From: Candidatus Binatia bacterium
GTDB taxonomy: Bacteria > Desulfobacterota > Binatia > UBA9968 > JAJDTQ01
Assembly: GCA_951813575.1 (NCBI GenBank)
Contig: OX638375.1
Location: 2,743,042 to 2,807,041 of the forward strand
DNA: 64,000 bases
Direction of reading: 5' to 3'
The notes beneath the pieces are model-generated. The model did not search any database. It saw only the letters and a list, made by a program, of their open reading frames with translations, and had not been told where the DNA came from. Shown piece by piece: positions 1-64,000 of this stretch. Position 1 is the stretch's first letter, and each line of letters starts with the position of its first letter. Position numbers and translations under genes: made by a program.

Positions 1-331
1 ACCTCGGTGGCGTAGGCGCCGAAGGTGAGGCTCAGGGCCGACACGCCGGCGATGAAGGGGTTCGGCTCGAAGAAGCCGGTGGCGCCGAACAGTGCGGCCG
101 CGCGCCCGATGACGGCGGAGGCGCCGAAGTACACGATCAGGACCACCAGCAGCTCGGGTACGCCGCGCACCGCGGTGCGCAGCAGCCGCCGGCGGGACAT
201 CCGGGCCGCGGCCCCGCGAGGCCCAGGAGCAGGCCGCCGGCCAGGGAGGCGACCGCCAATCCCGCGGTCGCCAGCGCTCCGGCGGCGAGCTGGGTGCCGA
301 AGCCGAGGAGCACCGGCGGGAGCCCGTCCAT
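1..331 (-). pseudogene. Amino-acid ABC transporter permease, 5' part, frameshifted
   Basis: This is the N-terminal part of an integral-membrane permease of the HisM/ArtQ type, which would import polar amino acids with the binding protein just upstream. The ATG at 329-331 sits behind a GGAGG ribosome site and opens a hydrophobic helix (LAAGALATAGLAVASLAGG). Near 215-228 the frame is lost. The conserved continuation lies one frame over: MSRRRLLRTAVRGVPELLVV, then IVYFGASAVIG and FEPNPFIAGVSALSLTFGAY, the usual motif before the permease core. A single-base indel would join the two parts. The gene runs off the left edge, so the EAA loop is not seen. Either the transporter is decaying or the base call is wrong; the nonsense codon in the adjacent gene favours real decay slightly. 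Confidence 0.7.
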
Positions 332-349
332 CCGTGCCGCCTCCGGGAG

Positions 350-1114
350 CTAGTAGATGTCGAAGGGGAAGTATTTGGCGTTGATCTTTTTGTAGGTGCC
401 GTCGGCGAGAATGGCGGCCAGCGCGTCGTTGAGGCGTTGCCGCAGCACGTCATCCTCCTTGCGCACCGCGATGCCGATGCCTTCGTCCAGCTCGTAGGCC
501 TCGCCCACCAGCATGAAGCCGGCCCCCGCCTTGGTCTTCAGCCATTCGTGCAACACCAGGCCGTCGGCGAAGATGGCGTCGAGCCTGCGGGCGGCCAGGT
601 CGAGGTAGGCGTTGGTCTGGGTATCCTAAAGCTTGATCCTGGCGCCGCCGGCATTCTTTTCGAGCCAGCTCGCCGCAATGGTGGCGCGCTGGGCGCCGAT
701 GGTCTTGCCGGCAGGTTTCTCGGGATCGAAGCCGCCGTCCCTGGCGGCCACGAAGCGCACCTTGTTGCTGTAGTACTTGTCCGTGAAGCCGACGACCTTC
801 TTGCGCTCGGCGGTGATCGACATGCTCGCCACTATGGCGTCGTACTTTCCGGCCAGCAGCGCCGGGATGATGCCGTCCCAGTCCTGTGCCACCAGCTTGC
901 ACTGGACCTTCAAGCGCTCGCAGAGCGCCAGCGCGATGTCGATGTCGAAGCCCTTGAGCTGGCCGGACTGGTCGACCACGTTGAACGGCGGGTAGGCTCC
1001 TTCGCTGCCGATGCGGAGCGGGTTGGGCACGGCGTCATCCGCGTAACCCGTGTACGCGCCGAGCATCGCGAACGCAACCAGCGCCCTGGCCAAGTATGTA
1101 ATGAGCCGTTTCAC
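350..1114 (-). pseudogene. Polar amino-acid ABC transporter substrate-binding protein with in-frame TAG
   Basis: This is a periplasmic solute-binding protein of the lysine/arginine/ornithine/histidine family (SBP family 3), about 254 codons, which is normal length. A signal peptide (MKRLITYLARALVAFAMLGAY) is followed by the family hallmarks SEGAYPPFNVVD, KGFDIDIALAL, DWDGIIPALLAGKYDAI and SMSITAERKKVVGFTD. The reading frame is interrupted by TAG at 626-628 (ARIKL-stop-DTQTNAYLDLA). The same frame then continues without fault through LDAIFADGLVLHEWL and GIAVRKEDDVLRQ to a second TAG at 350-352. The homologous position is usually an aromatic residue, so one base change would restore it. The permease start lies 19 bases past the final stop, so this is an operon. 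A premature stop here should give a non-functional protein unless TAG is read through. Confidence 0.85.
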
Positions 1115-1311
1115 GTGTCCTCCGATCTGCCCACGGACGGGGCGTTTGCGTGCTCTGACGGAGCTTCAGTTCGTAAAGGGGATTCTCCGGGCTACAGCTT
1201 GGCGCTTCAAGGCGCGTGCCGTCAAGGTGCCGAACTTCACGCTGGCGCCATCGTTGCCCGCATCGGTCGTTGCGGGTTGCCCGAGCGGCGGGGAATTGGT
1301 TTACTCGACCC

Positions 1312-2223
1312 ATGGAGCCGACGACTTCCGCAGCATGGCGGCATGCGCGAACGGCGCTGCGGGGCCTGGCCTTGGGCGGGCTCGCGGCGGTGTTGTTCGT
1401 CTCGAGCGCGGCTGCCGGAGAAGGGCGGCTGCAACTTGCCTACAAGGTGTATTTCGTCGGGGTCCACGCCGCCAATCTCGGTCTCGGCGTCAGCTTCGAC
1501 GGGGCCGCGTATGACGCCGATGCGGCGGCGTACGATCTCCATGCCACAGCCTATGCGGTACAGGCGCGTTTCAAGACAACCGGCCTGGTCAAGGGACTGA
1601 CGCGCTGGAAGACGACGGCGTATTCGCGCGGAACGCTGGTTCTTGGGGATGTCGTGCCGGTCCGGGCAGGCTACCGGGACAAGCAGTGGTGGAGAAAGCG
1701 TCTCGTCGAGCTCGGCTTCGACCAGGGAACGCCGAAGCTCGTGCGCATGAAGCCCCGCAAGGAGCCCAGGGTTTCTCCCTCCCAGCTCAAGGGAGCGCTG
1801 GACCCCGCCGGCGCCTTCCTCGCGTTGCTTGCCCGTTTCGATGCCGGGCAGGGATGCGGGATGCGCATTCCCATCTTCGACGGACGCCGTCTCCGTGAGC
1901 TCGTGGGCGAGACGGACGGAGACGGCACCGGCCGGCTTGAGGCCAACCGGTACTCGCCCTTTGCCGGCCCCACGGTCGACTGCCGCGTCCGGGTCGCAAG
2001 GAAGGCGGGATTCAAGCGGAGATCCGACGGGCAGGAGCGCAAAGACATCGAGGTGCAGCTCCGGATGGCGCGCGTGTTCGACGAGATGCCGCCGGTGCCC
2101 GTCCGGCTTGCCAGCGACACCCGGTACGGGGCGCTGGCCGCGCACCTGGTCCGAGCGAACCTGGACGCGGCCGGCCTGAAGCGCGAACTGCGTCCCCGCC
2201 CCGGCAGGAAACGCCGCCGGTAG
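1312..2223 (+). CDS. DUF3108 family secreted protein
   Basis: This is a 303-residue protein with a signal peptide (about residues 15-35: ALRGLALGGLAAVLFVSSAA). The mature part begins LQLAYKVYFVGVHAANLGL, the typical opening of DUF3108 proteins, which are predicted periplasmic or outer-membrane-associated beta-rich proteins of unknown role. The ATG at 1312 is chosen because the signal peptide begins shortly after it; the open frame extends further upstream without a good signal sequence. The C-terminus is very basic (RPRPGRKRRR). It is transcribed divergently from the ABC binding protein and convergently with the downstream exporter, whose stop codon abuts its own TAG. Biochemical function is not known for the family. 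Confidence 0.75.
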   Translation: MEPTTSAAWRHARTALRGLALGGLAAVLFVSSAAAGEGRLQLAYKVYFVGVHAANLGLGVSFDGAAYDADAAAYDLHATAYAVQARFKTTGLVKGLTRWKTTAYSRGTLVLGDVVPVRAGYRDKQWWRKRLVELGFDQGTPKLVRMKPRKEPRVSPSQLKGALDPAGAFLALLARFDAGQGCGMRIPIFDGRRLRELVGETDGDGTGRLEANRYSPFAGPTVDCRVRVARKAGFKRRSDGQERKDIEVQLRMARVFDEMPPVPVRLASDTRYGALAAHLVRANLDAAGLKRELRPRPGRKRRR

Positions 2224-3417
2224 TCAGGCTTTCTCGTCTGCTGCCTCGCCACGCACGGGATCCCGGCTGCGTGGTGCGCCTCCCTCTCCCTCGGCCCATT
2301 TCATTGCAGCGAAGGCGCCCGCTCCGAAGACCGCGTAAGCGGCAATGTGGGCGTACATGGTTCCATCGAAGTTCAGGCCCACGAGTGCACCCAGCGGTAG
2401 CGCGATGAAGGTGGGGAGGGAAGCGACCACGGACGCTCCCACTCCGGCGATGTGGCCCAGGGGCTCCATGGCGAGCGCATTGAGATTTCCGAAGAGGAAT
2501 CCGACGCTCGAAAAGACGACGAGCATGTAGGCCATGAACAGCCACAACGGAGGGAGCCCGTCGAAGGCCCATGCCAGCGGCCACGAAACGACCGAGGCCA
2601 ATGTGATGGACACCGTCGCCGTCATCGCGACCCGGCGCATCCCATGCTTCAACACGACGCGGCCGTTCATGAGCGAGGCGCAACCGATGGCAAGGGCCAG
2701 CGTTCCGAAATAGGCCGGAAAGAGCGCGCCGGTCCTGTAGGCTTCCTGGAAGATTTGTTGGGCAGAGCTCAGATAGGCGACGAACGACGCCAACACGCAT
2801 CCTGTGGCGAGGGTATATCCCAGCGCGGTCCGAATCCTCAGGATTTCCAGGACGGCTCCGCCGATGGTCCGCGGGGAGAACGGTCGCCGGCGGGCGACGG
2901 GCAGGGTCTCCGGCTGCCGGAGCGCGAACCATGCGAACGCGATGGCGGCGACGGCGAACAACATGGCGAATATCGCGCGCCAGCCTCCCAGCCACAGGAT
3001 CCCCTGTCCGAGGGCCGGAGCGACAGCGGGAACGAGGATGAACACGGCCATGGCGAAGGACATGAGACGGGCCATTTGCCGTCCTTCATACTGATCGCGC
3101 ACCAGGGCTATGATCACGATGCGCGGTCCGGCGACCCCGATGCCCTGCAGGACACGGCTCGCGATCATCACCTCGAAGGTGGGCGCGAAGACGCTCATGA
3201 GGCATCCCGTCATGAACAGGACGACGCCGGTATGGATAGCGGTCCTGCGGCCAAAGCGATCGGAGAGCGGGCCGAAAGCCATCTGGCCAAGGCCGAGGCC
3301 GAGGAAAAGAGCCGTGACGACGAACTGCACGTCGTTTCGGCGCGCCGCCCCGAGGTCGTCGCCGATGGCGGGCAGCGCCGGCAGCATCACGTCGGTGCTG
3401 AGCGCGGGGAGCGACAT
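2224..3417 (-). CDS. Bcr/CflA-type MFS drug-efflux transporter (N-terminus interrupted by TAG)
   Basis: This is a major facilitator with 12 predicted helices, probably a proton-driven drug exporter of the Bcr/CflA subfamily. It shows the family start (STDVMLPALPAIGDDLG), motif A (GPLSDRFGRRTAIHTG) and the motif C region (RVLQGIGVAGPRIVIIAL). The ATG at 3415-3417 falls inside the first helix. The same frame reads upstream through RLGEFVPLVALL, which completes helix 1, to a TAG at 3484-3486. Beyond that stop it continues to an ATG at 3577-3579 (MGTLFNSPDKSRRR...GKE). The native gene was therefore probably about 451 codons with a nonsense codon at position 32, or it starts at a non-standard codon. 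The shortened form would lack most of helix 1, so function is doubtful. Confidence 0.8.
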   Translation of the reverse strand: MSLPALSTDVMLPALPAIGDDLGAARRNDVQFVVTALFLGLGLGQMAFGPLSDRFGRRTAIHTGVVLFMTGCLMSVFAPTFEVMIASRVLQGIGVAGPRIVIIALVRDQYEGRQMARLMSFAMAVFILVPAVAPALGQGILWLGGWRAIFAMLFAVAAIAFAWFALRQPETLPVARRRPFSPRTIGGAVLEILRIRTALGYTLATGCVLASFVAYLSSAQQIFQEAYRTGALFPAYFGTLALAIGCASLMNGRVVLKHGMRRVAMTATVSITLASVVSWPLAWAFDGLPPLWLFMAYMLVVFSSVGFLFGNLNALAMEPLGHIAGVGASVVASLPTFIALPLGALVGLNFDGTMYAHIAAYAVFGAGAFAAMKWAEGEGGAPRSRDPVRGEAADEKA

Positions 3418-3595
3418 CAGGAGGGCGACGAGGGGAACGAACTCGCCGAGACGGAGGGCGGGCGTTCGATTTTGAACTGGATTCTACTCCTTCCCCAGGA
3501 AGCACGTCGCCGGGTTGTTGGAATCCTCCGGCTGTAAGCGGCGCCTGGACTTGTCAGGACTGTTGAAGAGGGTTCCCATGAGGGATGCCTCTTAA

Positions 3596-3610
3596 GTGAG
3601 TTGCACTCAC
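3596..3610. promoter_or_regulatory. Perfect inverted repeat, operator-like
   Basis: GTGAGT-TGC-ACTCAC is a perfect 6-base inverted repeat with a 3-base centre. It lies 17 bases upstream of the extended exporter start at 3579. Small palindromes of this form upstream of efflux genes are typical of TetR-family operators, but no regulator gene lies alongside. The regulatory role is inferred. Confidence 0.35.
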
Positions 3611-3697
3611 ATGCATATTATTGTCCGGTGGGTTGAGGCAACCGGTTCGAAAGGGAGGCGGCGGAGTTGGCCCGGGAAACCGGGTCAGCGAGTGGTG

Positions 3698-4051
3698 TCA
3701 GGGAAAGAAGACCAGCTTGACCAGCAAGGCGACAATGGTCGGGCCGAAGGTGAACACGGCCAGTTTCATGACTGCAAATTCACGCTTGAGCGCGCCGATC
3801 TCGTCCTTCAACTCGGCCCTAAGTTCGGCCATCTCTTGCTTGAGCTCGGCCTTGAACTCGGCCATCTCTTGCCTGAGCTCGGCTTTGAACTCGGCAAAAT
3901 CTTGCCTGGTATCGGCCTTGAATTCGGCCAGGTCTTGCCTGGTAGCGAGGGTCTCCACCATCGGAATCGCGCCGGCGGCCGCCTTGGCCTTGTCGTCGGG
4001 AGCTCCCGCCGCAACCAGGGCGTCGTAGACCTCTGAAACGATCAAGCTCAT
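3698..4051 (-). CDS. Small coiled-coil membrane protein with internal repeats (copy 1)
   Basis: This is a 117-residue protein with three parts. The N-terminal block is SLIVSEVYDALVAAGAPDDKAKAAAGAIP. A middle coiled coil (about residues 32-93) is built from near-identical 11-residue units such as RQDFAEFKAEL, RQEMAEFKAEL, KQEMAEFKAEL and KQEMAELRAEL. A C-terminal membrane helix (FGPTIVALLVKLVFFP) ends the protein. The start at 4049-4051 is chosen because a homologue at 23914-24285 begins at the same point. The plan resembles CCDC90/DUF1640-type coiled-coil membrane proteins. It stands alone between the exporter and the aromatic cassette. Function is unknown. Confidence 0.7.
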   Translation of the reverse strand: MSLIVSEVYDALVAAGAPDDKAKAAAGAIPMVETLATRQDLAEFKADTRQDFAEFKAELRQEMAEFKAELKQEMAELRAELKDEIGALKREFAVMKLAVFTFGPTIVALLVKLVFFP

Positions 4052-4280
4052 CGGGTCGTTCTCCAGACGTGCTCCGCGCCCGATGCAAACCCCATGGCAC
4101 CAGCAAACCGCGGGAATGTCAAGTACTGTAGCAACCGGTCCAAATGGGGAGGCGTGACGATCATATGAACATCTATCGGCAATGGATGCGGGAACCTTAG
4201 TCGTCGCTCCGCATCTTGACACCCAGGGAGCATTTGGTTGGTGTACGAGCCTGATCCATTGGAGGAAACCTCAGCGGCTC

Positions 4281-5231
4281 ATGGCCAACAAAGTACTGAG
4301 AGTCGGCGTAGCCGGCCTCGGGGAAGCGGCTACGGAGTTCCTGCCCGACTACGCCGGCGACCCCCGCGTCCGGCTGCTGGCGGCCGCGGACCAGCGGACC
4401 GCCGCCCGCGAGCGGTTCACGGCGGAGATCAAGGGCAAGGCCTACCCTACGGTCGAGGAACTCTGCGACGACCCCGACATCGACATCGTCTACGTCAGCA
4501 CGCCTCACGAGCTTCACCACCGGCACGTGTTGACCGCCCTGCGGGCCGGGAAGCACGTCATCGTCGAGAAGCCCATGGCCCTCTCGGTCGAGGACTGCGA
4601 GGCCATGAACCGGGAAGCGGAGGGCCGCGGGCTCCAGATCCTGTGCGGGCACAACCACAGCTACGACGCGCCCGTGACCCGCATGCGCGAGATCGTCAGG
4701 AGCGGCGAGCTGGGCCGCCTGCGCATGATCAACACCTGGAACTTCAACGACTTCATGGTACGGCCGTATCCCGACTTCGCCCTGGAGATGAGCCGCGGTG
4801 TGGTGTTGAACCAGGGACCGCACCAGGTGGAGATCGTCCGCTTGCTGGGGGGCGGCATGGTGCGCAGCGTGCGTGCCATGGCCGGAAGCTGGGACGAGAC
4901 GCGTCCGGGCGAGGGCGCGTACGCGTGCTACCTGGAGTTCGAGGACGGCACTCCCGCCAGCCTGGTCTTCAACGGCTACGGCTTCTTCGATACCGCGGAG
5001 CTTTTCTGGTGGATCGGAGAGGGAGGCACGCCCCGTTATCCGGGCAAGCACGCCGGTTCCCGGCGGAACTACCGGCAGCTCAGGGACCTGGACCCGGCCG
5101 AGCGCGAGAGACTGCTGGAAGACCTCAAGACCCGGATGCGCTACGGCGACGTGGGGCTGGGACAACACGCGGCCATGCCCGAGGGTTGGGAGAAGGGCGG
5201 GTTCCGTTCCGGCGACGGCGTAGCGCAGTAG
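4281..5231 (+). CDS. Gfo/Idh/MocA dehydrogenase (phthalate dihydrodiol type), ended early by TAG
   Basis: This is an NAD(P)-dependent dehydrogenase of the Gfo/Idh/MocA family, similar in build to the dihydrodiol dehydrogenases of phthalate catabolism. The Rossmann fold opens VGVAGLGEAATEFLPDY, followed by the conserved EKPMALS lysine motif near residue 98 and a catalytic-domain NQGPHQVEIVRLLGGG. The ATG at 4281 follows a GGAGGAAACC region. The frame stops at TAG 5229-5231 (GDGVAQ-stop), but the same frame continues RHQPFFGLTVVSCEKGDMRQ and so on to 5528, which supplies the missing C-terminal strands. The product as coded is 316 residues against about 415 for the restored gene. Neighbours are a LigB-type and a Rieske dioxygenase, which fits a phthalate-like pathway. 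Confidence 0.8.
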   Translation: MANKVLRVGVAGLGEAATEFLPDYAGDPRVRLLAAADQRTAARERFTAEIKGKAYPTVEELCDDPDIDIVYVSTPHELHHRHVLTALRAGKHVIVEKPMALSVEDCEAMNREAEGRGLQILCGHNHSYDAPVTRMREIVRSGELGRLRMINTWNFNDFMVRPYPDFALEMSRGVVLNQGPHQVEIVRLLGGGMVRSVRAMAGSWDETRPGEGAYACYLEFEDGTPASLVFNGYGFFDTAELFWWIGEGGTPRYPGKHAGSRRNYRQLRDLDPAERERLLEDLKTRMRYGDVGLGQHAAMPEGWEKGGFRSGDGVAQ

Positions 5232-5258
5232 CGGCACCAGCCCTTCTTCGGCCTAACC

Positions 5259-5528
5259 GTGGTGAGCTGTGAGAAGGGCGACATGCGGCAGTCCCGGGAC
5301 CATATCCAGGTCTATGGCGACACGAAACGGGAGATCCACGTGAGTCAGGAACGGGTCCGGCGACGGGCCGAGATCGACGAGATGTACGGCTCCCTGGTGG
5401 AGGGACGGCCGCTGTTGCACAGCGGCCGCTGGGGTCAGGCCACCATCGAGGTCTGCGCCGCCATCCTCCAGTCCACCAGGGAACGGCGCGAGATCCGGCT
5501 GTCCCACCAGGTGCCGTTCCCCGACTGA
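5259..5528 (+). pseudogene. C-terminal segment of the Gfo/Idh/MocA dehydrogenase after the in-frame TAG
   Basis: This is the same reading frame as the dehydrogenase that stops at 5231. It carries what looks like the family C-terminus: VVSCEKGDMRQS, HIQVYGDTKREIHV, EIDEMYGSLVEGRPLLHSGR, WGQATIEVCAAILQST and EIRLSHQVPFPD. A GTG at 5259 could in principle start translation, but there is no ribosome site and the segment lacks the nucleotide fold. It is best read as the tail of one gene of about 415 codons. The ring-cleavage dioxygenase begins 17 bases after the TGA. Confidence 0.75.
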
Positions 5529-5545
5529 ACGGTGGCGAGGAATCC

Positions 5546-6511
5546 ATGGCATCCATCGTCGCCGGCATGGCATCGTCACACGCCTTCACCCTGGTCGATC
5601 CCGATAGCTGGGACCGCAGACGGGAGCGGAACCGGGGCGGCTACCGCCACCGGTACGGGGTGGATCCGCCGGTGCTTCCCGCCGTGACGGAAAAGCTCGC
5701 GCTGGAGACCCCGGACGCGCGACAGGAGCGATACCGCCGGATCCGCGCCGGACTGGATTCCCTGAGGGAGGCGGCGCGGCGCAAGCGGCTCGACGCCATC
5801 GTCGTGATCGGCGCCGACCAGGACGAGAACTTCACGGAAGCGAACCTGCCGCAGATCGCCATCTATCAGGGCGGCGAGTTCCATACCACCGAGCGCGGCG
5901 AGGGCGGGCGCCGCCGTGGGACCCGGTATCCATGCCACCCGGGGCTGGCCCGGGACCTGCTGCACGGACTGGTGGAGCGCGAGTTCGACGTGGCGTCCTG
6001 CGGTTCCTTCCCAAGAGACGAGCTGCTCTCCCACGCCCACGGACCGGTCCTCCAGACCGTCACCCCCGAGGCTCACGTCCCGGTAGTGCTGGTTTTCGTC
6101 AACGCCATCCACCTGCCGGCCATCAGCCCCGGGCGATGCTACCGCCTCGGGCAGGCCGTCCGCGAGATCGTATGCGAGGGGCGATCCGCCGAGCGCGTGG
6201 CGTTGTACGCCTCGGGCGGTCTGTCGCATTTTACCGCGGGGTATCCGTGGCCCCATTACCGCGGCGCCCACGCCTACGGCTCCATCAGCGAGGAGTTCGA
6301 CGCGGGGCTTCTGCGGCACATGCGCGAGGGGCAGGGGCGGAAACTGGCGGACCTCACCTCGGACGATCTCCTGGAACACGGCAACATCGAGCTGAGGAGC
6401 TGGATCACCGTCCTGGGGGCGCTGGGGGACGCGCGTCCCGAGTTGCTGTGCTACGAACCTTTCTACAGCGCCCTCATGGGGATGGGCGTGGCGTACTGGG
6501 ATCTGGAATAG
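5546..6511 (+). CDS. LigB-type extradiol ring-cleavage dioxygenase (class III)
   Basis: This is a 321-residue non-haem Fe(II) dioxygenase of the protocatechuate 4,5-dioxygenase beta (LigB) class, which opens catecholic rings next to the diol. Family features are GMASSHAFTLVDPDSWD at the start (metal-ligand histidine), IVVIGADQDENF near residue 92, HVPVVLVFVNAIHLPA, and the ASGGLSHF segment near residue 227 with the conserved histidine. A GAGGAA site precedes the ATG. It lies 17 bases after the dehydrogenase tail and 29 bases before the Rieske oxygenase, so the three form an operon. Together they suggest hydroxylation, re-aromatisation and ring opening of a phthalate-like acid. The exact substrate is not readable. 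Confidence 0.8.
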   Translation: MASIVAGMASSHAFTLVDPDSWDRRRERNRGGYRHRYGVDPPVLPAVTEKLALETPDARQERYRRIRAGLDSLREAARRKRLDAIVVIGADQDENFTEANLPQIAIYQGGEFHTTERGEGGRRRGTRYPCHPGLARDLLHGLVEREFDVASCGSFPRDELLSHAHGPVLQTVTPEAHVPVVLVFVNAIHLPAISPGRCYRLGQAVREIVCEGRSAERVALYASGGLSHFTAGYPWPHYRGAHAYGSISEEFDAGLLRHMREGQGRKLADLTSDDLLEHGNIELRSWITVLGALGDARPELLCYEPFYSALMGMGVAYWDLE

Positions 6512-6540
6512 GCGTTTGCGCGCGTTTTCCGGAGGTATGC

Positions 6541-7830
6541 ATGAACGTCGAGGAAAGCGAGCTGTTGACGCGGACCGGGCCGGGCACGCCGTGCGGGGAG
6601 CTGATGCGGCGTTACTGGCAGCCGGTGGCGCTGGTGGAGGAGATTCCTCCCGGCGGGGCGCCGCTGCCGATCCGGATACTCAGCGAGGACCTGGTACTGT
6701 TCCGGGACCCGGAGGACCGCATCGGCCTGCTGGACCTGCACTGCGCCCACCGGGGCGCGGACTTGAGCTACGGGCGTGTCGAGGACGGCGGGCTGAGGTG
6801 CATCTACCACGGCTGGCTTTACGACGTGCAGGGGCGCGTGCTGGACATGCCGGGCGAGCCCGGCGGAGGCACGCCGGAGTGCCGCGCGGGCATCCGCCAG
6901 AAGGCCTATCCGTGCACGGTCAGGAACGGCACCGTGTTCGCCTATATGGGTCCCGGGGAAGCGCCGTGCTTCCCGAGCTACGAGTTCCTCTCCGCGCCCG
7001 TGGATCACGGGTTCGCCATCAAGCTCCTTCACGAGTGCAACTACCTGCAGGCCAACGAGGGCAACATCGACCTGTCGCATCTCACGTTCCTCCACTACAC
7101 GCGCTTCAACCGCGGCATCGGCGGCGAGGTGGGGAGCCGGCCGCTGCCGACTCAGAAGACGGTTTCCGGCAGGTCGGCCGCGGGCAGCGAGGAGTTCGAC
7201 GTGGAGCTCACCGGCCACGGGCTGCGCAGCTACAAGCTGCGGCGAGACCTCGAGGAACAGCAATACCACCTCTACATCACGCAGTTCGTGCTGCCCAACT
7301 GCACCACGTTTCCCGGGACCTTTCGCGGCTGGCGTGGCTACGGGGTCAATTGGCACGTCCCCATCGACGACACGCATCACTGGAAGTTCACCTTCGAGTT
7401 CCGCAGGGACGAGCCCGTCGACAAGGAGAAGATACGGAACAGCCGGGCGGGCATGACGCCCGACTACCGGGCGCTGATCAACAAGGAGAACCGCTACCGG
7501 CAGAACCGGGAGCTGATGGCCCGGGAGAGCTATACGGGAATCGGGAAGACCACGGCCGGACGCTACAACTTCCAAGTCCAGGACCTTTGGGCCACGGAGG
7601 GGCAGGGTCCGGTGCAGGACCGGACCGGGGAGCACCTGATGCCCAGCGACCGGGCCGTGGTGGCGGCGCGGAAGGTGCTGTTCAATGCCATCCGGGACCC
7701 CGAGGCCAACCGGTTCCGGCTGGTGACCCTGAACGAGGTGATCCCGGACAGCAAGCACTGGCGGGAGAGAGCCAGGGAGCTGGAAGGCGACGTGACCTTC
7801 GGGGCCGCGCCATCATCGGCGAATCCCTAG
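6541..7830 (+). CDS. Rieske oxygenase, phthalate 4,5-dioxygenase-like large subunit
   Basis: This is a 429-residue Rieske non-haem iron oxygenase of the phthalate-dioxygenase/VanA-like class, usually alpha-only enzymes fed by a separate reductase. The Rieske cluster motif is CAHRGADLS followed by CIYHGWLYD (about residues 62-85). The mononuclear iron site is NEGNIDLSHLTFLHYTRF near residues 176-193, with the expected His-x4-His spacing. The ATG at 6541 follows GGAGGT. It ends TAG at 7828-7830, and that TAG is the first three bases of a short TAGTGTCCTGTC sequence matching the end of the MITE at 26166. No reductase gene lies nearby, so electrons must come from elsewhere. Confidence 0.82.
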   Translation: MNVEESELLTRTGPGTPCGELMRRYWQPVALVEEIPPGGAPLPIRILSEDLVLFRDPEDRIGLLDLHCAHRGADLSYGRVEDGGLRCIYHGWLYDVQGRVLDMPGEPGGGTPECRAGIRQKAYPCTVRNGTVFAYMGPGEAPCFPSYEFLSAPVDHGFAIKLLHECNYLQANEGNIDLSHLTFLHYTRFNRGIGGEVGSRPLPTQKTVSGRSAAGSEEFDVELTGHGLRSYKLRRDLEEQQYHLYITQFVLPNCTTFPGTFRGWRGYGVNWHVPIDDTHHWKFTFEFRRDEPVDKEKIRNSRAGMTPDYRALINKENRYRQNRELMARESYTGIGKTTAGRYNFQVQDLWATEGQGPVQDRTGEHLMPSDRAVVAARKVLFNAIRDPEANRFRLVTLNEVIPDSKHWRERARELEGDVTFGAAPSSANP

Positions 7831-7839
7831 TGTCCTGTC
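7828..7839. repeat. MITE-end-like sequence overlapping the Rieske gene stop
   Basis: TAGTGTCCTGTC here is identical to the outer 12 bases of the terminal inverted repeat of the MITE at 26166-26328. Only this one end is recognisable, so it may be a remnant or solo end. Its TAG provides the stop codon of the upstream gene. Confidence 0.4.
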
Positions 7840-7892
7840 CATCGGTCATTCAGGGCGCGGAGCTCCGCAACGGTTTCCGCCATCCGGTACAC

Positions 7893-9065
7893 GTGCTGCG
7901 CCGCGCGTTCGCGAACGGTCTTCTTGCGTGGCTCATGCTGATGTCGGCCTGGACCGGGGTTGCAGCCCAAGACCGGAACTTCTCGCAGTATCCGGGCTTC
8001 GCCGAGTACTTCGCCGCCAACCCCCCGGCGGGAGCCGCCGGGCCGGCCGACCAGGCGCTGGCCCGCCGCCACGCGCCCCGCTTCCACCTGCCCGCCGGCC
8101 ATGAGGGGCCCATCGATTTCTACCGCGACTACATCGCCCACGGTTACCTCGTGACCGGGGACGGCCTCCGCATCGACGGCCCCACCCCCGCGGATCTGAA
8201 CCGCTACCGTGACGACGTGCGGGCGGAGTTCACCCACGTGCCGGGCGGCGCCGAACCCCGCCCGCTGGTCTACGCCGCGGTGGAGCGCACCGGCCTGTGG
8301 GCGCCGCCGGAACCGGGACAACCGGCCGAAGAGTTCACCGTCGTCACCTATCACCTGGTGTTCCGGGTGAGCGGCCTGCCCGCGGCGTTGCCCCTGTACC
8401 AGGCCCTTCCGCTCCGGCTGGTGGCGGACCTCGATGACTGGCACCAGCTCGACCATTACACCGCCGCGTTCGTGGTGCTGGACGCAGGCGAGCGTCCTGT
8501 CGCCCTGACCCTCCAGCAGCACAACTACCTGCGCACTTACCTGGTGGGAGAGTCGGTGGAGCCTGGACCCGACGGGCGGTTCGACATCGATATCGCCATC
8601 CGCTCCAACGAGCTGTATCCGCACGTTCCGGAACGGACGGTGAGGCGTGCCGTGCGTTTCCTGGATTCAGACGCAAGGGCCTTCATGATGGGCTTCGGCG
8701 AGCGGCCGATGATGTCCGCGGACGACATCACCGATCCGGCGGGGACTGTCGGCTACGAGCTCGCATTTCTGCCCGGCGCCGATGCCTTCTATTCCTTCCA
8801 CGGCTTCCTCGGCGAGCGGCGGCGGTTGCCCGGCCGCGACGGCCCGCCGGGGGCGCGCTACAACACCCGGCCCGGACTCAAGCCGCTGCCGGCGCAGATC
8901 CTCGACGGCTACTGGCGCGAGGGTAACGAGGGCGACTGGGCACGCTACCGGCGCAGCCGGGAAAACAACTCCGGCCGCGCCGGCTTCGCCGGGGCGCAGG
9001 CAGAGGTGTTCCACGACAACCTCGCCTGTCTGCGCCACGAGCGGAGAGGTTGTGCGTTGCAGTAG
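7893..9065 (+). CDS. Secreted protein of unknown function
   Basis: This is a 390-residue protein with a signal peptide from the GTG at 7893 (LRRAFANGLLAWLMLMSAW, cleavage near GVAAQ). I do not recognise a family. The mature chain has a possible conserved block RHAPRFHLPAGHEGPIDFYR, then HLVFRVSGLPAALPLY, DDWHQLDHYTAAFVVL, and a PERTVRRAVRFLDSDAR region. It has many His, Asp and Tyr residues and only one cysteine pair near the C-terminus (CLRHERRGC). No membrane segment follows the signal. It stands alone between the Rieske gene and a toxin-antitoxin pair. It could be a periplasmic enzyme or binding protein; no function is claimed. Confidence 0.65.
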   Translation: MLRRAFANGLLAWLMLMSAWTGVAAQDRNFSQYPGFAEYFAANPPAGAAGPADQALARRHAPRFHLPAGHEGPIDFYRDYIAHGYLVTGDGLRIDGPTPADLNRYRDDVRAEFTHVPGGAEPRPLVYAAVERTGLWAPPEPGQPAEEFTVVTYHLVFRVSGLPAALPLYQALPLRLVADLDDWHQLDHYTAAFVVLDAGERPVALTLQQHNYLRTYLVGESVEPGPDGRFDIDIAIRSNELYPHVPERTVRRAVRFLDSDARAFMMGFGERPMMSADDITDPAGTVGYELAFLPGADAFYSFHGFLGERRRLPGRDGPPGARYNTRPGLKPLPAQILDGYWREGNEGDWARYRRSRENNSGRAGFAGAQAEVFHDNLACLRHERRGCALQ

Positions 9066-9214
9066 CTCCTCCGCATGAATCGACCTGCTGATCAGTGAAG
9101 GGACGCGAAACAGTGTCGCTCGTCGAGGAGCGATTGGCGGACTGACGTGTTTCCTCGCGCTTGAAACTTCGCAAGCATTTTGCTGGCATATTGTTGGCAC
9201 AGTGGAGGGATGTC

Positions 9215-9451
9215 ATGGGCAATTTGACTATCCGCAACCTTGACGACCAAGTCATCGAAAGGCTCAAGGTGCAGGCAAAAGCGAACCAGCGGTCGCTTGA
9301 AGGAGAAGTTCGCCATGTTCTCACGCAGTGGGTGGACCGCCTCGGCCATATTGCCGGGTTCCGCGAGCGGACGCGGACGCTCGTCTCTCTAACCGCTGGT
9401 ACAAGCCAAACCGACAGCGTCGAGTTGTTGCGTGAGGATCGTGATCGGTGA
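9215..9451 (+). CDS. FitA/VapB-type antitoxin
   Basis: This is a 78-residue ribbon-helix-helix protein. GNLTIRNLDDQVIERLKVQA is the classic FitA-like DNA-binding start, followed by KANQRSLEGEVRHVL. Such antitoxins bind the cognate PIN-domain toxin and repress their own operon. The ATG at 9215 is preceded by GGAGGG. Upstream, TGCTGGCA and TGTTGGCA (about 9178-9199) form a direct repeat that could be the operator. The gene overlaps the toxin start by 4 bases (GTGA), which indicates coupled translation. Confidence 0.8.
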   Translation: MGNLTIRNLDDQVIERLKVQAKANQRSLEGEVRHVLTQWVDRLGHIAGFRERTRTLVSLTAGTSQTDSVELLREDRDR

Positions 9452-9918
9452 ACCTGACGATTGATGCCAGCATCGTCATTAAGTGGTTCATCGCGGAGCC
9501 ACTATCCGACGAAGCACGTCTCTTGCTGGCCCGGCGCATACAGTTGCACGCTCCCGCTCTCGTACTGGCGGAGTTCGCCAACACGATTTGGAAGAAGGCA
9601 CGCCGAGGTGAGATCTCCCACCCGCAGCAGTACCTTGAGGAACTTCCTGGCTTGTCCGACGTCATCACGCTGCATTCAGGTGCGGACCTCACTGAGCGCG
9701 CCGCTCAAATTGCGATTGAGATCGACCATCCGATCTACGACTGTCTTTACCTTGCGTGCGGGGAAGCGACGAACTCCGACTTGATCACTGCAGACAAACG
9801 CTTCGCTGGCAGGGCGACCGAGCGGCTGGCTGGAGCCCGCATTCGCTACATTGGAACACCCGATGTTGCCGGGTGGATCGAAGCCATGGGGATCGCTCCG
9901 GTCATCGAGCAAAGCTAG
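9448..9918 (+). CDS. PIN-domain toxin (VapC/FitB family)
   Basis: This is a 156-residue predicted Mg-dependent ribonuclease. PIN acidic residues are visible in NLTIDASIVIKWF (Asp), LAEFANTIW (Glu), PIYDCLYLA (Asp) and LITADKRFA (Asp). The GTG start overlaps the antitoxin stop. The pair forms a type II VapBC/FitAB module that lies between the aromatic cassette and mgtE. Confidence 0.82.
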   Translation: MNLTIDASIVIKWFIAEPLSDEARLLLARRIQLHAPALVLAEFANTIWKKARRGEISHPQQYLEELPGLSDVITLHSGADLTERAAQIAIEIDHPIYDCLYLACGEATNSDLITADKRFAGRATERLAGARIRYIGTPDVAGWIEAMGIAPVIEQS

Positions 9919-10015
9919 ATCAAGGCCCTGGTGACCGCATATGACGCCTTCGCGGAAACCGCGAAGTTCGTTATCGACACGCTCTTTGCCGGGACCGAAG
10001 GGCCCCGTATCATGC

Positions 10016-10270
10016 GTGGTGAAGACCAAGACCGATATTAACTCTCCGCCTTACAGACGTCTTGTTGCCGCGATTGATAAGCTCAGCGACGAAGAGCGTA
10101 TCGATTTGTTGGCGCTTGGCTGGTTCGGCGCCGGGCTGTTCCCCAGTTGGCGGCGCAGCATCGAACATGCGGAGAAAACGTTTGCCCATTGGGACCCCCA
10201 CTATGCCGCCGGCTACGGGCGCCATTGGCAGGCTGGATACACGCGTGTGACGGCGAAACAGGCCAAGTAG
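10016..10270 (+). CDS. DUF3775-like small protein
   Basis: This is an 84-residue acidic/aromatic protein with the central block LVAAIDKLSDEERIDLLALG followed by WFGAG and an arginine/tryptophan-rich tail. The block resembles DUF3775 (a helical domain with a 'DEE..L.AL.W.G.G' pattern). The start is uncertain: tandem GTG codons at 10016 and 10019 fit the conserved part, and an ATG at 9941 would add 25 low-complexity residues. It sits 17 bases before a Phd-type antitoxin and 97 bases after a PIN toxin. Its role is unknown, although DUF3775-like genes can occur near toxin-antitoxin loci. Confidence 0.5.
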   Translation: MVKTKTDINSPPYRRLVAAIDKLSDEERIDLLALGWFGAGLFPSWRRSIEHAEKTFAHWDPHYAAGYGRHWQAGYTRVTAKQAK

Positions 10271-10287
10271 CTATACGGAAGGCTGCC

Positions 10288-10563
10288 ATGCATACAACAT
10301 ATTCGGCATCCGACGCCAAACGCCGGTTCTCGGAGGTCCTTCGGCAGGTACGCGATGGAAAGACGGTGACGGTTTCTTACCGGGGCAAGCCCGTCGCCGA
10401 GATTCGCGCCATCCGGGAGTCACCCGAGACGATGGAGGCACGGCTCGATGACCTCGAACAGCAAGGTATTTTGGTCGGTTCGGGCGAGCCCCGTCGGCCC
10501 ATGACGCCGATGGAACGGCGCCCCGGTGCTCTCAAGCGTTTTCTTGCCGAGCGTGGGGTATAG
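10288..10563 (+). CDS. Phd/YefM-type antitoxin without an adjacent toxin
   Basis: This is a 91-residue protein beginning TTYSASDAKRRFSEVLRQV, then VTVSYRGKPVAEIRAI, the Phd/YefM fold that binds DNA and a toxin. Its C-terminal half (GEPRRPMTPMERRPGALKRF) is the usual toxin-binding tail. The ATG follows GGAAGG. The next gene is mgtE on the other strand, so no PIN or RelE partner follows. It is either a solitary antitoxin or one whose toxin has been lost. Confidence 0.75.
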   Translation: MHTTYSASDAKRRFSEVLRQVRDGKTVTVSYRGKPVAEIRAIRESPETMEARLDDLEQQGILVGSGEPRRPMTPMERRPGALKRFLAERGV

Positions 10564-10596
10564 ACGTCCCGCACCACGGACACGGCCCGCCGTCTC

Positions 10597-10624
10597 CGTA
10601 GGAGTCCGTCACGGACCCCCTACG
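10597..10624. terminator. Hairpin between convergent genes
   Basis: CGTAGGAGTCCGT and CGGACCCCCTACG form an imperfect stem with a short loop between the antitoxin and mgtE, which converge here. It could end transcription from both sides. There is no T-run, so support is structural only. Confidence 0.3.
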
Positions 10625-12035
10625 CCTGAAGCGCCGTCGCCACGAGCAGGTACAACGTGGTGCCGAGCACGTCGTTGAAGGCGGTCACAAGCGGGCCGGC
10701 GGCCACCGCGGGGTCGCGGTCGAGCTTGTAGAAGATGATGGGCTGCAGGGTTCCGACGCAGGCGGCGGCGGTGACGGAGATGACCATGCCGATGAGGACG
10801 GCGAAGGACAGGTTCAGGATGTCGGGGCTGCCCATGTTGATGAGATAGCTGGCCGCCGCGGTGATGACGCCGCAGCCGGCGCCGAGGGCCAGGCCGGTGG
10901 CGGCTTCGCGGGCGATGACGGACAGGATGCGCTGAAAGGACAGGGTTCCCAGGGCGATGGCGCGCACCACCAGGGTGGACGATTGCAGCCCCACGGCGCC
11001 GGCGGTGGCGATGATGACCGGCAGGAACGCCGCCAGCAGCGCCATCTTCTCGAAGGTTTCCACGAAGACCTTGGAGATCACCAGGGCCAACACGAGCCCC
11101 AGCAGCACCGTGGTCAACACCCAGGCGAAACGTTCGCCGACGCGCTTGACCACGGAGTCGTGGGCCAGGTTGATGGACTCGCTCTCCACGCCGGCGATAG
11201 CGTAGATGTCCTTGCTGGCTTCCTCCTCGATGACGTCCACCACGTCGTCGATGGTGACCCGGCCCACGAGCCGGTCCTGCCCGTCCACTACCGGGACCGA
11301 GACGAAGTCGTACTTCTGCAGGACCCGGGCCACCTCGTCCTGGGGCATCTCCAGCGGCACCGAGATCACCGGACGGTCCATGATGTCGGCCACGGCTTCG
11401 TCCGGGCCCGCCAGCACCAGATAGCTCAGGGGCAGAACGCCGGTGACGTGTCTCTCCACGTTCACCACGAAGACGTCGTGGACCTCGGGCACGTCGTCGT
11501 GAGCCCGCCGTATAAGCCCGATGGCCTGCTCGACGGTGGCGTACTGCGGCACCGACACGTACTCCGTCTGCATGATGCCGCCGGCTGTGTCCGGGGGATG
11601 ATCGAGCAGGTCGCCGATCTCCTCCGCCAGCTCCGCCGGCATCTCGGCCAGGACCGTGGGGGTGCGCTCCTCAGGCAGGGTCTCGAGCAGGTCCGTGGCA
11701 TCGTCGGTGTCGAGTTCCTCCGCCAGGCCCGCCAGCTCCCGGTCCGAGAGGTTCGCCACCAGTTCGTCGCGCACCGACGGCGAAACCAGGCTCAATACCG
11801 CGGAGGCCGTTTCCGGGGGCAGCAGGCGGAACACCCGATGCCGCACCCTCGGCTCGTCGAGGGGGTCCAGCAGCTCGGCGATGTCGGCGGGGTGGGCGTC
11901 GGCCAGGAGCCGGCGCACGTCGTCGTAGCGGCCCAGCCCGGTCATCATGACGATGTTCTCGAGCGCCACGTCGCGCGGCAACCGGCCCGGAGATGCGTTT
12001 CCAGGCTGTTCCGGTGTGTCCGGAGTCGAATCCAT
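10620..12035 (-). CDS. mgtE: Magnesium transporter MgtE
   Basis: This is a 471-residue inner-membrane Mg2+ channel. An acidic N-domain of short helical repeats (about residues 25-150: RRLLADAHPADIAELLDPLD, LLETLPEERTPTVLAEM) is followed by two CBS domains (about 150-275: SVPQYATVEQAIGLIRRAHD; SVPVVDGQDRLVGRVTIDDV) and five membrane helices. The pore signature GAVGLQSSTLVVRAIALG is near residue 340. The start is set at the ATG 12033-12035, where the N-domain begins. The frame stays open far upstream on this strand, but that is the antisense of sthA. A hairpin lies in the divergent spacer with sthA. Cytosolic Mg2+ normally gates MgtE through the N and CBS domains. Confidence 0.92.
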   Translation of the reverse strand: MDSTPDTPEQPGNASPGRLPRDVALENIVMMTGLGRYDDVRRLLADAHPADIAELLDPLDEPRVRHRVFRLLPPETASAVLSLVSPSVRDELVANLSDRELAGLAEELDTDDATDLLETLPEERTPTVLAEMPAELAEEIGDLLDHPPDTAGGIMQTEYVSVPQYATVEQAIGLIRRAHDDVPEVHDVFVVNVERHVTGVLPLSYLVLAGPDEAVADIMDRPVISVPLEMPQDEVARVLQKYDFVSVPVVDGQDRLVGRVTIDDVVDVIEEEASKDIYAIAGVESESINLAHDSVVKRVGERFAWVLTTVLLGLVLALVISKVFVETFEKMALLAAFLPVIIATAGAVGLQSSTLVVRAIALGTLSFQRILSVIAREAATGLALGAGCGVITAAASYLINMGSPDILNLSFAVLIGMVISVTAAACVGTLQPIIFYKLDRDPAVAAGPLVTAFNDVLGTTLYLLVATALQA

Positions 12036-12083
12036 GGCGGTGAGTTGTTTATAGCTGCAACACGTTAAGATCGCATTAAATCT

Positions 12084-12111
12084 CTTGCGCTTGCCCGGAT
12101 AAAAGCGCAAG
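12084..12111. promoter_or_regulatory. Perfect 9-base inverted repeat in the mgtE/sthA spacer
   Basis: CTTGCGCTT and AAGCGCAAG are separated by 10 bases in the 150-base divergent spacer. It could be an operator or a hairpin in either 5' leader. Nothing in the sequence chooses between these. Confidence 0.35.
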
Positions 12112-12185
12112 GGATGGAAAACTAAAGGAGGCCTCGTTTCGCCATAATGGTGGGCGTCCGCAGTCGGGCGAAAGGGAGATGGACG

Positions 12186-13627
12186 ATGGCGAGATACGAC
12201 TACGACTTGGTTTGCATCGGCAGCGGCCCCGCGGGGCAGCGCGCCGCCGTCCAGGCTGCCAAGGTGGGGAAGAGGGTGGCGGTGGTGGAGAAGCAGCGCT
12301 TCGTCGGCGGCATCTGCATCGACAACGGAACCATCCCGTCCAAGACCTTTCGCGAGGCCGTCCGCCGGGTCTACTCGAGGCCCGGGCTGGAGGTGATGGA
12401 CCCGTTCGCCACCAGCGGCAGGAGCCGGCCCACCATGCAGCAGTTGGTAGGCCACGTGCACCGGGTGATCCAGCGGGAGATCTCGGTGGTGGACGATGCC
12501 CTCACCCGCAACGACGTCAAGATCCTGTACGCGCGCGGCGAGTTCGTCGACCCGCATACGATCCGGCTGGAGGCGGAGGGAGAGCGGCGCGTGATCACCG
12601 CGGACAAGGTCCTGGTCGCGGTAGGCACGCGGCCGGGCGAGCCCCGCGGCATGAAGCCCGACGGCCGGACGGTGATCACCTCGGACGACATCCTCGGCAT
12701 CGAGGAGCTGCCGCAGACCATGGCGGTGGTGGGCGCGGGCGTCATCGGCCTCGAGTACGCTTCCATGTTCGCGGCCCTGGGGGTGCGGGTCACGGTCATC
12801 GACGCGCGCGAACGCCCGCTGGAGTTCATGGACTACGAGATCGTCGACGAGTTGATGCACCAGCTCCGCAAGGCGACGTCACGTTCCGCTGCGGCGACGC
12901 CGTCGAAGAGGTGGAGATCGTCGAGACGCCGAAGCGGCAAGGATTGCTGAAGCTCCACTCGGGCAAGTTCCTGGTGGCCGACGTGACCCTCGTCTCCGCC
13001 GGCCGCCAGGGAGCGTCGTCCAACTTGAACCTCGAGGCGGTGGGACTCGAGGCCGACGAACGCGGCCGCCTGCACGTCGACGAGAACTTCAGGACGTCGG
13101 TGGAGAACATCTGGGCGGCCGGCGACCTCATCGGCTTCCCCGCCCTGGCCGCCATGTCCTCGGAGCAGGGCAGGCTGGCGGCCTGCCGCATGTTCGGCGT
13201 GGATGCGGAACCTATCGGCCACCACTACCCCATCGGCATTTACGCCATCCCCGAGCTGTCCTCGGTGGGGGCCACGGAAGAGGAGCTGACGAGCCAGAAG
13301 GTTCCTTACGAAACCGGGGTGGCGCGCTACAAGGAGATCTCCCGCGGCATCATCCTCGGCGACGACTCCGGCATGTTCAAGATGCTGTTCCACCGCGACG
13401 ATGGTCGCCTGCTGGGCTGCCACTGCATCGGCAGCGGCGCCACCGAGCTCATTCACGTGGGGCAGGCGGTGCTGGGGCTGGGCGGAGGACTGGACTATTT
13501 CCTGAAGACCGTTTTCAATTATCCGACGCTGGCCGAGTGCTACAAGACAGCGGCCTTCCACGCCGCCAACAAGCTCGCGTTGATCAGCCAGGCCAAGACG
13601 TTCATCGACGGGAACGGCAACGCCTGA
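12186..13627 (+). pseudogene. sthA: Soluble pyridine nucleotide transhydrogenase, frameshifted
   Basis: This is an FAD flavoprotein of the disulfide-reductase superfamily that exchanges hydride between NADPH and NAD+. It has the FAD fold GSGPAGQRAAVQAAKVG, the SthA-type site GGICIDNGTIPSKTF (a single cysteine, as in SthA rather than lipoamide dehydrogenase), the NAD(P) fold GAGVIGLEYASMFAALG, and the C-terminal AAGDLIGFPALAAMSSEQG and FNYPTLAECYKTAA. The ATG at 12186 follows AAAGGGAGA. At about 12873-12880 the frame changes: MHQLRK in one frame, DVTFRCGDAVEEV in the next. The span is one base short of a multiple of three, so a one-base deletion explains it. Either a broken gene or a base-calling error; the rest of the protein is pristine. 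Confidence 0.85.
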
Positions 13628-13655
13628 CGCCTCGCGTGGCGATCGCCGGTCGCCC

Positions 13656-14414
13656 CTACGCGTTGTCGCGCGTTGTCAGGCAGGCGTTGAGGATGTCTCC
13701 GTGGAGGTCCACCGCGGTGAGGCCACAGTAGTCGAGGTCGTAGCCGGCGCGCACTTCGATGCCGTCCTGTAGCAGCCGTTGCAGCACCAGGCGCCGGAAA
13801 CTGCCATGGCCCATGACGCCGTCCTCGTGCTCCTTCAGGTCGGCCTCCTCGTGGGTGGAGAAGTAGACCGCCTGCTCGGGGGTGAGGCCGTAGTGGGTGG
13901 TCAGGGCCTTGAAGAACTCCGCGGACCAGTACCCGGTCTGCTCCTCGGTGGCTCCGGCCGCGTAGAACTCGGCAACCGTTCCCTCCCAGAGGATCGTCCG
14001 CTTGAAGTCGATCTTGGCGCGGAACTCGGCCAGCATCGGGTCCAGGTAGACCTCGTCTTCCGCGATCCCCAGGGCCTTGGCGGTCTCCAGCACCACGTGG
14101 ATGTGTCCCGGCGGCTCGGGATGGAGCAGTTCGTCGGCGAGCTTCCGGGCCATGGGCGCCATCAGGTCGCGGTTCCGGCGGAAGAAGGCGATGTGCCTGT
14201 GGTAGGACGCCGCCTCCACCGTGTTGATCTCGATGGTGTACGACGCCCAGTTCTTGAAGAACGTCCGCAGCGCGGGGCGCGGCAGCCGGCCCTCCATGAG
14301 CCGGCTCATGAAGGGCGACTCCGTCACCCGCTCGCGCCACCGCTGCGCCACCTTCCGGTAGTGTTCGTCCACACGGGCCTTGGCCTCGGCGGGTTTCATT
14401 GCGGGGATGATCAT
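13656..14414 (-). CDS. TenA/PqqC-like haem-oxygenase-fold protein
   Basis: This is a 252-residue all-helical protein related to PqqC/TenA-type enzymes and the iron-containing redox family. Conserved pieces are MEGRLPRPALRTFFKNW, TVEAASYHRHIAFF, TEEQTGYWSAEFF, TPEQAVYFSTHEEADLKEHE and YDLDYCGLTAVDLHG. The E/H pairs spread over the helices match the di-iron or cofactor-less active site of that fold. It heads no PQQ or thiamin operon here. It is followed upstream on the same strand by a MaoC and CaiB set, so it may serve that catabolic block. It converges with sthA. The exact reaction is unknown. Confidence 0.6.
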   Translation of the reverse strand: MIIPAMKPAEAKARVDEHYRKVAQRWRERVTESPFMSRLMEGRLPRPALRTFFKNWASYTIEINTVEAASYHRHIAFFRRNRDLMAPMARKLADELLHPEPPGHIHVVLETAKALGIAEDEVYLDPMLAEFRAKIDFKRTILWEGTVAEFYAAGATEEQTGYWSAEFFKALTTHYGLTPEQAVYFSTHEEADLKEHEDGVMGHGSFRRLVLQRLLQDGIEVRAGYDLDYCGLTAVDLHGDILNACLTTRDNA

Positions 14415-14430
14415 GGAGGTTCCGATCCTT

Positions 14431-14889
14431 TCAACTCCGGGAGGGCAGGACCAGCGTGCACCGGCCCGTCAGTATCTGCCGCCCCTCCTGGTTGGCGCCT
14501 TCCAGCTCGCACACGATCCACGGCTCTTCGGGGTCGCCGCTCTTCTTGGTAGCCCGCGCGGTGAAACGCATGGTGTCGCCCTCGAAGGTGGAATAGGTGT
14601 GCCGGATGCCGAGCTTTCGCAGCCGGCCGCGTGGGCCTGACCAGTCCGTCAGCATGCGCATCAGCAGCGCCTGCCGGTAGGCGCCGCTGGCGATGAAGGT
14701 GCGGAGGCCGGCGTGCTCCCGCACCCAGTCGCGGTCATAGTGGAGCTGTTGCGTGTTCTCCTGGAGGCCCGCCCAGCGCACGGTGTCGATGACGGTCAGG
14801 GGCCCGAACTCCCGGGTCACCAGTTGGGCGCCCGGCTGGACGTCCTCGAAGAACTTGTCTTCGGCCACGGTTGTGTTTGCGGCGGTCAT
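14431..14889 (-). CDS. MaoC-like hot-dog hydratase/dehydratase
   Basis: This is a 152-residue single hot-dog domain protein: FFEDVQPGAQLVTREFGPLT at the start, then a dehydratase-like core LHYDRDWVREHAGLRTFIAS and GRLRKLGIRHTYSTFEGDT. MaoC proteins hydrate enoyl-CoA esters or dehydrate hydroxyacyl-CoA, often as pairs. A second MaoC gene is at 16041-16565 with a CaiB gene between them, so the two halves may form one heterodimeric hydratase acting on a CoA ester made by the CaiB enzyme. The expected Asp/His pair is not fully convincing. Confidence 0.65.
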   Translation of the reverse strand: MTAANTTVAEDKFFEDVQPGAQLVTREFGPLTVIDTVRWAGLQENTQQLHYDRDWVREHAGLRTFIASGAYRQALLMRMLTDWSGPRGRLRKLGIRHTYSTFEGDTMRFTARATKKSGDPEEPWIVCELEGANQEGRQILTGRCTLVLPSRS

Positions 14890-14925
14890 GTTTGTTCGTT
14901 CCTGGTCGCGCTTGCGCCGGCGACG

Positions 14926-16038
14926 TCAAACGGCGCCGGTCTCCAGCAGCTCCCGACGTTCCGCCTCGGAGTAGCCCAGCTCCGCCAGGACCTCCGCGTT
15001 GTGTTCCCCCAGCGTGGGCGCGGGTCTCATCTCCTGGCCCCGCACCCGGGCGACGGCGCCGCGCGGGAACGGGATGCGCCCGAAGCGTGGATCATCCTCT
15101 TCGGTGAGATATCCCCGCGCCATGAGCTGCGGATCCTGGGTCAGGTCCAGCGGCGTCGAGACCGGCGACGACGGGAACCGCCGCCGCTGCCCCTCCTCGA
15201 CGATCTCCGACTTGGTGAACTGCCGGGACCAGGCCAGCACCCGGTCCATGATGAAGTCCTTCTTCTCGCGCTGCGCGTCGTCCGACGCCAGGGAGGGGTC
15301 GGCCATGAGCTCGGGGTCCCGGACCCATTCCATGAACTTCTCCCAGCGGCCGGGCCGGTTGATCTGGCTCACCACCCAGTGGCCGTCCTTGCACGGCAGC
15401 GCTCCGGAGATGGCGGTGATGGTGCCGCGGTTGCCCCGCCGCTCGGTCCGGGTACCGGAGAACGTGTACTCGACCATGGCCTGCTCGACGAAGGTTTCCA
15501 GACAGTCCTGCATGGAGACCCGGACGCGTTGGCCCTGTCCGGTGCCCTGGAGCACGTGAAGGGCGGCGGCGGTGGCGACGGCCGCCTGGATGCCGGTGGC
15601 CAGATAGATCATGTGGCCGCCCAGCAGCGTGGGCCGGCCGTCCCGTTGTCCGGTCAGGGAGAGCAGGCCGGAGCGGGCATAGGCGCACAGCTCGTCCGCT
15701 TCCTCCTCGACGTCGGTCCACACGAGACCTGTCTTTGCCGCGTCGTGGTCCATGGGGAGCGGCCGGCTGGTCACCACGGCGTCGGCCGTCCGCACCAGCG
15801 CCAGGAACACCTGCCATCCCGCGGGAGATTTCAGATCGAGGGACACACTCCGCTTGCCCGCGTTCAGGAAATGGTGGAAAGCCCCCTGTTCCGGGTCGGC
15901 GGCGTCTCCCAGGAACGGTCCGGTCCGGCGCACCGCGTCACCGCCCGGAGCGTCGATGCGGACGACGTCATGGCCCGACTCCGCCAGGAGCCGCGCGGCA
16001 TAGGCGCCAGCCAGGTGTCCGAAGTCGAGGATGCGCAA
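14926..16038 (-). CDS. CaiB/BaiF family CoA-transferase (type III)
   Basis: This is a 370-residue family III CoA-transferase, which moves CoA between acyl-CoA and a free acid. Conserved features are RILDFGHLAGAYAARLLAES at the start, VRIDAPGGDAVRRTGPF, SVSLDLKSPAGWQVFLAL and the glycine-rich GLLSLTGQRDGRP. The usual catalytic Asp region (about residue 165) falls in the QAAVATAAALHVLQGTG stretch and is hard to place by eye. The start is set at TTG 16036-16038, two bases after the MaoC stop; upstream codons in this frame are antisense noise. The tight spacing indicates translational coupling with the MaoC gene at 16041. Confidence 0.78.
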   Translation of the reverse strand: MRILDFGHLAGAYAARLLAESGHDVVRIDAPGGDAVRRTGPFLGDAADPEQGAFHHFLNAGKRSVSLDLKSPAGWQVFLALVRTADAVVTSRPLPMDHDAAKTGLVWTDVEEEADELCAYARSGLLSLTGQRDGRPTLLGGHMIYLATGIQAAVATAAALHVLQGTGQGQRVRVSMQDCLETFVEQAMVEYTFSGTRTERRGNRGTITAISGALPCKDGHWVVSQINRPGRWEKFMEWVRDPELMADPSLASDDAQREKKDFIMDRVLAWSRQFTKSEIVEEGQRRRFPSSPVSTPLDLTQDPQLMARGYLTEEDDPRFGRIPFPRGAVARVRGQEMRPAPTLGEHNAEVLAELGYSEAERRELLETGAV

Positions 16039-16040
16039 GC

Positions 16041-16565
16041 CTACTCCCTCACCGCCGGTTCCGGGAACAGCGCGACGGTGTGCCGCCGGGTGAACATCAG
16101 TTCGCCCTCTCCGTTGCGCACCTCCTCCAACTGCGTCACGTAGATTCCCACGCCCATCTTCCCCTTCCGGGCCGTGATGTCGACGATCTGGCTCTGACAT
16201 GAAAGGGGTTCGCCCAGGTGGACCGGCTTCAGCCACTCGGTCTCGCTACCCGCGTTGCGCACGTTGGTATAGGCGGCGGGGACGGGAAGCTGACGACGCA
16301 CGTCGAGGGTGGCCCCTTTCCCTTCTTCCGGCTCCTTGAGGCTGAAGGGCGTCCAGCCCACCAGGATGGGCGGCAGGAGTCGCCCCTGGTAGCCCGCCGA
16401 GCGGGCGAAGCCGTCGTCCAGCCAAAGCGGATTGGCATCGCCGGTGGCGTCCACGTAACGGCGCACGTCCGAGGCGCTCAGGATCTCCAGGGAACGCACC
16501 GGGCCTCTTTGGCCGATACAGCGGCGGAGCTCGTCGGTGATGATGGTTTCGGCGGATTGGCTCAT
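16041..16565 (-). CDS. MaoC-like dehydratase, N-terminal-type hot-dog protein
   Basis: This is a 174-residue hot-dog protein. VRSLEILSASDVRRYVDATG and DANPLWLDDGFARSAGYQGR are the start of FAS1-like/MaoC dehydratase domains, and FTRRHTVALFPEP closes it. The ribosome site is weak. It ends TAG two bases before the CaiB start. It probably pairs with the MaoC protein at 14431-14889 or acts alone on a CoA ester. It lies 49 bases downstream of another CaiB gene on the same strand. Confidence 0.7.
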   Translation of the reverse strand: MSQSAETIITDELRRCIGQRGPVRSLEILSASDVRRYVDATGDANPLWLDDGFARSAGYQGRLLPPILVGWTPFSLKEPEEGKGATLDVRRQLPVPAAYTNVRNAGSETEWLKPVHLGEPLSCQSQIVDITARKGKMGVGIYVTQLEEVRNGEGELMFTRRHTVALFPEPAVRE

Positions 16566-16613
16566 ATGAACCGCAGTGTCGTGAGTATCGCGTTCGGATC
16601 GGGCCGGGGGCGC

Positions 16614-17834
16614 CTACACCAGCGCACCTTCGTCATCCAGTTCCGCCCAGCCGCTTTCCGAGAGATCGAGCCATTCGCGGACCACCTCCCGCGTGTGCTG
16701 GCCCAGGCCGGGGGCCGGCGTTGCGGCCGGCAGCGCGCTCCCGGAAAACTCCATGGGCAGCGCGGTGGTCAGCATCGAGCCTACCCTGGGCTCGGCCATC
16801 CTCTTGTAGGCTCCCGACGGTGTTCCGTCCTCCACCAGCTCCTGGACCCTGCGCATGCGCGCCGCGGGGACACCGGCTTGTCCGAGGCGCGCCTCGACGT
16901 CCGCGCTCTCGAGCCCGCCGGTCCAGGCCTCGATGCGCTCGTCGATCTCGTCGTGATGACGCATGCGTCCGGACACGCCGGCGAACCGGGCGTCACTCGC
17001 CAGAGGCGCATCCGCGGCTCCTTCCTCCATGACCCGGGCCAACGCCCGCCACTGGACGTGGTCACGGACGCTCACGGCGCACCACTCGTCCTGCCCCGCG
17101 CAGCGATAGACTCCCTGCGGCGCGAAACGGTCCGAGCGGTTGCCCATCCGGTCGGGATTCCTCTGCTTCACCGCGCTGAACATCAACAGCGGCGCGATCA
17201 TCGACACGCTGCACTCGAACTGGCCCATGTCGAGATGGAGGCCCTTGCCGGTGCGCTCGCGCTCGGTCAGGGCGGCGATGACGGCGTAGCCGGTGTGGAG
17301 CCCGCCGATGTAGTCGTTCCAGGAGTTGGAGATGGCGGTGGGCGGATCTCCCTGGGCGCCGGTGACCTGCATGAGGCCCGCACAGCCTTGCAGGTTCATG
17401 TTCATGCTGGTCCAGTTGCGTCGCGGGCCGCTGTTGCCGTAGCCGGACATGCTGGCGAATATCAGTCCGGGGTTGGATTCCCTGAGGGTTTCGTAACCCA
17501 GCCCCAGGCGGGACATGACTCCGGCGCTGAAGTTCTCCACCACCACGTCCGCGGCCGTGGCCAGCCGACGGGCGATGTCCCGGCCGGCGGGGTGCTTCAG
17601 GTCGATGGCCACCGAGCGCTTGTTGCGGTTGGTGTTGAGGTACGATGCGTGGCGTCCGTCCGTGTGCCGGTAGGACGACGGCCACGGAAAATCGGGATGC
17701 CTGCTGCTCTCGACCCGCACCACGTCCGCCCCCAGGTCCGCCAGCAGCCGGGTGCAGAACGGCGCCGCCAGCACGTGGCCGAAGTCGAGGACGCGGACCC
17801 CGGACAAGGGCGGTCCGCCGTCGTTCGCTGTCAT
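16614..17834 (-). CDS. CaiB/BaiF family CoA-transferase (type III), second copy
   Basis: This is a 406-residue family III CoA-transferase. Motifs seen are VRVLDFGHVLAAPFCTRLLA, DLGADVVRVES, NKRSVAIDLKHPAGRDIA, VVVENFSAGVMSRLGLGY, SMSGYGNSGPRRN and the catalytic-Asp region LHLDMGQFE. The ATG 17832-17834 follows GGGAGGG. It is first in a leftward set (CaiB, MaoC, CaiB, MaoC, TenA-like) and divergent from the Rieske dioxygenase locus; the shared spacer holds a strong sigma70 promoter facing right. It is distinct in sequence from the copy at 14926, so the two probably use different CoA donors or acids. Confidence 0.85.
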   Translation of the reverse strand: MTANDGGPPLSGVRVLDFGHVLAAPFCTRLLADLGADVVRVESSRHPDFPWPSSYRHTDGRHASYLNTNRNKRSVAIDLKHPAGRDIARRLATAADVVVENFSAGVMSRLGLGYETLRESNPGLIFASMSGYGNSGPRRNWTSMNMNLQGCAGLMQVTGAQGDPPTAISNSWNDYIGGLHTGYAVIAALTERERTGKGLHLDMGQFECSVSMIAPLLMFSAVKQRNPDRMGNRSDRFAPQGVYRCAGQDEWCAVSVRDHVQWRALARVMEEGAADAPLASDARFAGVSGRMRHHDEIDERIEAWTGGLESADVEARLGQAGVPAARMRRVQELVEDGTPSGAYKRMAEPRVGSMLTTALPMEFSGSALPAATPAPGLGQHTREVVREWLDLSESGWAELDDEGALV

Positions 17835-17874
17835 AGTGCCCTCCCAAGGTCCATGCCACGTGATCCCATATGTC

Positions 17875-17897
17875 GGGGCGGGTTTCAAACCCGCCCC
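17875..17897. repeat. Palindromic element, GGGGCGGGTTT type
   Basis: GGGGCGGGTTT-C-AAACCCGCCCC is a perfect 23-base palindrome. A close relative lies at 23815-23835 (with G at the centre). Two copies at unrelated spacers indicate a dispersed REP-like family rather than a local operator. Confidence 0.7.
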
Positions 17898-17935
17898 TGT
17901 CCCCCATGCCGGCGCGCCGGGGGCCGGCACCGTCG

Positions 17936-17966
17936 TTGACAGCCATCCACCGGAAACCTATATAAT
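17936..17966 (+). promoter_or_regulatory. Sigma70-type promoter for the dioxygenase operon
   Basis: TTGACA at 17936-17941 is followed after 17 bases by TATATA (17959) and, overlapping it, TATAAT at 17961-17966. Both boxes are near consensus, which is rare in this GC-rich window. It points at the alpha-subunit gene at 18026. Confidence 0.7.
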
Positions 17967-18025
17967 CGCCACGGAATCGCCCGGCGCATCGACGGACGCG
18001 AGCCGAAAGGTCTGAGGTGAACGGA

Positions 18026-19252
18026 ATGAACCGCATGAACGAATTCGTTGACGCCAAAGAGGGCTTGCTGAATCGGCAGGTCTTCGTCTCCCAGGACATC
18101 TACGAGCAGGAGTTGGAGCGGATCTTCGCGCGCTGCTGGCTGTTCCTGGGGCACGAGACCCAGATTCCCAATCCCAACGACTTCCTCGCCACCTACATGG
18201 GGGAGGACCCGGTGCTGCTGTGGCGGGGTGGGGACGGGACGGTGCGGGCGTTTCTCAACATGTGCCGCCACCGGGGGAACCGGGTGTGCCGCGCGGACCA
18301 GGGCAACGCCAGCTCGCTCATGTGCACCTACCACGGCTGGTGCTACGGCAACGACGGCAAGCTCATCGGCGTTCCCGGCATGAAGGAAATTTACAGCGGC
18401 GAGCTGGACATGACGCAGTGGGGGCTGGTGGAAGTGGCGCAGCTCGAGATCTACAAGGGGCTCGTCTTCGCCACCTTCGACCCCGACGCGCCGCCGCTTC
18501 TGGAGTATCTCGGCGGCCAGGACCAGGAACTGAGCTTCATGTTCGACCGGCGCGCCGGCGGCACCGAGGTCATCGGCGGCGTGCACAAGTGGGTCATGAA
18601 CGCCAACTGGAAGTACGCCGCGGACAACTTCTTCGGCGACGATGGCCACCACACGGTCACCCATGCGTCCGTGCGCCGGGTGCCCGTGGACGTCCGGTAC
18701 TACCCGCAGACCAACGACGATGCGCGCCCCGATACCGACCGGGGGCTCTCCCGGGTGGCCGAAGGCCTTATACGGGACTATCACCAGGAGCATTTCGACG
18801 AGTTGATCCAGCGCATCGGCCCAGACTTGGCCGACCGCCCCGGGCTGGTCACCACCGTATTCCCCAACCTGTCGCCCAACTTCAGCCGGCACATGATCCG
18901 GCTGTGGCACCCCAAGGGCCCGGACAAGACCGAGATCTGGTCGTATTGCGTGGTGGACAAGGACGCGCCCGAGGAGGTGAAGACCGCCATGAGGCTGCAC
19001 CTGACCCAGACCTTCGGCCCGGCCGGGAACCTGGAGCAGGACGACATGAACAACTGGATCCAGTGCACCGACACCGCGCGTGGCGTCATCGCGAAGCGCT
19101 ACCCGCAGAACATCCAGGCCCATCTCGGACACGAGGACCGTTGCCCGCCCATCGGCGGCGGCAGGCGGCTGCGGGCCTTCTACTCCCGCTGGGAGATGAT
19201 GATGAACGCCGACACCTGGTCCGACGTCGACCTGGAGACGCGGTACTGGTGA
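18026..19252 (+). CDS. Rieske ring-hydroxylating dioxygenase alpha subunit (copy 1)
   Basis: This is a 408-residue terminal oxygenase large subunit of the biphenyl/naphthalene-dioxygenase type. The Rieske domain (about residues 70-100) has CRHRGNRVC and CTYHGWCYG. The catalytic domain has the iron ligands in [14 protein letters not shown] (about 206-219) and [10 protein letters not shown] near 350. The ATG at 18026 aligns with the start of the second alpha copy and follows GAGGTGA. A consensus promoter lies 60 bases upstream. The partner beta gene is at 19301. No ferredoxin or reductase gene lies in the locus. By eye, differences from copy 2 cluster after the iron-binding histidines (about 228-260), which in this fold contributes to the substrate pocket. 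Confidence 0.88.
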
Positions 19253-19300
19253 CGGCCCCGCAAGCTCCTGGCCCGGCACAACAGGGAAGGCGGAAGCAAC

Positions 19301-19813
19301 GTGAACGACCACGATCTTTGGCATGAGATCCAGGACTTCCTCGTCCGCGAGGCGCGGCTCCTGGACGACCGCGCGTTCGAGGAATGGCTGGAGCTTTTCA
19401 CCGACGACATCGTCTACTGGATGCCGGAACGGACCAATCCGTGGGAGAGCGACGATCCCGCGGACAGCGTGTCCAAGCCCGGCGAGCTGGCGCTCTTCGA
19501 GGAGACCAAGGAGACCCTGCGCACCCGGGTGGCGCGTCTCGCCACCGGCATGGCGTGGTCGGAAGTGCCGCCGTCGCGCACGCGCCATCTCGTCACCAAC
19601 GTTCAGGTGGAACGCGGCGAGACGGACTCCGAGCTCCGCGTGCGTTCGTATTTCATGGTGTATCGGACCCAGCTCGAGCACAGCCAGGACGTGTTCGTGG
19701 GCGAGCGGGACGACGTGCTGCGCAAGGTCGGCGACCAGTGGAAGATCGCCCGCCGCACCATCGTGCTGGACCAGGCGGTGCTGCAGTCGCCCAACCTGAG
19801 CATCTTCTTCTAG
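19301..19813 (+). CDS. Rieske dioxygenase beta (small) subunit
   Basis: This is a 170-residue protein of the SnoaL-like/NTF2 fold used as the structural beta subunit of aromatic dioxygenases. Typical pieces are [47 protein letters not shown] and [15 protein letters not shown]. The start is GTG at 19301. It lies 48 bases after alpha copy 1 and 11 bases before alpha copy 2, and is the only beta gene in the locus, so both alphas presumably share it. Confidence 0.87.
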
Positions 19814-19824
19814 GGGGTAGCGGG

Positions 19825-21054
19825 ATGAACCAACTGAACGATCTCGTGGACACCCGGCAAGGGTTGCTGGACCGCCGGATCTTCGTCTCCAAAGACGTTT
19901 ACCAGCAGGAGCTGGAGCGGATCTTCGCCCGCTGCTGGCTGTTCCTGGGACACGAGACCCAGATTCCCAATCCCAACGATTTCCTCGCCACCTACATGGG
20001 CGAGGACCCGGTGCTGCTGTGCCGGGGAGGGGACGGCACCATCCGGGCGTTCCTCAACATGTGCCGTCACCGGGGCAACCGGGTTTGCCGCGCCGACCAG
20101 GGCAACGCCAGTTCTTTCATGTGCACGTACCACGGCTGGTGCTACAGCAACGACGGCAAGCTCATCGGCGTCCCCGGCATGAAGGAGATCTACAGCGGCG
20201 AGCTGGACATGACGCAGTGGGGCCTGGTGGAAGTGGCCCAACTGGACGTGCACAAGGGGCTCATCTTCGCCACCTTCGACCCCAAGGCGCCGCCGCTGCT
20301 GGACTACCTCGGTGGCCAGGAGCAGGAGCTCGGCGTCATGTTCGACCGCCGCGCCGGCGGCACCGAGATCATCGGCGGCGTACACAAGTGGGTGATGAAC
20401 GCCAACTGGAAGTACGCCGCCGACAACTTCTTCGGCGACGACGGCCACCACACCATCACCCACGTGTCGGTCCGAGAGGTGCCGGTGGACGACCTGTCCT
20501 ACCCCCGCACCAACGAGGAGCCCCGCCCCTATTCCGACGACATCGGCTTCACCCGGGTCGCCGGAGGCGTCATCCGCGACTACCTGCTCGACCACTTCGA
20601 CGAGGCCGTGCAGCGCATCGGCCCCGACCTCGCCCAGCAGGCGGGCCTGGTCACCACCGTCTTCCCCAACGTCTCCCCCAACTTCATCCGCCACATGATC
20701 CGCGTCTGGCACCCTCGGGGTCCGGAGAAGACCGAGATCTGGTCCTACTGCGTCGTCGACAAGGAGGCGCCCCCGGAGATCAAGACCGCCATGCGCCGCC
20801 ACCTCACCCAGACCTTCGGCCCCAGCGGCAACCTCGAGCAGGACGACATGAACAACTGGGAGCAGTGTACCGGCACCGCCCGCGGCGTCATCGCCCGCCG
20901 CTACCCACAGAACCTCCAGGCCCACCTCGGCCACGAGGAAAAGTCCGGCGCCTTTGGCGGCGGCAAGCGTCTGCGGCAGTTCTATGCCCGCTGGGCGATG
21001 ATGATGGAGGCGGAGAGCTGGGGGGAGGTGGATCTGGAGACGAAGTATTACTGA
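19825..21054 (+). CDS. Rieske ring-hydroxylating dioxygenase alpha subunit (copy 2)
   Basis: This is a 409-residue paralogue of the gene at 18026, evidently from a recent local duplication. It keeps the Rieske ligands ([18 protein letters not shown]), the iron site ([14 protein letters not shown]) and the [10 protein letters not shown] segment, so it looks catalytically complete. The N-terminal 225 residues are almost the same as copy 1. The segment after the iron histidines differs most ([18 protein letters not shown] here, [18 protein letters not shown] there). The start is an ATG behind GGGGGTAGCGGG, 11 bases from the beta gene. It is followed by a convergent dehalogenase gene. An alpha-beta-alpha order with one beta is unusual. 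Confidence 0.88.
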
Positions 21055-21118
21055 GGGATCCTTCATCCCTGCGCGCTGTTACCCGAAGCTTGACGGGACC
21101 ACCGGTTGAGCGAAAGGA

Positions 21119-21853
21119 TCACGCCGCCTCGGCCTGCACCGCCTTGGCCATCTCGTCCATCGAAAAGAACTTGAAGTCCATTTCCGGGATGGTTTCCACT
21201 TCTTCCGTCGCCCCCCAACTCCCACCCTCCGAGAGTCGCTGACGGTCGATCCAGGCGTTGGCGAGGCCGAAACGTTTCGCGGGCGCATGGTCGTGGCGCA
21301 GGCTTTGCGCGGTGTGCAGAACGTCGGCTCTGTTCATCCCGAGATCCGACTCGAGATGCGCGAGCATGTACTCGAAGTTTGCATCGGCCGGCTTGTAGGA
21401 TCCGACGTCCTCCGCGGTGTAGATCGCATCGAAATCCACGCCGAGCTTCCGGTTGGAGGCCGCGAAGCCGTCGCGATGGACGTTCGAAAGGATGACCAGC
21501 TTGTAATGGCGCTTGAGGATGCGAAGGGCGTCCGCGGTGTCCGGGAATGCCGGCCACAGGGGCACCGATTCCCCGAACGCCTCGTCGAGCGCCTCGCTGG
21601 TGGCCATGCCGAAGCTCTCCGCGATGCTTCGGTGCACGCGCGCGAGCAGTTCCGGGTAGCGCAGATCGGGCGTCGAGCGCTGGTGTCGATGCTCGTGTTT
21701 CGCGAAGGCCAGGAGGGCCGCGTCCCGGGTCACGTCCGAGCGGCCGCTCCACATGATCAGCGGCTGCAGCGCATCCCAGATCCCGGTCTCCCAGTCGATC
21801 AGAGTGCCGTAGCAGTCGAAGGTCAAGACCCGGTAGTCGGTCAGTTTCGCCAT
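21119..21853 (-). CDS. Haloacid dehalogenase, type II-like (HAD superfamily)
   Basis: This is a 244-residue HAD hydrolase. The nucleophile motif is TFDCYGTLIDWETGIW (Asp near residue 13), motif II is VILSNVHRDGF, and motif III with the lysine and acidic residues is DVGSYKPADANFEYML. The later segment LRHDHAPAKRFGLANAWIDR matches L-2-haloacid dehalogenases, which hydrolyse 2-halo acids to hydroxy acids. Members of this family also act on other phosphate or halo substrates, so the substrate is unproven. It converges with the dioxygenase operon and starts 23 bases from tRNA-Thr. Confidence 0.8.
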   Translation of the reverse strand: MAKLTDYRVLTFDCYGTLIDWETGIWDALQPLIMWSGRSDVTRDAALLAFAKHEHRHQRSTPDLRYPELLARVHRSIAESFGMATSEALDEAFGESVPLWPAFPDTADALRILKRHYKLVILSNVHRDGFAASNRKLGVDFDAIYTAEDVGSYKPADANFEYMLAHLESDLGMNRADVLHTAQSLRHDHAPAKRFGLANAWIDRQRLSEGGSWGATEEVETIPEMDFKFFSMDEMAKAVQAEAA

Positions 21854-21876
21854 CGCTTCGGGTTTCCTTGAGAGAC

Positions 21877-21952
<76 letters not shown>

Positions 21953-22057
21953 AATGAGGGTCTGGTGGGCGGGCGGCTACCAATTTAACAGTCGGTTGCG
22001 CACGTCGGCAAGGGGCCCGGAAGGTTGATGAGAATCCGATACGGTTCAGCTTCTCCT

Positions 22058-22086
22058 CTGGACCCCGGGTCAAGCCCGGGGTGACG
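22058..22086. repeat. REP-like palindrome, CCCCGGGTCAAGCCCGGGG family
   Basis: One copy of the dispersed palindrome CTGGACCCCGGGTCAAGC... ending GTGACG. Related copies lie at 32535, 37126, 37240, 46933-47123, 58206 and 58343. It occupies the spacer after the short-chain dehydrogenase gene. Confidence 0.8.
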
Positions 22087-22189
22087 ACCTACGTGTTCCG
22101 GGCGAGGCCGGGTGTGTCCGCAAGATGCTCTTTGCGTCCGGGATAATGACGCGAGGGTCGACGAGTTCGGCGCCTGGAGGAGGCGGTCC

Positions 22190-22987
22190 TTACCGCGCCG
22201 CCATCCGCCCTCCCTCCACGGGCAGGTCCGCGCCGGTGATGTAGTCGGCCCAGCGGGAGGCCAGGAACAGCACCGGACCTACGAAGTCTTCGACCTCGCC
22301 CTTGCGTCCGAGGGCGGGCGGGGTGAACTCCCCGGCGGTGATGGAGGGTTCCGGTCCCGGCCCCTCGCCCTTGGTGTGGGCCTCGTACTCGTAGATGGTG
22401 GTGAGGCGGTTGGGGGTGAAGCCGGGGCTGACGGAGTTGACGTTGATGTTGTCGCGGCCGAGCTCCACGGCCATCTGCCGTGTGAGCATGACGACGCCGC
22501 CCTTGGCGGCGCTGTAGGCGGAGCCGCCGGCGCTGCCCCGGTGCCCGGCGATGGAGGCGATGTTGACGATCTTGCCGCCGCCCTGGCGCTTCATCACCGG
22601 GGCCACGTGGCGTGTGCTCAGGTAGGCGGCCTTGAGGCAGATGTCGAGCACGAAGTCCCATTCGCCGGGCTCCATCTCGATGATGGTCTTGGGCGGGTAG
22701 ATCTGTACGGCTGCTGCATTCACCACCACGTCGATGGTGCCGAAGCGCTCCACCACATCGGCCACCATGCGGGCCACGTCTGCGTCGTCGGAGACGTCGC
22801 CCTGGGCGGGAATCGCCTGCACGTCCCCGGTCAGCTTGCCGATGCACTCGAGGGCCTTTTCTTCCTTGAGATCGTTGATGGCCAGCTTGGCGCCGTGATC
22901 GGTGAAGCCCTGCGAAAAGGCGGTGCCGAGCACGCCGGCGCCGCCGGTGATCAGAACCACCTTGTCCTTGAGTCCGAGGTCTCTCAT
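22190..22987 (-). CDS. Short-chain dehydrogenase/reductase (SDR)
   Basis: This is a 265-residue classical SDR. The nucleotide-binding motif is TGGAGVLGTAFSQGF, the NAAA motif is VVVNAAAVQIY (about residue 90), and the catalytic Ser and Tyr-x3-Lys are in NIASIAGHRGSAG and AYSAAKGGVV. It would oxidise or reduce an alcohol/ketone using NAD(P). The ATG at 22985-22987 follows GGGAGA. It lies just downstream of the isochorismatase-family hydrolase on the same strand (74-base gap), so the two may act on one compound. The substrate is unknown. Confidence 0.85.
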   Translation of the reverse strand: MRDLGLKDKVVLITGGAGVLGTAFSQGFTDHGAKLAINDLKEEKALECIGKLTGDVQAIPAQGDVSDDADVARMVADVVERFGTIDVVVNAAAVQIYPPKTIIEMEPGEWDFVLDICLKAAYLSTRHVAPVMKRQGGGKIVNIASIAGHRGSAGGSAYSAAKGGVVMLTRQMAVELGRDNINVNSVSPGFTPNRLTTIYEYEAHTKGEGPGPEPSITAGEFTPPALGRKGEVEDFVGPVLFLASRWADYITGADLPVEGGRMAAR

Positions 22988-23061
22988 CGAATTTCTCCCA
23001 TGCTCCAAAACGCCCGCCGCGGGGGCAGGGCCGGAGCGCCTGGTTCTTCGGGGTGCGCTCC

Positions 23062-23769
23062 CTACCGCTGTGCCGCCCGGAGTTGCGGGACGGCCCGCAA
23101 CGATTCGACGTGCGCCAGCGCCTCCGCCCGGGTCACCACGGTGGCGTACTTGCTGTTCATCTCGTAGAGGTTCACGAGATGCGAGAACGGCGAGCGGTCG
23201 AACGTGCCTTCCTCAACCACGAACACGTTGTATCCGTTGGAGTAGCCGTCGATGACCGTGGAGCGCACGCATCCGGAGGTGGAGGCGCCGGTGACGATCA
23301 GCGAGTCCACGCCCTTGCGTGTCAAATAGGTGGTCAGGTGGGTGCCGAAGAACGCGCTGGCGCGGGCCTTGTGCACCACCCACTCGTCCTTGCGCGGACG
23401 GATCATCTGCGGGAACTGCACCGCCTGTTCGCTCGCGGTGGTGGGTTCCGCGGCGCGTTTGGTGGCGTTGCCGAAGACCGCCTTGAAGTCGGGATCGCTG
23501 GTGGAGTACACCACCGGCACCTTGCTCTTGCGGCACGCCACCAGCAGCTTCCGGATGTGCGGCAGCGCCTGCCACGCGGCCTTGCCGCAGCTCGACCGGA
23601 ACTCGTCGATGGCGTCCAGGGTTTCCATCGGCTTCGTTCCTGTGAAGGCGGTGATGACGTCGATGATGAGTAGCGCGGGCCGCTGTCCGAAGGGCTGCTT
23701 GCCCTTGTAGCCGGCCTTTTCGTAGATCCGGCGGTCGTATTCCGGGACGATCTTTTCCCAATCTCTCAT
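23062..23769 (-). CDS. Isochorismatase-family amidohydrolase
   Basis: This is a 235-residue cysteine hydrolase with the Asp-Lys-Cys triad of the family: ALLIIDVITAF (Asp near 37), WVVHKARASAFFGT (Lys) and TGASTSGCVRSTVIDGYSNG (Cys). Its length and the N-terminal EKIVPEYDRRIYEKAGYKGK extension fit the N-carbamoylsarcosine amidase/maleamate amidase branch rather than true isochorismatase. It therefore probably cleaves a C-N bond of an amide. The ATG 23767-23769 follows AGGAGGC. It heads a two-gene set with the SDR and is unlikely to be part of the menaquinone pathway, although that pathway also uses isochorismate. Confidence 0.8.
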   Translation of the reverse strand: MRDWEKIVPEYDRRIYEKAGYKGKQPFGQRPALLIIDVITAFTGTKPMETLDAIDEFRSSCGKAAWQALPHIRKLLVACRKSKVPVVYSTSDPDFKAVFGNATKRAAEPTTASEQAVQFPQMIRPRKDEWVVHKARASAFFGTHLTTYLTRKGVDSLIVTGASTSGCVRSTVIDGYSNGYNVFVVEEGTFDRSPFSHLVNLYEMNSKYATVVTRAEALAHVESLRAVPQLRAAQR

Positions 23770-23798
23770 GTTGTGCCTCCTGGGAGTTTCGGGGCAGC

Positions 23799-23835
23799 GT
23801 GCCGGTACCGGCACGGGCGGGTTTGAAACCCGCCC
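23799..23835. repeat. Two adjacent palindromes upstream of the hydrolase
   Basis: GTGCCGGTACCGGCAC (23799-23814) is a perfect palindrome and is followed directly by GGGCGGGTTT-G-AAACCCGCCC (23815-23835), the second copy of the element at 17875. They form back-to-back hairpins in the leader of the isochorismatase-family gene. Confidence 0.65.
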
Positions 23836-23913
23836 CTACACATACCCCAACCGCGGATGACACTCAAATGTGGAGCGGCGAAGGGTTGGCCGATTACGCT
23901 GCGGTGATCCGGC

Positions 23914-24285
23914 CTATGGGAAGAAGGTCAGCTTGACCAGCAAGGCCAGGATGGCGGGGCCGAAGCTGACCACCGCGAAACGGAGGACGGCGATCTGGCT
24001 GTCGAGTCTTGAGAAGTTGTCCTTGGTGGCGATCTCAAGCCGTGCGAGGTCTTCCTTGGTGGCCATGTAGGCTTCGAGTCTGGCGAGGTCCTCCTTGGTG
24101 GCCATGTAGGCTTCAAGTCTGGCGAGGTCTTCCTTGGTCGCCATGCGGTCCTCGAGTCTGGCCATGTCTTCTTTGGTCGCCATGTTCTCGGCTGGTGGTA
24201 CGGCGCCGGCCGCAGCCTTTGCCGTGTCCGGTGAAGCTCCGGCTTCGATCAGGGCATCGTACACTTCGGAAACGATCAGGCCCAT
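23914..24285 (-). CDS. Small coiled-coil membrane protein with internal repeats (copy 2)
   Basis: This is a 123-residue homologue of the protein at 3698-4051. It starts GLIVSEVYDALIEAGASPD and ends FGPAILALLVKLTFFP, nearly identical to copy 1. The middle differs: it is made of repeated units MATKEDMARLEDR, MATKEDLARLEAY, MATKEDLARLEAY and MATKEDLARLE (about residues 34-84), whereas copy 1 uses RQEMAEFKAEL units. The repeats are also near-perfect in DNA, so copy number may change by slippage. The same ends with different repeat modules suggest a scaffold whose coiled coil sets the spacing or partner. A single C-terminal helix would anchor it to a membrane. It stands alone between palindromes and thiE. 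Confidence 0.72.
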   Translation of the reverse strand: MGLIVSEVYDALIEAGASPDTAKAAAGAVPPAENMATKEDMARLEDRMATKEDLARLEAYMATKEDLARLEAYMATKEDLARLEIATKDNFSRLDSQIAVLRFAVVSFGPAILALLVKLTFFP

Positions 24286-24474
24286 CGTTGCATCTCCGGA
24301 TACGCTGCTCGTGCGAATACGGATCGGTCCGGAACACGACACCAAGAAACGACCGAAAAGTCAAGAATCGTCACATTAGGAACTATCGGCGCTTCGCAGG
24401 GGTTCTTTAGGGTGAAGTCGGCCGATTTCCACTCGCGGGAGTGACGGAGAGTTGGTTGGACGGGGAAGCCGCGG

Positions 24475-25101
24475 TCACGCCCGCAACATTGCCAGCATGT
24501 TCCGGGCTGCGTCCCGTGGTTCGGGGGCTTCGGAGATGGCGGAGATGAGGGCAATGCGGGCGGTGCCGTGGGCCTTGATTTCGGGGATGTGGTGCGGCTT
24601 GATGCCGCCGATGGCGAAAACCGGGACGGCCGCGGCGTCTGTGGCGGCCTTGAGCGCGGCGGGTCCCTGGGGGTCGCCGAAGGGGAGCTTGGAGCCGGTG
24701 GGGTATATGGGTCCGAACAGGACGAAGTCGGCGCCCGCCGCCGACGCCGCGCGTACATCCTCCCCGGAATGCGTGGAGACCCCGATCTTCCGGTGTGCGC
24801 CGAGGAGTTCGCGCGCGACTGCCACCGGCATCGAATTGGCCGCCAGGTGCACGCCGGCGGCGTCCGCGGCCAACGCCACGTCGACGCGGTCGTTGATGAA
24901 GAGCTCGCTGCCGTAGCGGTCGCACAACCCCTTCACCGCGCGCGCCAGCTCCAGCATCTCCCGTCCGCTCAGATCCTTCTCCCGGAGCTGCACTGCCCGG
25001 ACGCCGCCCTCCAGGGCCTGCTCCAGCACCCAAAGGAGGTCGCGGCCCGCGGTGGTGTTGCGGTCGGTGACGAGATACAGGTCGAAGTCGACGGATCTCA
25101 A
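24475..25101 (-). CDS. thiE: Thiamin-phosphate synthase
   Basis: This is a 208-residue TIM-barrel enzyme that couples HMP-PP with the thiazole phosphate to make thiamin phosphate. Conserved parts are YLVTDRN, GVRAVQLREKDLSGREMLEL, ELFINDRVDVALAADAAGVH, IGVSTHS, DFVLFGPIYPTGSK and PVFAIGGIKPHHIPEI. It is the last gene of thiS-thiG-thiE, 25 bases after thiG. No thiC, thiD or thiO is present in the window. Confidence 0.93.
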   Translation of the reverse strand: MRSVDFDLYLVTDRNTTAGRDLLWVLEQALEGGVRAVQLREKDLSGREMLELARAVKGLCDRYGSELFINDRVDVALAADAAGVHLAANSMPVAVARELLGAHRKIGVSTHSGEDVRAASAAGADFVLFGPIYPTGSKLPFGDPQGPAALKAATDAAAVPVFAIGGIKPHHIPEIKAHGTARIALISAISEAPEPRDAARNMLAMLRA

Positions 25102-25126
25102 GGGTCTACTGTTCGACAGCCCGCGG

Positions 25127-25936
25127 TCAGTGGAGGAGTCCCTCGATGGGACTGGAGGCGGTGGCGTAGAGCTTCCTGGGGATGCGGCCGGCCAGGAACG
25201 CCTTGCGCCCGGCCTCGACGGCCTGCTTCATGGCGTCGGCCATGAGCACGGGGTCCTTGGCGCCGGCGATGGCGGTGTTCATGAGCACGCCGTCGCAGCC
25301 CATCTCCATGACGATGGCCGCGTCGGACGCGGTGCCCACGCCGGCGTCGACGATCACCGGGATGGAGACGTTCTCCTGGATGATGCGGATGTTGTAGGGG
25401 TTGCGGATGCCCAGGCCCGAGCCGATGGGGGCGGCCAGGGGCATCACCGCGGCGCAGCCCATGTCCTCGAGCTTCTTGGCGGTGACCACGTCGTCGCTGA
25501 TGTACGGCAGCACGGTGAAGCCGTCCTCGATGAGCAGGCGGGCGGCCTCCAGGGTCCCGGGGGTGTCCGGGAACAGGGTCTTGTCGTCGCCGATGACCTC
25601 AAGCTTGATCATGGTGCCAACCCCGGCCGCCCGGGCCAGGCGGCAGGTGCGCACGGCTTCCTCCGGCGTGTAGCAGCCCGCGGTGTTGGGCAGTATCGTG
25701 AACTTCTTGGGGTCCAGGTAGTCGAGCAGGTTCTCCTGGTCCGGGTCGGTGATGTTGACGCGCCGGACCGCCACCGTGACGATCTCCGCCCCGGAGACCT
25801 CGATGGCCTTGCGGGTTTCCTCGAAGTCGCGGTACTTGCCGGTGCCGACGATCAGCCGCGACCGGAATTCCTTTCCGGCCAGCCGCAGGCAATCGGACGA
25901 TGCCGCCTCCGGGACTTGGGGTTTGGGTTCGGTCAT
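25127..25936 (-). CDS. thiG: Thiazole synthase
   Basis: This is a 269-residue TIM barrel that makes the thiazole phosphate of thiamin from deoxyxylulose phosphate, the ThiS thiocarboxylate and dehydroglycine. The Schiff-base lysine is in [19 protein letters not shown]. Other signatures are [71 protein letters not shown] and [16 protein letters not shown]. It starts 4 bases after the thiS stop, so translation is coupled. Confidence 0.96.
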
Positions 25937-25940
25937 GGCT

Positions 25941-26141
25941 CTATCCGCCGCCGACGAACTGGACGATCTCCACCTCGTCGCCTTCCTTCAATTGCGTGGC
26001 GCCGTGCGCGTCCCGGGACACGACCTCGGCGTTGAGCTCGACGACCACGCGTCCGGGCCGGATCTCCAGGTCCTCCAGCAGTTGGGCGACGCTCAAGTCC
26101 GGCGCCACTTCGTTGTCCTTGCCGTTGATACGGATGACCAC
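25941..26141 (-). CDS. thiS: Sulfur carrier protein ThiS
   Basis: This is a 66-residue ubiquitin-like sulfur carrier. It runs [20 protein letters not shown] at the start, then [13 protein letters not shown] and ends [10 protein letters not shown]. The C-terminal Gly-Gly is adenylated and thiocarboxylated to carry sulfur to ThiG. The GTG at 26139-26141 with GGGAGT upstream is preferred; the frame remains open upstream only because it reads into the MITE that starts 25 bases away. Any promoter or thiamin riboswitch close to thiS would have been displaced by that element. Confidence 0.85.
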
Positions 26142-26165
26142 AGCAGACTCCCAGGTTGGAGTCCT

Positions 26166-26328
26166 TAGTGTCCTGTCTCCCAAATAGCGTTATGAATCTG
26201 CGGGTCCTTTTCGCCGTCGGCTGCGTTGCTCTTCCTCGCGTGGTGCCCGCCACTGCTCGTCATCGCGCCTTGCCGACGACAAAAATGCCCTCGCATCTTC
26301 ATAACGCTATTTGGGAGACAGGACACTA
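26166..26328. mobile_element. MITE-like element with 31-base perfect terminal inverted repeats
   Basis: A 163-base element whose ends (26166-26196 and 26298-26328) are perfect 31-base inverted copies starting TAGTGTCCTGTCTCCC. The inner 101 bases contain no gene. The outermost TA at each end is the target duplication expected for Tc1/mariner/IS630-type transposition, so it is probably mobilised by a transposase encoded elsewhere. It lies between a fumarylacetoacetase-family gene and thiS. A further partial end (26342-26356) follows it and overlaps the stop of that gene. A 12-base match lies at 7828. Confidence 0.8.
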
Positions 26329-26353
26329 GAATACTCGCTAACGGGACGGGACA

Positions 26354-27301
26354 CTAGCGCGCGGCGGCGATTTTTACCTCCAGCACGCCGATGCCCTCCA
26401 CCTCGCCTTCCACCTTGTCGCCGACGTTGAGGAAGATGGGCGGAGTGCGGGCAAAGCCGACGCCCGACGGCGTTCCCGTGCTGATGATGTCGCCGGGCTC
26501 AAGGGTCAGGCCGTCGGACAGCGACTCGATGGTCGCGGGGATGTCGAAGATCATGTCCCGGGTGTTGCCGTCCTGCATGGTCTCGCCGTTGACGCGGCAT
26601 TGCAGGCGGACCGCCTTCGGATCGGGCATGGCGCTCTTGTGCACGATGCTGGGCCCCAGCGGGCAGAAGGTGTCCAGCGACTTGCCCTTCCACCACTGGA
26701 GGTGGCGGCGCTGGAGGTCGCGGGCGGTCATGTCCAGGCAGACGGTGTAGCCGAAGATGTAGTCGTTGGCCTTGGCGCGGGGGATGTTCCGGCCTTTGCG
26801 GCCGATGACCACGGCCAGCTCCACTTCCCAGTCGATCTTGCTGGTGGCCGAATGCGCGAGGACCTTGCCCTGGTCTCCGATGACCGCGGTGGCGGGTTTG
26901 GTGAAGAACACCGGCACCTCGGGCGTGTTGAGCTGGACTCCCCGTGCGCGCACGCCTTCGTCGATATGCTCCTGGTAGTTGACTCCCAGGCAGATGACGT
27001 TCTTCCGGGGCGCGGAGATCGGCGACAGCAGCCGGACGCGGTTCCGTTTCACCAGCATCTCCGCCTGGGCGAGTCTCCGGATGCCCTTGGAATCCAGTCC
27101 CGCGACGTACTGGGCCGCCTTCTTCGCCGTGGTGACGGCCTTTGCGCCCGCTTCGATGAAGGTCTGCATGCTGTCCAGATACGAGGCGGTGCTTCCCGGC
27201 AGGTAGCGCCTGCTGACCTCCCGGAGATCGATGATCTGTTCATCCTCGGTCAACATGCCGAGGCGGGTCTTGCTGCGAAAACTGTAGGTGACGAAGCGCA
27301 T
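26354..27301 (-). CDS. Fumarylacetoacetate hydrolase family protein
   Basis: This is a 315-residue enzyme of the FAH superfamily, which hydrolyses or decarboxylates 1,3-diketo or 2-oxo acids formed after aromatic ring cleavage. The metal-binding core is visible: NVICLGVNYQEHIDEG (about residue 100), KIDWEVELAVVIG (paired Glu), FGYTVCLDMTARDLQ, KSLDTFCPLGPSIV and EPGDIISTGTPSGVGF. The N-terminal 90 residues match the usual small domain. The ATG at 27299-27301 begins that domain. Its TAG stop is also the first three bases of a MITE-end-like sequence. Confidence 0.85.
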   Translation of the reverse strand: MRFVTYSFRSKTRLGMLTEDEQIIDLREVSRRYLPGSTASYLDSMQTFIEAGAKAVTTAKKAAQYVAGLDSKGIRRLAQAEMLVKRNRVRLLSPISAPRKNVICLGVNYQEHIDEGVRARGVQLNTPEVPVFFTKPATAVIGDQGKVLAHSATSKIDWEVELAVVIGRKGRNIPRAKANDYIFGYTVCLDMTARDLQRRHLQWWKGKSLDTFCPLGPSIVHKSAMPDPKAVRLQCRVNGETMQDGNTRDMIFDIPATIESLSDGLTLEPGDIISTGTPSGVGFARTPPIFLNVGDKVEGEVEGIGVLEVKIAAAR

Positions 27302-27535
27302 CGACGAACTCTCCTCCCTTCCGGCCTCCCGGCCGGAACTCTCGCGGGGCCTCTCCCGCCTCCTTTGAATATCCGTGTGGACAGGCGCTCGGAAAAAGCG
27401 CCATATCCTCATAGGAGAAGCGCCGTACCGTTGTCAACCCGGCGGCGCGGCGCACCGGCGGCCCCGAAATTGCGCGGCCGGGTAGGTGATGGTACCTTTC
27501 CTCGTGTGAAAAAGGCCAAGGGACAGCGTGCTGTC

Positions 27536-27733
27536 ATGGAGGTGGGGGACCGCGTGATGGTGAAGGGCGACCTGCGCAAGCAGGTCATGCTGGTGGCCAG
27601 GACGGAGATTCCCCACTCGACCCAGAAGGTCTTCGTCACGCACTCGGGCGGGGACTTTACCGTGGGCCTGAAGCTTTGGAAGTCGGACTACGTCTGGAGC
27701 GAAAAGAGCCAGATGTGGGTGTCGAAGCGCTGA
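27536..27733 (+). CDS. Small conserved-looking protein of unknown function
   Basis: This is a 65-residue basic protein reading VGDRVMVKGDLRKQVMLVA, then HSTQKVFVTHSGGDFTVGLK and ending KSQMWVSKR. I do not recognise a family. The beta-rich pattern and KOW-like GDRVMVKGD opening suggest a small SH3-like barrel. An in-frame GTG at 27506 would add ten basic residues. It lies 24 bases before holA, in the same direction. Confidence 0.5.
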   Translation: MEVGDRVMVKGDLRKQVMLVARTEIPHSTQKVFVTHSGGDFTVGLKLWKSDYVWSEKSQMWVSKR

Positions 27734-27757
27734 CGGCCCGTTCCGCGGTGCGGTTGG

Positions 27758-29074
27758 ATGGCGCAAGACCTAGAAAAGCTCCTGGAGGGCCTCCGTGAAG
27801 GGAAGGGGCCCTCGATCATTCTGCTCCACGGCGACGAGTTCCGAGTCCGCGGGGCGCGCCGCGCCGTCCTGAACCTCATTGCTCCTGATTCCGACCGCGC
27901 CCTCGGCACCTCGACGTTCGACGGCCGGACCGCTTCCTGGGACGAAGTCGAGGCCTCCCTGATGACCCCGTCGCTGTTCTCCCCCGCCTGCACGGTGGTG
28001 GTGGAGTACGTTCCCTGGTTCGCCCCCGCCGAGCGCAAGGTGGATCTGCTGGACAAGTGCGTGGGCCTATGGGAGGAGGGCCGCCGCGACGACAGCGGGC
28101 GCGCCTTCATGGCTTTGCTGCGATCGGAGGGGTGGACCCGGGAGCGCTGGCTGGAAGCGGCGGATGCGTCGGAGCTGGCGGGCACCCTCAAGGACTACCG
28201 GGCCCACGAACGGGAGATCGGGGCCGTCTGGCAATACTGCCGCGAGCAGGAGCTGGTTCCCGGAAATCCCCGGGCCGACGAACAGGGGAGGATCCTGCAA
28301 CTGCTGGAGCAGGGGTTGCCGGACGGCGCGCGCCTGCTGCTCCTGGCGCCCCAGGTGGACAAGCGCGGGCGCGGCTACAAGCAGTTGAGCCGCCAAGGCT
28401 GCGTCTTGGACCTGTCGGTGGAACGGGACCGGAGCGGACGCATCCGCCGGGAGTCCCTTGCCGGCTTTCTCGACCAGCGTCTCCGGCGCGCGCGCAAGCG
28501 GATCGATCCGCAGGCCCGTGAGGCGGTGCTGTCCCGGTGCGGCAACGAACTCTGGGCCGTCCACCAGGAGATCGAGAAGCTGCTGCTGTATGTGGGGGAG
28601 GCGGAGGCCGTGAGCGTTTCCGATGTGGAGGAAATCTTCACGGACCAGTCGGAGAGCTGGGTGTTCGACCTGACGGACGCCCTGGGTGAGAGGGATGCGC
28701 TGCAGGCCCTGGGCTTTCTCAGGCGGCTCATGGCCGACGGCGAGTACCCGCTACGGGTGCTGGGCGCCATCGCCAGCCAGGTGCGCCGGCTGCTCGGCGC
28801 CCGTCAGCTCCTCGACGGTGAGCTGGCCAGGGTCTGGCACCAACGGATGTCCTACACCGAGTTTCAGCAACGGGTTCCCGCCGACACCGAGGGGCTTCCC
28901 ACCAAGAGCCCCTACGCCAACTACCTCACCCTGCAGCGGGCCGAACGGTTCACCCTGCCCGAGCTCAAGGGCTTTCTCCGCTCGATCCAGGACACCGACG
29001 TCCGGCTCAAGTCGTCCGGCCACCAGCCCCAGGCCGTCATGGAGCGGCTGATCCTCGAGATGTGCCGCCCCTGA
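27758..29074 (+). CDS. holA: DNA polymerase III delta subunit, with an extra segment
   Basis: This is the clamp-loader delta subunit, which opens the beta clamp. It has the N-terminal IILLHGDEFRVRGARRAVLN, FSPACTVVVEYVPWF, the middle ARLLLLAPQVDKRGRGY and the C-terminal ESWVFDLTDALGERDALQAL, PLRVLGAIASQVRRLLGAR and RFTLPELKGFLRSI. At 438 residues it exceeds the usual length of about 340. The excess lies around residues 91-170 (KCVGLWEEGRRDDSGRAFMA onward, rich in Trp, Arg and Glu). Here most delta subunits have only a short loop between two strands of the AAA+-like domain. The insertion is in frame and has no stops, so it is probably real. Confidence 0.85.
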   Translation: MAQDLEKLLEGLREGKGPSIILLHGDEFRVRGARRAVLNLIAPDSDRALGTSTFDGRTASWDEVEASLMTPSLFSPACTVVVEYVPWFAPAERKVDLLDKCVGLWEEGRRDDSGRAFMALLRSEGWTRERWLEAADASELAGTLKDYRAHEREIGAVWQYCREQELVPGNPRADEQGRILQLLEQGLPDGARLLLLAPQVDKRGRGYKQLSRQGCVLDLSVERDRSGRIRRESLAGFLDQRLRRARKRIDPQAREAVLSRCGNELWAVHQEIEKLLLYVGEAEAVSVSDVEEIFTDQSESWVFDLTDALGERDALQALGFLRRLMADGEYPLRVLGAIASQVRRLLGARQLLDGELARVWHQRMSYTEFQQRVPADTEGLPTKSPYANYLTLQRAERFTLPELKGFLRSIQDTDVRLKSSGHQPQAVMERLILEMCRP

Positions 29075-29125
29075 AAATACTCCCCTTGACTAAGGGTTCC
29101 GCCCCTCCCGCCGATTAGTGGAGAT

Positions 29126-29614
29126 ATGGCGCGAGAATTGCTGCGACGGCTCTCCCTTCCCTTGACCGCGCTTGTGATCGGGGCGTTCCTTTCCGGCTTT
29201 TTCGTTCATCTCCTGTACGGGCGCTGGAGCGGGGAGCCGCCTTGCGCGGAGCCGTCGGCCGGGGTTTCTGCCGGCGCCCCGGCTGCATCCGCCAACGGCC
29301 CGCCGCTGGTGGACGTGATGGAGGTGGAACGGCTCAGGGAGCTGGCGGGCGTGATGGCGCGGGTCCGGGGCCGGGTCTTTCGCGTTGGGCACTCGTCCAA
29401 GAGCAACACCTATTTCCTGGACTTCGGCCCTTCCCGGTCCGCTTTCACCGCCGTCATCTTCTCCTCCACGGTGGACGCCTTCCTGCGCGAGAACGCCCAC
29501 CCGAAGCAGTTTCAGGGAAAGGAGGTGGAGCTCATCGGACGGATCAAGGACGATCCCAAGTACGGTCTGGAGATGATTCTGGAGAGCCCGGCCCAGATCA
29601 AGGTGCTGCCCTGA
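29126..29614 (+). CDS. Membrane-anchored OB-fold-like protein
   Basis: This is a 162-residue protein with an N-terminal membrane helix (LPLTALVIGAFLSGFFVHLL), a low-complexity Ala/Ser/Pro linker, and a C-terminal OB-like domain: MARVRGRVFRVGHSSKSNTY, FLDFGP, TAVIFSSTVDAF, FQGKEVELIGRIKDDPKYG, LEMILESPAQIKVL. That domain resembles periplasmic nucleic-acid-binding OB folds of unknown function. The ATG follows TGGAGAT. It is 51 bases downstream of holA and may share its transcript. Confidence 0.6.
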   Translation: MARELLRRLSLPLTALVIGAFLSGFFVHLLYGRWSGEPPCAEPSAGVSAGAPAASANGPPLVDVMEVERLRELAGVMARVRGRVFRVGHSSKSNTYFLDFGPSRSAFTAVIFSSTVDAFLRENAHPKQFQGKEVELIGRIKDDPKYGLEMILESPAQIKVLP

Positions 29615-29731
29615 AATCGGCCGAACGCCGGATGCAGGAGCCGGTCTCAAACACGCCCGCTCGCCAGCCGGACACTTCCCACGGTCCGGCATTTCTTGGA
29701 TCGTCCGGCGTTTTCCGATAAGCTCCGCGCT

Positions 29732-29908
29732 ATGGAAGACCGGCCACAGCAGCGCTGCATGGTTTGCGCCAAGGTCGTTCCCTTGAGCGGCGGCATCTGC
29801 CAGCCCTGCAACGAGAAGATCCGCGCCCAGGCGCAGGGAAGCCGGCGGGACATTCGCGACCGCTCCGACCGGGAGTTGCGCAAGCACGGGGGCAAGCCGG
29901 AGAAGTAG
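29732..29908 (+). CDS. Small zinc-ribbon protein
   Basis: This is a 58-residue protein with two Cys-x2-Cys pairs (CMVCAKVV and CQPCNEKI) that would bind one zinc, followed by a highly charged helix (RRDIRDRSDRELRKHGGK). Its function is unknown. Such ribbons often regulate or stabilise nucleic-acid enzymes. The ATG is at 29732, and an upstream in-frame start would only add a non-conserved segment. Confidence 0.6.
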   Translation: MEDRPQQRCMVCAKVVPLSGGICQPCNEKIRAQAQGSRRDIRDRSDRELRKHGGKPEK

Positions 29909-29938
29909 CCGCGGTTCGGCCCCGCGCGGGCGGCGCGA

Positions 29939-30553
29939 ATGACAGGGGACCCCAGACACTTCGAATCCATCGGCAACCGCCTCGGATTCCGCCCGGTACC
30001 TTCGGGCGACGACGAGATCCGGCTGGTCTGGCGCGGCGGGCGCTTCCCGGCCCTCCTGTGCCTCGGCATCGCCTGCTTCCTGCTGCTGCTCTCGGTGCCG
30101 GTGTTCCGCGCCATCCTCGCCCAGGGGCTCGACAGCGCGGTGGGGAACCTGTGGTATTTCCCGGCCATGAACGTGGTGCTGTTCGGGGTGGTGGTGTTCC
30201 TGTTGACCCTCAAGCGGGTGATTCGGATCGACCGGCTCGCCGGCAAGGTCCACCTGTCCCGCAGCAGCCTGTTCATGCGGCGCCGGCTGACGCTGGAGTT
30301 CGACGAGGTCCGGGCCGTAAGGCTCGGCGAAGACCAGGTGTACAGCGGCTTCGCGGTGGCCGGCTCCACGGCCGGGCAGAAGTCCTTCCCCGCCCGCTCT
30401 CTCCGCCTGCTCCTTGCCGGCTCGCGCTCGGTGCTGCTCGACCGGGGCGGCGGCAGGCGGCTCGACGAGCTCGCGGCGCGCATCGGCCGGTTCATGGACA
30501 AGCCCGTGGAAGGGGTCCCGCCGGGGAGCCCTCCGGCCTCGGGCGGGGGTTGA
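29939..30553 (+). CDS. Two-helix membrane protein of unknown function
   Basis: This is a 204-residue protein with two membrane segments (FPALLCLGIACFLLLLSVPV near 38-57 and AMNVVLFGVVVFLLTL near 77-92), a short region VIRIDRLAGKVHLSRSS and a soluble tail. The pattern resembles PH-domain-like bacterial membrane proteins in which a beta domain follows two helices. It lies 30 bases after the zinc-ribbon gene. No function is known. Confidence 0.55.
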   Translation: MTGDPRHFESIGNRLGFRPVPSGDDEIRLVWRGGRFPALLCLGIACFLLLLSVPVFRAILAQGLDSAVGNLWYFPAMNVVLFGVVVFLLTLKRVIRIDRLAGKVHLSRSSLFMRRRLTLEFDEVRAVRLGEDQVYSGFAVAGSTAGQKSFPARSLRLLLAGSRSVLLDRGGGRRLDELAARIGRFMDKPVEGVPPGSPPASGGG

Positions 30554-30659
30554 CCGGCTACGGGATTCTTCCTATAAACAGGGCGTCGTTCGGGTATCTT
30601 CACGGACCCCGCCAAGTAACGAGTCAAGTAACGAATCTCACGATCGGAGACGGATTTTC

Positions 30660-31127
30660 ATGGACAAGAAGATCAAGTTTCGCGTCAACGGGACGGAGCA
30701 TGAGATGGAGGTGCCCACCAACCGGCTGTTGGTGGACCTGCTCCGCTACGATCTGGGCCTCACCGGGACCAAGGAAGGCTGCAGCGTCGGCGTGTGCGGC
30801 GCGTGCACGGTGCTCATCGACGGCGAGATGGTGAGCTCGTGTCTGGCCCTGGCGGTGTTCGCCGACGGCCACGACGTGACCACGGTGGAGGGCCTGGCCC
30901 AGGACGGTGAGCTTCACCCGGTGCAGCAGAGCTTCATCCGCTACGGCGGCTTCCAGTGCGGCATCTGCACCCCGGGCCAGGTGGTGGCGGCCAAGGCGCT
31001 GCTGGACCAGAACCCCCGGCCCAACGAGGAAGAGATCAAGGACTGGATGATGGGCAACCTGTGCCGTTGCACCGGCTACTACAAGATCATCGAGTCCATC
31101 GAGAAGGCGCACGAGTTCGCCAAGTAA
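30660..31127 (+). CDS. Xanthine-dehydrogenase-family [2Fe-2S] subunit (CoxS type), set 1
   Basis: This is a 155-residue iron-sulfur subunit. The plant-type cluster ligands are in GCSVGVCGACTVLIDG (about 40-55) and the second cluster in FQCGICTPGQ and NLCRCTGYYK. It passes electrons from a molybdopterin large subunit to the FAD subunit. The ATG at 30660 is used. It is followed after 12 bases by the FAD subunit and then a CoxG-like gene. No molybdenum large subunit follows, unlike the second set at 54378-58024, so its partner must be encoded elsewhere or be that one. Confidence 0.9.
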   Translation: MDKKIKFRVNGTEHEMEVPTNRLLVDLLRYDLGLTGTKEGCSVGVCGACTVLIDGEMVSSCLALAVFADGHDVTTVEGLAQDGELHPVQQSFIRYGGFQCGICTPGQVVAAKALLDQNPRPNEEEIKDWMMGNLCRCTGYYKIIESIEKAHEFAK

Positions 31128-31139
31128 GGGGTTCAAGGA

Positions 31140-32006
31140 ATGATCGCTTTTGACTACCGCACTCCCGGAAGCCTCGAAGAGGCCTACGCGGACCTGAAGG
31201 AACTCGGCTCCGACGGCAAGATCATCGCCGGCGGCACCGCGCTGGTCATCATGATGAAGCAGCAGTTGCTGCAACCGACTTGCGTCATCAGCCTGCGCAA
31301 CGTGGCGGGGCTGAGCGACGTAGCGGAGAACAACGGCAGCGTGCACATCGGCGGCCTCGTGACCCACGCCCATCTGGACGCGTCGGACGTGGTGCAGGGC
31401 AAGCTCCCGGTGCTGGGCGCCACCTACCACCACGTGGCCACGCAGCGGGTGCGCACCATGGCCACGGTGGGCGGCGGGCTGGCCCACGCCGACCCCAACC
31501 AGGATCCGCCGCCGACCTTCATCGCCCTGGGCGCGAGCTTCGAGCTGAGCTCCGCGGGCGGCACCCGCTCGGTGGCGGCCGAGGACTTCTTCAGCGACTA
31601 CTATGAGACCGTGCTCGAGCCGGAGGAGATCGTCACCGGCGTGAGCGTGCCGCTCATGGGCGCCAACAGCGGCGCGGCCTACCTCAAGTTCCTGCCGCGC
31701 TCGGCCGACGACTACGCTACCGTGAGCGCGGCGGCGGTCGTCACCCTCGACGACGCCAAGACCACCATCAAGGACGTCCGTATCGCCATGGGCAGCGTCA
31801 ACACCACGCCCGTCCGCGCCACCGCTTCCGAGGACGTGCTCCGGGGGCAGCCGTTGAAAGCCGAGGGGCTTCGGGAAGCCGGGGAGAAGGCCAAGGACCA
31901 TACCGACCCGGTCAGCGACTTCCGCGGCTCGGGATCCTACAAGACGCAGATGGCCGCCGTGTTCGTCCGGCGGGCGCTCGAACAGGCCATCGCCAACGCG
32001 GGCTGA
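31140..32006 (+). CDS. FAD-binding subunit (CoxM type), set 1
   Basis: This is a 288-residue medium subunit of the molybdenum hydroxylase family. FAD motifs are KIIAGGTALVIMM (usual AGGTDL form) near residue 28 and ATVGGGLAHADPNQDPPP (usual TIGGN...P) near 105. The second differs from set 2 (TATIGGNICRASPSGE). The C-terminal domain AVFVRRALEQAI is as expected. It is in an operon with the [2Fe-2S] subunit and a CoxG-like protein. Confidence 0.85.
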   Translation: MIAFDYRTPGSLEEAYADLKELGSDGKIIAGGTALVIMMKQQLLQPTCVISLRNVAGLSDVAENNGSVHIGGLVTHAHLDASDVVQGKLPVLGATYHHVATQRVRTMATVGGGLAHADPNQDPPPTFIALGASFELSSAGGTRSVAAEDFFSDYYETVLEPEEIVTGVSVPLMGANSGAAYLKFLPRSADDYATVSAAAVVTLDDAKTTIKDVRIAMGSVNTTPVRATASEDVLRGQPLKAEGLREAGEKAKDHTDPVSDFRGSGSYKTQMAAVFVRRALEQAIANAG

Positions 32007-32027
32007 TCACAGGAACGGAGGACAGAG

Positions 32028-32480
32028 TTGAAATTCAGTCAAAGCGCAACCGTGCCCGCGGGCCGCGAGCCCCTGTGGCAGCTTCTCATGGACATTCCCA
32101 GGGTCGCCACCTGCCTGCCCGGAGTCGAGGGCGTCGAGCAGTTGGACGGCGAGACCTACCAGGGGACCCTGAAGGTGCGGGTGGGTCCCATCGCGTTGAG
32201 CCTGCAAGGCAAGATCGTGCTGGAGGAAAAGGACCAGGCAGCGTGGCGCGCCGCGCTCCGGGCCGAGGCCGAGGACCGGCGCGTGGCCGGCGCCATGCGC
32301 GGCAAGTCCACCATGGAACTCAAGGAGCTGAGCGCCGGCGAGACCGAGCTCACCGTCGAGACCGACGTCAACATCCTGGGCAAGATCGGCGAGTTCGGCC
32401 AGCCCATCATCCGCAAGAAGGCCGACCAGATGCTCACCAAATTCATCGACAACATCAAGAAGGAGCTGGCGGCGAACTAG
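32028..32480 (+). CDS. CoxG-family (SRPBCC) protein
   Basis: This is a 150-residue START/SRPBCC-fold protein of the CoxG family: QSATVPAGREPLWQLLMDIP, ATCLPGVEGVEQLDGETYQG, TELTVETDVNILGKIGEFGQ and MLTKFIDNIKKELAAN. CoxG proteins are linked to membrane attachment or maturation of CoxLMS-type dehydrogenases. The start is TTG at 32028, behind GGAGGACAGAG. It is the last gene of the coxS-M-G set and is followed by a REP element and a strong hairpin. Confidence 0.82.
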   Translation: MKFSQSATVPAGREPLWQLLMDIPRVATCLPGVEGVEQLDGETYQGTLKVRVGPIALSLQGKIVLEEKDQAAWRAALRAEAEDRRVAGAMRGKSTMELKELSAGETELTVETDVNILGKIGEFGQPIIRKKADQMLTKFIDNIKKELAAN

Positions 32481-32534
32481 CCGCAATCCGTCACGCCAGG
32501 GGTTCCCACCACGTCATCCCCTGGGTTTCCTCTC

Positions 32535-32561
32535 CGTCATCCCGGGCTTGACCCGGGATAC
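32535..32561. repeat. REP-like palindrome, CCCGGGCTTGACCCGGG form
   Basis: CGTCATCCCGGGCTTGACCC... is a copy of the CCCCGGGTCAAG family, in the opposite orientation to that at 22058, just after the coxG gene. Confidence 0.7.
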
Positions 32562-32573
32562 GGGATTGAGCGA

Positions 32574-32613
32574 AACGGGCGGCCGGTAATGCAGAGACTA
32601 CCGGCCGCCCGTT
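32574..32613. terminator. 15-base-pair hairpin after coxG
   Basis: AACGGGCGGCCGGTA (32574-32588) and TACCGGCCGCCCGTT (32599-32613) are perfect complements with a 10-base loop. There is no T-run, but stem strength and position at the end of the coxSMG set suggest a terminator or mRNA stabiliser. A similar GGGCGGCC hairpin follows the second cox set at 54312. Confidence 0.6.
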
Positions 32614-32636
32614 CGTGTCTGGGGCCGGGGCGTGGC

Positions 32637-33086
32637 ATGAGGCGAGGTTCCGTGAAGCACATTCTGGCAACCCTCGTGCTGTTGCTGCCCGCCGGGGCGT
32701 TGGCGGACCACGAGCTCGAGAACCGCGACCTCCGCAACGGGCGGGCGCTCTACGCCGTGCACTGCGCTTCCTGCCACGGGGCCAAGCTCGAAGGTCAGCC
32801 CAACTGGCGGCGACCCGGCAAGGACGGCATCAGGCCTGCCCCGCCGCACGACGAGACCGGCCATACCTGGCATCACGACAACCAGTATCTCTTCGACTAC
32901 ACCAAACTCGGCGGCAAGGCCCTGTTCGAGGCACGCGGCCTGCCCGAAATCGCAAGCGGCATGCCCGCACCCGCCGAGGAGCTGACCGACGACGGGATCT
33001 GGGACATCCTCGCGTATATCCGCTCCATCTGGCCGGACAGGATCCGGCGGATCCAGGCCACCACCAACCCGCGCCATAAACGGTGA
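32637..33086 (+). CDS. Class I cytochrome c, periplasmic
   Basis: This is a 149-residue monohaem cytochrome. A signal peptide (KHILATLVLLLPAGALA) is followed by the haem site CASCHG near residue 43 and the axial methionine in ASGMPAPAEEL. The C-terminal helix DDGIWDILAYIRSIWP is as in SoxX/CccA-like cytochromes. The ATG at 32637 is used; GTG at 32652 has a better ribosome site (GAGGCGAGG) and would give a cleaner signal peptide. It lies downstream of coxSMG and could take electrons from a periplasmic dehydrogenase. Confidence 0.82.
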   Translation: MRRGSVKHILATLVLLLPAGALADHELENRDLRNGRALYAVHCASCHGAKLEGQPNWRRPGKDGIRPAPPHDETGHTWHHDNQYLFDYTKLGGKALFEARGLPEIASGMPAPAEELTDDGIWDILAYIRSIWPDRIRRIQATTNPRHKR

Positions 33087-33114
33087 CCGATTGGCTCCGC
33101 TCGCGCCTTCTGGA

Positions 33115-33444
33115 TCAGTCCTCGCCCGGGTTTCGCATCCAGGCCGGAATATCCCGTGCCCCATGCAGGACGCGCCAGACATCGATTTCCGTCTCCCTCT
33201 CGACATAGAAGACCAGATACGGAAACTTGCCGACCGAGCGGAAGCGCAGGCCGGGAATATCCAACTCGTGCGCATAGCGGGGCGAGCCGCTCCCCGGCTG
33301 TTCGCCGATCTGGCGACGGGCATCTTCCAACGCGCCGATGAAGGAAAGCGCAACCGCCGAGCCCGCCTCGGCCAGATAGCGATCGACTGCCTCTTCCATA
33401 TCGCGCCGTGCCCGCTCGCGCAGGACAATCGGTTTGCGGCTCAC
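33115..33444 (-). CDS. parE: ParE/RelE-family toxin
   Basis: This is a 109-residue RelE/ParE-fold toxin: KPIVLRERARRDMEEAVDRY, LSFIGALEDARRQI, GSPRYAHELDIPGLRFRSVG, KFPYLVFYVERETEIDVWRV and LHGARDIPAWM. ParE members inhibit gyrase, RelE members cut mRNA; the sequence fits ParE. The start is a GTG that overlaps the antitoxin stop by 4 bases (GTGA). It is downstream of parD, the usual order. Confidence 0.82.
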   Translation of the reverse strand: MSRKPIVLRERARRDMEEAVDRYLAEAGSAVALSFIGALEDARRQIGEQPGSGSPRYAHELDIPGLRFRSVGKFPYLVFYVERETEIDVWRVLHGARDIPAWMRNPGED

Positions 33445-33680
33445 CGCCGGCCGGCTTTGTGGACCCGATCGCGGAGCCGGTTGAAGTAGTCCGGGTCGGC
33501 CGTGACCGCCTGTGGAGAGGCCGCACCTTCGAGGAGCAGGTCGCGCAAGCGCTGACGATCCTGATCCCTGCGGATCAGTTCGCGGACATACTCGCTTGAA
33601 GTGCTGTAGCCGCGTGTGCTGACCTGATCGTCCACGAATGACTTGAGCGCCTCGGGAAGCGATATGTTCATCGTGCTCAT
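33441..33680 (-). CDS. parD: ParD-family antitoxin
   Basis: This is a 79-residue ribbon-helix-helix protein: TMNISLPEALKSFVDDQVST and GYSTSSEYVRELIRRDQDRQ are the ParD signature. It binds ParE and represses the operon. ATG at 33678-33680. The promoter just upstream contains direct repeats likely to be its operator. Confidence 0.85.
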   Translation of the reverse strand: MSTMNISLPEALKSFVDDQVSTRGYSTSSEYVRELIRRDQDRQRLRDLLLEGAASPQAVTADPDYFNRLRDRVHKAGRR

Positions 33681-33686
33681 GGCCCG

Positions 33687-33715
33687 AAGATAGCGATTTT
33701 GGCAAAAATTGGCAA
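33687..33715 (-). promoter_or_regulatory. parDE promoter with overlapping direct repeats
   Basis: On the minus strand TTGCCA, 17 bases, then TATCTT give a sigma70-type promoter ending 6 bases before the parD ATG. On the plus strand TTGGCAAAAA and TTGGCAAGAA form a direct repeat over the -35 and spacer, a plausible ParD operator. Confidence 0.5.
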
Positions 33716-33885
33716 GAATGCCGTCAAATCAGACCACTGCCCTTCCATCGAAATATCCGGCGCCACTTGGGCGGTGCTGTCCGCAGACTCCACGACTCTC
33801 GCCGCTTTGAATCCGATCTGATAACGTCCCTTTGGGAATGCGTGAATCCTCCGGAAGCGAATCCGGATGTACGAGTGAAGCCGGA

Positions 33886-35241
33886 ATGGGTCAAAGAGCG
33901 AACAGCCTGCCGGACAGAATCAGGGAGTCGATTCACCGGGGTTGGTCCCGGAGCGAGCCTGGGGGCATCGTCCGAGTGGAAACCGTGATCCCGCACACGG
34001 ACGCTCTGGCGTGGTTGCGGGCTCAAGCGCCCGCTGCCGTCAAGATATACTGGGCCGACCGGGAGGGCCGGCATGAAGTGGCCGGAATCGGCTGCGCGGA
34101 CCTCGTCGCGGGCGGGGAGTCGGACGGCGTTGAGTCGCTGGTCGAGCATGTGCGCTCTCGTCTGCCAGCCGGGGAGACGGCGGCGAGATACTTCGGGGGA
34201 ATGCGCTTCAACGGCAGGAAGCCCTCGGACGCGGCTTGGCGCGACTTCGGTGGCTATCGGTTCGTGCTGCCGCGGTTCGAGTTGAGCCGAAGGGGTTCGG
34301 ACAGCGTGCTGGCGTGCCAGTGGCTGCATTCGGCCGTGGCGTCCGACACTCTGATGAAGGAGGTCGATTCCCTGGTGTCTCCGGCCCTGGACATCGCTTG
34401 CGACCAACCCGCGGCAACCGGCCGTGACGACCTCCCGAGTGCTGCTGGATGGGCCGCCGCCGTCACCGGGACCCTCAAGCTCGTGTCCGATGGTGCTGTG
34501 GACAAGGTCGTCCTCGCTCGGAAATCCACCTTCGGTTTCGCCGCCGAGTTGGATCCTCTGGCCTGCCTTCAGGCCCTGCTGGAGGAGGCGGAACACTGCT
34601 ACCGGTTCTGCTTCGTCCCGGCGCCGGGCCGGGCGTTTCTCGGGGCATCGCCGGAGCGACTGTACCAGCGGGAGGGGCGGCGGATCCTGTGCGACGCCAT
34701 CGCCGGCACGCGCGTGCGCGGCGACGGCGCCTCCCTGGACCGGCAGCTGGAACGGGATCTCATGGGCAGCGAGAAGGAGAGGCGGGAGCATGGCTACGTG
34801 GTCCGGGGAATCCGGGAAAGCCTGGCGCCGCTGTGCGGCTGGCTGGTCAACGGAGACGATCCGTCGGTAGTCAAGCTGCGCCAGTGCCAGCATCTCATGA
34901 GTACCTTCGAGGGCACGCTCCGTGACGGCGTCGCCGACGCGGAGTTGTTGAAAGCGCTGCACCCGACACCGGCTGTCGGCGGCTACCCCACCGGCTTCGC
35001 GGTTCGAGAGATCGAGAAACGCGAACCTTTCGATCGAGGCTGGTACGGGGGTCCCGTGGGTTGGGTGGGACGGGACGGTGCCGAGTTCGCCGTGGCGATC
35101 CGCTCCGGGCTCGTGGACGGTTCCACGATCTCGGTGTTCTCCGGCGCGGGCATCGTGGCCGGCTCGGTGCCCGGAGACGAATGGGAGGAGTTGGACTACA
35201 AGATCAGCCACTTCACCCAGGCCCTGAACCTGCCGCGATGA
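33886..35241 (+). CDS. menF: Isochorismate synthase
   Basis: This is a chorismate-binding enzyme of about 451 residues that converts chorismate to isochorismate, the first step of menaquinone synthesis. C-terminal signatures: VLARKSTFGFAA, FLGASPERLYQREGR, ILCDAIAGTR, MGSEKERREHGYVVR, LMSTFEGTLR, LHPTPAVGGYPTGFAV and EPFDRGWYGGPVGWVG. The start is uncertain: ATG 33886 is used, while ATG 33838 or GTG 33958 are also possible. Its TGA overlaps the menD ATG by 4 bases. As first gene of the men cluster it lies opposite the parDE promoter. Confidence 0.88.
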   Translation: MGQRANSLPDRIRESIHRGWSRSEPGGIVRVETVIPHTDALAWLRAQAPAAVKIYWADREGRHEVAGIGCADLVAGGESDGVESLVEHVRSRLPAGETAARYFGGMRFNGRKPSDAAWRDFGGYRFVLPRFELSRRGSDSVLACQWLHSAVASDTLMKEVDSLVSPALDIACDQPAATGRDDLPSAAGWAAAVTGTLKLVSDGAVDKVVLARKSTFGFAAELDPLACLQALLEEAEHCYRFCFVPAPGRAFLGASPERLYQREGRRILCDAIAGTRVRGDGASLDRQLERDLMGSEKERREHGYVVRGIRESLAPLCGWLVNGDDPSVVKLRQCQHLMSTFEGTLRDGVADAELLKALHPTPAVGGYPTGFAVREIEKREPFDRGWYGGPVGWVGRDGAEFAVAIRSGLVDGSTISVFSGAGIVAGSVPGDEWEELDYKISHFTQALNLPR

Positions 35242-37061
35242 CTCAAGCCCCTAACCTCAACCAACTGTGGGCATCGCTGCTGATCGAGGAGCTCGTCCGC
35301 AACGGCGTCGAGACGTTCTGCGTGGCTCCGGGTTCTCGAAGCACGCCGCTGGTGGTGGCGGTGGCGCGGAACAGCCGGGCCCGGAGCATCGTCCACTACG
35401 ACGAGCGCGGCGCGGCCTTCCATGCGTTGGGGTACGGGCGGGTTGCCGGGACGCCGGCCGCTGTCGTCACCACCTCGGGCAGCGCCTTGGCCAATGTTTG
35501 GCCTGCGGTGGTGGAGGCGTCGCTGGAGCGGGTGCCGCTGCTGGTGCTGAGCGGCGACCGGCCGCCGGAGCTGCAGGACGCCGGCGCCAACCAGACCATG
35601 GACCAGGTCAAGTTCTTCGGCGGTTACGTCGAGTGGTCGGCGACTCTTCCGTGTCCTTCCGCCGACGTCGATCCGGCGGTGGTGCTGACCACCGTGGACC
35701 AGGGGGTGAGGCGTTCCCGAAGGCCGTCAGGCGGGGCCGTCCATATCAACTGCATGTTCCGCGAGCCGCTGGCCCCAACGGAACAGGGGGGAGATTTCGA
35801 GAGGTATCTGGAGCCGGTGCGCGGATGGCGCGACGGCCACCACGCCTACACCCGTTACGAAAGCGCGCCGGTTCGTCCCGAACCGCACCTGTTGACTGAC
35901 GTGGCGGAGTTGGTCGAGCGCCGCCCTCGTGGCCTGCTGGTGGCCGGCGGGCTGGCGCACCCGGCGGAGCGCGCCGCGGTAGCCGGTCTCGCCCAGATGC
36001 TGGGCTGGCCGTTCCTTCCCGACGTCACCTCGGGGCTTCGGCTGGATGGCAGGAACGGGACCGTCATCCCTTATCACGACATCTTGCTCGGCTCCAAGGA
36101 GTTCATGCAGGAACATCCCATCGAGGCGGTGATACACGTCGGCGGGCGCTGGACTTCGAGGCGGCTCCCGGACCACCTGGAGGACGCGCCGCCGAACGAC
36201 TACGTGGTGGTGAACGACCACCCGGAACGCCAGGATGCCATTCACCGAGCGACACGGCGGTTGCAGATTCCGGTGGCGGAATTGTGCGAGGCGTTGAGGA
36301 CGGTGGTCGGCGATGTCCGGGCGGGAGGCGATGCAGCGGAAGCGGGTACGACCGGGGAAACCGGCGGCGCCCGTGCGGACTGGCTCACGAGCTGGCAGCG
36401 GGCGTCGGAGCACGTCGGCCGGCGCCTCGATGAACTGCTGTCCCCGGACCAGACCCTGAACGAGCCCAAGGTCGCGTGGCTTGTTTCGCGCCATATCGGA
36501 GCGGATGAAGGGCTGTATCTCGCGTCGAGCATGCCGGTCCGGGACGTGGACACCTTCGGCTGTCCGAGGCCGGATCCGGTAATAGTGGCCGCCAACCGGG
36601 GCGCCAGCGGGGTGGACGGCACCATCGCCACGGCCACGGGATTCGCGCGGGGGCTGGGGAAGGGCGTCACCCTCATGATGGGCGACCAGGCGTTTCTGCA
36701 CGATCTGAACTCCCTGCGGTTGTGCCGGACCCTGGATACCCCGTTCGTCATCGTCGTGTTGAACAACGACGGCGGAGGGATCTTCTCGTTCCTTCCCATC
36801 GCCGGCTTCGCCGACGTTTTCGAAACTTACTTCGGCGCGCCCCACGGCATGAACTTCGAGCACGCCGCGGCGCTGTTCGAGCTCGAGTACGCCAGACCGG
36901 CGACGGCCGACGGGTTCGTCGAGGCCTACGGAGAGGCCCGGGCCCGGCCCGGCGCCACCGTGATCGAAGTGCAGACCACGCGCCGGGACAACTACGAGCT
37001 TCACGTGAGGCTGCGGAAAGCGGCATTGGAAGGGTTCACTTCCCTGGCATCGGGGACTTGA
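35238..37061 (+). CDS. menD: SEPHCHC synthase
   Basis: This is a 607-residue thiamin-diphosphate enzyme that adds the 2-oxoglutarate-derived succinyl semialdehyde to isochorismate. N-terminal: ELVRNGVETFCVAPGSRSTP and AVVTTSGSALANVWPAVVEA. C-terminal ThDP region: VIVAANRGASGVDGTIATAT, GDQAFLHDLNSL and VVLNNDGGGIFSFLPI. ATG at 35238 overlaps the menF stop (ATGA), so translation is coupled. A 233-base spacer with REP elements separates it from menH. Confidence 0.94.
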   Translation: MTQAPNLNQLWASLLIEELVRNGVETFCVAPGSRSTPLVVAVARNSRARSIVHYDERGAAFHALGYGRVAGTPAAVVTTSGSALANVWPAVVEASLERVPLLVLSGDRPPELQDAGANQTMDQVKFFGGYVEWSATLPCPSADVDPAVVLTTVDQGVRRSRRPSGGAVHINCMFREPLAPTEQGGDFERYLEPVRGWRDGHHAYTRYESAPVRPEPHLLTDVAELVERRPRGLLVAGGLAHPAERAAVAGLAQMLGWPFLPDVTSGLRLDGRNGTVIPYHDILLGSKEFMQEHPIEAVIHVGGRWTSRRLPDHLEDAPPNDYVVVNDHPERQDAIHRATRRLQIPVAELCEALRTVVGDVRAGGDAAEAGTTGETGGARADWLTSWQRASEHVGRRLDELLSPDQTLNEPKVAWLVSRHIGADEGLYLASSMPVRDVDTFGCPRPDPVIVAANRGASGVDGTIATATGFARGLGKGVTLMMGDQAFLHDLNSLRLCRTLDTPFVIVVLNNDGGGIFSFLPIAGFADVFETYFGAPHGMNFEHAAALFELEYARPATADGFVEAYGEARARPGATVIEVQTTRRDNYELHVRLRKAALEGFTSLASGT

Positions 37062-37125
37062 CGGCGCTGCATAGCATTAACGGAGTCGCGGGGTCTCACC
37101 TCCCCGTCACCCCGGACCACCTCCC

Positions 37126-37154
37126 CGTCACCCCGGACTTGATCCGGGGTCCAG
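37126..37154. repeat. REP-like palindrome between menD and menH
   Basis: CGTCACCCCGGACTTGATCC... is an imperfect copy of the CCCCGGGTCAAG family. A partial copy (CCCCGTCACCCCGGACCACC) lies just before it. Confidence 0.75.
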
Positions 37155-37239
37155 GAGGGTCGAGGGGCGGGGGCTCGGCCACGCACGGCAGACGACCAAC
37201 GGCCTCCGGCGATGGAAATGGCGGCTGGCGGCTCGCCGC

Positions 37240-37267
37240 CTGGACCCCGGGTCAAGCCCGGGGTGAC
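37240..37267. repeat. REP-like palindrome between menD and menH, inverted copy
   Basis: CTGGACCCCGGGTCAAGCCC... lies opposite in orientation to the copy at 37126. The pair forms an inverted arrangement with about 85 bases between, so it may fold as one large hairpin in the men transcript. Confidence 0.75.
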
Positions 37268-37294
37268 ATCACGGGTGCCGGGGTGACGTAGTAG

Positions 37295-38140
37295 ATGCCG
37301 GGAATGTCGACTGCCGATTCGAAGGACACCAAATTGCCCGACCCGTATCGACTCCACTATGAACTCCAGGGCAGCGGCGGGGACGCGGACCCGGCGTTGT
37401 TGTTCCTTCACGGTTTCATGGGCTCGGGCCGGGACTGGACGGAGACGGTGGAGGCGCTTCCGGAGTGCCGGTGCGTCCTGGCGGACCTTCCGGGTCACGG
37501 GTTGAGCGCCGGTTGTCCGCCCGGCGTCTATCCGATGCCCCAGGCGGCGCTTGCACTGCTCGCGGTGCTGGACGCACTCGGGATAGGGCAGTGTGTGCCG
37601 GTGGGCTATTCCATGGGAGCGCGGCTTGCCCTCTACGTGGCGTTGACCCACCCGGACCGTTGCCGCGCGGTGGTGTTGGAGTCAGGATCGCCCGGACTCG
37701 CCTCGGAGCGTGAGCGCGAGGCCCGGCGCGAGTGGGACGAATCCAAGGCCTCGGAGCTGGAACGGCAGGGGCTGGATGCCTTCCTGGAGGATTGGTACCG
37801 ACAGCCGTTGTTCCAATCCATCCACCGGGACGAGGCGCGCTTCACGGCGCTGATGAAGCGGCGGCGGCACAACGACCCGGCGGGCCTCGCCCGCTCCCTC
37901 CAGCTCATGGGCACGGGCTCCCAGCCTTCCCTGTGGCCGCAACTCCCACGGATGCCGTTTCCATGGCTGGCCGTGGCCGGTGAGCTCGACCCCCGCTACA
38001 GAAAAACCATGCAGGATATGGTAAGCCTCTCGGAAAATGGCAGGCTCGTGACCCTCCCGGACGCGGGCCACAACACGCATTTCGAGAATCCCGAGGCATT
38101 CTCCCGCGCCCTGCGGGAGTTTCTGGTGTCCTGCCGCTGA
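37295..38140 (+). CDS. menH: SHCHC synthase (MenH, alpha/beta-hydrolase)
   Basis: This is a 281-residue alpha/beta hydrolase that removes pyruvate from SEPHCHC. The nucleophile elbow is VPVGYSMGARLALYVAL (Ser near 104), the oxyanion region LLFLHGFMGSGRDWTE, the Asp is in VAGELDPRY and the His in DAGHNTHFENPEAF. Two ATG codons (37295, 37304) could start it; the second is closer to the conserved part. Its position in the cluster after menD supports the assignment. Confidence 0.85.
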   Translation: MPGMSTADSKDTKLPDPYRLHYELQGSGGDADPALLFLHGFMGSGRDWTETVEALPECRCVLADLPGHGLSAGCPPGVYPMPQAALALLAVLDALGIGQCVPVGYSMGARLALYVALTHPDRCRAVVLESGSPGLASEREREARREWDESKASELERQGLDAFLEDWYRQPLFQSIHRDEARFTALMKRRRHNDPAGLARSLQLMGTGSQPSLWPQLPRMPFPWLAVAGELDPRYRKTMQDMVSLSENGRLVTLPDAGHNTHFENPEAFSRALREFLVSCR

Positions 38141-38187
38141 CGAATCGGCAGGTTGACGTCGTCTCCGCGTCATTCCCGCGCCTCCTC

Positions 38188-38291
38188 CGTCATTCCCGCG
38201 AAAGCGGGAATCCAGGGGTGTGGAGGGGAGCCGCATTCGGCGTCTCTCGCCGCCGCACTGTTTCTGGATTCCCGCTTTCGCGGGAATGACG
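38188..38291. repeat. Inverted pair of REP elements, ATTCCCGCGAAAGCGGGAAT family
   Basis: CGTCATTCCCGCGAAAGCGG... (38188-38215) and its reverse complement (38264-38291) flank 48 bases, a BIME-like arrangement. Each copy is itself a palindrome with a short loop. A second pair is at 45937-46038. It sits between menH and menB. Confidence 0.85.
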
Positions 38292-38366
38292 GAGGAGGCG
38301 GGAATGACGGGACGGAGGAGGCGCGGGAAGACGTCTTTGGGGTCGGATAGGAGCTAGAGGACAGCT

Positions 38367-39182
38367 ATGATCGAATGGACCGAGGCGGGACAGTACACCG
38401 ACATCAAGTACCACAAGACCGACGGCATCGCGAAAATCACCATCAACCGCCCGGAGGTGCGCAACGCCTTTCGGCCGCTGACGGTGGAGGAGATGATCCA
38501 GGCATTGGATGAGGCGCGCAACGACCCGGCCATCGGCGTGGTGATCCTCACCGGCGAGGGCAGGGAAGCGTTCTGCTCCGGCGGCGACCAGAAGGTGCGC
38601 GGGGATTCGGGGTACAAGGACGGGGCCGGCGTGCACCGGCTGAACGTGCTGGATTTCCAGCGCCAGATGCGCAGTTGCCCCATGCCCGTCGTCGCCATGG
38701 TGGCGGGTTACGCCGTGGGCGGCGGGCACGTGCTGCACGTCATGTGCGACCTCACCATCGCCGCCGACAACGCCATCTTCGGGCAGACCGGCCCCCGGGT
38801 GGGCTCCTTCGACGGCGGCTACGGCGCCACCTACCTGGCGCGCATCGTGGGCCAGAAGAAGGCTCGCGAGATCTGGTACCTGTGCCGGCAGTACAACGCC
38901 CAGCAGGCCCTCGACATGGGACTGGTGAACGCGGTGGTGCCGTACGAGCGGTTGGAGGAGGAGACGGTCCAGTGGTGCCGGGAGATCCTCGCCAACTCGC
39001 CCATCGCCATCCGCTGCCTCAAGGCCTCGTTCAACGCGGACTGTGACGGCCAGGCCGGTCTGCAGGAGCTGGCGGGCAACGCTACCATGCTCTTCTACAT
39101 GACCGAGGAAGGGCAGGAAGGACGGAACGCCTTCGTCGAGAAGCGCAAGCCGGACTTCTCGAAGTTCCCCCGGCGGCCCTGA
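38367..39182 (+). CDS. menB: 1,4-Dihydroxy-2-naphthoyl-CoA synthase
   Basis: This is a 271-residue crotonase-fold enzyme that closes the second ring of the naphthoquinone. Signatures: [74 protein letters not shown] and [20 protein letters not shown]. The C-terminal [20 protein letters not shown] closes it as in all MenB proteins. The ATG at 38367 is reliable. Confidence 0.95.
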
Positions 39183-39209
39183 ACCAACAACAACCGGTAA
39201 GGGGACCCA

Positions 39210-40112
39210 GTGGCACAGGACCCCCTCCTCGAGCCGCCCGGCGCCGTCTCCGTCTGGTTGCTGGCGGCCCGCCCCAAGACTCTCTGGGCATCCATCGCCC
39301 CCGTGGTGGTCGGCACCGCCATGGCCTTCGGCGACGGCGGCTTTCACGCGCCCGCGGCGCTGGTGGCGCTAGCGTGCTCGGTGCTGATCCAGGTCGCCAC
39401 CAACTTCGCCAACGACCTCTTCGACTACCAGAAGGGCGCCGACACCGAGGCCCGCCAGGGCCCCTTGCGGGTCACCCAGGCCGGTCTCGCGACCCCCGGC
39501 ATGATGAAGCGTGGCATCCTTGTGGTGCTGTTGCTCACGCTGCTCGGCGGCCTCTACCTCATCTGGCGCGGCGGTTGGCCGGCGGTCCTGATCGGCGTCC
39601 TTTCGGTGGCGTGCGGAATGCTCTACACCGGCGGACCCCGTCCCTTGGGTTACATGGGACTGGGTGACCTCTTCGTGTTGATCTTCTTCGGCCCGGTGGC
39701 GGTGGCCGGCACCTTCTACGTGCAGGCGCTGACGGTGAACGCCACGGTGATCGTCGCCGGCCTGGCGCCAGGGCTCCTGTCGGTGGCCATCCTCGCGGTC
39801 AACAATCTCCGCGACGTGCACGAAGACGCGCGCACCGGCAAGCGGACGCTGGCCGTGCGATTCGGGCCCGGCTTCGCCCGCGCCGAATACATCATCGCCG
39901 TGGTCGTGGCCTGCCTGCTCCCGCTCCTGCTCTACCTCTCCTCGGGACGTCACCCCTACTCGGTCGCCACCGTGGCCGTGGTGGTCGTGGCCGTGCCGGC
40001 CTTCCGCCGTCTCTTCGTCCTCGACGGTCCGCTCCTGAACCCCGTCCTCGCCTACACGGCCAAGCTTCTGTTGCTGTACAGCGCCGTGTTCTCCATCGGT
40101 TGGGTGCTGTGA
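39210..40112 (+). CDS. menA: 1,4-Dihydroxy-2-naphthoate polyprenyltransferase
   Basis: This is a 300-residue UbiA-superfamily membrane enzyme with about nine helices that attaches the isoprenoid tail. The two Asp-rich motifs are NFANDLFDYQKGADTEARQG and NNLRDVHEDARTGKRTLAVR. The start is GTG at 39210 behind AAGGGGACCC. It is 27 bases after menB. The cluster is interrupted after this gene by an antisense DUF2332 gene. Confidence 0.93.
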   Translation: MAQDPLLEPPGAVSVWLLAARPKTLWASIAPVVVGTAMAFGDGGFHAPAALVALACSVLIQVATNFANDLFDYQKGADTEARQGPLRVTQAGLATPGMMKRGILVVLLLTLLGGLYLIWRGGWPAVLIGVLSVACGMLYTGGPRPLGYMGLGDLFVLIFFGPVAVAGTFYVQALTVNATVIVAGLAPGLLSVAILAVNNLRDVHEDARTGKRTLAVRFGPGFARAEYIIAVVVACLLPLLLYLSSGRHPYSVATVAVVVVAVPAFRRLFVLDGPLLNPVLAYTAKLLLLYSAVFSIGWVL

Positions 40113-40130
40113 CGGCTCCCGCTCATGGGG

Positions 40131-41153
40131 TTAGCTCTCGACCAACCATTCGATCCATCGGCCATGGTTCTCGCAGTTCGCCAAACGGGCCTCGCTCCTC
40201 ACGCCGTTCCGGTATGAAACCAGGGCCAGGCCGCACTCACTGTCGCAGGCGCCTCTTCTGTTTGAGACGAACCACAAGTCCCTTTGCGCGCCGTAGTGCG
40301 CCAGCGTAGCGTTGAACTGCTTACGCGCCTCGGGCGAGAGGTTGGTGAAGACACGGACGACGCACAAGGCCGCTTCCCTGGGAACTTCCGCCAGCAACTC
40401 GGGCAGTAGCCCCACGCCATCGCCGGCGATGATCTCGGGCTTCTCTCGTCGCGCCACGGCCAAGGCGTTCTCAAGCAGACGTGCCCGCTCGCGGTCCCCT
40501 GGCCAGATCAACGACCGAAGCCACAGGGTCTCCTGCCGGTCGTCGGCGTCGATGGGGAACAAGTCGACCCCGATACGGCGGGCCACCTCCGGCAGTGCTG
40601 CGGGAACGGGCGGGGTGAACCGCCCGCGCAGGGAACAGTCGATCCGGACGGGCGAGTTCGCATCTCCCGAACGCAGACCGTCTCCGTAGTCGTAGCCGTA
40701 GCGGTCCCAGAGCAGGTTCAAGCCGGCAGCCGCACCTATCTCCAGAAGGTGGAGCGGCCGCCCCGGTGCCTGCCGGGAGACGAAAACAAAGGCGGGCAGC
40801 AGCAACGCGGATCGCCTCACCTCGTTGGTCTGGACCGTCCGTGTCGAAATGATCTCCGTGATGGTGGCGGCGTGCTCGAGACAGAACGAACGGAAATCGG
40901 GGTAGGGGTCACCCAACGGCGCGGAGTTGTCCTTGTAGAACGAGGCCAGGGGGTGTGGCGTTCCCTTCAGGAGGAGGAACCGCACCGCCGCGAACAACAG
41001 ATTCGCCACCCTCTCGCCTTTTCGGGCTTGGGCGGCCAGGCTCAGGAGCTCCGGATCTTCCGCGGTACCCGTGGCGAGCCGTTCGTACAGCGGCGAGGAC
41101 TCACGGCAGTGGCGGGCGAAGGCGCGGAATTGGTTGGAGACGGGGTCGGACAT
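40131..41153 (-). CDS. DUF2332 domain protein
   Basis: This is a 340-residue protein of the DUF2332 family, which has a methyltransferase-like fold. Typical: NQFRAFARHCRESSPLYERL, HPLASFYKDNSAPLGDPYPD, NEVRRSALLLPAFVFV, LHLLEIGAAAGLNLLWDRYG and GADPND-like acidic sites later. It lies on the minus strand inside the otherwise rightward men cluster, with menA converging on it and menC diverging from it. It shows no visible link to menaquinone synthesis. It could be an inserted gene. Confidence 0.8.
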   Translation of the reverse strand: MSDPVSNQFRAFARHCRESSPLYERLATGTAEDPELLSLAAQARKGERVANLLFAAVRFLLLKGTPHPLASFYKDNSAPLGDPYPDFRSFCLEHAATITEIISTRTVQTNEVRRSALLLPAFVFVSRQAPGRPLHLLEIGAAAGLNLLWDRYGYDYGDGLRSGDANSPVRIDCSLRGRFTPPVPAALPEVARRIGVDLFPIDADDRQETLWLRSLIWPGDRERARLLENALAVARREKPEIIAGDGVGLLPELLAEVPREAALCVVRVFTNLSPEARKQFNATLAHYGAQRDLWFVSNRRGACDSECGLALVSYRNGVRSEARLANCENHGRWIEWLVES

Positions 41154-41229
41154 GGGTGGTAGCTTCCCGGCGGGAGTTCAAAATGCCCGCGGGGTAGTGA
41201 TATCAAAGGGGAACAAGGCAACCCGGTGC

Positions 41230-42354
41230 ATGAAACTCCAGCATACCACAAGAACCACCGCGGATAGTCCGGACGCCGGGACTCTCTCACGCTGCCGGAT
41301 CTTCCGCTATCGCCTGCCGCTGGCGGCGCCGTTGCGGCTGGCGGGTCAAGTGATTCACGAGCGTGCCGGCGTCCTGGTCCGGATCGATTCCGGTTCCGGT
41401 GCCTCAGGTTGGGGTGATGCGGCGCCGTTGCCGGGGTTCAGCCGGGAGACTGTCCAGGAGGCCGAGACGGAGCTGACCGCCTGGGCCGGCGCCGGGTTCG
41501 ACACAGGCGGCGATGATCGCGAATCATGGCTGAGCGGTGGGCTCGCGGCGGCGTCGCCCTCCGTGCGCTTCGCGTTGGAGACGGCGCTCGCGAGACTGTC
41601 GCGGCGGATGGAGGACGCGGCGGCAGCGGAGTTGGCCTGCTTCGAGGGCGCCGTTCCGGTCAACGGCCTACTCGCAGGTTCGCGCGAGGAGGTGCTAGCG
41701 GACGCCCGGCGACTCCGCGACGGCGGTTGCCGGGCGGTCAAGCTCAAGGTGGGGGGGCGGCCGGTTGCGGAAGACGTCGGACTCACCCGGGCGGTGCGTG
41801 ACGTGATCGGCGACGCCGTGAGTCTCAGGCTGGACGCCAACCGGAGCTGGAGCCTGGAGCAGGGGGTGGCGTTCGGCCGCCAGCTCGGCGGCGCCGGCGT
41901 CGAGTATCTGGAGGAACCCTTGCGCGACCCCTCGCAACTGCGGGAGCTGTTCGATGCCACGGGCATTCCCGTGGCCTTGGACGAAAGCCTCCTGGAGCTT
42001 CGGCCGGAGGACCTCGAAGGACGGCGCGAGGTGGGCGCCGTGGTGCTGAAGCCGACGCTCCTGGGCGGCCTCGCAAGGGCCGGGGAATGGGCGGCCAAGG
42101 CGTCGGCGCTGAACATCCGTCCCGTGGTGAGCAGTTGTTTCGAGAGCGGCGTCGGGCTGCTGGCGCTGGCGGCGTTCGCCTGGGCCTCCACGGGAGACGC
42201 GGTGCCCGCGGGTCTCGACACCTATCGGCGGCTCGCCGCGGACGTGGTGGAGCCGCGCCTGCCGTTCGGCGCCGGAGCCATTGCGTGGAGCGACGCTGTG
42301 GCACGGGCGCATCGCATCGACGGGTCGAGGCTGAGCGAGATCCGGCATGCCTGA
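41230..42354 (+). CDS. menC: o-Succinylbenzoate synthase
   Basis: This is a 374-residue enolase-superfamily enzyme that dehydrates SHCHC. The active-site Lys-x-Lys is in CRAVKLKVGGRPVAED, the three metal acids are in SLRLDANRSW, VEYLEEPLRD and VALDESLLEL, and a second-face lysine lies in GAVVLKPTLLGG. The N-terminal RYRLPLAAPLRLAGQVIHER is typical. ATG at 41230. It overlaps menE by 8 bases. Confidence 0.9.
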   Translation: MKLQHTTRTTADSPDAGTLSRCRIFRYRLPLAAPLRLAGQVIHERAGVLVRIDSGSGASGWGDAAPLPGFSRETVQEAETELTAWAGAGFDTGGDDRESWLSGGLAAASPSVRFALETALARLSRRMEDAAAAELACFEGAVPVNGLLAGSREEVLADARRLRDGGCRAVKLKVGGRPVAEDVGLTRAVRDVIGDAVSLRLDANRSWSLEQGVAFGRQLGGAGVEYLEEPLRDPSQLRELFDATGIPVALDESLLELRPEDLEGRREVGAVVLKPTLLGGLARAGEWAAKASALNIRPVVSSCFESGVGLLALAAFAWASTGDAVPAGLDTYRRLAADVVEPRLPFGAGAIAWSDAVARAHRIDGSRLSEIRHA

Positions 42355-43879
42355 GATCCGCTGTCCGCTCGAAGAAGCGGCCGAGCGTCACGGCTACCGG
42401 CCCGCGTTCGTCAGCGGCGCTCGGGCCGTCTCCTACGCGGAGTTCCACCAGCGCGTGGCGCGGGTGACCGCGGCGCTGCGGCGGGCGGGGTGCAACCCTG
42501 GAGAGCGCGTGGCCATTCTCGCTCCCAACAGCCCCGACTACCTCGTCTGGTTGCTGGCGGTGCTCCGCCTGGGGGCGGTGTGCTGTCCCATGAATACGAG
42601 ACTCCCGTACCGCACGGTGGCGGACCTTCTGCGCCGCGTGGACTGTCGCACGCTGGTGGTGGGGGAGTCGGAACCGCAGGGCTCCACCGGCACGGCGGGC
42701 GACACGCCGATCATGCAGGACCATGACTTGCGGGTCATCCGGGGCAACGACCTGGACGTGGCCGGAGACGGCGACCCGACCGCGCCCGACGCGCGTCCGG
42801 CGGTGGACGCCCAGGGCTCCACCATGCCGCTCGACCGTCCCGCCACCATCGTCTTCACCTCCGGCAGCACCGGGGCTCCCAAGGCCGTGCTCCACTCCTA
42901 CGGCAACCACTACTACAACGCGCTCGGCTGCAACCGGAACCTGCCGCTGGCGACCGGCGACCGCTGGCTGCTGGACCTGCCGCTGTACCACGTGGGCGGG
43001 CTCGGCATTCTCTTCCGGTCCCTGCTGGCGGGCTCCACGGTGGTGTTGCCCGACCGGGGAGAGGCCTTGGACGGGGTGTTGAGCCGATACGAGGTCACGC
43101 ACCTTTCGGTGGTGGTGACGCAACTGCACCGGCTGTTGCAGCAGCCCGATGCCGTTCGCTACCCTGCGCTCCGCTACATCGTCCTGGGCGGCAGCCCGGT
43201 GCCGCTGAAGCTGCTGGAGCGCGCGGGCGCCCGCGGCCTGCCGGTGTTCGCCAGCTACGGCTGCACCGAGATGGCCTCGCAGGTGGCCACGACGGGGCCG
43301 GAATCCACCACGGCCCAGCGTCTCACCTCCGGGAAGCTGCTGCCGCACCGCAAGCTCCGCATCGGGGAAGGAGGAGAGATCCAGTTGGCGGGAGAGACCT
43401 TGTTCATGGGTTACGTCGACGGCGACGACGTCAGGCGCCCCGTCACCGAAGACGGCTGGTTCACCACCGGCGACCTCGGGCGCGTGGACGAGGACGGCTA
43501 CCTGACGGTCATCGGCCGCCGCGACAACCGGTTCTTCTCCGGCGGCGAGACGATCCACCCGGAAGAGATCGAACGCGCGCTGACCGACCACGAGGGGGTC
43601 GACCAGGCGGTGGTGGTGCCCATCCCGGACGAGGAGTTCGGCCAGCGCTGCGTGGCTTTCGTGCAGCCGCGCGGCGGGTGTCCCGACGGCCCGGCCTTGG
43701 CGGCGTGGCTCGGGCAGACCCTGCCTCGCTACAAGGTGCCGGACGCGTTCTACCAGTGGCCGGACACCGATCCGAATACGTTCAAGATCGACCGGGCGCG
43801 ATTCCGCCGCTTGGCCGTGGACGGGCCCAAGGCGCCGCTGGGGCCAAGGGCGCAAGCAGCACCGGAAGGAATTCCATGA
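42347..43879 (+). CDS. menE: o-Succinylbenzoate-CoA ligase
   Basis: This is a 510-residue acyl-adenylate-forming enzyme (ANL family). Core motifs: VFTSGSTGAPKAVLHSY (A3), VFASYGCTEMASQ (A5), DGWFTTGDLGRVDEDGYLTV (A7/A8) and IGRRDNRFFSGGETIHPEEI. A C-terminal lysine is in PNTFKIDRARF. It activates o-succinylbenzoate before MenB. The stop overlaps the start of the E1-alpha gene (ATGA). Confidence 0.92.
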   Translation: MPEIRCPLEEAAERHGYRPAFVSGARAVSYAEFHQRVARVTAALRRAGCNPGERVAILAPNSPDYLVWLLAVLRLGAVCCPMNTRLPYRTVADLLRRVDCRTLVVGESEPQGSTGTAGDTPIMQDHDLRVIRGNDLDVAGDGDPTAPDARPAVDAQGSTMPLDRPATIVFTSGSTGAPKAVLHSYGNHYYNALGCNRNLPLATGDRWLLDLPLYHVGGLGILFRSLLAGSTVVLPDRGEALDGVLSRYEVTHLSVVVTQLHRLLQQPDAVRYPALRYIVLGGSPVPLKLLERAGARGLPVFASYGCTEMASQVATTGPESTTAQRLTSGKLLPHRKLRIGEGGEIQLAGETLFMGYVDGDDVRRPVTEDGWFTTGDLGRVDEDGYLTVIGRRDNRFFSGGETIHPEEIERALTDHEGVDQAVVVPIPDEEFGQRCVAFVQPRGGCPDGPALAAWLGQTLPRYKVPDAFYQWPDTDPNTFKIDRARFRRLAVDGPKAPLGPRAQAAPEGIP

Positions 43880-44874
43880 CGGCAGCGAAGCAGGGAAGAG
43901 CGAAGGCCCCGGCACGCCGGGACGAAAACCGTGATCCGGTCTCGCTGCTCCGGCGCATGTGGGTGATCCGCGCCTTCGAAGAGAAGGTGTCCGCCCTCTA
44001 CGCGGCCCGGGAGATCGTCGGCCTGCTCCACCTCGGCATCGGGCAGGAAGCCGTGGCGGTGGGCGTGTGCGGTATGCTCGACGCGGATGACCTGGTCTAC
44101 GGCGGGCACCGTTCCCACGGCCACGCCATCGCCAAGGGGGCGGACCTGAACCGGCTCATGGCCGAGTTGGCGGGGCGGGCCACCGGCTATTGCCGCGGCA
44201 AGGGCGGTTCCATGCACGTGGTTGCGGCGGAGACGGGCTTCGTCACCGCCAGCGGCGTGGTGGGCGGCACGGTGCCACTGGCCCTGGGCGCGGCCTTCGC
44301 CGCCCGGGAAAAGGGCGTGGGGCGGGTGGCGGTGGTTTTCTTCGGCGACGGCGCCGGGCAGACCGGTCCGTTCCACGAGTCCCTGAACATCGCCAGCCTG
44401 TGGGGGCTTCCGGTGATCTTCGTGTGCGAGAACAACGGCTACGCCGAGTTCACGCCGCTGTCCGCCCACACCAAGGTGGAGCGGCTGGCCCGGCACGCCG
44501 AGACCTACGGCATCCCCAGCGCCACCGTGGACGGCAACGACATCCTGGCGGTGCGCAAGGCCATGGGCCGGGCCGTGGACAACGCCCGCGCCGGCAAGGG
44601 GCCGACCTTCGTCGAGTGCCTGACCTACCGCCTCCGGGGACACTACGAAGGCGACCCCGGCAAGTACCGGGAGCTGTCCCAGTTGGCCGACTGGAAGAAG
44701 AAGGACCCCATCGCGCGCTTCACGCGGGTGCTGAAGCGGCGTCGGGCCGCGTCCGCCAAGGACTTCGAGGAGGCGGAAGGCGACGCCCGTGCGCTGGTGG
44801 AAGCGGCGGCGGAGTTCGCGCTGGCGTCGCCCTGGCCGGAGCCCGAGGAGACCGGGACCCAGGTATGGGCGTGA
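43876..44874 (+). CDS. Thiamin-diphosphate 2-oxo-acid dehydrogenase E1 alpha subunit
   Basis: This is a 332-residue alpha subunit of the pyruvate/branched-chain/acetoin dehydrogenase E1 family. The ThDP motif GDGAGQTGPFHESLNIASLW...NN is complete, and HLGIGQEAVAVGVCGML, GHRSHGHAIAKGAD and GKGGSMHV match the family. The ATG overlaps the menE stop by 4 bases, with GGAAGGA upstream. The beta gene follows 7 bases later. No E2 or E3 gene follows, so it may work as acetoin-type E1 or use E2/E3 from elsewhere. Confidence 0.88.
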   Translation: MTAAKQGRAKAPARRDENRDPVSLLRRMWVIRAFEEKVSALYAAREIVGLLHLGIGQEAVAVGVCGMLDADDLVYGGHRSHGHAIAKGADLNRLMAELAGRATGYCRGKGGSMHVVAAETGFVTASGVVGGTVPLALGAAFAAREKGVGRVAVVFFGDGAGQTGPFHESLNIASLWGLPVIFVCENNGYAEFTPLSAHTKVERLARHAETYGIPSATVDGNDILAVRKAMGRAVDNARAGKGPTFVECLTYRLRGHYEGDPGKYRELSQLADWKKKDPIARFTRVLKRRRAASAKDFEEAEGDARALVEAAAEFALASPWPEPEETGTQVWA

Positions 44875-44881
44875 GGTGGAT

Positions 44882-45865
44882 ATGGCGGAGCTGAGCTATC
44901 TGGAGGCCATCCGCTCGGGGCTGCTGGCCGAGATGCGGGAAGACCCCTCGGTCTACGTCTTTGGCGAGGACGTGGCGCTGGGCGGGCCCTTCGGGGTCAC
45001 CCAGGGTATCGCCGAGGAACTGGGCGGCCACCGGGTGGTGAATACGCCCATCAGCGAAGGCACGGTCATGGGCGTCGCCATCGGCGCGGCGCTGTCGGGT
45101 CTGCGCCCGGTGGTGGAGATCATGTTCGTGGACTTCATCACCCTGGCCATGGACCAGCTCGTCAACCACGCCGCCAAGCTACACTACATGTCCGGCGGGC
45201 AACTGAAGGTGCCGTTGACCGTGCGGGTCCAGTGCGGCGTGCAGGGCAACATGGGCGCGCACCACTCCCAGAGCCTGGAGTCGTGGTTCCTCCACGTCCC
45301 CGGCCTCAAGGTGGTCATGCCGTCGAATCCGGCCGACGCCGAGAGCCTCATGAGGAATGCCATCCGCGACGACAACCCGGTCCTGTTCATCGAGCACCGG
45401 GCACTCTATTTCTCGCGGGCGGAAGTGCCGGAAGGGGGCAGCGGCCTCGCCATGGACAGGGCATCGGTCCTTCGGCCGGGTACGGACGTGACCGTGGCCG
45501 CCCTGTCCAAAATGGTGCAGCCGGCGCTGGAGGCGGCCGAGGCGCTGGCCGGCGAGGGGGTTTCCGCGGAAGTCATCGACCTCCGCTGCCTTGTGCCGCT
45601 GGACATCGATACCCTGGTGGAGTCGGTCAGGAAGACCTCGCGGCTGATCGTGGTGCACGAAGCGGTGGAGCAGGGCGGGATCGGAGCGGAGGTCGCCGCT
45701 CTCGTGCAGGAGCGGGCCCTTTACTACCTCGACAGCCCGATCCTGCGGGTCGCCGCCCCCAACGCCCCGGTTCCTTGCGCACCGCCGCTGGAGACCTTCT
45801 TCGTCCCCGACAAGGAACGGATCATGGAGGCCGTACGCCGGTCGCTGGCGAGCCAGCCCGCCTGA
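44882..45865 (+). CDS. Thiamin-diphosphate 2-oxo-acid dehydrogenase E1 beta subunit
   Basis: This is a 327-residue beta subunit. Features: LSYLEAIRSGLLAEMREDPS, VFGEDVALGGPFGVTQGIAE, NTPISEGTVMGVAIGAAL, RPVVEIMFVDFITLAMDQLV, GAHHSQSLESWFLHVPGLKV and a transketolase C-terminal domain with VIDLRCLVPLDIDTLVESV. It binds ThDP jointly with the alpha subunit. The pair is at the end of the men operon, and REP elements follow. The substrate is not determinable. Confidence 0.88.
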   Translation: MAELSYLEAIRSGLLAEMREDPSVYVFGEDVALGGPFGVTQGIAEELGGHRVVNTPISEGTVMGVAIGAALSGLRPVVEIMFVDFITLAMDQLVNHAAKLHYMSGGQLKVPLTVRVQCGVQGNMGAHHSQSLESWFLHVPGLKVVMPSNPADAESLMRNAIRDDNPVLFIEHRALYFSRAEVPEGGSGLAMDRASVLRPGTDVTVAALSKMVQPALEAAEALAGEGVSAEVIDLRCLVPLDIDTLVESVRKTSRLIVVHEAVEQGGIGAEVAALVQERALYYLDSPILRVAAPNAPVPCAPPLETFFVPDKERIMEAVRRSLASQPA

Positions 45866-45936
45866 TCGCACACCGTCATTCCCGCGGAAGCGGCTGTGTC
45901 AAAACACCATCCGAGAGCGGCAACAACCCCCGGAAT

Positions 45937-46038
45937 CGTCATTCCCGCGAAAGCGGGAATCCAGGAGGGGTGCGGCAGGGAAATGCCGCTGTAGCACCCC
46001 TCCACCGCCCCTGGATTCCCGCTTTCGCGGGAATGACG
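45937..46038. repeat. Second inverted pair of ATTCCCGCGAAAGCGGGAAT REP elements
   Basis: Copies at 45937-45964 and 46011-46038 (inverted) flank 46 bases, as in the pair at 38188-38291. A partial copy (CGTCATTCCCGCGGAAGCGG) lies at about 45879. They lie between converging genes and may act as transcription end or mRNA-stability structures. Confidence 0.85.
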
Positions 46039-46126
46039 GGAGAGGGGCATGGAATGACGGGAGAGGGGCATGGAATGGAATGATGGAGGAGGGCGGGAAC
46101 GACGATGTGTGTCGGTTGCCCCACGA

Positions 46127-46891
46127 TCACCGGTGCAGCCACTTGGGCTTGCGTTTCTCCACGAACGCCTGGACACCTTCCTCGACGTCCTCGGTCTGGA
46201 GCAGCTCCTGGACGTAGATTTCCTCTGAACGGTCGAGGGCTGCGGAGAGTTCCTTGAGGCCGATTTCCCGCAGGCCCCTGAGGGTGATGCGCAGCACCGC
46301 GCGGCTCTTGTCCAGCAGGTCGCTCCGAAGCGTTTCGAGCGCTTCGCCGAGCTGGTCCCGCGGCACCACGCGGTTCACCAGCCCGATGGACTCGGCTTCT
46401 CGCGCCGACAGGCGGCGGCCCGTCAGGATCATCTCTGCGGCCCGGTGGTAGCCGATCTGCGAGGAGAACCGCGCCAGGGCCACCGGCGGAAAGCAGCCCA
46501 CGGTGATCTCGGGGGTGGCGAACAGGCTTTCCTCGGAGGCGAGCACCAGGTCGCAGGACGAAGCCAGCTCACAGCCTCCGCCCAGGCAGACGCCGTCCAC
46601 CACCGCGACGGTAGGCTGGCGAAGACTCATCAGTTTCCGGATGACCCCGTGCACCAGGTCGAGCATCTCGGGTACCTGCGCCCGGGTGTGGTCCTTCACG
46701 TCCACGCCGGCGGAGAAGGCGCGTTCGCCCGCGCCGCGGAGCTCCACGAGATCCACGCCGGTGTCCTGGTCGAGGTCATGGAGCACCTGCCGCAGCTCCC
46801 GCAGCAGCGCTAGGTTGAGCACGTTCAGAGGCGGCCGGTCGATGACCACCGACGCTATTGGGCCGCTTCTTTCGAGATGAATTTCCGCCAT
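46127..46891 (-). CDS. Enoyl-CoA hydratase/isomerase family protein
   Basis: This is a 254-residue crotonase. VIDRPPLNVLNLALLRELRQ, GAGERAFSAGVDVKDHTR (oxyanion Gly near 65), VDGVCLGGGCELASSCDLVL (second oxyanion site), ATPEITVGCFPPVALARF and GRRLSAREAESIGLVNRVVP are as expected. The usual catalytic Glu pair is partly replaced (the first position holds VCLGGG, the second EITVG), which leaves an isomerase, hydrolase or dehydratase possible. The C-terminal [14 protein letters not shown] resembles crotonases of ring-fission (Bad/Dch) pathways. ATG at 46889-46891. Confidence 0.82.
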   Translation of the reverse strand: MAEIHLERSGPIASVVIDRPPLNVLNLALLRELRQVLHDLDQDTGVDLVELRGAGERAFSAGVDVKDHTRAQVPEMLDLVHGVIRKLMSLRQPTVAVVDGVCLGGGCELASSCDLVLASEESLFATPEITVGCFPPVALARFSSQIGYHRAAEMILTGRRLSAREAESIGLVNRVVPRDQLGEALETLRSDLLDKSRAVLRITLRGLREIGLKELSAALDRSEEIYVQELLQTEDVEEGVQAFVEKRKPKWLHR

Positions 46892-46932
46892 GGCTCCGTT
46901 TCCTATGCGTTGGCCCCTTCCCCAGCCCCCGC

Positions 46933-47123
46933 CTGGACCCCGGGTCAAGCCCGGGGTGACGTCCGGGTCAAGCCCGGGGTGACGTCCGGGTCAAGCTTGC
47001 CCCGGGCTTGACCCGGGGCCCGGGGTGACGATTTAGAGGCCTCGGGCGCCTCCGGGGTCTTGCGGGCGTCTCCGTCGTCCCGGTCCCGCCCTTCCGTCAC
47101 CCCGGGCTTGACCCGGGGTCCAG
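46933..47123. repeat. Cluster of CCCCGGGTCAAG REP-like elements
   Basis: This spacer holds at least four copies or fragments. Full copies start at 46933 (CTGGACCCCGGGTCAAGC...) and 47095 (CGTCACCCCGGGCTTGACCC...). Truncated copies, some in direct tandem (GTGACGTCCGGGTCAAG), lie between. The array is between the crotonase and eutA genes, with orientation reversing across it. Confidence 0.8.
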
Positions 47124-47163
47124 AATTGCGATGGTCGACATGTCGCGGCCCTTCGCGCCGCCG

Positions 47164-48672
47164 CTAGAACTGGAACACCAGCGACTTGATGGTGACCGGC
47201 ACAGTCCCCGACGGTTCCAGCACCCTGCCCAGGTCGATGAAGTCGAAGTCCCGCAGGGTGATGCCGTCCAGGGCAAGCACTTGGCTCTGGAGGCCGAAGT
47301 CCTGCTTGAGGATGGTGCCCACCAAGCCGGCCATGTCGTGATCGAACACCAGGTAGATGGGGCGCCCCCGGGCCATGGTCTGTGGCAACCCCTCCATCAA
47401 CCCGCGGCAGAACGCTGCGATGCGAAAGGCGGCGGGGGGTCCCTGCCACACGAAAACCAGCGCCACCTCGGCTTCGCCCTCGTTGAGGTCGAAGGACCGG
47501 AAGTGGCTCTGGATGGTCTGTGCCATGACGGCCGGGTCGATGTCTCCGTCCAGGTCCACCGGCGGACGCAGCACCTGGATGTTCTTGCGCGGCAGCAGGT
47601 GGTCGTCGGAGCGATAGATGGTGTTGCCGGACACCTGCACCGTGTGCTGCGCGGCTCCCATGACCGTGGCCCGGATGCACTCACGGGCGCTCACCAGCGG
47701 CCCGGGCAACTCGCCGTCGTCGATGCGGCGCCGCAGCGCCCTGCCCAGCGGCGCGCCCAGGTCGCCGTGGGACTCGCGCTCGTGGCCGTAGATGTACTCG
47801 CTCACGCCGCCGGAGAAGACCACGGCGTCGCATTCACGGGACCCGTTCAGGGGCGGCGTGACCCACAGCGGCTCCAGCTCAGGACCGGCGGCGGCGCCCC
47901 GGGCCAGGGTCAGCACCGCGTCCGCCATGTGGTCGGCCAGCCGCTCGATGTCGCCGGGGCTGGTCCGGTCGCCAACGTTCCAGTCCAGTCCCGCGTGGCC
48001 GGCGAGGGCCTTGCCGCCGGGCTCCAGCACCGTGATGGTGCCGTCGCCGTCGGTGGCCAGCAACCGCCCGCCCACGTGGAAGGCGGCGGTGCCGACGACC
48101 CGCCCCGCTTCGGCCAGGGCGAGCTTGGTGGTGCCGCCGCCGATGTCGATGTTGAGCACGCGGCATCGCTCGTTTGCCGAGTAGGCTACGGCGCCGGAGC
48201 CGTGGGCCGCCAGCAGGGCCTCGAAGTTGTGCCCGGCGGTGGCGCAGACGAAGTCGCCGCGCTGGTCGGCAAAGAGGTCCGCGATGGCGCGGGCGTTGTC
48301 CCGCCGGATGGCCTCGCCCGTGAGAATGATCGCGCCGGTGTTCACGTCGTTCGGCGTGAGTCCCGCCTCCGCGTAAGCGTCGTCCACGAGCCGGCCCAGG
48401 GCGTCGTCGTCGATGCGTTCGCGGTTGGCGGTGTAGGGCGTGAAGCGGATGGGGGAGAGATAGAGGGTTTTCCGTTCGGTGACCACGAAGCGGCTGGACA
48501 GCTCCCGTCCCAGACGCCGGAGCACCAGGCGCGAGAAGAGGATCTGCGACGTCGCCGTGCCCACGTCGATGCCGACGCTGGTGAGGGTGATGGTGTCGAG
48601 CTTCCAGAGAGGGTGGTCTTCTTCTTCCGGCGTCCCTCCGTCGTGGTCGTGGTCGTCTCCGATGTCATGCAT
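47164..48672 (-). CDS. eutA: EutA-family reactivating factor (orphan)
   Basis: This is a 502-residue protein of the ethanolamine-ammonia-lyase reactivase family, an actin/HSP70-like ATPase that removes damaged cobalamin from EutBC. ASKHA motifs: SVGIDVGTATSQILFSRL near residue 33, VLNIDIGGGTTKLALAE near 170, VFSGGVSEYIYGHE near 290, and the C-terminal IYLVFDHDMAGLVGTIL. No eutBC, eutJ or microcompartment gene is nearby. Neighbours are a double cupin (gap 18 bases) and a CaiB gene, which suggests the protein serves another radical or B12 enzyme, or an ammonia-lyase encoded elsewhere. Confidence 0.82.
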   Translation of the reverse strand: MHDIGDDHDHDGGTPEEEDHPLWKLDTITLTSVGIDVGTATSQILFSRLVLRRLGRELSSRFVVTERKTLYLSPIRFTPYTANRERIDDDALGRLVDDAYAEAGLTPNDVNTGAIILTGEAIRRDNARAIADLFADQRGDFVCATAGHNFEALLAAHGSGAVAYSANERCRVLNIDIGGGTTKLALAEAGRVVGTAAFHVGGRLLATDGDGTITVLEPGGKALAGHAGLDWNVGDRTSPGDIERLADHMADAVLTLARGAAAGPELEPLWVTPPLNGSRECDAVVFSGGVSEYIYGHERESHGDLGAPLGRALRRRIDDGELPGPLVSARECIRATVMGAAQHTVQVSGNTIYRSDDHLLPRKNIQVLRPPVDLDGDIDPAVMAQTIQSHFRSFDLNEGEAEVALVFVWQGPPAAFRIAAFCRGLMEGLPQTMARGRPIYLVFDHDMAGLVGTILKQDFGLQSQVLALDGITLRDFDFIDLGRVLEPSGTVPVTIKSLVFQF

Positions 48673-48690
48673 GGCCTGGGTGTTCCCGGG

Positions 48691-49926
48691 TCAGTCGATG
48701 AAGCTGCCTTCCGCGTCGGGAAGGTTGCCCTGCTCGCCCGGCAGATTGCCGTGCTCGTCCGGGAACAGGACCTTGACCGCCTCGGCGCCGGCCTCGCCGG
48801 TACACCACGGCACCATGTTCTTCATCCGGCAGGTGATGCCGCGCTTGGCCAGCTCTTCCTCGAAGATCTGGTGGATCTCGGGGTTTTCGTCCTCGTACTC
48901 CACCTGGTAGCCGCCCTTCTTGCCGCTGACCTCGCCGGTGCGGAGCACCGTGGATTCCTGGGCCTGCCAGCGGCTGACCGCGTACTTCCGCGACAGGCCC
49001 TGGTTCATCACCAGGTAGGTGGCCGGCGTCGAGCCCACGTTGAAGTGCTGGTGCAGCCACAGGCCCTGACCCGCGCCCGAGAGGTAGAGGCTCCCTTCCT
49101 TCCAGTCGCAGCGGACGCGTTCCTCGTCGCCGCGCTGGGCGAGCACGTAGCCCTCGCCCTCGATGATGTAGAGGTGCGCGCCCGGGCCGTGGCGGTGGGA
49201 TTTCTTGTAGTAACCCGATTCGAAGCGGGACACGTGAGATTCCATCAACCCGGAGCCCATGACCATGAACGCGTTGGTGCCGCCGCCGCCCCGGCTCTTC
49301 CACTCGTAGAGCGGCAGCTTGCGGATGTCCGGGATGAAGTTGGTTTCCCATACCCGCCCGCGGTACAGCTTGGCCTCGGCGTTGAAGTAGTCGGGCTCGC
49401 CCTGGTAGCGGTCGTCGAAGTCGTAGTTGTTGTCGAAGATGAAATGCTCGCTGTTCCACTGCCGGAAGAGTTGCGGCAGGTCGGTGACGGAGAACCATCG
49501 GGCCGGCTGGGACAGGCTGGCATTGAAGAACTGGTGCCAGGCGTTGGTGGGGGGCACGAAGTAGCTGCCGGGCCCCCACTCGAAGGTCTGCTTCTCGCCG
49601 CCCTCGCGCCACACCGAGCAGGAGCCGTGGCCCGAAACCACGTAGATGGCCTCGGTGTACATGTGCCGCAACGGCGCGGTGTAGCCTCCGGGCGGCAGCT
49701 CGACGATGTGCTCGTCGCCGCCGTTGTCGCCGTCGAGGTAGCACAGCGCGCCCTTGACGCCGTCGCCCTTGCGCGGCCACGGGCCCACTTCCACGGCCTT
49801 CATGTCCTCGATGAAGACGCCGCCCACGAGCGGGGCGCCCTCGCGGTTGCGCCACTCGGCGTAGGAGTCGGCGCGCGTGAGCGCGGGTTGTTTCTCGGGG
49901 TCCAGGGGTTGGGTGGGAATGGTCAC
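48691..49926 (-). CDS. Double-cupin protein of the gentisate-dioxygenase/cupin superfamily
   Basis: This is a 411-residue protein with two cupin domains. The first (about residues 60-155) shows LPPGGYTAPLRHMYTEAIYV and CSVWREGGEKQTFEWGPGSY; the second (about 250-330) shows ESGYYKKSHRHGPGAHLYII, EGEGYVLAQRGDEE and HQHFNVGSTPATYL. The second has the metal-binding H-x-H pattern (SHRHGPGAH); in the first, metal ligands are weaker. It may be a ring-opening or decarboxylating Fe/Mn enzyme, or a regulatory cupin. The start is GTG behind GAGAGGTGCC. It is cotranscribed with eutA. Confidence 0.7.
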   Translation of the reverse strand: MTIPTQPLDPEKQPALTRADSYAEWRNREGAPLVGGVFIEDMKAVEVGPWPRKGDGVKGALCYLDGDNGGDEHIVELPPGGYTAPLRHMYTEAIYVVSGHGSCSVWREGGEKQTFEWGPGSYFVPPTNAWHQFFNASLSQPARWFSVTDLPQLFRQWNSEHFIFDNNYDFDDRYQGEPDYFNAEAKLYRGRVWETNFIPDIRKLPLYEWKSRGGGGTNAFMVMGSGLMESHVSRFESGYYKKSHRHGPGAHLYIIEGEGYVLAQRGDEERVRCDWKEGSLYLSGAGQGLWLHQHFNVGSTPATYLVMNQGLSRKYAVSRWQAQESTVLRTGEVSGKKGGYQVEYEDENPEIHQIFEEELAKRGITCRMKNMVPWCTGEAGAEAVKVLFPDEHGNLPGEQGNLPDAEGSFID

Positions 49927-50008
49927 GGCGGCACCTCTCGTTGGATTGGTGCCAAACGGTATGCGATAACAGGGCGTTCTTGTCAATCTGACCGAAAAGG
50001 AGCGACCC

Positions 50009-51172
50009 ATGCCAGGCCCTTTGAACGACATCCGCGTGGTGGACTTCACCCACGCGCTGAACGGACCCTTCTGCACCATGCTGCTGGGGCACCTGGGGGC
50101 CGAGGTCATCAAGATCGAGTCGCCCCAGGGCGACAACTTCCGGCGCTCCTGGATGGCGCCGGACGCGGGAAGAGACGGCTACGAGTTTTTGTGGATCAAC
50201 GTCAACAAGAAGAGCGTCGTCCTGAACCTCAAGAGCGAGCGCGGGGTCGAGCTGGCGCGGGAGCTTGTCGCACGGGCGGATGTCTTGGTGGAGAACTATC
50301 AGAAAGGCACCATGGAGCGCTTCGGGCTCGACTACGACTCCATCAAGGAGGCGAACCCGCGCTTGATCTACGCCTGCTCCCGCGGATATGGCGAGTGGGG
50401 TCCCTACGCCGACTACGGCAACACGGCGGCCACCAACAACAGCATGACCGGCTGGACCCACACCGCCTGGGAGTACGCCGGCGCCAAGGGCACCAAGTCC
50501 CTGGGCATCGGCGACGAGGCCGCCGGGGTCAGCATGACCGTGGGCATCCTGGCGGCGCTGCATGCACGCGAGCGCACCGGCGAGGGCCAGAAGATCGTGG
50601 TGTCCATGCAGGAGGCGGTGCTGGGCTTCATGGTCAGCTCCATGCACGAGCACTTCACCGGCAACATGGTGGGCAACACGCCGATGGAAGTGGCCGACGG
50701 CTACTTCACGCTACGGATTCCCCACCTGGACGACCATGGCTGGAGCCGGCTGGCGGAGAGGATGGGGCAGCCGGAGCTGGCAACGGACCCGCGCTTCGCC
50801 AGCGCCACGGCCCGGCGGGAGCACAAGGGCGAGCTGGACCGGATCGTCCGGGACTGGGCGCGTGCCTGCACCCGGCAGGAGATCTGGGACGCCGTGCGCG
50901 ACCTCGGCTACTTCGGCGCGCCCGTGCTGTCCAAGGCCGAGGTCCTGGACGACCCGCACATCAAGGCGCGCAACGCCTTCATCCAACGCGACCACCCCAC
51001 CGCCGGCCCCACCACCCTGCTGGCGCCGTGGGTCCACATGTCGCAAACACCGGCCTCCATCCACGACGACGCCCCGGCCATCGGCCAGCACACCGACGAG
51101 GTGCTGGGCGGCTTGCTGGGGCTCACCGAGGCGGAGCTGGCAGACCTGCGCGCGGCCGAGGCCATCCGGTGA
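50009..51172 (+). CDS. CaiB/BaiF family CoA-transferase, third copy
   Basis: This is a 387-residue family III CoA-transferase: IRVVDFTHALNGPFCTMLLG, HLGAEVIKIESPQGDN, NKKSVVLNLKSERGVELA, DVLVENYQKGTMERFGLDY, SRGYGEWGPYADYGN and QKIVVSMQEAVL. It diverges from the cupin gene by an 82-base spacer. The substrate is unknown. It differs from the two copies near 15-18 kb and most resembles formyl-CoA/benzylsuccinate-type CaiB enzymes. Confidence 0.87.
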   Translation: MPGPLNDIRVVDFTHALNGPFCTMLLGHLGAEVIKIESPQGDNFRRSWMAPDAGRDGYEFLWINVNKKSVVLNLKSERGVELARELVARADVLVENYQKGTMERFGLDYDSIKEANPRLIYACSRGYGEWGPYADYGNTAATNNSMTGWTHTAWEYAGAKGTKSLGIGDEAAGVSMTVGILAALHARERTGEGQKIVVSMQEAVLGFMVSSMHEHFTGNMVGNTPMEVADGYFTLRIPHLDDHGWSRLAERMGQPELATDPRFASATARREHKGELDRIVRDWARACTRQEIWDAVRDLGYFGAPVLSKAEVLDDPHIKARNAFIQRDHPTAGPTTLLAPWVHMSQTPASIHDDAPAIGQHTDEVLGGLLGLTEAELADLRAAEAIR

Positions 51173-51203
51173 AGCGCGGGTTCAACCTGTCACCAGCGCC
51201 AAT

Positions 51204-51842
51204 TCAGTCTTCGCGAACCTTGTCCCGGAACTCGCACAGGTCGGCGATAACACAGCGCGGGCACTCGGGCTTGCGCGCCTTGCAGACGTAGCGGCCGTGG
51301 AGAATGAGCCAGTGGTGGGCGTCCTTGCGGAACTCCGGGGGCGTCAGCCGGGTGAGGCGGGTCTCCACCTCGAGGGGGTTCTTCCCCTTTGCCATGCGGG
51401 TGCGGTTGGCGACGCGGAAGATGTGCGTGTCCACGGCGATGGTGGGCTCGCCGAAGGCGGTGTTGAGGATGACGTTGGCGGTCTTCCGGCCCACGCCGGG
51501 GAGCTTCTCCAGGGCCTCCCGGGTGCGCGGCACCTGGCCGCCGTGCTCGTCGATGAGGATCCTGCAGGTCTTGATGATGTTCTCGGCCTTGCTGTTGAAC
51601 AGGCCGATGGTGCGGATGTAGCGCTTGAGCCGGGTGACGCCCAGCTTGAGGATCTTCTCGGGGGTGTTGGCCACCGGGAACAGCTCGGCGGTGGCCTTGT
51701 TGACGCTCACGTCGGTGGCCTGGGCCGACAGCACCACGGCGACCAGCAGTTCGAACGGGTCGACCCAGTCCAGCTCGGTGGAGGGGCTGGGGTTGTTCTC
51801 CTGGAGTCGCTCGTAAATGGCGGTACGCTTCTGCCTGTTCAT
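51204..51842 (-). CDS. nth: Endonuclease III
   Basis: This is a 212-residue DNA glycosylase/AP lyase for oxidised pyrimidines. The helix-hairpin-helix with catalytic Lys is EKLPGVGRKTANVILN, the catalytic Asp is in VDTHIFRVANR, and the [4Fe-4S] site is CKARKPECPRCVIADLC (Cys-x6-Cys-x2-Cys-x5-Cys). The ATG at 51840-51842 is reliable. The gene starts one base before the adjacent OCD-family gene ends, so the two form an operon. Confidence 0.95.
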   Translation of the reverse strand: MNRQKRTAIYERLQENNPSPSTELDWVDPFELLVAVVLSAQATDVSVNKATAELFPVANTPEKILKLGVTRLKRYIRTIGLFNSKAENIIKTCRILIDEHGGQVPRTREALEKLPGVGRKTANVILNTAFGEPTIAVDTHIFRVANRTRMAKGKNPLEVETRLTRLTPPEFRKDAHHWLILHGRYVCKARKPECPRCVIADLCEFRDKVRED

Positions 51843-51843
51843 G

Positions 51844-52962
51844 TCAGGGTATGTATTTCTCGTCCTGCAGGAAGAGCTCGCTGGGAATCTCGGTGCCCAA
51901 CCCCTTTTCCTTGCATTGACTATAGATGAGGTGGCTTACGGCGGTAAACTGCACGCCGTCGCCACGCAGGACGAGCCCCGTGATCTGGCTGTCGGTCGTG
52001 CGTCCGGGGTGGTTTCCGGCGATGACGTCGCCCAACAGCGGCAGCTTGTCCCACTCGACGGACGTCGGCCGCGTGTACTGATCCTTCCCGTGCTCGGGAA
52101 TCGCGTCGGCGCCGCCGATGGCATACCTCATCCAGCGGCGGCCATGGCGGTTCATGGTCAGCACGTCGCAGCGTTCCCAGCCGGCGATCTCCAGCTCGAC
52201 ATCCGAGACGTTGCTGACGAACTGGCCCGGCTCCAGCCAGTCGGCCATCACCACCGGGTCCTTGGAGTTGGTGGCCATGTAGACGATGTCCGCTCCCCGG
52301 ACCGCCTCACGGGCGGAAGGAACCGGCACGATGTCGATTCCGGCCTCCTTGGACATCTGCTCCGCGAAGGTCTCCTTCTTCCCGGGGGTCGGGCTGTACA
52401 CCTTGATCCTGTCCAGGTTGTCCAGGGCTGCGAAACAATGAACGGCTCCCTGGGCCTGCCAGCCCGTTCCGACGAGGCCCACCGTGCGCGAATCCTTGCG
52501 TGCCAGGTATTTCGCGCCGACCGCTCCGGTGCCCGCCACCCGGAACTTCTGGAGATAGCCGTCGTGAATGATGGCCAGGAGCTCGCCGGTGCGGGAGCTG
52601 TAGAGGTAGATGAGGCCGCAGAACCTTCCGTCCCTGCGGCCCGGCACGCGCCGCTGAAGCGTTCTGCCGTCCTGTTCGAAATAGGTGATGATATCGGAGT
52701 CGATGCGGTCCGTTGTCGCGTCCAGCTTGGCAATCGCGCCGCTCAGCGAGGTGAACGAGTGGTGTGTCGGGTTGCCTCCGCCTTCGGGAAACCTGGTGTA
52801 ATCACGGTAGTCGTCGGGATCCCTCGGTGTAAACACCCTGTAGGGGGGCGCATTGATGGCGCCGCCGGTTGCCAGCTCCAGTGCGGCGAGCTCCAACGCG
52901 TCGTTCACCTCCGACGGGTCGAGTACCTTCTCCACGGCCGGATTGTCGATGATGAGTGTCAT
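51844..52962 (-). CDS. Ornithine cyclodeaminase/mu-crystallin family protein
   Basis: This is a 372-residue NAD(P)-binding protein. The Rossmann motif is VGLVGTGWQAQGAVHCFAAL, preceded by TGELLAIIHDGYLQKFRVAG and followed by REAVRGADIVYMATNSKDPV. The family includes ornithine cyclodeaminases, ketimine reductases and opine-type dehydrogenases. Length and the N-terminal extension (ALELAALELATGGAINAPPY) suggest a ketimine reductase or a carboxylate-specific relative. ATG 52960-52962 follows GGGAGGC. It is coupled with an MFS transporter upstream and nth downstream. Confidence 0.8.
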   Translation of the reverse strand: MTLIIDNPAVEKVLDPSEVNDALELAALELATGGAINAPPYRVFTPRDPDDYRDYTRFPEGGGNPTHHSFTSLSGAIAKLDATTDRIDSDIITYFEQDGRTLQRRVPGRRDGRFCGLIYLYSSRTGELLAIIHDGYLQKFRVAGTGAVGAKYLARKDSRTVGLVGTGWQAQGAVHCFAALDNLDRIKVYSPTPGKKETFAEQMSKEAGIDIVPVPSAREAVRGADIVYMATNSKDPVVMADWLEPGQFVSNVSDVELEIAGWERCDVLTMNRHGRRWMRYAIGGADAIPEHGKDQYTRPTSVEWDKLPLLGDVIAGNHPGRTTDSQITGLVLRGDGVQFTAVSHLIYSQCKEKGLGTEIPSELFLQDEKYIP

Positions 52963-52992
52963 GTCGCCTCCCAGACGTTGTGGCACCCCGCG

Positions 52993-54297
52993 TCAGTCGC
53001 TACGGCCCACCCCGCGGGTCCAGGGTCCGATGAGCAGGGTCGTGGTGATTCCGGCGGCCCCCACCAGGCCCAGAAGCAGCCACGGCACGTAGGCGTGGCT
53101 GTGGAAGTGGTCGACGAGGGCGCCGGCCATATACGGACCGACGACGCCTCCCCACATGTAGAAGAAGCTCATGCTGCCGCGGATGGTGCCGAAGCGGCGC
53201 CGTCCGAAATAGTCTCCCACCGCGGCCCATATGACCGGTATCGATGAATCCAGGACGCTGAACAGCGTGGCGAACAGCAGCAACCCCCAGAGCGTGGTGC
53301 TCCACATCAGGACGAGGACCGCGATGAAGGAAAGCACCATGCACCAGGCCACCAGGCGTATCTTGTTGGTCTGATCGGCAATCCATCCCATGATGAAGTG
53401 GGCCACGATGTTCATGCCGTTGAACCACGACAGCGGGAGCGCCGCGGCCAGAGGCGTCAGGCCCTTCCACTCCATCAGGGGTATGAAATGCACGATGACG
53501 GTGGTGTAGGCGGCGGTCCGGGTGGTCATCCACAGGACGAAGAGCCAGAAGACCGGGGTGCGCATGGCGCGGCCGGCTTGGTAGTCGGACTCGCCGTGGG
53601 CCTCCGTCCCATCATTCTCCGACTCGTCCTCTCGCCCCCCGGGCGGCGGGGCGGAAGACGGCGCCGTCTCCGAGGACATCTGCAGGCCCACGCTCTCGGG
53701 CGACCGGCGAATCCTCAGGGCCAGGGGCGCGGCCACGAACAGGAACACGCATCCCGCCGTGAACGCGGCCGTTCGCCAGCCCCAGAAGTGGACGGCCAGC
53801 GCCAGCAGGACCGTGACGACGGTGCCGCCCACGGGCATGGCGGCGCTCAGACAGGTCAGCGCCCGCGCGCGATAACGGCTGAACCAGTTGACGGCGAGCA
53901 CCGCCGGAGCGTGCACGAAGCCGGCCGTGAAGGTAAGGGAAATGACCCCGACGTAGATGATGAGGAAGCTCGCGTAGCTGTCGACGGTGGAAAAGAGAAT
54001 GTAACCGACGCCGCACAACAGCGCCGCGGTCAGTATCACGGGCTTGGGGCCGAAGCGGTCGATGAGGTAGCCCGCCAGCGGGCCCTCGATGGCGCCCTCG
54101 GCCCGGGCCAGGGAGAACGCCAGCGAAGTGGCTGCATGACTGATGCCCAGCTCTTTCTGGATGGGAAGGAAGTAGACGGTGAACCCGAAGCTGTGGAGCC
54201 CGCCGCCGATGGTGCGGATGAGGGCCGTCAGCCCGATCATCCGCCAGCCGTAGTAGAGGTCCGACAGCCGGCGGCGAAGACCCTTGATCGACAGCAA
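52993..54297 (-). CDS. MFS transporter (monocarboxylate/oxalate-type)
   Basis: This is a 434-residue major facilitator with about 12 helices, loop-linked by a charged central segment (SAPPPGGREDESENDGTEAH). The N-terminal GGLHSFGFTVYFLPIQKELG and motif A variant GPLAGYLIDRFGPKPVIL match the oxalate/formate-antiporter and monocarboxylate group. It probably moves an organic anion used by the neighbouring OCD-family enzyme. A hairpin just upstream ends the cox set that precedes it. Confidence 0.78.
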   Translation of the reverse strand: MLSIKGLRRRLSDLYYGWRMIGLTALIRTIGGGLHSFGFTVYFLPIQKELGISHAATSLAFSLARAEGAIEGPLAGYLIDRFGPKPVILTAALLCGVGYILFSTVDSYASFLIIYVGVISLTFTAGFVHAPAVLAVNWFSRYRARALTCLSAAMPVGGTVVTVLLALAVHFWGWRTAAFTAGCVFLFVAAPLALRIRRSPESVGLQMSSETAPSSAPPPGGREDESENDGTEAHGESDYQAGRAMRTPVFWLFVLWMTTRTAAYTTVIVHFIPLMEWKGLTPLAAALPLSWFNGMNIVAHFIMGWIADQTNKIRLVAWCMVLSFIAVLVLMWSTTLWGLLLFATLFSVLDSSIPVIWAAVGDYFGRRRFGTIRGSMSFFYMWGGVVGPYMAGALVDHFHSHAYVPWLLLGLVGAAGITTTLLIGPWTRGVGRSD

Positions 54298-54311
54298 GCG
54301 GATTCACCCGC

Positions 54312-54365
54312 CGGGCGGCCTGTCCCTCGACGTGCGATACGTTGTCGAGTCCGACAGGCCGCCCG
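54312..54365 (-). terminator. Hairpin after the coxMSL set
   Basis: CGGGCGGCCTGTC (54312-54324) pairs with GACAGGCCGCCCG (54353-54365). Inside it CTCGAC pairs with GTCGAG, making a long two-part stem. It lies 12 bases past the large-subunit stop and 14 before the MFS start, consistent with termination of the cox set. The GGGCGGCC core matches the hairpin after coxSMG at 32574. Confidence 0.65.
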
Positions 54366-54377
54366 TTCGGAGTTGCG

Positions 54378-56663
54378 TTATTTCCCGGCTTCCCGTAGCG
54401 CCCGCAGCACGTTCTCGGGGCTCAGCGGGAGCCTGCGGACGCGCACGCCGGTGGCGTTGTAGATGGCGTTGGCGATGCAGGCCATGGGCGGCACCGAGCC
54501 GATCTCGCCCGCGCCTTTGGTGCCGTAGGGTCCGGCGCCGGGATAGCCCGACACGGTGACGGCCTCGATGCGCGGCAGCATGTTGATGGTCGGCATCAGG
54601 TAGTCGACGAAGGTCGGGTTCAGCGTCCGCCCGTCGCTGTCGTGCACCACCTGCTCGCACAATGCCTGTCCCAGGCTCATGGCCGCGGCGCCCTCGATCT
54701 GGCCTTCCACCGCCTTGGGATGCACCACGAAGCCCACGTCATGCACGGCCACGTACTTCAAGATCTTCACGTTGCCGGTGTCGGCGTCCACCTCCACCAA
54801 GGCGGCGTGGGTCGTGAAGGGCTGAGAACTGCCGCGCTCCCGCTCGTCGGCCTGGGAGGCCTTGGAGTCGAAGTAGCCGCGGCCGATGACGTCGCCGATC
54901 TCGTTGTGCCCCGCGTTGCAGACGGACGCCAGCGACACCGACCGTGACGGCGCCCCCTTGACCTGGATCTGCCTGTCGACGATCTCCAGGTCCTCCGGGC
55001 TCGCCTCGAGCTGGCCCGCCGCCATGCGCAGGATCTGGTCGCGGGCGTCCTCGGCCGCCAGCTTGACGGCGTTGCCGGACACCAGCATCGAGCGGCTGCC
55101 CACGGTGCCCGCGTCCCAGGGACTGGCGTCCGTGTCCACGTTGAGCACCGTGACGTCGTCGGTGGAAATGCCCAGCACCTCGGCCACGATCATGGGGATG
55201 CCGAACGGGGCGGCGGTGCCATAGTCCACCTTGCCGATGTGCACCGTGGCGGAGCCGTCCTCGTTCATCTTGACCACCGCGCCGCCGCCGGGTCCCGCGC
55301 CCTCGATCCACGCCCCGGTGGCGAACCCGATGCCCTGGTTCTTCCCGAGCTTGACCTTGCCCCAGCCGATTTTCTCCTTGGCGGTGTTCAAGGTCTCCGC
55401 CAGCGAGCTGTCCCGCAGCTTGGGGACGCCGACGATGCCGTCGCCCTTCTCGGGCACGTTCTTCAGGCGGAACTCGATGGGGTCCATGCCGAGCTCGGCG
55501 GCGAGGGAGTCCATGTGGGATTCCATCGCAAAGGTGGCCTGGGGGCCGCCGGGACCGCGCACGGGACCGCACACCTGCTTGTTGGTGTAGACCGTGAAGC
55601 CGTCCATGTGGATGTTGGGCAGGCGGTACCAGCCGCCCACCATCTGGGTGCAGCGGCCGCCGGCCTGGTTGCCGAATCCCGAGTAGCCGCCGGCGTCGTA
55701 CACCACCTTGCCCTGGCGCGCCACCAGGGTGCCGTCCTTCTTGGCGCCGGTCTTGATCCAGATCTTGCAGCCGGATCGGATCGTGGTGGAGATGGTCTCT
55801 TCCGCCTTGTCCATGACGATCATCACCGGCTGTTTGGCGGTCAGCGCCAGCAGCGCGCAGATGGGCTCCAGCCCGGCGCTGGAGGTGACCCCGCTGCCCT
55901 TGCCGCCGAAGCCGCCGCCGATGCCGGTGGAGATGACCCGCACGCTGTTGAGCGGCAGCCCGGTAAGGCTGGCGACCTCCGTGCGCACCGGGAACGGCGC
56001 CTGGGCGTTGGCCCACACCGTGATGCGGCCGTCCTCCTCGGGACGGGCCGCGGCGATGCGCGGCTCCAGGTACTGCGGATGGATCATCTTGGTCTCGTAG
56101 ACCTCGTCCACCACCACGTCGGCTTCCGCCATGGCGGCCTCGGCGTCGCCGATGTTCACCGCCGCGTAGCCGCACACGTTCTTGACCTGTACGCCTTCCG
56201 GCAGGTTCTTGGGCAGCGGCATGTCCTCGTGGATGGTGGGCGCCGACTCCTTCATGGTCTCTTCCGGGTCCACCACCACCGGCAGCGGCTCGTAGGTGAC
56301 CTTGATCTTCCCGAGCGCTTCCTTGACCAGCGCCTGGCTGTCCGCCGCCACCGCCGCCACCGGGTCGCCCATGTAGCGGACCTTGTCCTTGGCGAGGATG
56401 TAGCGGTCGATGTAGGAGCGGCCGTAGCGCACGTCCGGCGCATCCGCGGCCGTCACCACCGCGCGCACGCCGGGGATGGCCTTGGCCTCGCTGGTGTCGA
56501 TGTTGACGATTTTCGCGTGGGCATGCTCGCTCCGGAGCACGCCGCCGCTGAGGGCGTCGGGCAGGTTCAGGTCGATGCCGTAAACGCCCTTGCCGACCAC
56601 CCGCTCGACCCCGCCCTTGCGGGGCATGTCGGTTCCCAGGACGGTGTATTCAGCCTTTGCCAT
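54378..56663 (-). CDS. Xanthine-dehydrogenase-family molybdenum large subunit (CoxL type II)
   Basis: This is a 761-residue molybdopterin-cytosine-dinucleotide-type hydroxylase subunit. Near the N-terminus are VVGKGVYGIDLNLPDALSGG and VLRSEHAHAKIVNIDTSEAK. Cofactor region: STGIGGGFGGKGSG, the active-site loop CGPVRGPGGPQATFAMES and the catalytic Glu in GPYGTKGAGEIGSVPPMAC. The loop lacks the Cys-Ser pair of true CO dehydrogenase (form I), so this is a hydroxylase for aromatic, purine or aldehyde substrates. It ends a coxM-coxS-coxL operon and is the only large subunit in the window. Confidence 0.92.
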   Translation of the reverse strand: MAKAEYTVLGTDMPRKGGVERVVGKGVYGIDLNLPDALSGGVLRSEHAHAKIVNIDTSEAKAIPGVRAVVTAADAPDVRYGRSYIDRYILAKDKVRYMGDPVAAVAADSQALVKEALGKIKVTYEPLPVVVDPEETMKESAPTIHEDMPLPKNLPEGVQVKNVCGYAAVNIGDAEAAMAEADVVVDEVYETKMIHPQYLEPRIAAARPEEDGRITVWANAQAPFPVRTEVASLTGLPLNSVRVISTGIGGGFGGKGSGVTSSAGLEPICALLALTAKQPVMIVMDKAEETISTTIRSGCKIWIKTGAKKDGTLVARQGKVVYDAGGYSGFGNQAGGRCTQMVGGWYRLPNIHMDGFTVYTNKQVCGPVRGPGGPQATFAMESHMDSLAAELGMDPIEFRLKNVPEKGDGIVGVPKLRDSSLAETLNTAKEKIGWGKVKLGKNQGIGFATGAWIEGAGPGGGAVVKMNEDGSATVHIGKVDYGTAAPFGIPMIVAEVLGISTDDVTVLNVDTDASPWDAGTVGSRSMLVSGNAVKLAAEDARDQILRMAAGQLEASPEDLEIVDRQIQVKGAPSRSVSLASVCNAGHNEIGDVIGRGYFDSKASQADERERGSSQPFTTHAALVEVDADTGNVKILKYVAVHDVGFVVHPKAVEGQIEGAAAMSLGQALCEQVVHDSDGRTLNPTFVDYLMPTINMLPRIEAVTVSGYPGAGPYGTKGAGEIGSVPPMACIANAIYNATGVRVRRLPLSPENVLRALREAGK

Positions 56664-56687
56664 GGGTCTCAACTCCTTCCCATCCGT

Positions 56688-57155
56688 TTACGACATCCGC
56701 TTGGCGGCCAGGTCGACGGCGTCGAAGATCTTCGTGTAGCCGGTGCACCGGCAGATGTTCCCCGAGATGGCCTCCTCGACATCCTCGGCCGTAGGGCTCT
56801 TGGTGCGGTCCAGCAAGGCCTTGAGGGAGACGATGAAGCCCGGCGTGCAGTAGCCGCACTGCACCGCGCCGGTGTCGATGAAGGCCTGTTGCACCGGGTG
56901 CAGCTCGTCGCCGTCGGCGATGCCCTCCACCGTGACCAGGTCGGCTCCGGCCGCGTCCGCTCCCAGGACGACGCAGGAGTTCACCGGCTTGCCGTCCATG
57001 ATGATGGTGCAGGCGCCGCACTCGCCCGTGTTGCAGCAGAGCTTGACGCCCTTGTAGCCCAGCGTGTCCCGCAGGAAGTCCACCAGCGCGGTGGACGGCT
57101 CCAGTTCGGCCGTATGAGTGTTGCCGTTTACGGTGAGTTTGATCTCGAGGCCCAT
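56688..57155 (-). CDS. [2Fe-2S] subunit (CoxS type), set 2
   Basis: This is a 155-residue iron-sulfur subunit. Cluster motifs: LCCNTGECGACTIIMDG (first cluster), VQCGYCTPGF and NICRCTGYTK. Start ATG overlaps the coxM stop by one base (TGATG), and coxL begins 24 bases on. The first motif has CC where Gly-Cys is typical. Confidence 0.92.
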   Translation of the reverse strand: MGLEIKLTVNGNTHTAELEPSTALVDFLRDTLGYKGVKLCCNTGECGACTIIMDGKPVNSCVVLGADAAGADLVTVEGIADGDELHPVQQAFIDTGAVQCGYCTPGFIVSLKALLDRTKSPTAEDVEEAISGNICRCTGYTKIFDAVDLAAKRMS

Positions 57156-58024
57156 CAGGCCACCTCCTTACCGGTTAACGCTTGCCAGCACTGTTCCAGC
57201 CCCCGGCGCGTCAGCGCGTCCACGATCCAGCCGCGGTACTCGCCGCTGCTGCGCTGGTCGGTAATGGGGCTCGATTCGGAAGCCGCGCTGGCCCCCGCTT
57301 CCTTCACCAGAGCCGCGTCCAGCGCCTTGCCCGAAACCAGCGCCTCGGTCTTCGGCGCCCGGACGGGCGTGGGCGCCACCGCCCCCAGGCCGATGCGGAC
57401 ATCGTCCAGGGCGGTTTTGTCTCCGTTGGCGGTGGCCATGACCGCCACCCCCACCATGGCGATGTCCATGGGGCCGCGTACCGCGTGCTTGAGGTACACG
57501 GCGTGGCTGCCTGCGGCGGGGAAGGGCACCGAGATGCCCGTGAGCAGGCCCCTGGAGCCCAGGCTGGTCTGGCCGGGGCCCTGAAAGAAGGCGCCGAAAG
57601 GCTCCGTGCGGGCCCCGTCGGAGAAGGTCACCTCGGCCTGGGCCTCCAGCACCAGCAGCGGCGCCAGGGTCTCGCCGGAAGGAGAGGCCCGGCAGATGTT
57701 GCCGCCGATGGTGGCGGTGTTCCGGATCTGCAGCGAGGCGAACTGGTGCGCCGCCTGCCACAGCAGCGGTAGCCGCTCGCGCACGAGGTCGCTCTCCTCG
57801 AGCTCATGGATGGTGGCCAGCGGGCCGATGTGGACGCCGCCGTTGCTCTCGCGGATGGCGTTCAGGTCCGGGATGCGTTTGATGTTCACCAGGCAACCCG
57901 GCTCGTCGCTGTACTTGATGTCCACCATCACGTCGGTGCCGCCCGCGATGACCTCCGCCTGATCACCGTGCTGGTCCAGCAGCGATAGCGCTTCGCTCAC
58001 GGTCTTGGGTTCGAAGTAGTCCAT
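57155..58024 (-). CDS. FAD-binding subunit (CoxM type), set 2
   Basis: This is a 289-residue medium subunit with FAD motifs AEVIAGGTDVMVDI and QIRNTATIGGNICRASPSGE. It is first in the coxMSL operon and is transcribed from the repeat-rich spacer with the homogentisate-dioxygenase-like gene. It matches the family better than set 1 in the second FAD motif. Confidence 0.92.
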   Translation of the reverse strand: MDYFEPKTVSEALSLLDQHGDQAEVIAGGTDVMVDIKYSDEPGCLVNIKRIPDLNAIRESNGGVHIGPLATIHELEESDLVRERLPLLWQAAHQFASLQIRNTATIGGNICRASPSGETLAPLLVLEAQAEVTFSDGARTEPFGAFFQGPGQTSLGSRGLLTGISVPFPAAGSHAVYLKHAVRGPMDIAMVGVAVMATANGDKTALDDVRIGLGAVAPTPVRAPKTEALVSGKALDAALVKEAGASAASESSPITDQRSSGEYRGWIVDALTRRGLEQCWQALTGKEVA

Positions 58025-58531
58025 GGATTCCTGCTCCCGGCTGTGGTGTTGAAATGTCCTGCCCTCGTGTGTCTGTGGGTTCTCTTAGCCCAGTCGCATG
58101 GCGGATGGCAAGACGCGCGGGCCGGACAACGGGTAACGGGACACATGGTGAAGGGGAGGTTGGACGGCAGACGTTGCTGGAAGGCGCCTGTCGGCGGCTC
58201 AGTGTCTGGACCCCGGGTCAAGCCCGGGGTGACGCAGAGGGCACCCGGGATGACGCAGAGGGCACCCGTGGTGACGCAGAGGGCACCCGTGGTGACGCAG
58301 AGGGCACCCGTGGTGACGCAAGGCTGTCCGGCCCACCTCTCTGTCACCCCGGGCTTGACCCGGGGTCCAGGCGTTGAAGCGCCGCATGGCGTTTCCACCG
58401 CTGCCTCCCGTCCAGGCGCCGGCACCCCCGCGCTCAGGGTTCCAGTTGTCCGGTCGCGGTGTTATTGTCGTGGCGGGCCTCGGCGCCGCCGGGGCGCACC
58501 CTTACTTGACATCCATTTCGGAGGAACACCC
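58025..58531. other. 507-base spacer without a gene
   Basis: The spacer lies between the divergent coxM and cupin genes. It holds two REP elements in inverted orientation around a 21-base tandem repeat. No RNA gene is seen. A TTGACA at 58505-58510 lies too close to the next start to act as a usual -35 box. Confidence 0.6.
58206..58370. repeat. REP pair enclosing a 21-base tandem repeat
   Basis: REP copies at 58206-58233 (CTGGACCCCGGGTCAAGC...) and 58343-58370 (inverted) flank four tandem copies of GACGCAGAGGGCACCCGTGG plus T, at 58231-58314, with a partial fifth. The first unit differs at GGGAT. The unit begins with the GACG that ends the REP copy, so the array may have grown out of the REP. 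Confidence 0.85.
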
Positions 58532-59542
58532 ATGGCGAAGGAAAGCACGGAGTATCGGGAACACTGGGGCAGGGAAGGCTTCGCGGGCACCGGCGTGAAC
58601 GTCACCCGCACGCACCACAGCCCGGACTATATCTCCGTCACGGGCCCGCACGCGCCGCACCGGCTCAACGTCGGCGCCGTGGCGTTGCCCGAACGCGACG
58701 ACGCGGAGGCCCTGCCCGTCGCGTTCCACGCGGGCCGCACGGGCGTCCAGCTCAGCGTTTCCGGCCGAGCCCACGCCATGCCCTTCGTTCTGTCCAACGT
58801 CGAGGCCGACGAAGTGCACTTCGTGCAGGAGGGGGAGCTGGAGTTCCGCACGGCCTATGGGACGCTCACCGGAACGCCGGGCGACTTCGTTGTGATCCCG
58901 CGCGGCATCCCCTACCGTGTGCGGCCCATGGCGGGCTCGAGCCTTTCGGTTATCGTCGAGACTCCCGGCGCGCTCCGCTTCGATCCGTCGCCGACCTTCG
59001 GCTCCGGGCTCCGGCGCGCGGTGATCGGCGAAGACGAAGCCCGGGACGTGGAGACCGTGCTGCTGCTCAAGTCCTTCGACGGCGTCACCCGGTACGTCAA
59101 GCCGACGAACCCGCTGGCCACCCAGGCCCTCCTGGACGGTCCGAGCCCGGTGTGGAAGCTGAACCTGAGGGACGTCCCCACCGATGACAACGGTCCTCCG
59201 GTCCAGTTCATCGCGTCGCCCGGCCGGGACGAGCTGTTCTACAACCTGAGCGCCCGCCACCGCCGTCGCCCGCCCATCCACAACAACGTGGACTACGACG
59301 AGCTGATCTTCTACTTCGAGGGGCCCGGCGCCTGGGGCGGCGTGGACGAACCCGGCATGTTGACCTGCGTGCCGAAGGGCGTGATCCACCACGGCCCGTC
59401 CGAGGACGTGCCCGAGGGCTACTACGCGTGGATGCTGGAGTCGCGTTGCACCCTGCGTCTCACCGACGCCGGCGCCGCTGCCGCGGAGCTCATGGAGACC
59501 GACCTCTACGGCCCCCACGCCACGACGGAAGGGTTCCGCTGA
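58532..59542 (+). CDS. Homogentisate 1,2-dioxygenase-like double cupin
   Basis: This is a 336-residue cupin-type protein similar to homogentisate 1,2-dioxygenase. Regions: VEADEVHFVQEGELEFRTAY, GDFVVIPRGIPYRVRPM, ELFYNLSARHRRRPPIHNNV, DYDELIFYFEGPGAWGGVDE and LTCVPKGVIHHGPSEDVPEG. Homogentisate dioxygenases are usually about 430 residues, so this is a shorter relative. The His-Glu-His ligand set is suggested by the second half. ATG behind GGAGGAACACCC. No other homogentisate gene is alongside. Confidence 0.75.
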   Translation: MAKESTEYREHWGREGFAGTGVNVTRTHHSPDYISVTGPHAPHRLNVGAVALPERDDAEALPVAFHAGRTGVQLSVSGRAHAMPFVLSNVEADEVHFVQEGELEFRTAYGTLTGTPGDFVVIPRGIPYRVRPMAGSSLSVIVETPGALRFDPSPTFGSGLRRAVIGEDEARDVETVLLLKSFDGVTRYVKPTNPLATQALLDGPSPVWKLNLRDVPTDDNGPPVQFIASPGRDELFYNLSARHRRRPPIHNNVDYDELIFYFEGPGAWGGVDEPGMLTCVPKGVIHHGPSEDVPEGYYAWMLESRCTLRLTDAGAAAAELMETDLYGPHATTEGFR

Positions 59543-59827
59543 ATTGGTTCCTGAAAGGCAAGGTATCGTTACCCAAGGAGCTCGTGTGCATACTCCGTGG
59601 CATTCAGGGGGATCGGGTTGTTGTACATCGTGGGAAACAGAAAGCTAGAACCAGAGCAGCAACTGGGATGCATAAGCGCGGATGGGAACATCGTCATGGG
59701 AACCAGCCAAGCTGCGGGATGGTCGGGTCATTTGGATCGGCTACGAATTTCTTGGCCGCTGGCGAGCGCGATTTAGGAAGAGCGGAGTTAGACGGCAACC
59801 GCCGCACTCTCATTCTCGGGATCTGTG
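59543..59827. other. Region without a convincing gene
   Basis: This 285-base stretch between the cupin gene and a toxin-antitoxin pair has lower GC than its neighbours, stops in most frames and no clear start with ribosome site. A short open frame reading KLRDGRVIWIGYEFLGRWRA near 59694-59755 hints at a degraded gene. Nothing firmer can be said. Confidence 0.4.
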
Positions 59828-60064
59828 CTACGAGCCGCCGGTTGTTCCGCCGAACGAGTCGTCGAGCTTGTCGAGGATGCGCAGCCCAGCATCTATGGAA
59901 CCACGGGCCGCGATCGCCCGAAACCGGGTCTCCGCATCGTGCTGTGCGATGACGATCGTGGAGAGCTCCTCCACCAGCTTGTTCACGCTCATCCGCCGAC
60001 TCTTGGCGATCTCCTTCAGTCGGCCGTGCGTATCATCAGGCAAACGGATGGTCACCGTCGACAT
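59828..60064 (-). CDS. Ribbon-helix-helix antitoxin
   Basis: This is a 78-residue protein beginning STVTIRLPDDTHGRLKEIAK then MSVNKLVEELSTIVIAQHDA, a CopG/MetJ-type DNA-binding fold. It lies after the PIN toxin gene with a 3-base gap, the reverse of the usual antitoxin-first order. It probably represses the shared promoter at about 60500. Confidence 0.78.
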   Translation of the reverse strand: MSTVTIRLPDDTHGRLKEIAKSRRMSVNKLVEELSTIVIAQHDAETRFRAIAARGSIDAGLRILDKLDDSFGGTTGGS

Positions 60065-60067
60065 CTT

Positions 60068-60487
60068 TCATTCCTCCATGATCAACTCACTGGGTGTTAG
60101 CACGCGTAACCCCGGGAAACGCAATTCCGTGCGACCGAAATCGCGCTGATTGTGGGTAACGATGACCTCGGCCCCTCCGGCTACCGCAAGCTCAATCAAA
60201 TGATTGTCCGATTCGTCCGGAAGATTCGGTCTCCATAGGTAGTACACTCGCACCCAACGACAGCGGCTCGCAAAAGCCGCCCACAGGGCCTCCCGGTCCT
60301 CTTCGGTGATACGCGACTGACCGAAGATTTCCGGCCGAGACAACACCGCTTCGTGTTCCAGAAACAGTGCTTGGCCCATCAACGGTTGGTATTCGCCGAG
60401 CAAGCAACGCCGGAGCACCTGCCGGCTGGCACCGTTTGGACTCAGCACGGCGGATGCCAGGACGTTGGTATCCACGACGACCTGCAT
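60068..60487 (-). CDS. PIN-domain toxin (PRK/PH0500-type)
   Basis: This is a 139-residue PIN protein: VVVDTNVLASAVLSPNGASR (Asp), EHEAVLSRPE (Glu), NLPDESDNHLIELAVAGGAE (Asp) and VIVTHNQRDFGR. It resembles the 'putative toxin-antitoxin system toxin component, PIN family'. The start is ATG at 60485-60487, close to a palindrome. First gene of a two-gene operon with the antitoxin. Confidence 0.82.
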   Translation of the reverse strand: MQVVVDTNVLASAVLSPNGASRQVLRRCLLGEYQPLMGQALFLEHEAVLSRPEIFGQSRITEEDREALWAAFASRCRWVRVYYLWRPNLPDESDNHLIELAVAGGAEVIVTHNQRDFGRTELRFPGLRVLTPSELIMEE

Positions 60488-60498
60488 TTTTCTTTGAT

Positions 60499-60510
60499 AG
60501 CATATATGCT
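60499..60510. promoter_or_regulatory. AGCATATATGCT palindrome upstream of the PIN toxin
   Basis: This perfect 12-base palindrome lies 11 bases before the PIN ATG, in an AT-rich island. On the minus strand a possible -35 (TTGTAG) and -10 (TATCAA) are 17 bases apart across it. It is a likely operator for the ribbon-helix-helix antitoxin. Confidence 0.5.
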
Positions 60511-60634
60511 GTCATGCTACAATCCCGTTGGCGTCAGATACACCGACCAAACTGGACTTCCCTTGCGCACTGGCTACAAGTGGGTCGGATAACGTATTCG
60601 TGGACACACGTGTGAACACAATCGACACATATCG

Positions 60635-61915
60635 GTGCGGCGGCTACCTTTCCGGCAGATCGGGAGGGTGCCGCCGGAAGCGGGTTGGGTCGCGGTGTTG
60701 TCTGTAAGGCGGAGCGGCGGCGGCCTGTCGTCTCTGGACGTTCGTGACTTCCGGCTGCTCTATATCGCTCTTTTCGGAACCTCGGTCAGCTATCAGCTCC
60801 AGCGCACCATCGAGCTCTGGCTGGTCTACGATCTCACCGGCTCGCCGCTGTTGACCGGTTTCACCGGGCTGGTCCGCGGCTTGGCCACGCTGGTGTTCCA
60901 GCTCGCCGGGGGAGTCGTCGCCGACCGTATCGACCGGCGGCGGTTCGTGATCCTGGTCCAGGGCGTGAACGCCCTGATCACCCTGTCCCTGGGGACGCTG
61001 GCCCTCACCGGCCTCATCGCGGTGTGGCACATTTACCTGGCGGCGTTCGTGAACGCGACCTTGACCACCGCGGCGGGACCGGCACGGACCGCCATGGTCC
61101 CCGGGTTGGTGCCGCGGGAGCTGCTGGTCAACGCCTTCGCGCAGATCGCGTCCGTCCGCAAGCTGTCGCAGCTTGTGGGCCCCGCGGTGGGCGGCGTCCT
61201 GATCGGCTTTGCCGGCTCCGGATGGACCTACGCGGTGGCCTGCCTGATCTATGTCGTGTCCGTCCCGATCATGATCTGCATGCGCTACGAGTCCGGGCCG
61301 CTGGACCGGGAGCAGTCGCCGGTGAAGAGCCTGCTCGAAGGGATCGCCTTCATCCGGCGCAACTCGTTGATCGTGGTCCTGCTGGTGACCGAGTTCGCGG
61401 CGGTCTTCTTCGGCAGCTACCGGGCGCTGCTGCCGATCTTCGCCGTGGCCATGGGCCTCGGCCCCGAGGGCCTGGGCATCCTCCTGGCCGCGCCGGCCCT
61501 GGGCTCGCTCCCCGGCGTGGGCGCGGTCATGTGGCTGGGGAACATCTCCTACAAGGGCCTGTTCATCTCGTTCAGCGTCATCGCCTACGCCGGCTGCCTC
61601 TTCGGGCTGGCGTTCTCGACGTGGTTTCTCGGATCGGTGGCGATCCTGTTCCTGGTGGGCGTCTTCGATGCCCTGCAAGCCGTGGCACGCCAGGTCGTGA
61701 TCCAGGCCCGCACCCCGGACAACCTGAGAGGGCGCGCCGCGAGCTTCCAGCGCATACTGGGCGTGGGCGCCCCGTCCCTGGGCGAAGCCCACTCCGGCGC
61801 CGTGGCCGCGCTCATCGGCGCCCCCTGGACGCTAGTGGTGACCGCGGTAGTATGCATCGGGATCACCGCGGGGCTGGTGGTGAACCGGCCGGATTTGCGG
61901 GACCGGGACCTGTGA
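60635..61915 (+). CDS. MFS exporter (EntS-like)
   Basis: This is a 426-residue major facilitator with about 12 helices, of the EntS/MdtG-like group: YIALFGTSVSYQLQRTIELW, GFTGLVRGLATLVFQLAGGV, VADRIDRRRFVILVQG (motif A-like) and PARTAMVPGLVPRELLVNAF. EntS exports siderophores; related proteins export other small molecules. The start is uncertain (GTG 60635 or a later GTG). It stands alone between two toxin-antitoxin modules. Confidence 0.78.
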   Translation: MRRLPFRQIGRVPPEAGWVAVLSVRRSGGGLSSLDVRDFRLLYIALFGTSVSYQLQRTIELWLVYDLTGSPLLTGFTGLVRGLATLVFQLAGGVVADRIDRRRFVILVQGVNALITLSLGTLALTGLIAVWHIYLAAFVNATLTTAAGPARTAMVPGLVPRELLVNAFAQIASVRKLSQLVGPAVGGVLIGFAGSGWTYAVACLIYVVSVPIMICMRYESGPLDREQSPVKSLLEGIAFIRRNSLIVVLLVTEFAAVFFGSYRALLPIFAVAMGLGPEGLGILLAAPALGSLPGVGAVMWLGNISYKGLFISFSVIAYAGCLFGLAFSTWFLGSVAILFLVGVFDALQAVARQVVIQARTPDNLRGRAASFQRILGVGAPSLGEAHSGAVAALIGAPWTLVVTAVVCIGITAGLVVNRPDLRDRDL

Positions 61916-61989
61916 TGGTGCGTGGGGAGGGATTTGCGAAATGCTTGGTATCAGACTAAGTTTAAGAGACTAAGCTAGAGGGAGTAGCC

Positions 61990-62235
61990 ATGCGAACTGT
62001 AAACATGCATGAAGCCAAGACACATTTGTCCAGTCTCGTCGAGGCTGCCGCAAATGGAGAGCCCTTCATCATCGCGCGTGCGGGGAAGCCGGTGGTGAAG
62101 GTCGTTGCCGTGGAAGCGCCGGAATCGGCAAAGATGCGCCGAATCGGTTTCCTGGACGGCAAAATCTCGGTGCCCGACGACTTCGATCGCATGGGCTCCG
62201 CTGAAATCGAGGCGTTGTTCGAGGGCAAGGAATGA
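61990..62235 (+). CDS. Phd/YefM-family antitoxin
   Basis: This is an 81-residue protein: VNMHEAKTHLSSLVEAAANG, EPFIIARAGKPVVKVVAVE and a C-terminal FDRMGSAEIEALFEGKE toxin-binding tail. It starts behind GAGGGAGTAGCC. Upstream ACTAAG occurs twice 14 bases apart (61956, 61970), a possible operator. It overlaps the toxin start by 4 bases. Confidence 0.85.
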   Translation: MRTVNMHEAKTHLSSLVEAAANGEPFIIARAGKPVVKVVAVEAPESAKMRRIGFLDGKISVPDDFDRMGSAEIEALFEGKE

Positions 62236-62618
62236 ATCTCCTTCTGGATACCCATGTGCTCCTTTGGGCAGCAGGGTCTTCCGAGCGGTTGCCGGAGGAG
62301 GGGCGGAGTTTGCTCGAAGATCAAGAGACACAGCCGGTCTTTAGCGCGGCGTCCATCTGGGAAATCGCGATCAAGAGCGGGACGGGGCGCCCGGACTTCC
62401 GCGTCAATCCTCATCTGCTGCGACGAGGATTGCTGGAGAACGGCTACACGGAACTGCCTGTGACAGGCGTCCACGCGGTAGCGGTGGTATTGCTACCGCC
62501 TCTACACAAGGACCCGTTCGACCGCATCCTGATTGCCCAGGCCCAGGTCGAAGGGATCATGCTGTTGACGGCAGACAAGATGGTAGGACGATACCCGGGG
62601 CCGATCCGGGTGCTCTGA
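62232..62618 (+). CDS. PIN-domain toxin VapC family
   Basis: This is a 128-residue predicted ribonuclease: NLLLDTHVLLWAAGSSERLP (Asp), FSAASIWEIAIKSGTGRP (Glu), HKDPFDRILIAQAQVEGI (Asp) and LLTADKMVGRYPG (Asp). The ATG overlaps the antitoxin TGA. Its four acidic residues are intact, so it looks active. Confidence 0.87.
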   Translation: MNLLLDTHVLLWAAGSSERLPEEGRSLLEDQETQPVFSAASIWEIAIKSGTGRPDFRVNPHLLRRGLLENGYTELPVTGVHAVAVVLLPPLHKDPFDRILIAQAQVEGIMLLTADKMVGRYPGPIRVL

Positions 62619-62651
62619 ATATTGATTTGCCCAGTGCGGGCTGATTCTTTG

Positions 62652-64000
62652 CTAACCCAACCCCGGTTTCCTCTCATACCACCCCGCCGCCTGCTCGTAC
62701 GCGTGCGCCACCTGGAACAACAAACCTTCCTGGAAGCATGACCCGACGATCTGCAGCCCCAACGGCAACCCGCCGGCCGTGAATCCGCAGCAGACGCTCA
62801 GCGCCGGCAGCCCGGTGACGTTGAACGGAATGGTGCAGCGGGTGCCGATGCTGCCGCTGGGGTGGCGGAAGGGGATGCGGCGGCCGTCGATTTCGGCGAA
62901 TCCCTGCTTGCATTCCTCGATGGTGGGCGCGGCGATGCCGACGGTGGGGGCGACGATCACTTGCACGTCCTGGAGGGCCTCCTCGAACTCGCGACAGATG
63001 ACGCGGCGGACACGCTGGGAGGTGACGTAGGTCGAGGCGGGGATGGTGAGGGAGGCGATGTTCCGGTGCAACAACTCACGGCTGTAGCGCCGGGGCTGCT
63101 TGCGCAGGTAGGGTTCGTGGGCCACGACGTTCTCGCAGCGGCTGGTGGCGGTCTGGACGGCGGGGACAGCGTCCATGTGGGGGATGGTGATCCTTTTCAC
63201 CGTCATGCCCAGGGAGCCGAGCGCGGCGAGGGCGTCCTGGAACCCCTTGGCGACCTCGTCCACCATCAGTTCGTCGAAGTAGCTGTCGATGACACCTACC
63301 TTCATGCCAGTGACGGCGCTGCCCAGGCCTTCGCGGTAGTCGGGCACGGGTTCGGGAGAGGTCAGCGGGTCGTTGAGGTCCTCCCCGGCGATAGCCGCGA
63401 GCACCAGGGCGCAGTCCTCCACGGTCTTGGTGAAGGGGCCGAAGTGGTCGGACGAGAAGCCGCCGGTGCCGGCGACGCCGCCGTAGCGGCTGACGCGGCC
63501 GTAGGTGGCCTTGAGGCCCACGGTGCCGCACCAGGCGGCGGGGTTGCGCACCGAGCCGGCGTTGTCGGTGCCGATGGAGATCAGGCACAGGTCGGCGGCC
63601 ACGGCGGCGGCCGAGCCGCCGCTGGAACCGCCAGGTACCCGGCTGGTGTCCCACGGGTTGTGGGTCGTGCCGAAATAGGGGTTCATGGTGGTGCCGCCGC
63701 CGGCCCACTCGTGCATGTTGTTCTTGCCCAGGACGATGGCCCCGGCCTCCCGCAGCCGGGTCACCACGCCGGCGTCGAAGTCGGGCTTCCAGTCGGCCAG
63801 GATCTGGCTGCCGGCGGTGGTGGGGTAGCCCTTGACCGCGAGGTTGTCCTTGATGGACACCGGGATCCCGTGTAGTGGCCCGCGATAGTTGCCGCCCGCG
63901 ATCTCCTCTTCGGCACGGCGCGCCTCCGCGATGGCGTCGTCTTCCATGACGGTGCTGTAGGCATTGAGCACGGGGTTGAGGCGCTTGATCCGGTCGAGGT
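62652..64000 (-). CDS. Amidase-signature family enzyme, N-terminus beyond window
   Basis: The C-terminal 448 residues of an amidase-signature (AS) hydrolase, related to GatA and aryl/acyl amidases. The catalytic Lys is in GIPVSIKDNLAVKGYPTTAG, the cis-Ser and nucleophile Ser are in SRVPGGSSGGSAAAVAADLC and IGTDNAGSVRNPAAWCGTVG. The sequence at the window edge reads LDRIKRLNPVLNAYSTV, so the gene begins beyond 64000. The C-terminus FNVTGLPALSVCCGFTAGGL is typical. It faces toward the toxin-antitoxin module. Confidence 0.9.
   Translation of the reverse strand, partial: LDRIKRLNPVLNAYSTVMEDDAIAEARRAEEEIAGGNYRGPLHGIPVSIKDNLAVKGYPTTAGSQILADWKPDFDAGVVTRLREAGAIVLGKNNMHEWAGGGTTMNPYFGTTHNPWDTSRVPGGSSGGSAAAVAADLCLISIGTDNAGSVRNPAAWCGTVGLKATYGRVSRYGGVAGTGGFSSDHFGPFTKTVEDCALVLAAIAGEDLNDPLTSPEPVPDYREGLGSAVTGMKVGVIDSYFDELMVDEVAKGFQDALAALGSLGMTVKRITIPHMDAVPAVQTATSRCENVVAHEPYLRKQPRRYSRELLHRNIASLTIPASTYVTSQRVRRVICREFEEALQDVQVIVAPTVGIAAPTIEECKQGFAEIDGRRIPFRHPSGSIGTRCTIPFNVTGLPALSVCCGFTAGGLPLGLQIVGSCFQEGLLFQVAHAYEQAAGWYERKPGLG

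Follow-up and report, generated by a model that had tools for sequence, protein, structure and literature searches.

Genes and features at the locus

We analyzed a window of 64,000 nt (OX638375.1, positions 2743042 to 2807041) of Candidatus Binatia bacterium (GCA_951813575.1), the genome of which consists of a single contig of 4.21 Mb, is 98% complete, and has a GC content of 66%. The contig that holds the window is designated G000:C1, and the genomes of congeners are designated G001, G002, and G005 to G007. The features at the left end of the window are compiled in Table 1; they belong to (i) an ABC transporter, (ii) a DUF3108 gene, (iii) an MFS exporter gene, and (iv) a dehydrogenase gene. 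All three TAG codons reported in the original prediction were found in the sequence. The accompanying statement that they lie inside genes holds for the binding protein and the dehydrogenase, in which the reading frame carries family-like sequence both ahead of the TAG and past it, but not for the MFS exporter, where the TAG is outside the gene. Scored with a codon model that had been trained on this genome, the former two genes showed in-frame coding signal on either side of the TAG; such a signal was absent around the TAG near the MFS gene.

Table 1. Features at the left end of the window (window positions)
Feature	Position	Strand	Evidence or remark
N-terminal part of ABC transporter permease 1, probable pseudogene	1..331, extends past left edge of window	-	Alignment with six congeneric copies
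Family-3 solute-binding protein of polar-amino-acid ABC transporter, probable pseudogene	350..1114	-	PF00497 spans internal TAG; six intact congeneric orthologues
Premature TAG in binding protein	626..628	-	TAC (Tyr163) in six congeners
DUF3108 gene	1312..2223	+	Open frame, ends in TAG; not part of transporter
Bcr/CflA-family MFS exporter gene	2224..3474	-	Frame open, start codon lost
Leader TAG upstream of MFS start; ends short upstream frame	3484..3486	-	Orthologue comparison
Gfo/Idh/MocA-family dehydrogenase, probable young pseudogene	4281..5528	+	316 of 415 residues precede stop
Premature TAG in dehydrogenase	5229..5231	+	In linker of variable length, just before conserved motif

The order of the MFS and DUF3108 genes in the window (1312 to 3474) is also found in G002, and the order DUF3108-MFS-binding protein is found in G005, G006, and G007. 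Since gene order differs among the congeners, the block has been rearranged.

Lesions in the transporter operon

Orthologues of the binding protein in six congeneric genomes are of equal length, 79 to 84% identical, and uninterrupted. The codon at 626 to 628, TAG in this genome, is TAC (Tyr) in all six of them, whereas the natural stop (350 to 352) is TAG here and likewise in the congeners. A plasmid search with the binding protein returned only matches with less than 60% identity.

In the congeners, two permease genes follow the binding protein. In this genome, permease 1 has lost 1 nt between window positions 217 and 218 and 21 nt between 177 and 178, and permease 2 carries an 8-nt deletion 776 bases to the left of the window, at approximately G000:C1 2742265, because of which it matches in two pieces and two frames. 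These three deletions are absent from all six congeneric permease copies and present only in this genome. The original prediction had described all positions other than the TAG codons as conserved, which is wrong in view of these deletions and of the lost start codon of the MFS gene. Judging from the sequence, the entire transporter appears to be disabled. A stretch of about 1.9 kb (G000:C1, approximately 2740060 to 2741960), which separates permease 2 from the conserved sequence that comes next, is absent at this place in the congeners; by eye, its open frames resemble glyoxalase-like and acyl-CoA-dehydrogenase-like proteins.

Start of the MFS exporter gene

This genome has CAA at 3472 to 3474, where the five closest MFS orthologues have a TTG start with GGAGG just before it. 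The TTG start of the orthologues lies downstream of the position of the TAG at 3484 to 3486, as does the ATG start of two other MFS homologues, one of which is a paralogue encoded at 3.87 Mb of the same genome. The first in-frame canonical start of the MFS frame is the ATG at 3415 to 3417, and there is none between the TAG and this ATG. In G007, a near-identical leader segment likewise ends in TAG. The TAG is an ordinary leader stop and no interruption, and the lesion of the MFS gene is that of its start; the proposed interruption is refuted under the condition that the original prediction had itself set, since the MFS homologues begin downstream of it. Readthrough into the MFS gene from an upstream ATG (MGTLFNSPDKS..FLGKE, followed by the stop) was also considered and was rejected, because in congeners this short frame is a separate one and the MFS gene begins farther downstream.

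The short upstream frame (window 3487 to 3579, minus strand, beginning MGTLFNSPDKS..) may represent either a leader peptide or a remnant. In three congeners, a comparable short frame, METLFNSPDKSLP, ends ahead of the MFS start. The MFS paralogue (G000:C1:3874558-3875769) is 79% identical to the copy in the window, has an intact start, and lies beside a multicopper-oxidase-like gene.

Dehydrogenase gene

Homologues of the dehydrogenase (51 to 59% identity) read on past the position of the TAG, and the conserved motif that follows the linker is RHQPF in this genome. Identity to the nearest homologue is equal before and after the TAG, both in the alignment (0.56 and 0.56) and by tblastn (0.58 and 0.58), and on either side of it most differences are at third codon positions, which suggests that the stop is young. 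We considered whether the 316-residue product that the TAG leaves could function as a shortened enzyme, as the recognized Pfam domains end at about residue 235, ahead of the stop. This is unlikely, since the 98 residues that are lost include segments shared by all full-length homologues aligned, none of which ends there, and since the coding pattern is kept after the TAG, which indicates that this stretch was translated until recently. Assignment as a young pseudogene is less certain for this gene than for the operon, because a single lesion was seen and no close orthologue was found; a scan of the genome contigs for the dehydrogenase retrieved only distant relatives.

Constraint and age of the lesions

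The dN/dS ratio of the binding protein relative to its congeners was 0.22 to 0.29, as compared to 0.15 to 0.29 between congeners. The binding protein has 7 changes at otherwise invariant sites (including the stop) versus 5 to 6 in congeners of comparable divergence. At such sites, permease 1 has ten substitutions, which is somewhat raised relative to the congeners (at most six). Relaxation of constraint appears slight overall, which is what recent lesions would be expected to show, and it is not seen in the binding protein. The hardly raised values of the binding protein fit recent decay, and they also fit an error in the sequence.

Distribution of lesions in the genome

Genome scans covered 1.66 Mb, or about 40% of the genome, taken as stretches. 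The scan for in-frame interruptions, the threshold of which was set after scoring the two known TAG cases, both missed by a stricter threshold, returned ten candidates for which no new start was plausible, of which five had TGA, four had TAG, and one had TAA. The only convincing TAG interruptions were those of the binding protein and the dehydrogenase. A comparison of 82 genes with those of congener G001 (median identity, 86%) flagged five, namely, the dehydrogenase, a gene near 3.354 Mb that may be frameshifted, two tandem paralogues that are an artefact of the method, and a stop that occurs two residues earlier; only the dehydrogenase and one other look truly broken. The possible frameshift is in a gene outside the block (G000:C1, approximately 3354100 to 3354920), the match of which to its G001 relative is split into two pieces and two frames. 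As a second control, we compared 23 gene positions with congeners, and only two were broken, both in the block, with 18 of 18 outside it intact. The local cluster of lesions exceeds chance.

The coding-model scan and both orthologue controls led us to reject global sequencing error as the cause. A local sequencing or assembly error, in which a poor-quality stretch of the contig would hide genes that the organism has in intact form, would agree with a divergence of the binding protein close to that of its functional congeners. It is improbable nonetheless, since lesions of several kinds occur together, among them a changed start codon and deletions of exactly 8 and 21 nt, and since the remainder of the sampled genome has very few broken genes. 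The confinement of the two longer deletions to one block also makes the base-calling problem raised in the original prediction unlikely. Another explanation offered there, a decaying block, is supported by independent disabling lesions (a stop, two frameshifts, the 21-nt deletion, and a lost start) in adjacent genes that are intact in the congeners.

Search for amber decoding

As had been noted, other genes of the window also end in TAG, and this codon terminates about 36% of the modelled genes. Under the codon usage of this genome, approximately 66% of one-step nonsense mutations give TAG, so that premature stops consisting only of TAG are expected by chance (P of about 0.28 for three of three and 0.43 for two of two).

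Dedicated machinery was sought at several levels, as the original prediction had proposed for pylS and for a pylT or other CTA-anticodon tRNA. (i) The PylS N-terminal domain TIGR03912 had no match in the genome, and the Methanosarcina control was detected. (ii) PF01409, the family to which the PylS core belongs, had two matches, a strong full-length match, presumably PheRS as judged from the family, and HisRS; there was no PylS-like extra match. (iii) No PF06253 match, indicative of MttB, was found in the genome. (iv) None of the 44 tRNAs retrieved with RF00005, with anticodons read with ARAGORN, had a CTA anticodon, a result that alone is no proof, since a divergent tRNA-Pyl could escape RF00005 outside the sampled 40% of the genome. 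Nothing found here indicates that TAG is translated as an amino acid in this bacterium. tRNA-Ile(GAT) and tRNA-Ala(TGC) were not among the 44 tRNAs; they perhaps lie in a missing rRNA spacer.

The sequence after both internal TAG codons still looks constrained, as it would if TAG were decoded as pyrrolysine or by a suppressor tRNA and the binding protein and the dehydrogenase were made full length. We rejected amber recoding on the basis of the PylS, PF01409, MttB, and tRNA searches, and consider it highly improbable given also the frequent use of TAG as a terminator, the lack of TAG interruptions elsewhere in the 1.66 Mb scanned, and the permeases, which are frameshifted and would leave the transporter broken even if TAG were translated. 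The same observations argue against the partial amber readthrough put forward in the original prediction; that background readthrough maintains small amounts of the full-length forms of the binding protein and the dehydrogenase without visible dedicated machinery has a very small likelihood.

In-frame TGA codons

The same tools revealed in-frame TGA codons in other genes. At G000:C1 532753 and 818536 (both minus strand), a match to AhpC/TSA (peroxiredoxin family) spans the TGA; the scan listed 818536 with a weak alternative start. A tRNA-Sec above the family cutoff is encoded at G000:C1:4075269-4075359, and the genome very likely uses selenocysteine. A 412-residue frame with an in-frame TGA at G000:C1 1031093 (plus strand), with the motif Y-TGA-PYC and no Pfam match, is possibly a third selenoprotein. 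Another TGA, at window position 19250, separates the alpha subunit of a ring-hydroxylating dioxygenase from the beta subunit.

Interpretation and comparison with known systems

Taken together, these data make it very probable that the block reflects ordinary gene decay and comprises a polar-amino-acid ABC transporter operon that decayed recently, an MFS gene without a start, and a young dehydrogenase pseudogene. The operon of a binding protein and two permeases, intact in congeners, would have been inactivated in this lineage by separate lesions, namely, the change of TAC to TAG in the binding protein, the 1-nt frameshift and 21-nt deletion in permease 1, and the 8-nt frameshift in permease 2. 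The neighboring MFS gene would have lost its TTG start, and the nearby dehydrogenase would have acquired one premature TAG. Ribosomes would terminate at the two internal TAG codons, leaving fragments that we infer to be nonfunctional. For the organism, this suggests a recent loss of one polar-amino-acid uptake system. The case also calls for caution, since most chance nonsense mutations in a GC-rich genome are TAG, and two or three adjacent ones can mimic recoding. Checking the neighboring genes against congeners for frameshifts settles the choice between decay and recoding.

Pyrrolysine decoding is accompanied by PylS, a tRNA with a CTA anticodon, and methylamine methyltransferases with an in-frame TAG. 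The block resembles it in having an in-frame TAG followed by conserved sequence. It differs in that no PylS, MttB, or CTA tRNA was found, in that the operon partners are frameshifted, and in that the TAG replaces a conserved Tyr in the binding protein and sits in a variable linker in the dehydrogenase. Recoding of TGA as selenocysteine is visible in this genome, but in other genes, and does not concern the TAG codons of the block.

Bacterial pseudogenes have been surveyed (PMC522871) and reviewed (PMC11078800). The block agrees with such pseudogenes in having a premature stop and frameshifts in genes intact in relatives, in that several adjacent genes of an operon are hit, and in that the remaining genome is intact. 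There is no difference of note, the run of TAG codons following from GC-rich codon usage.
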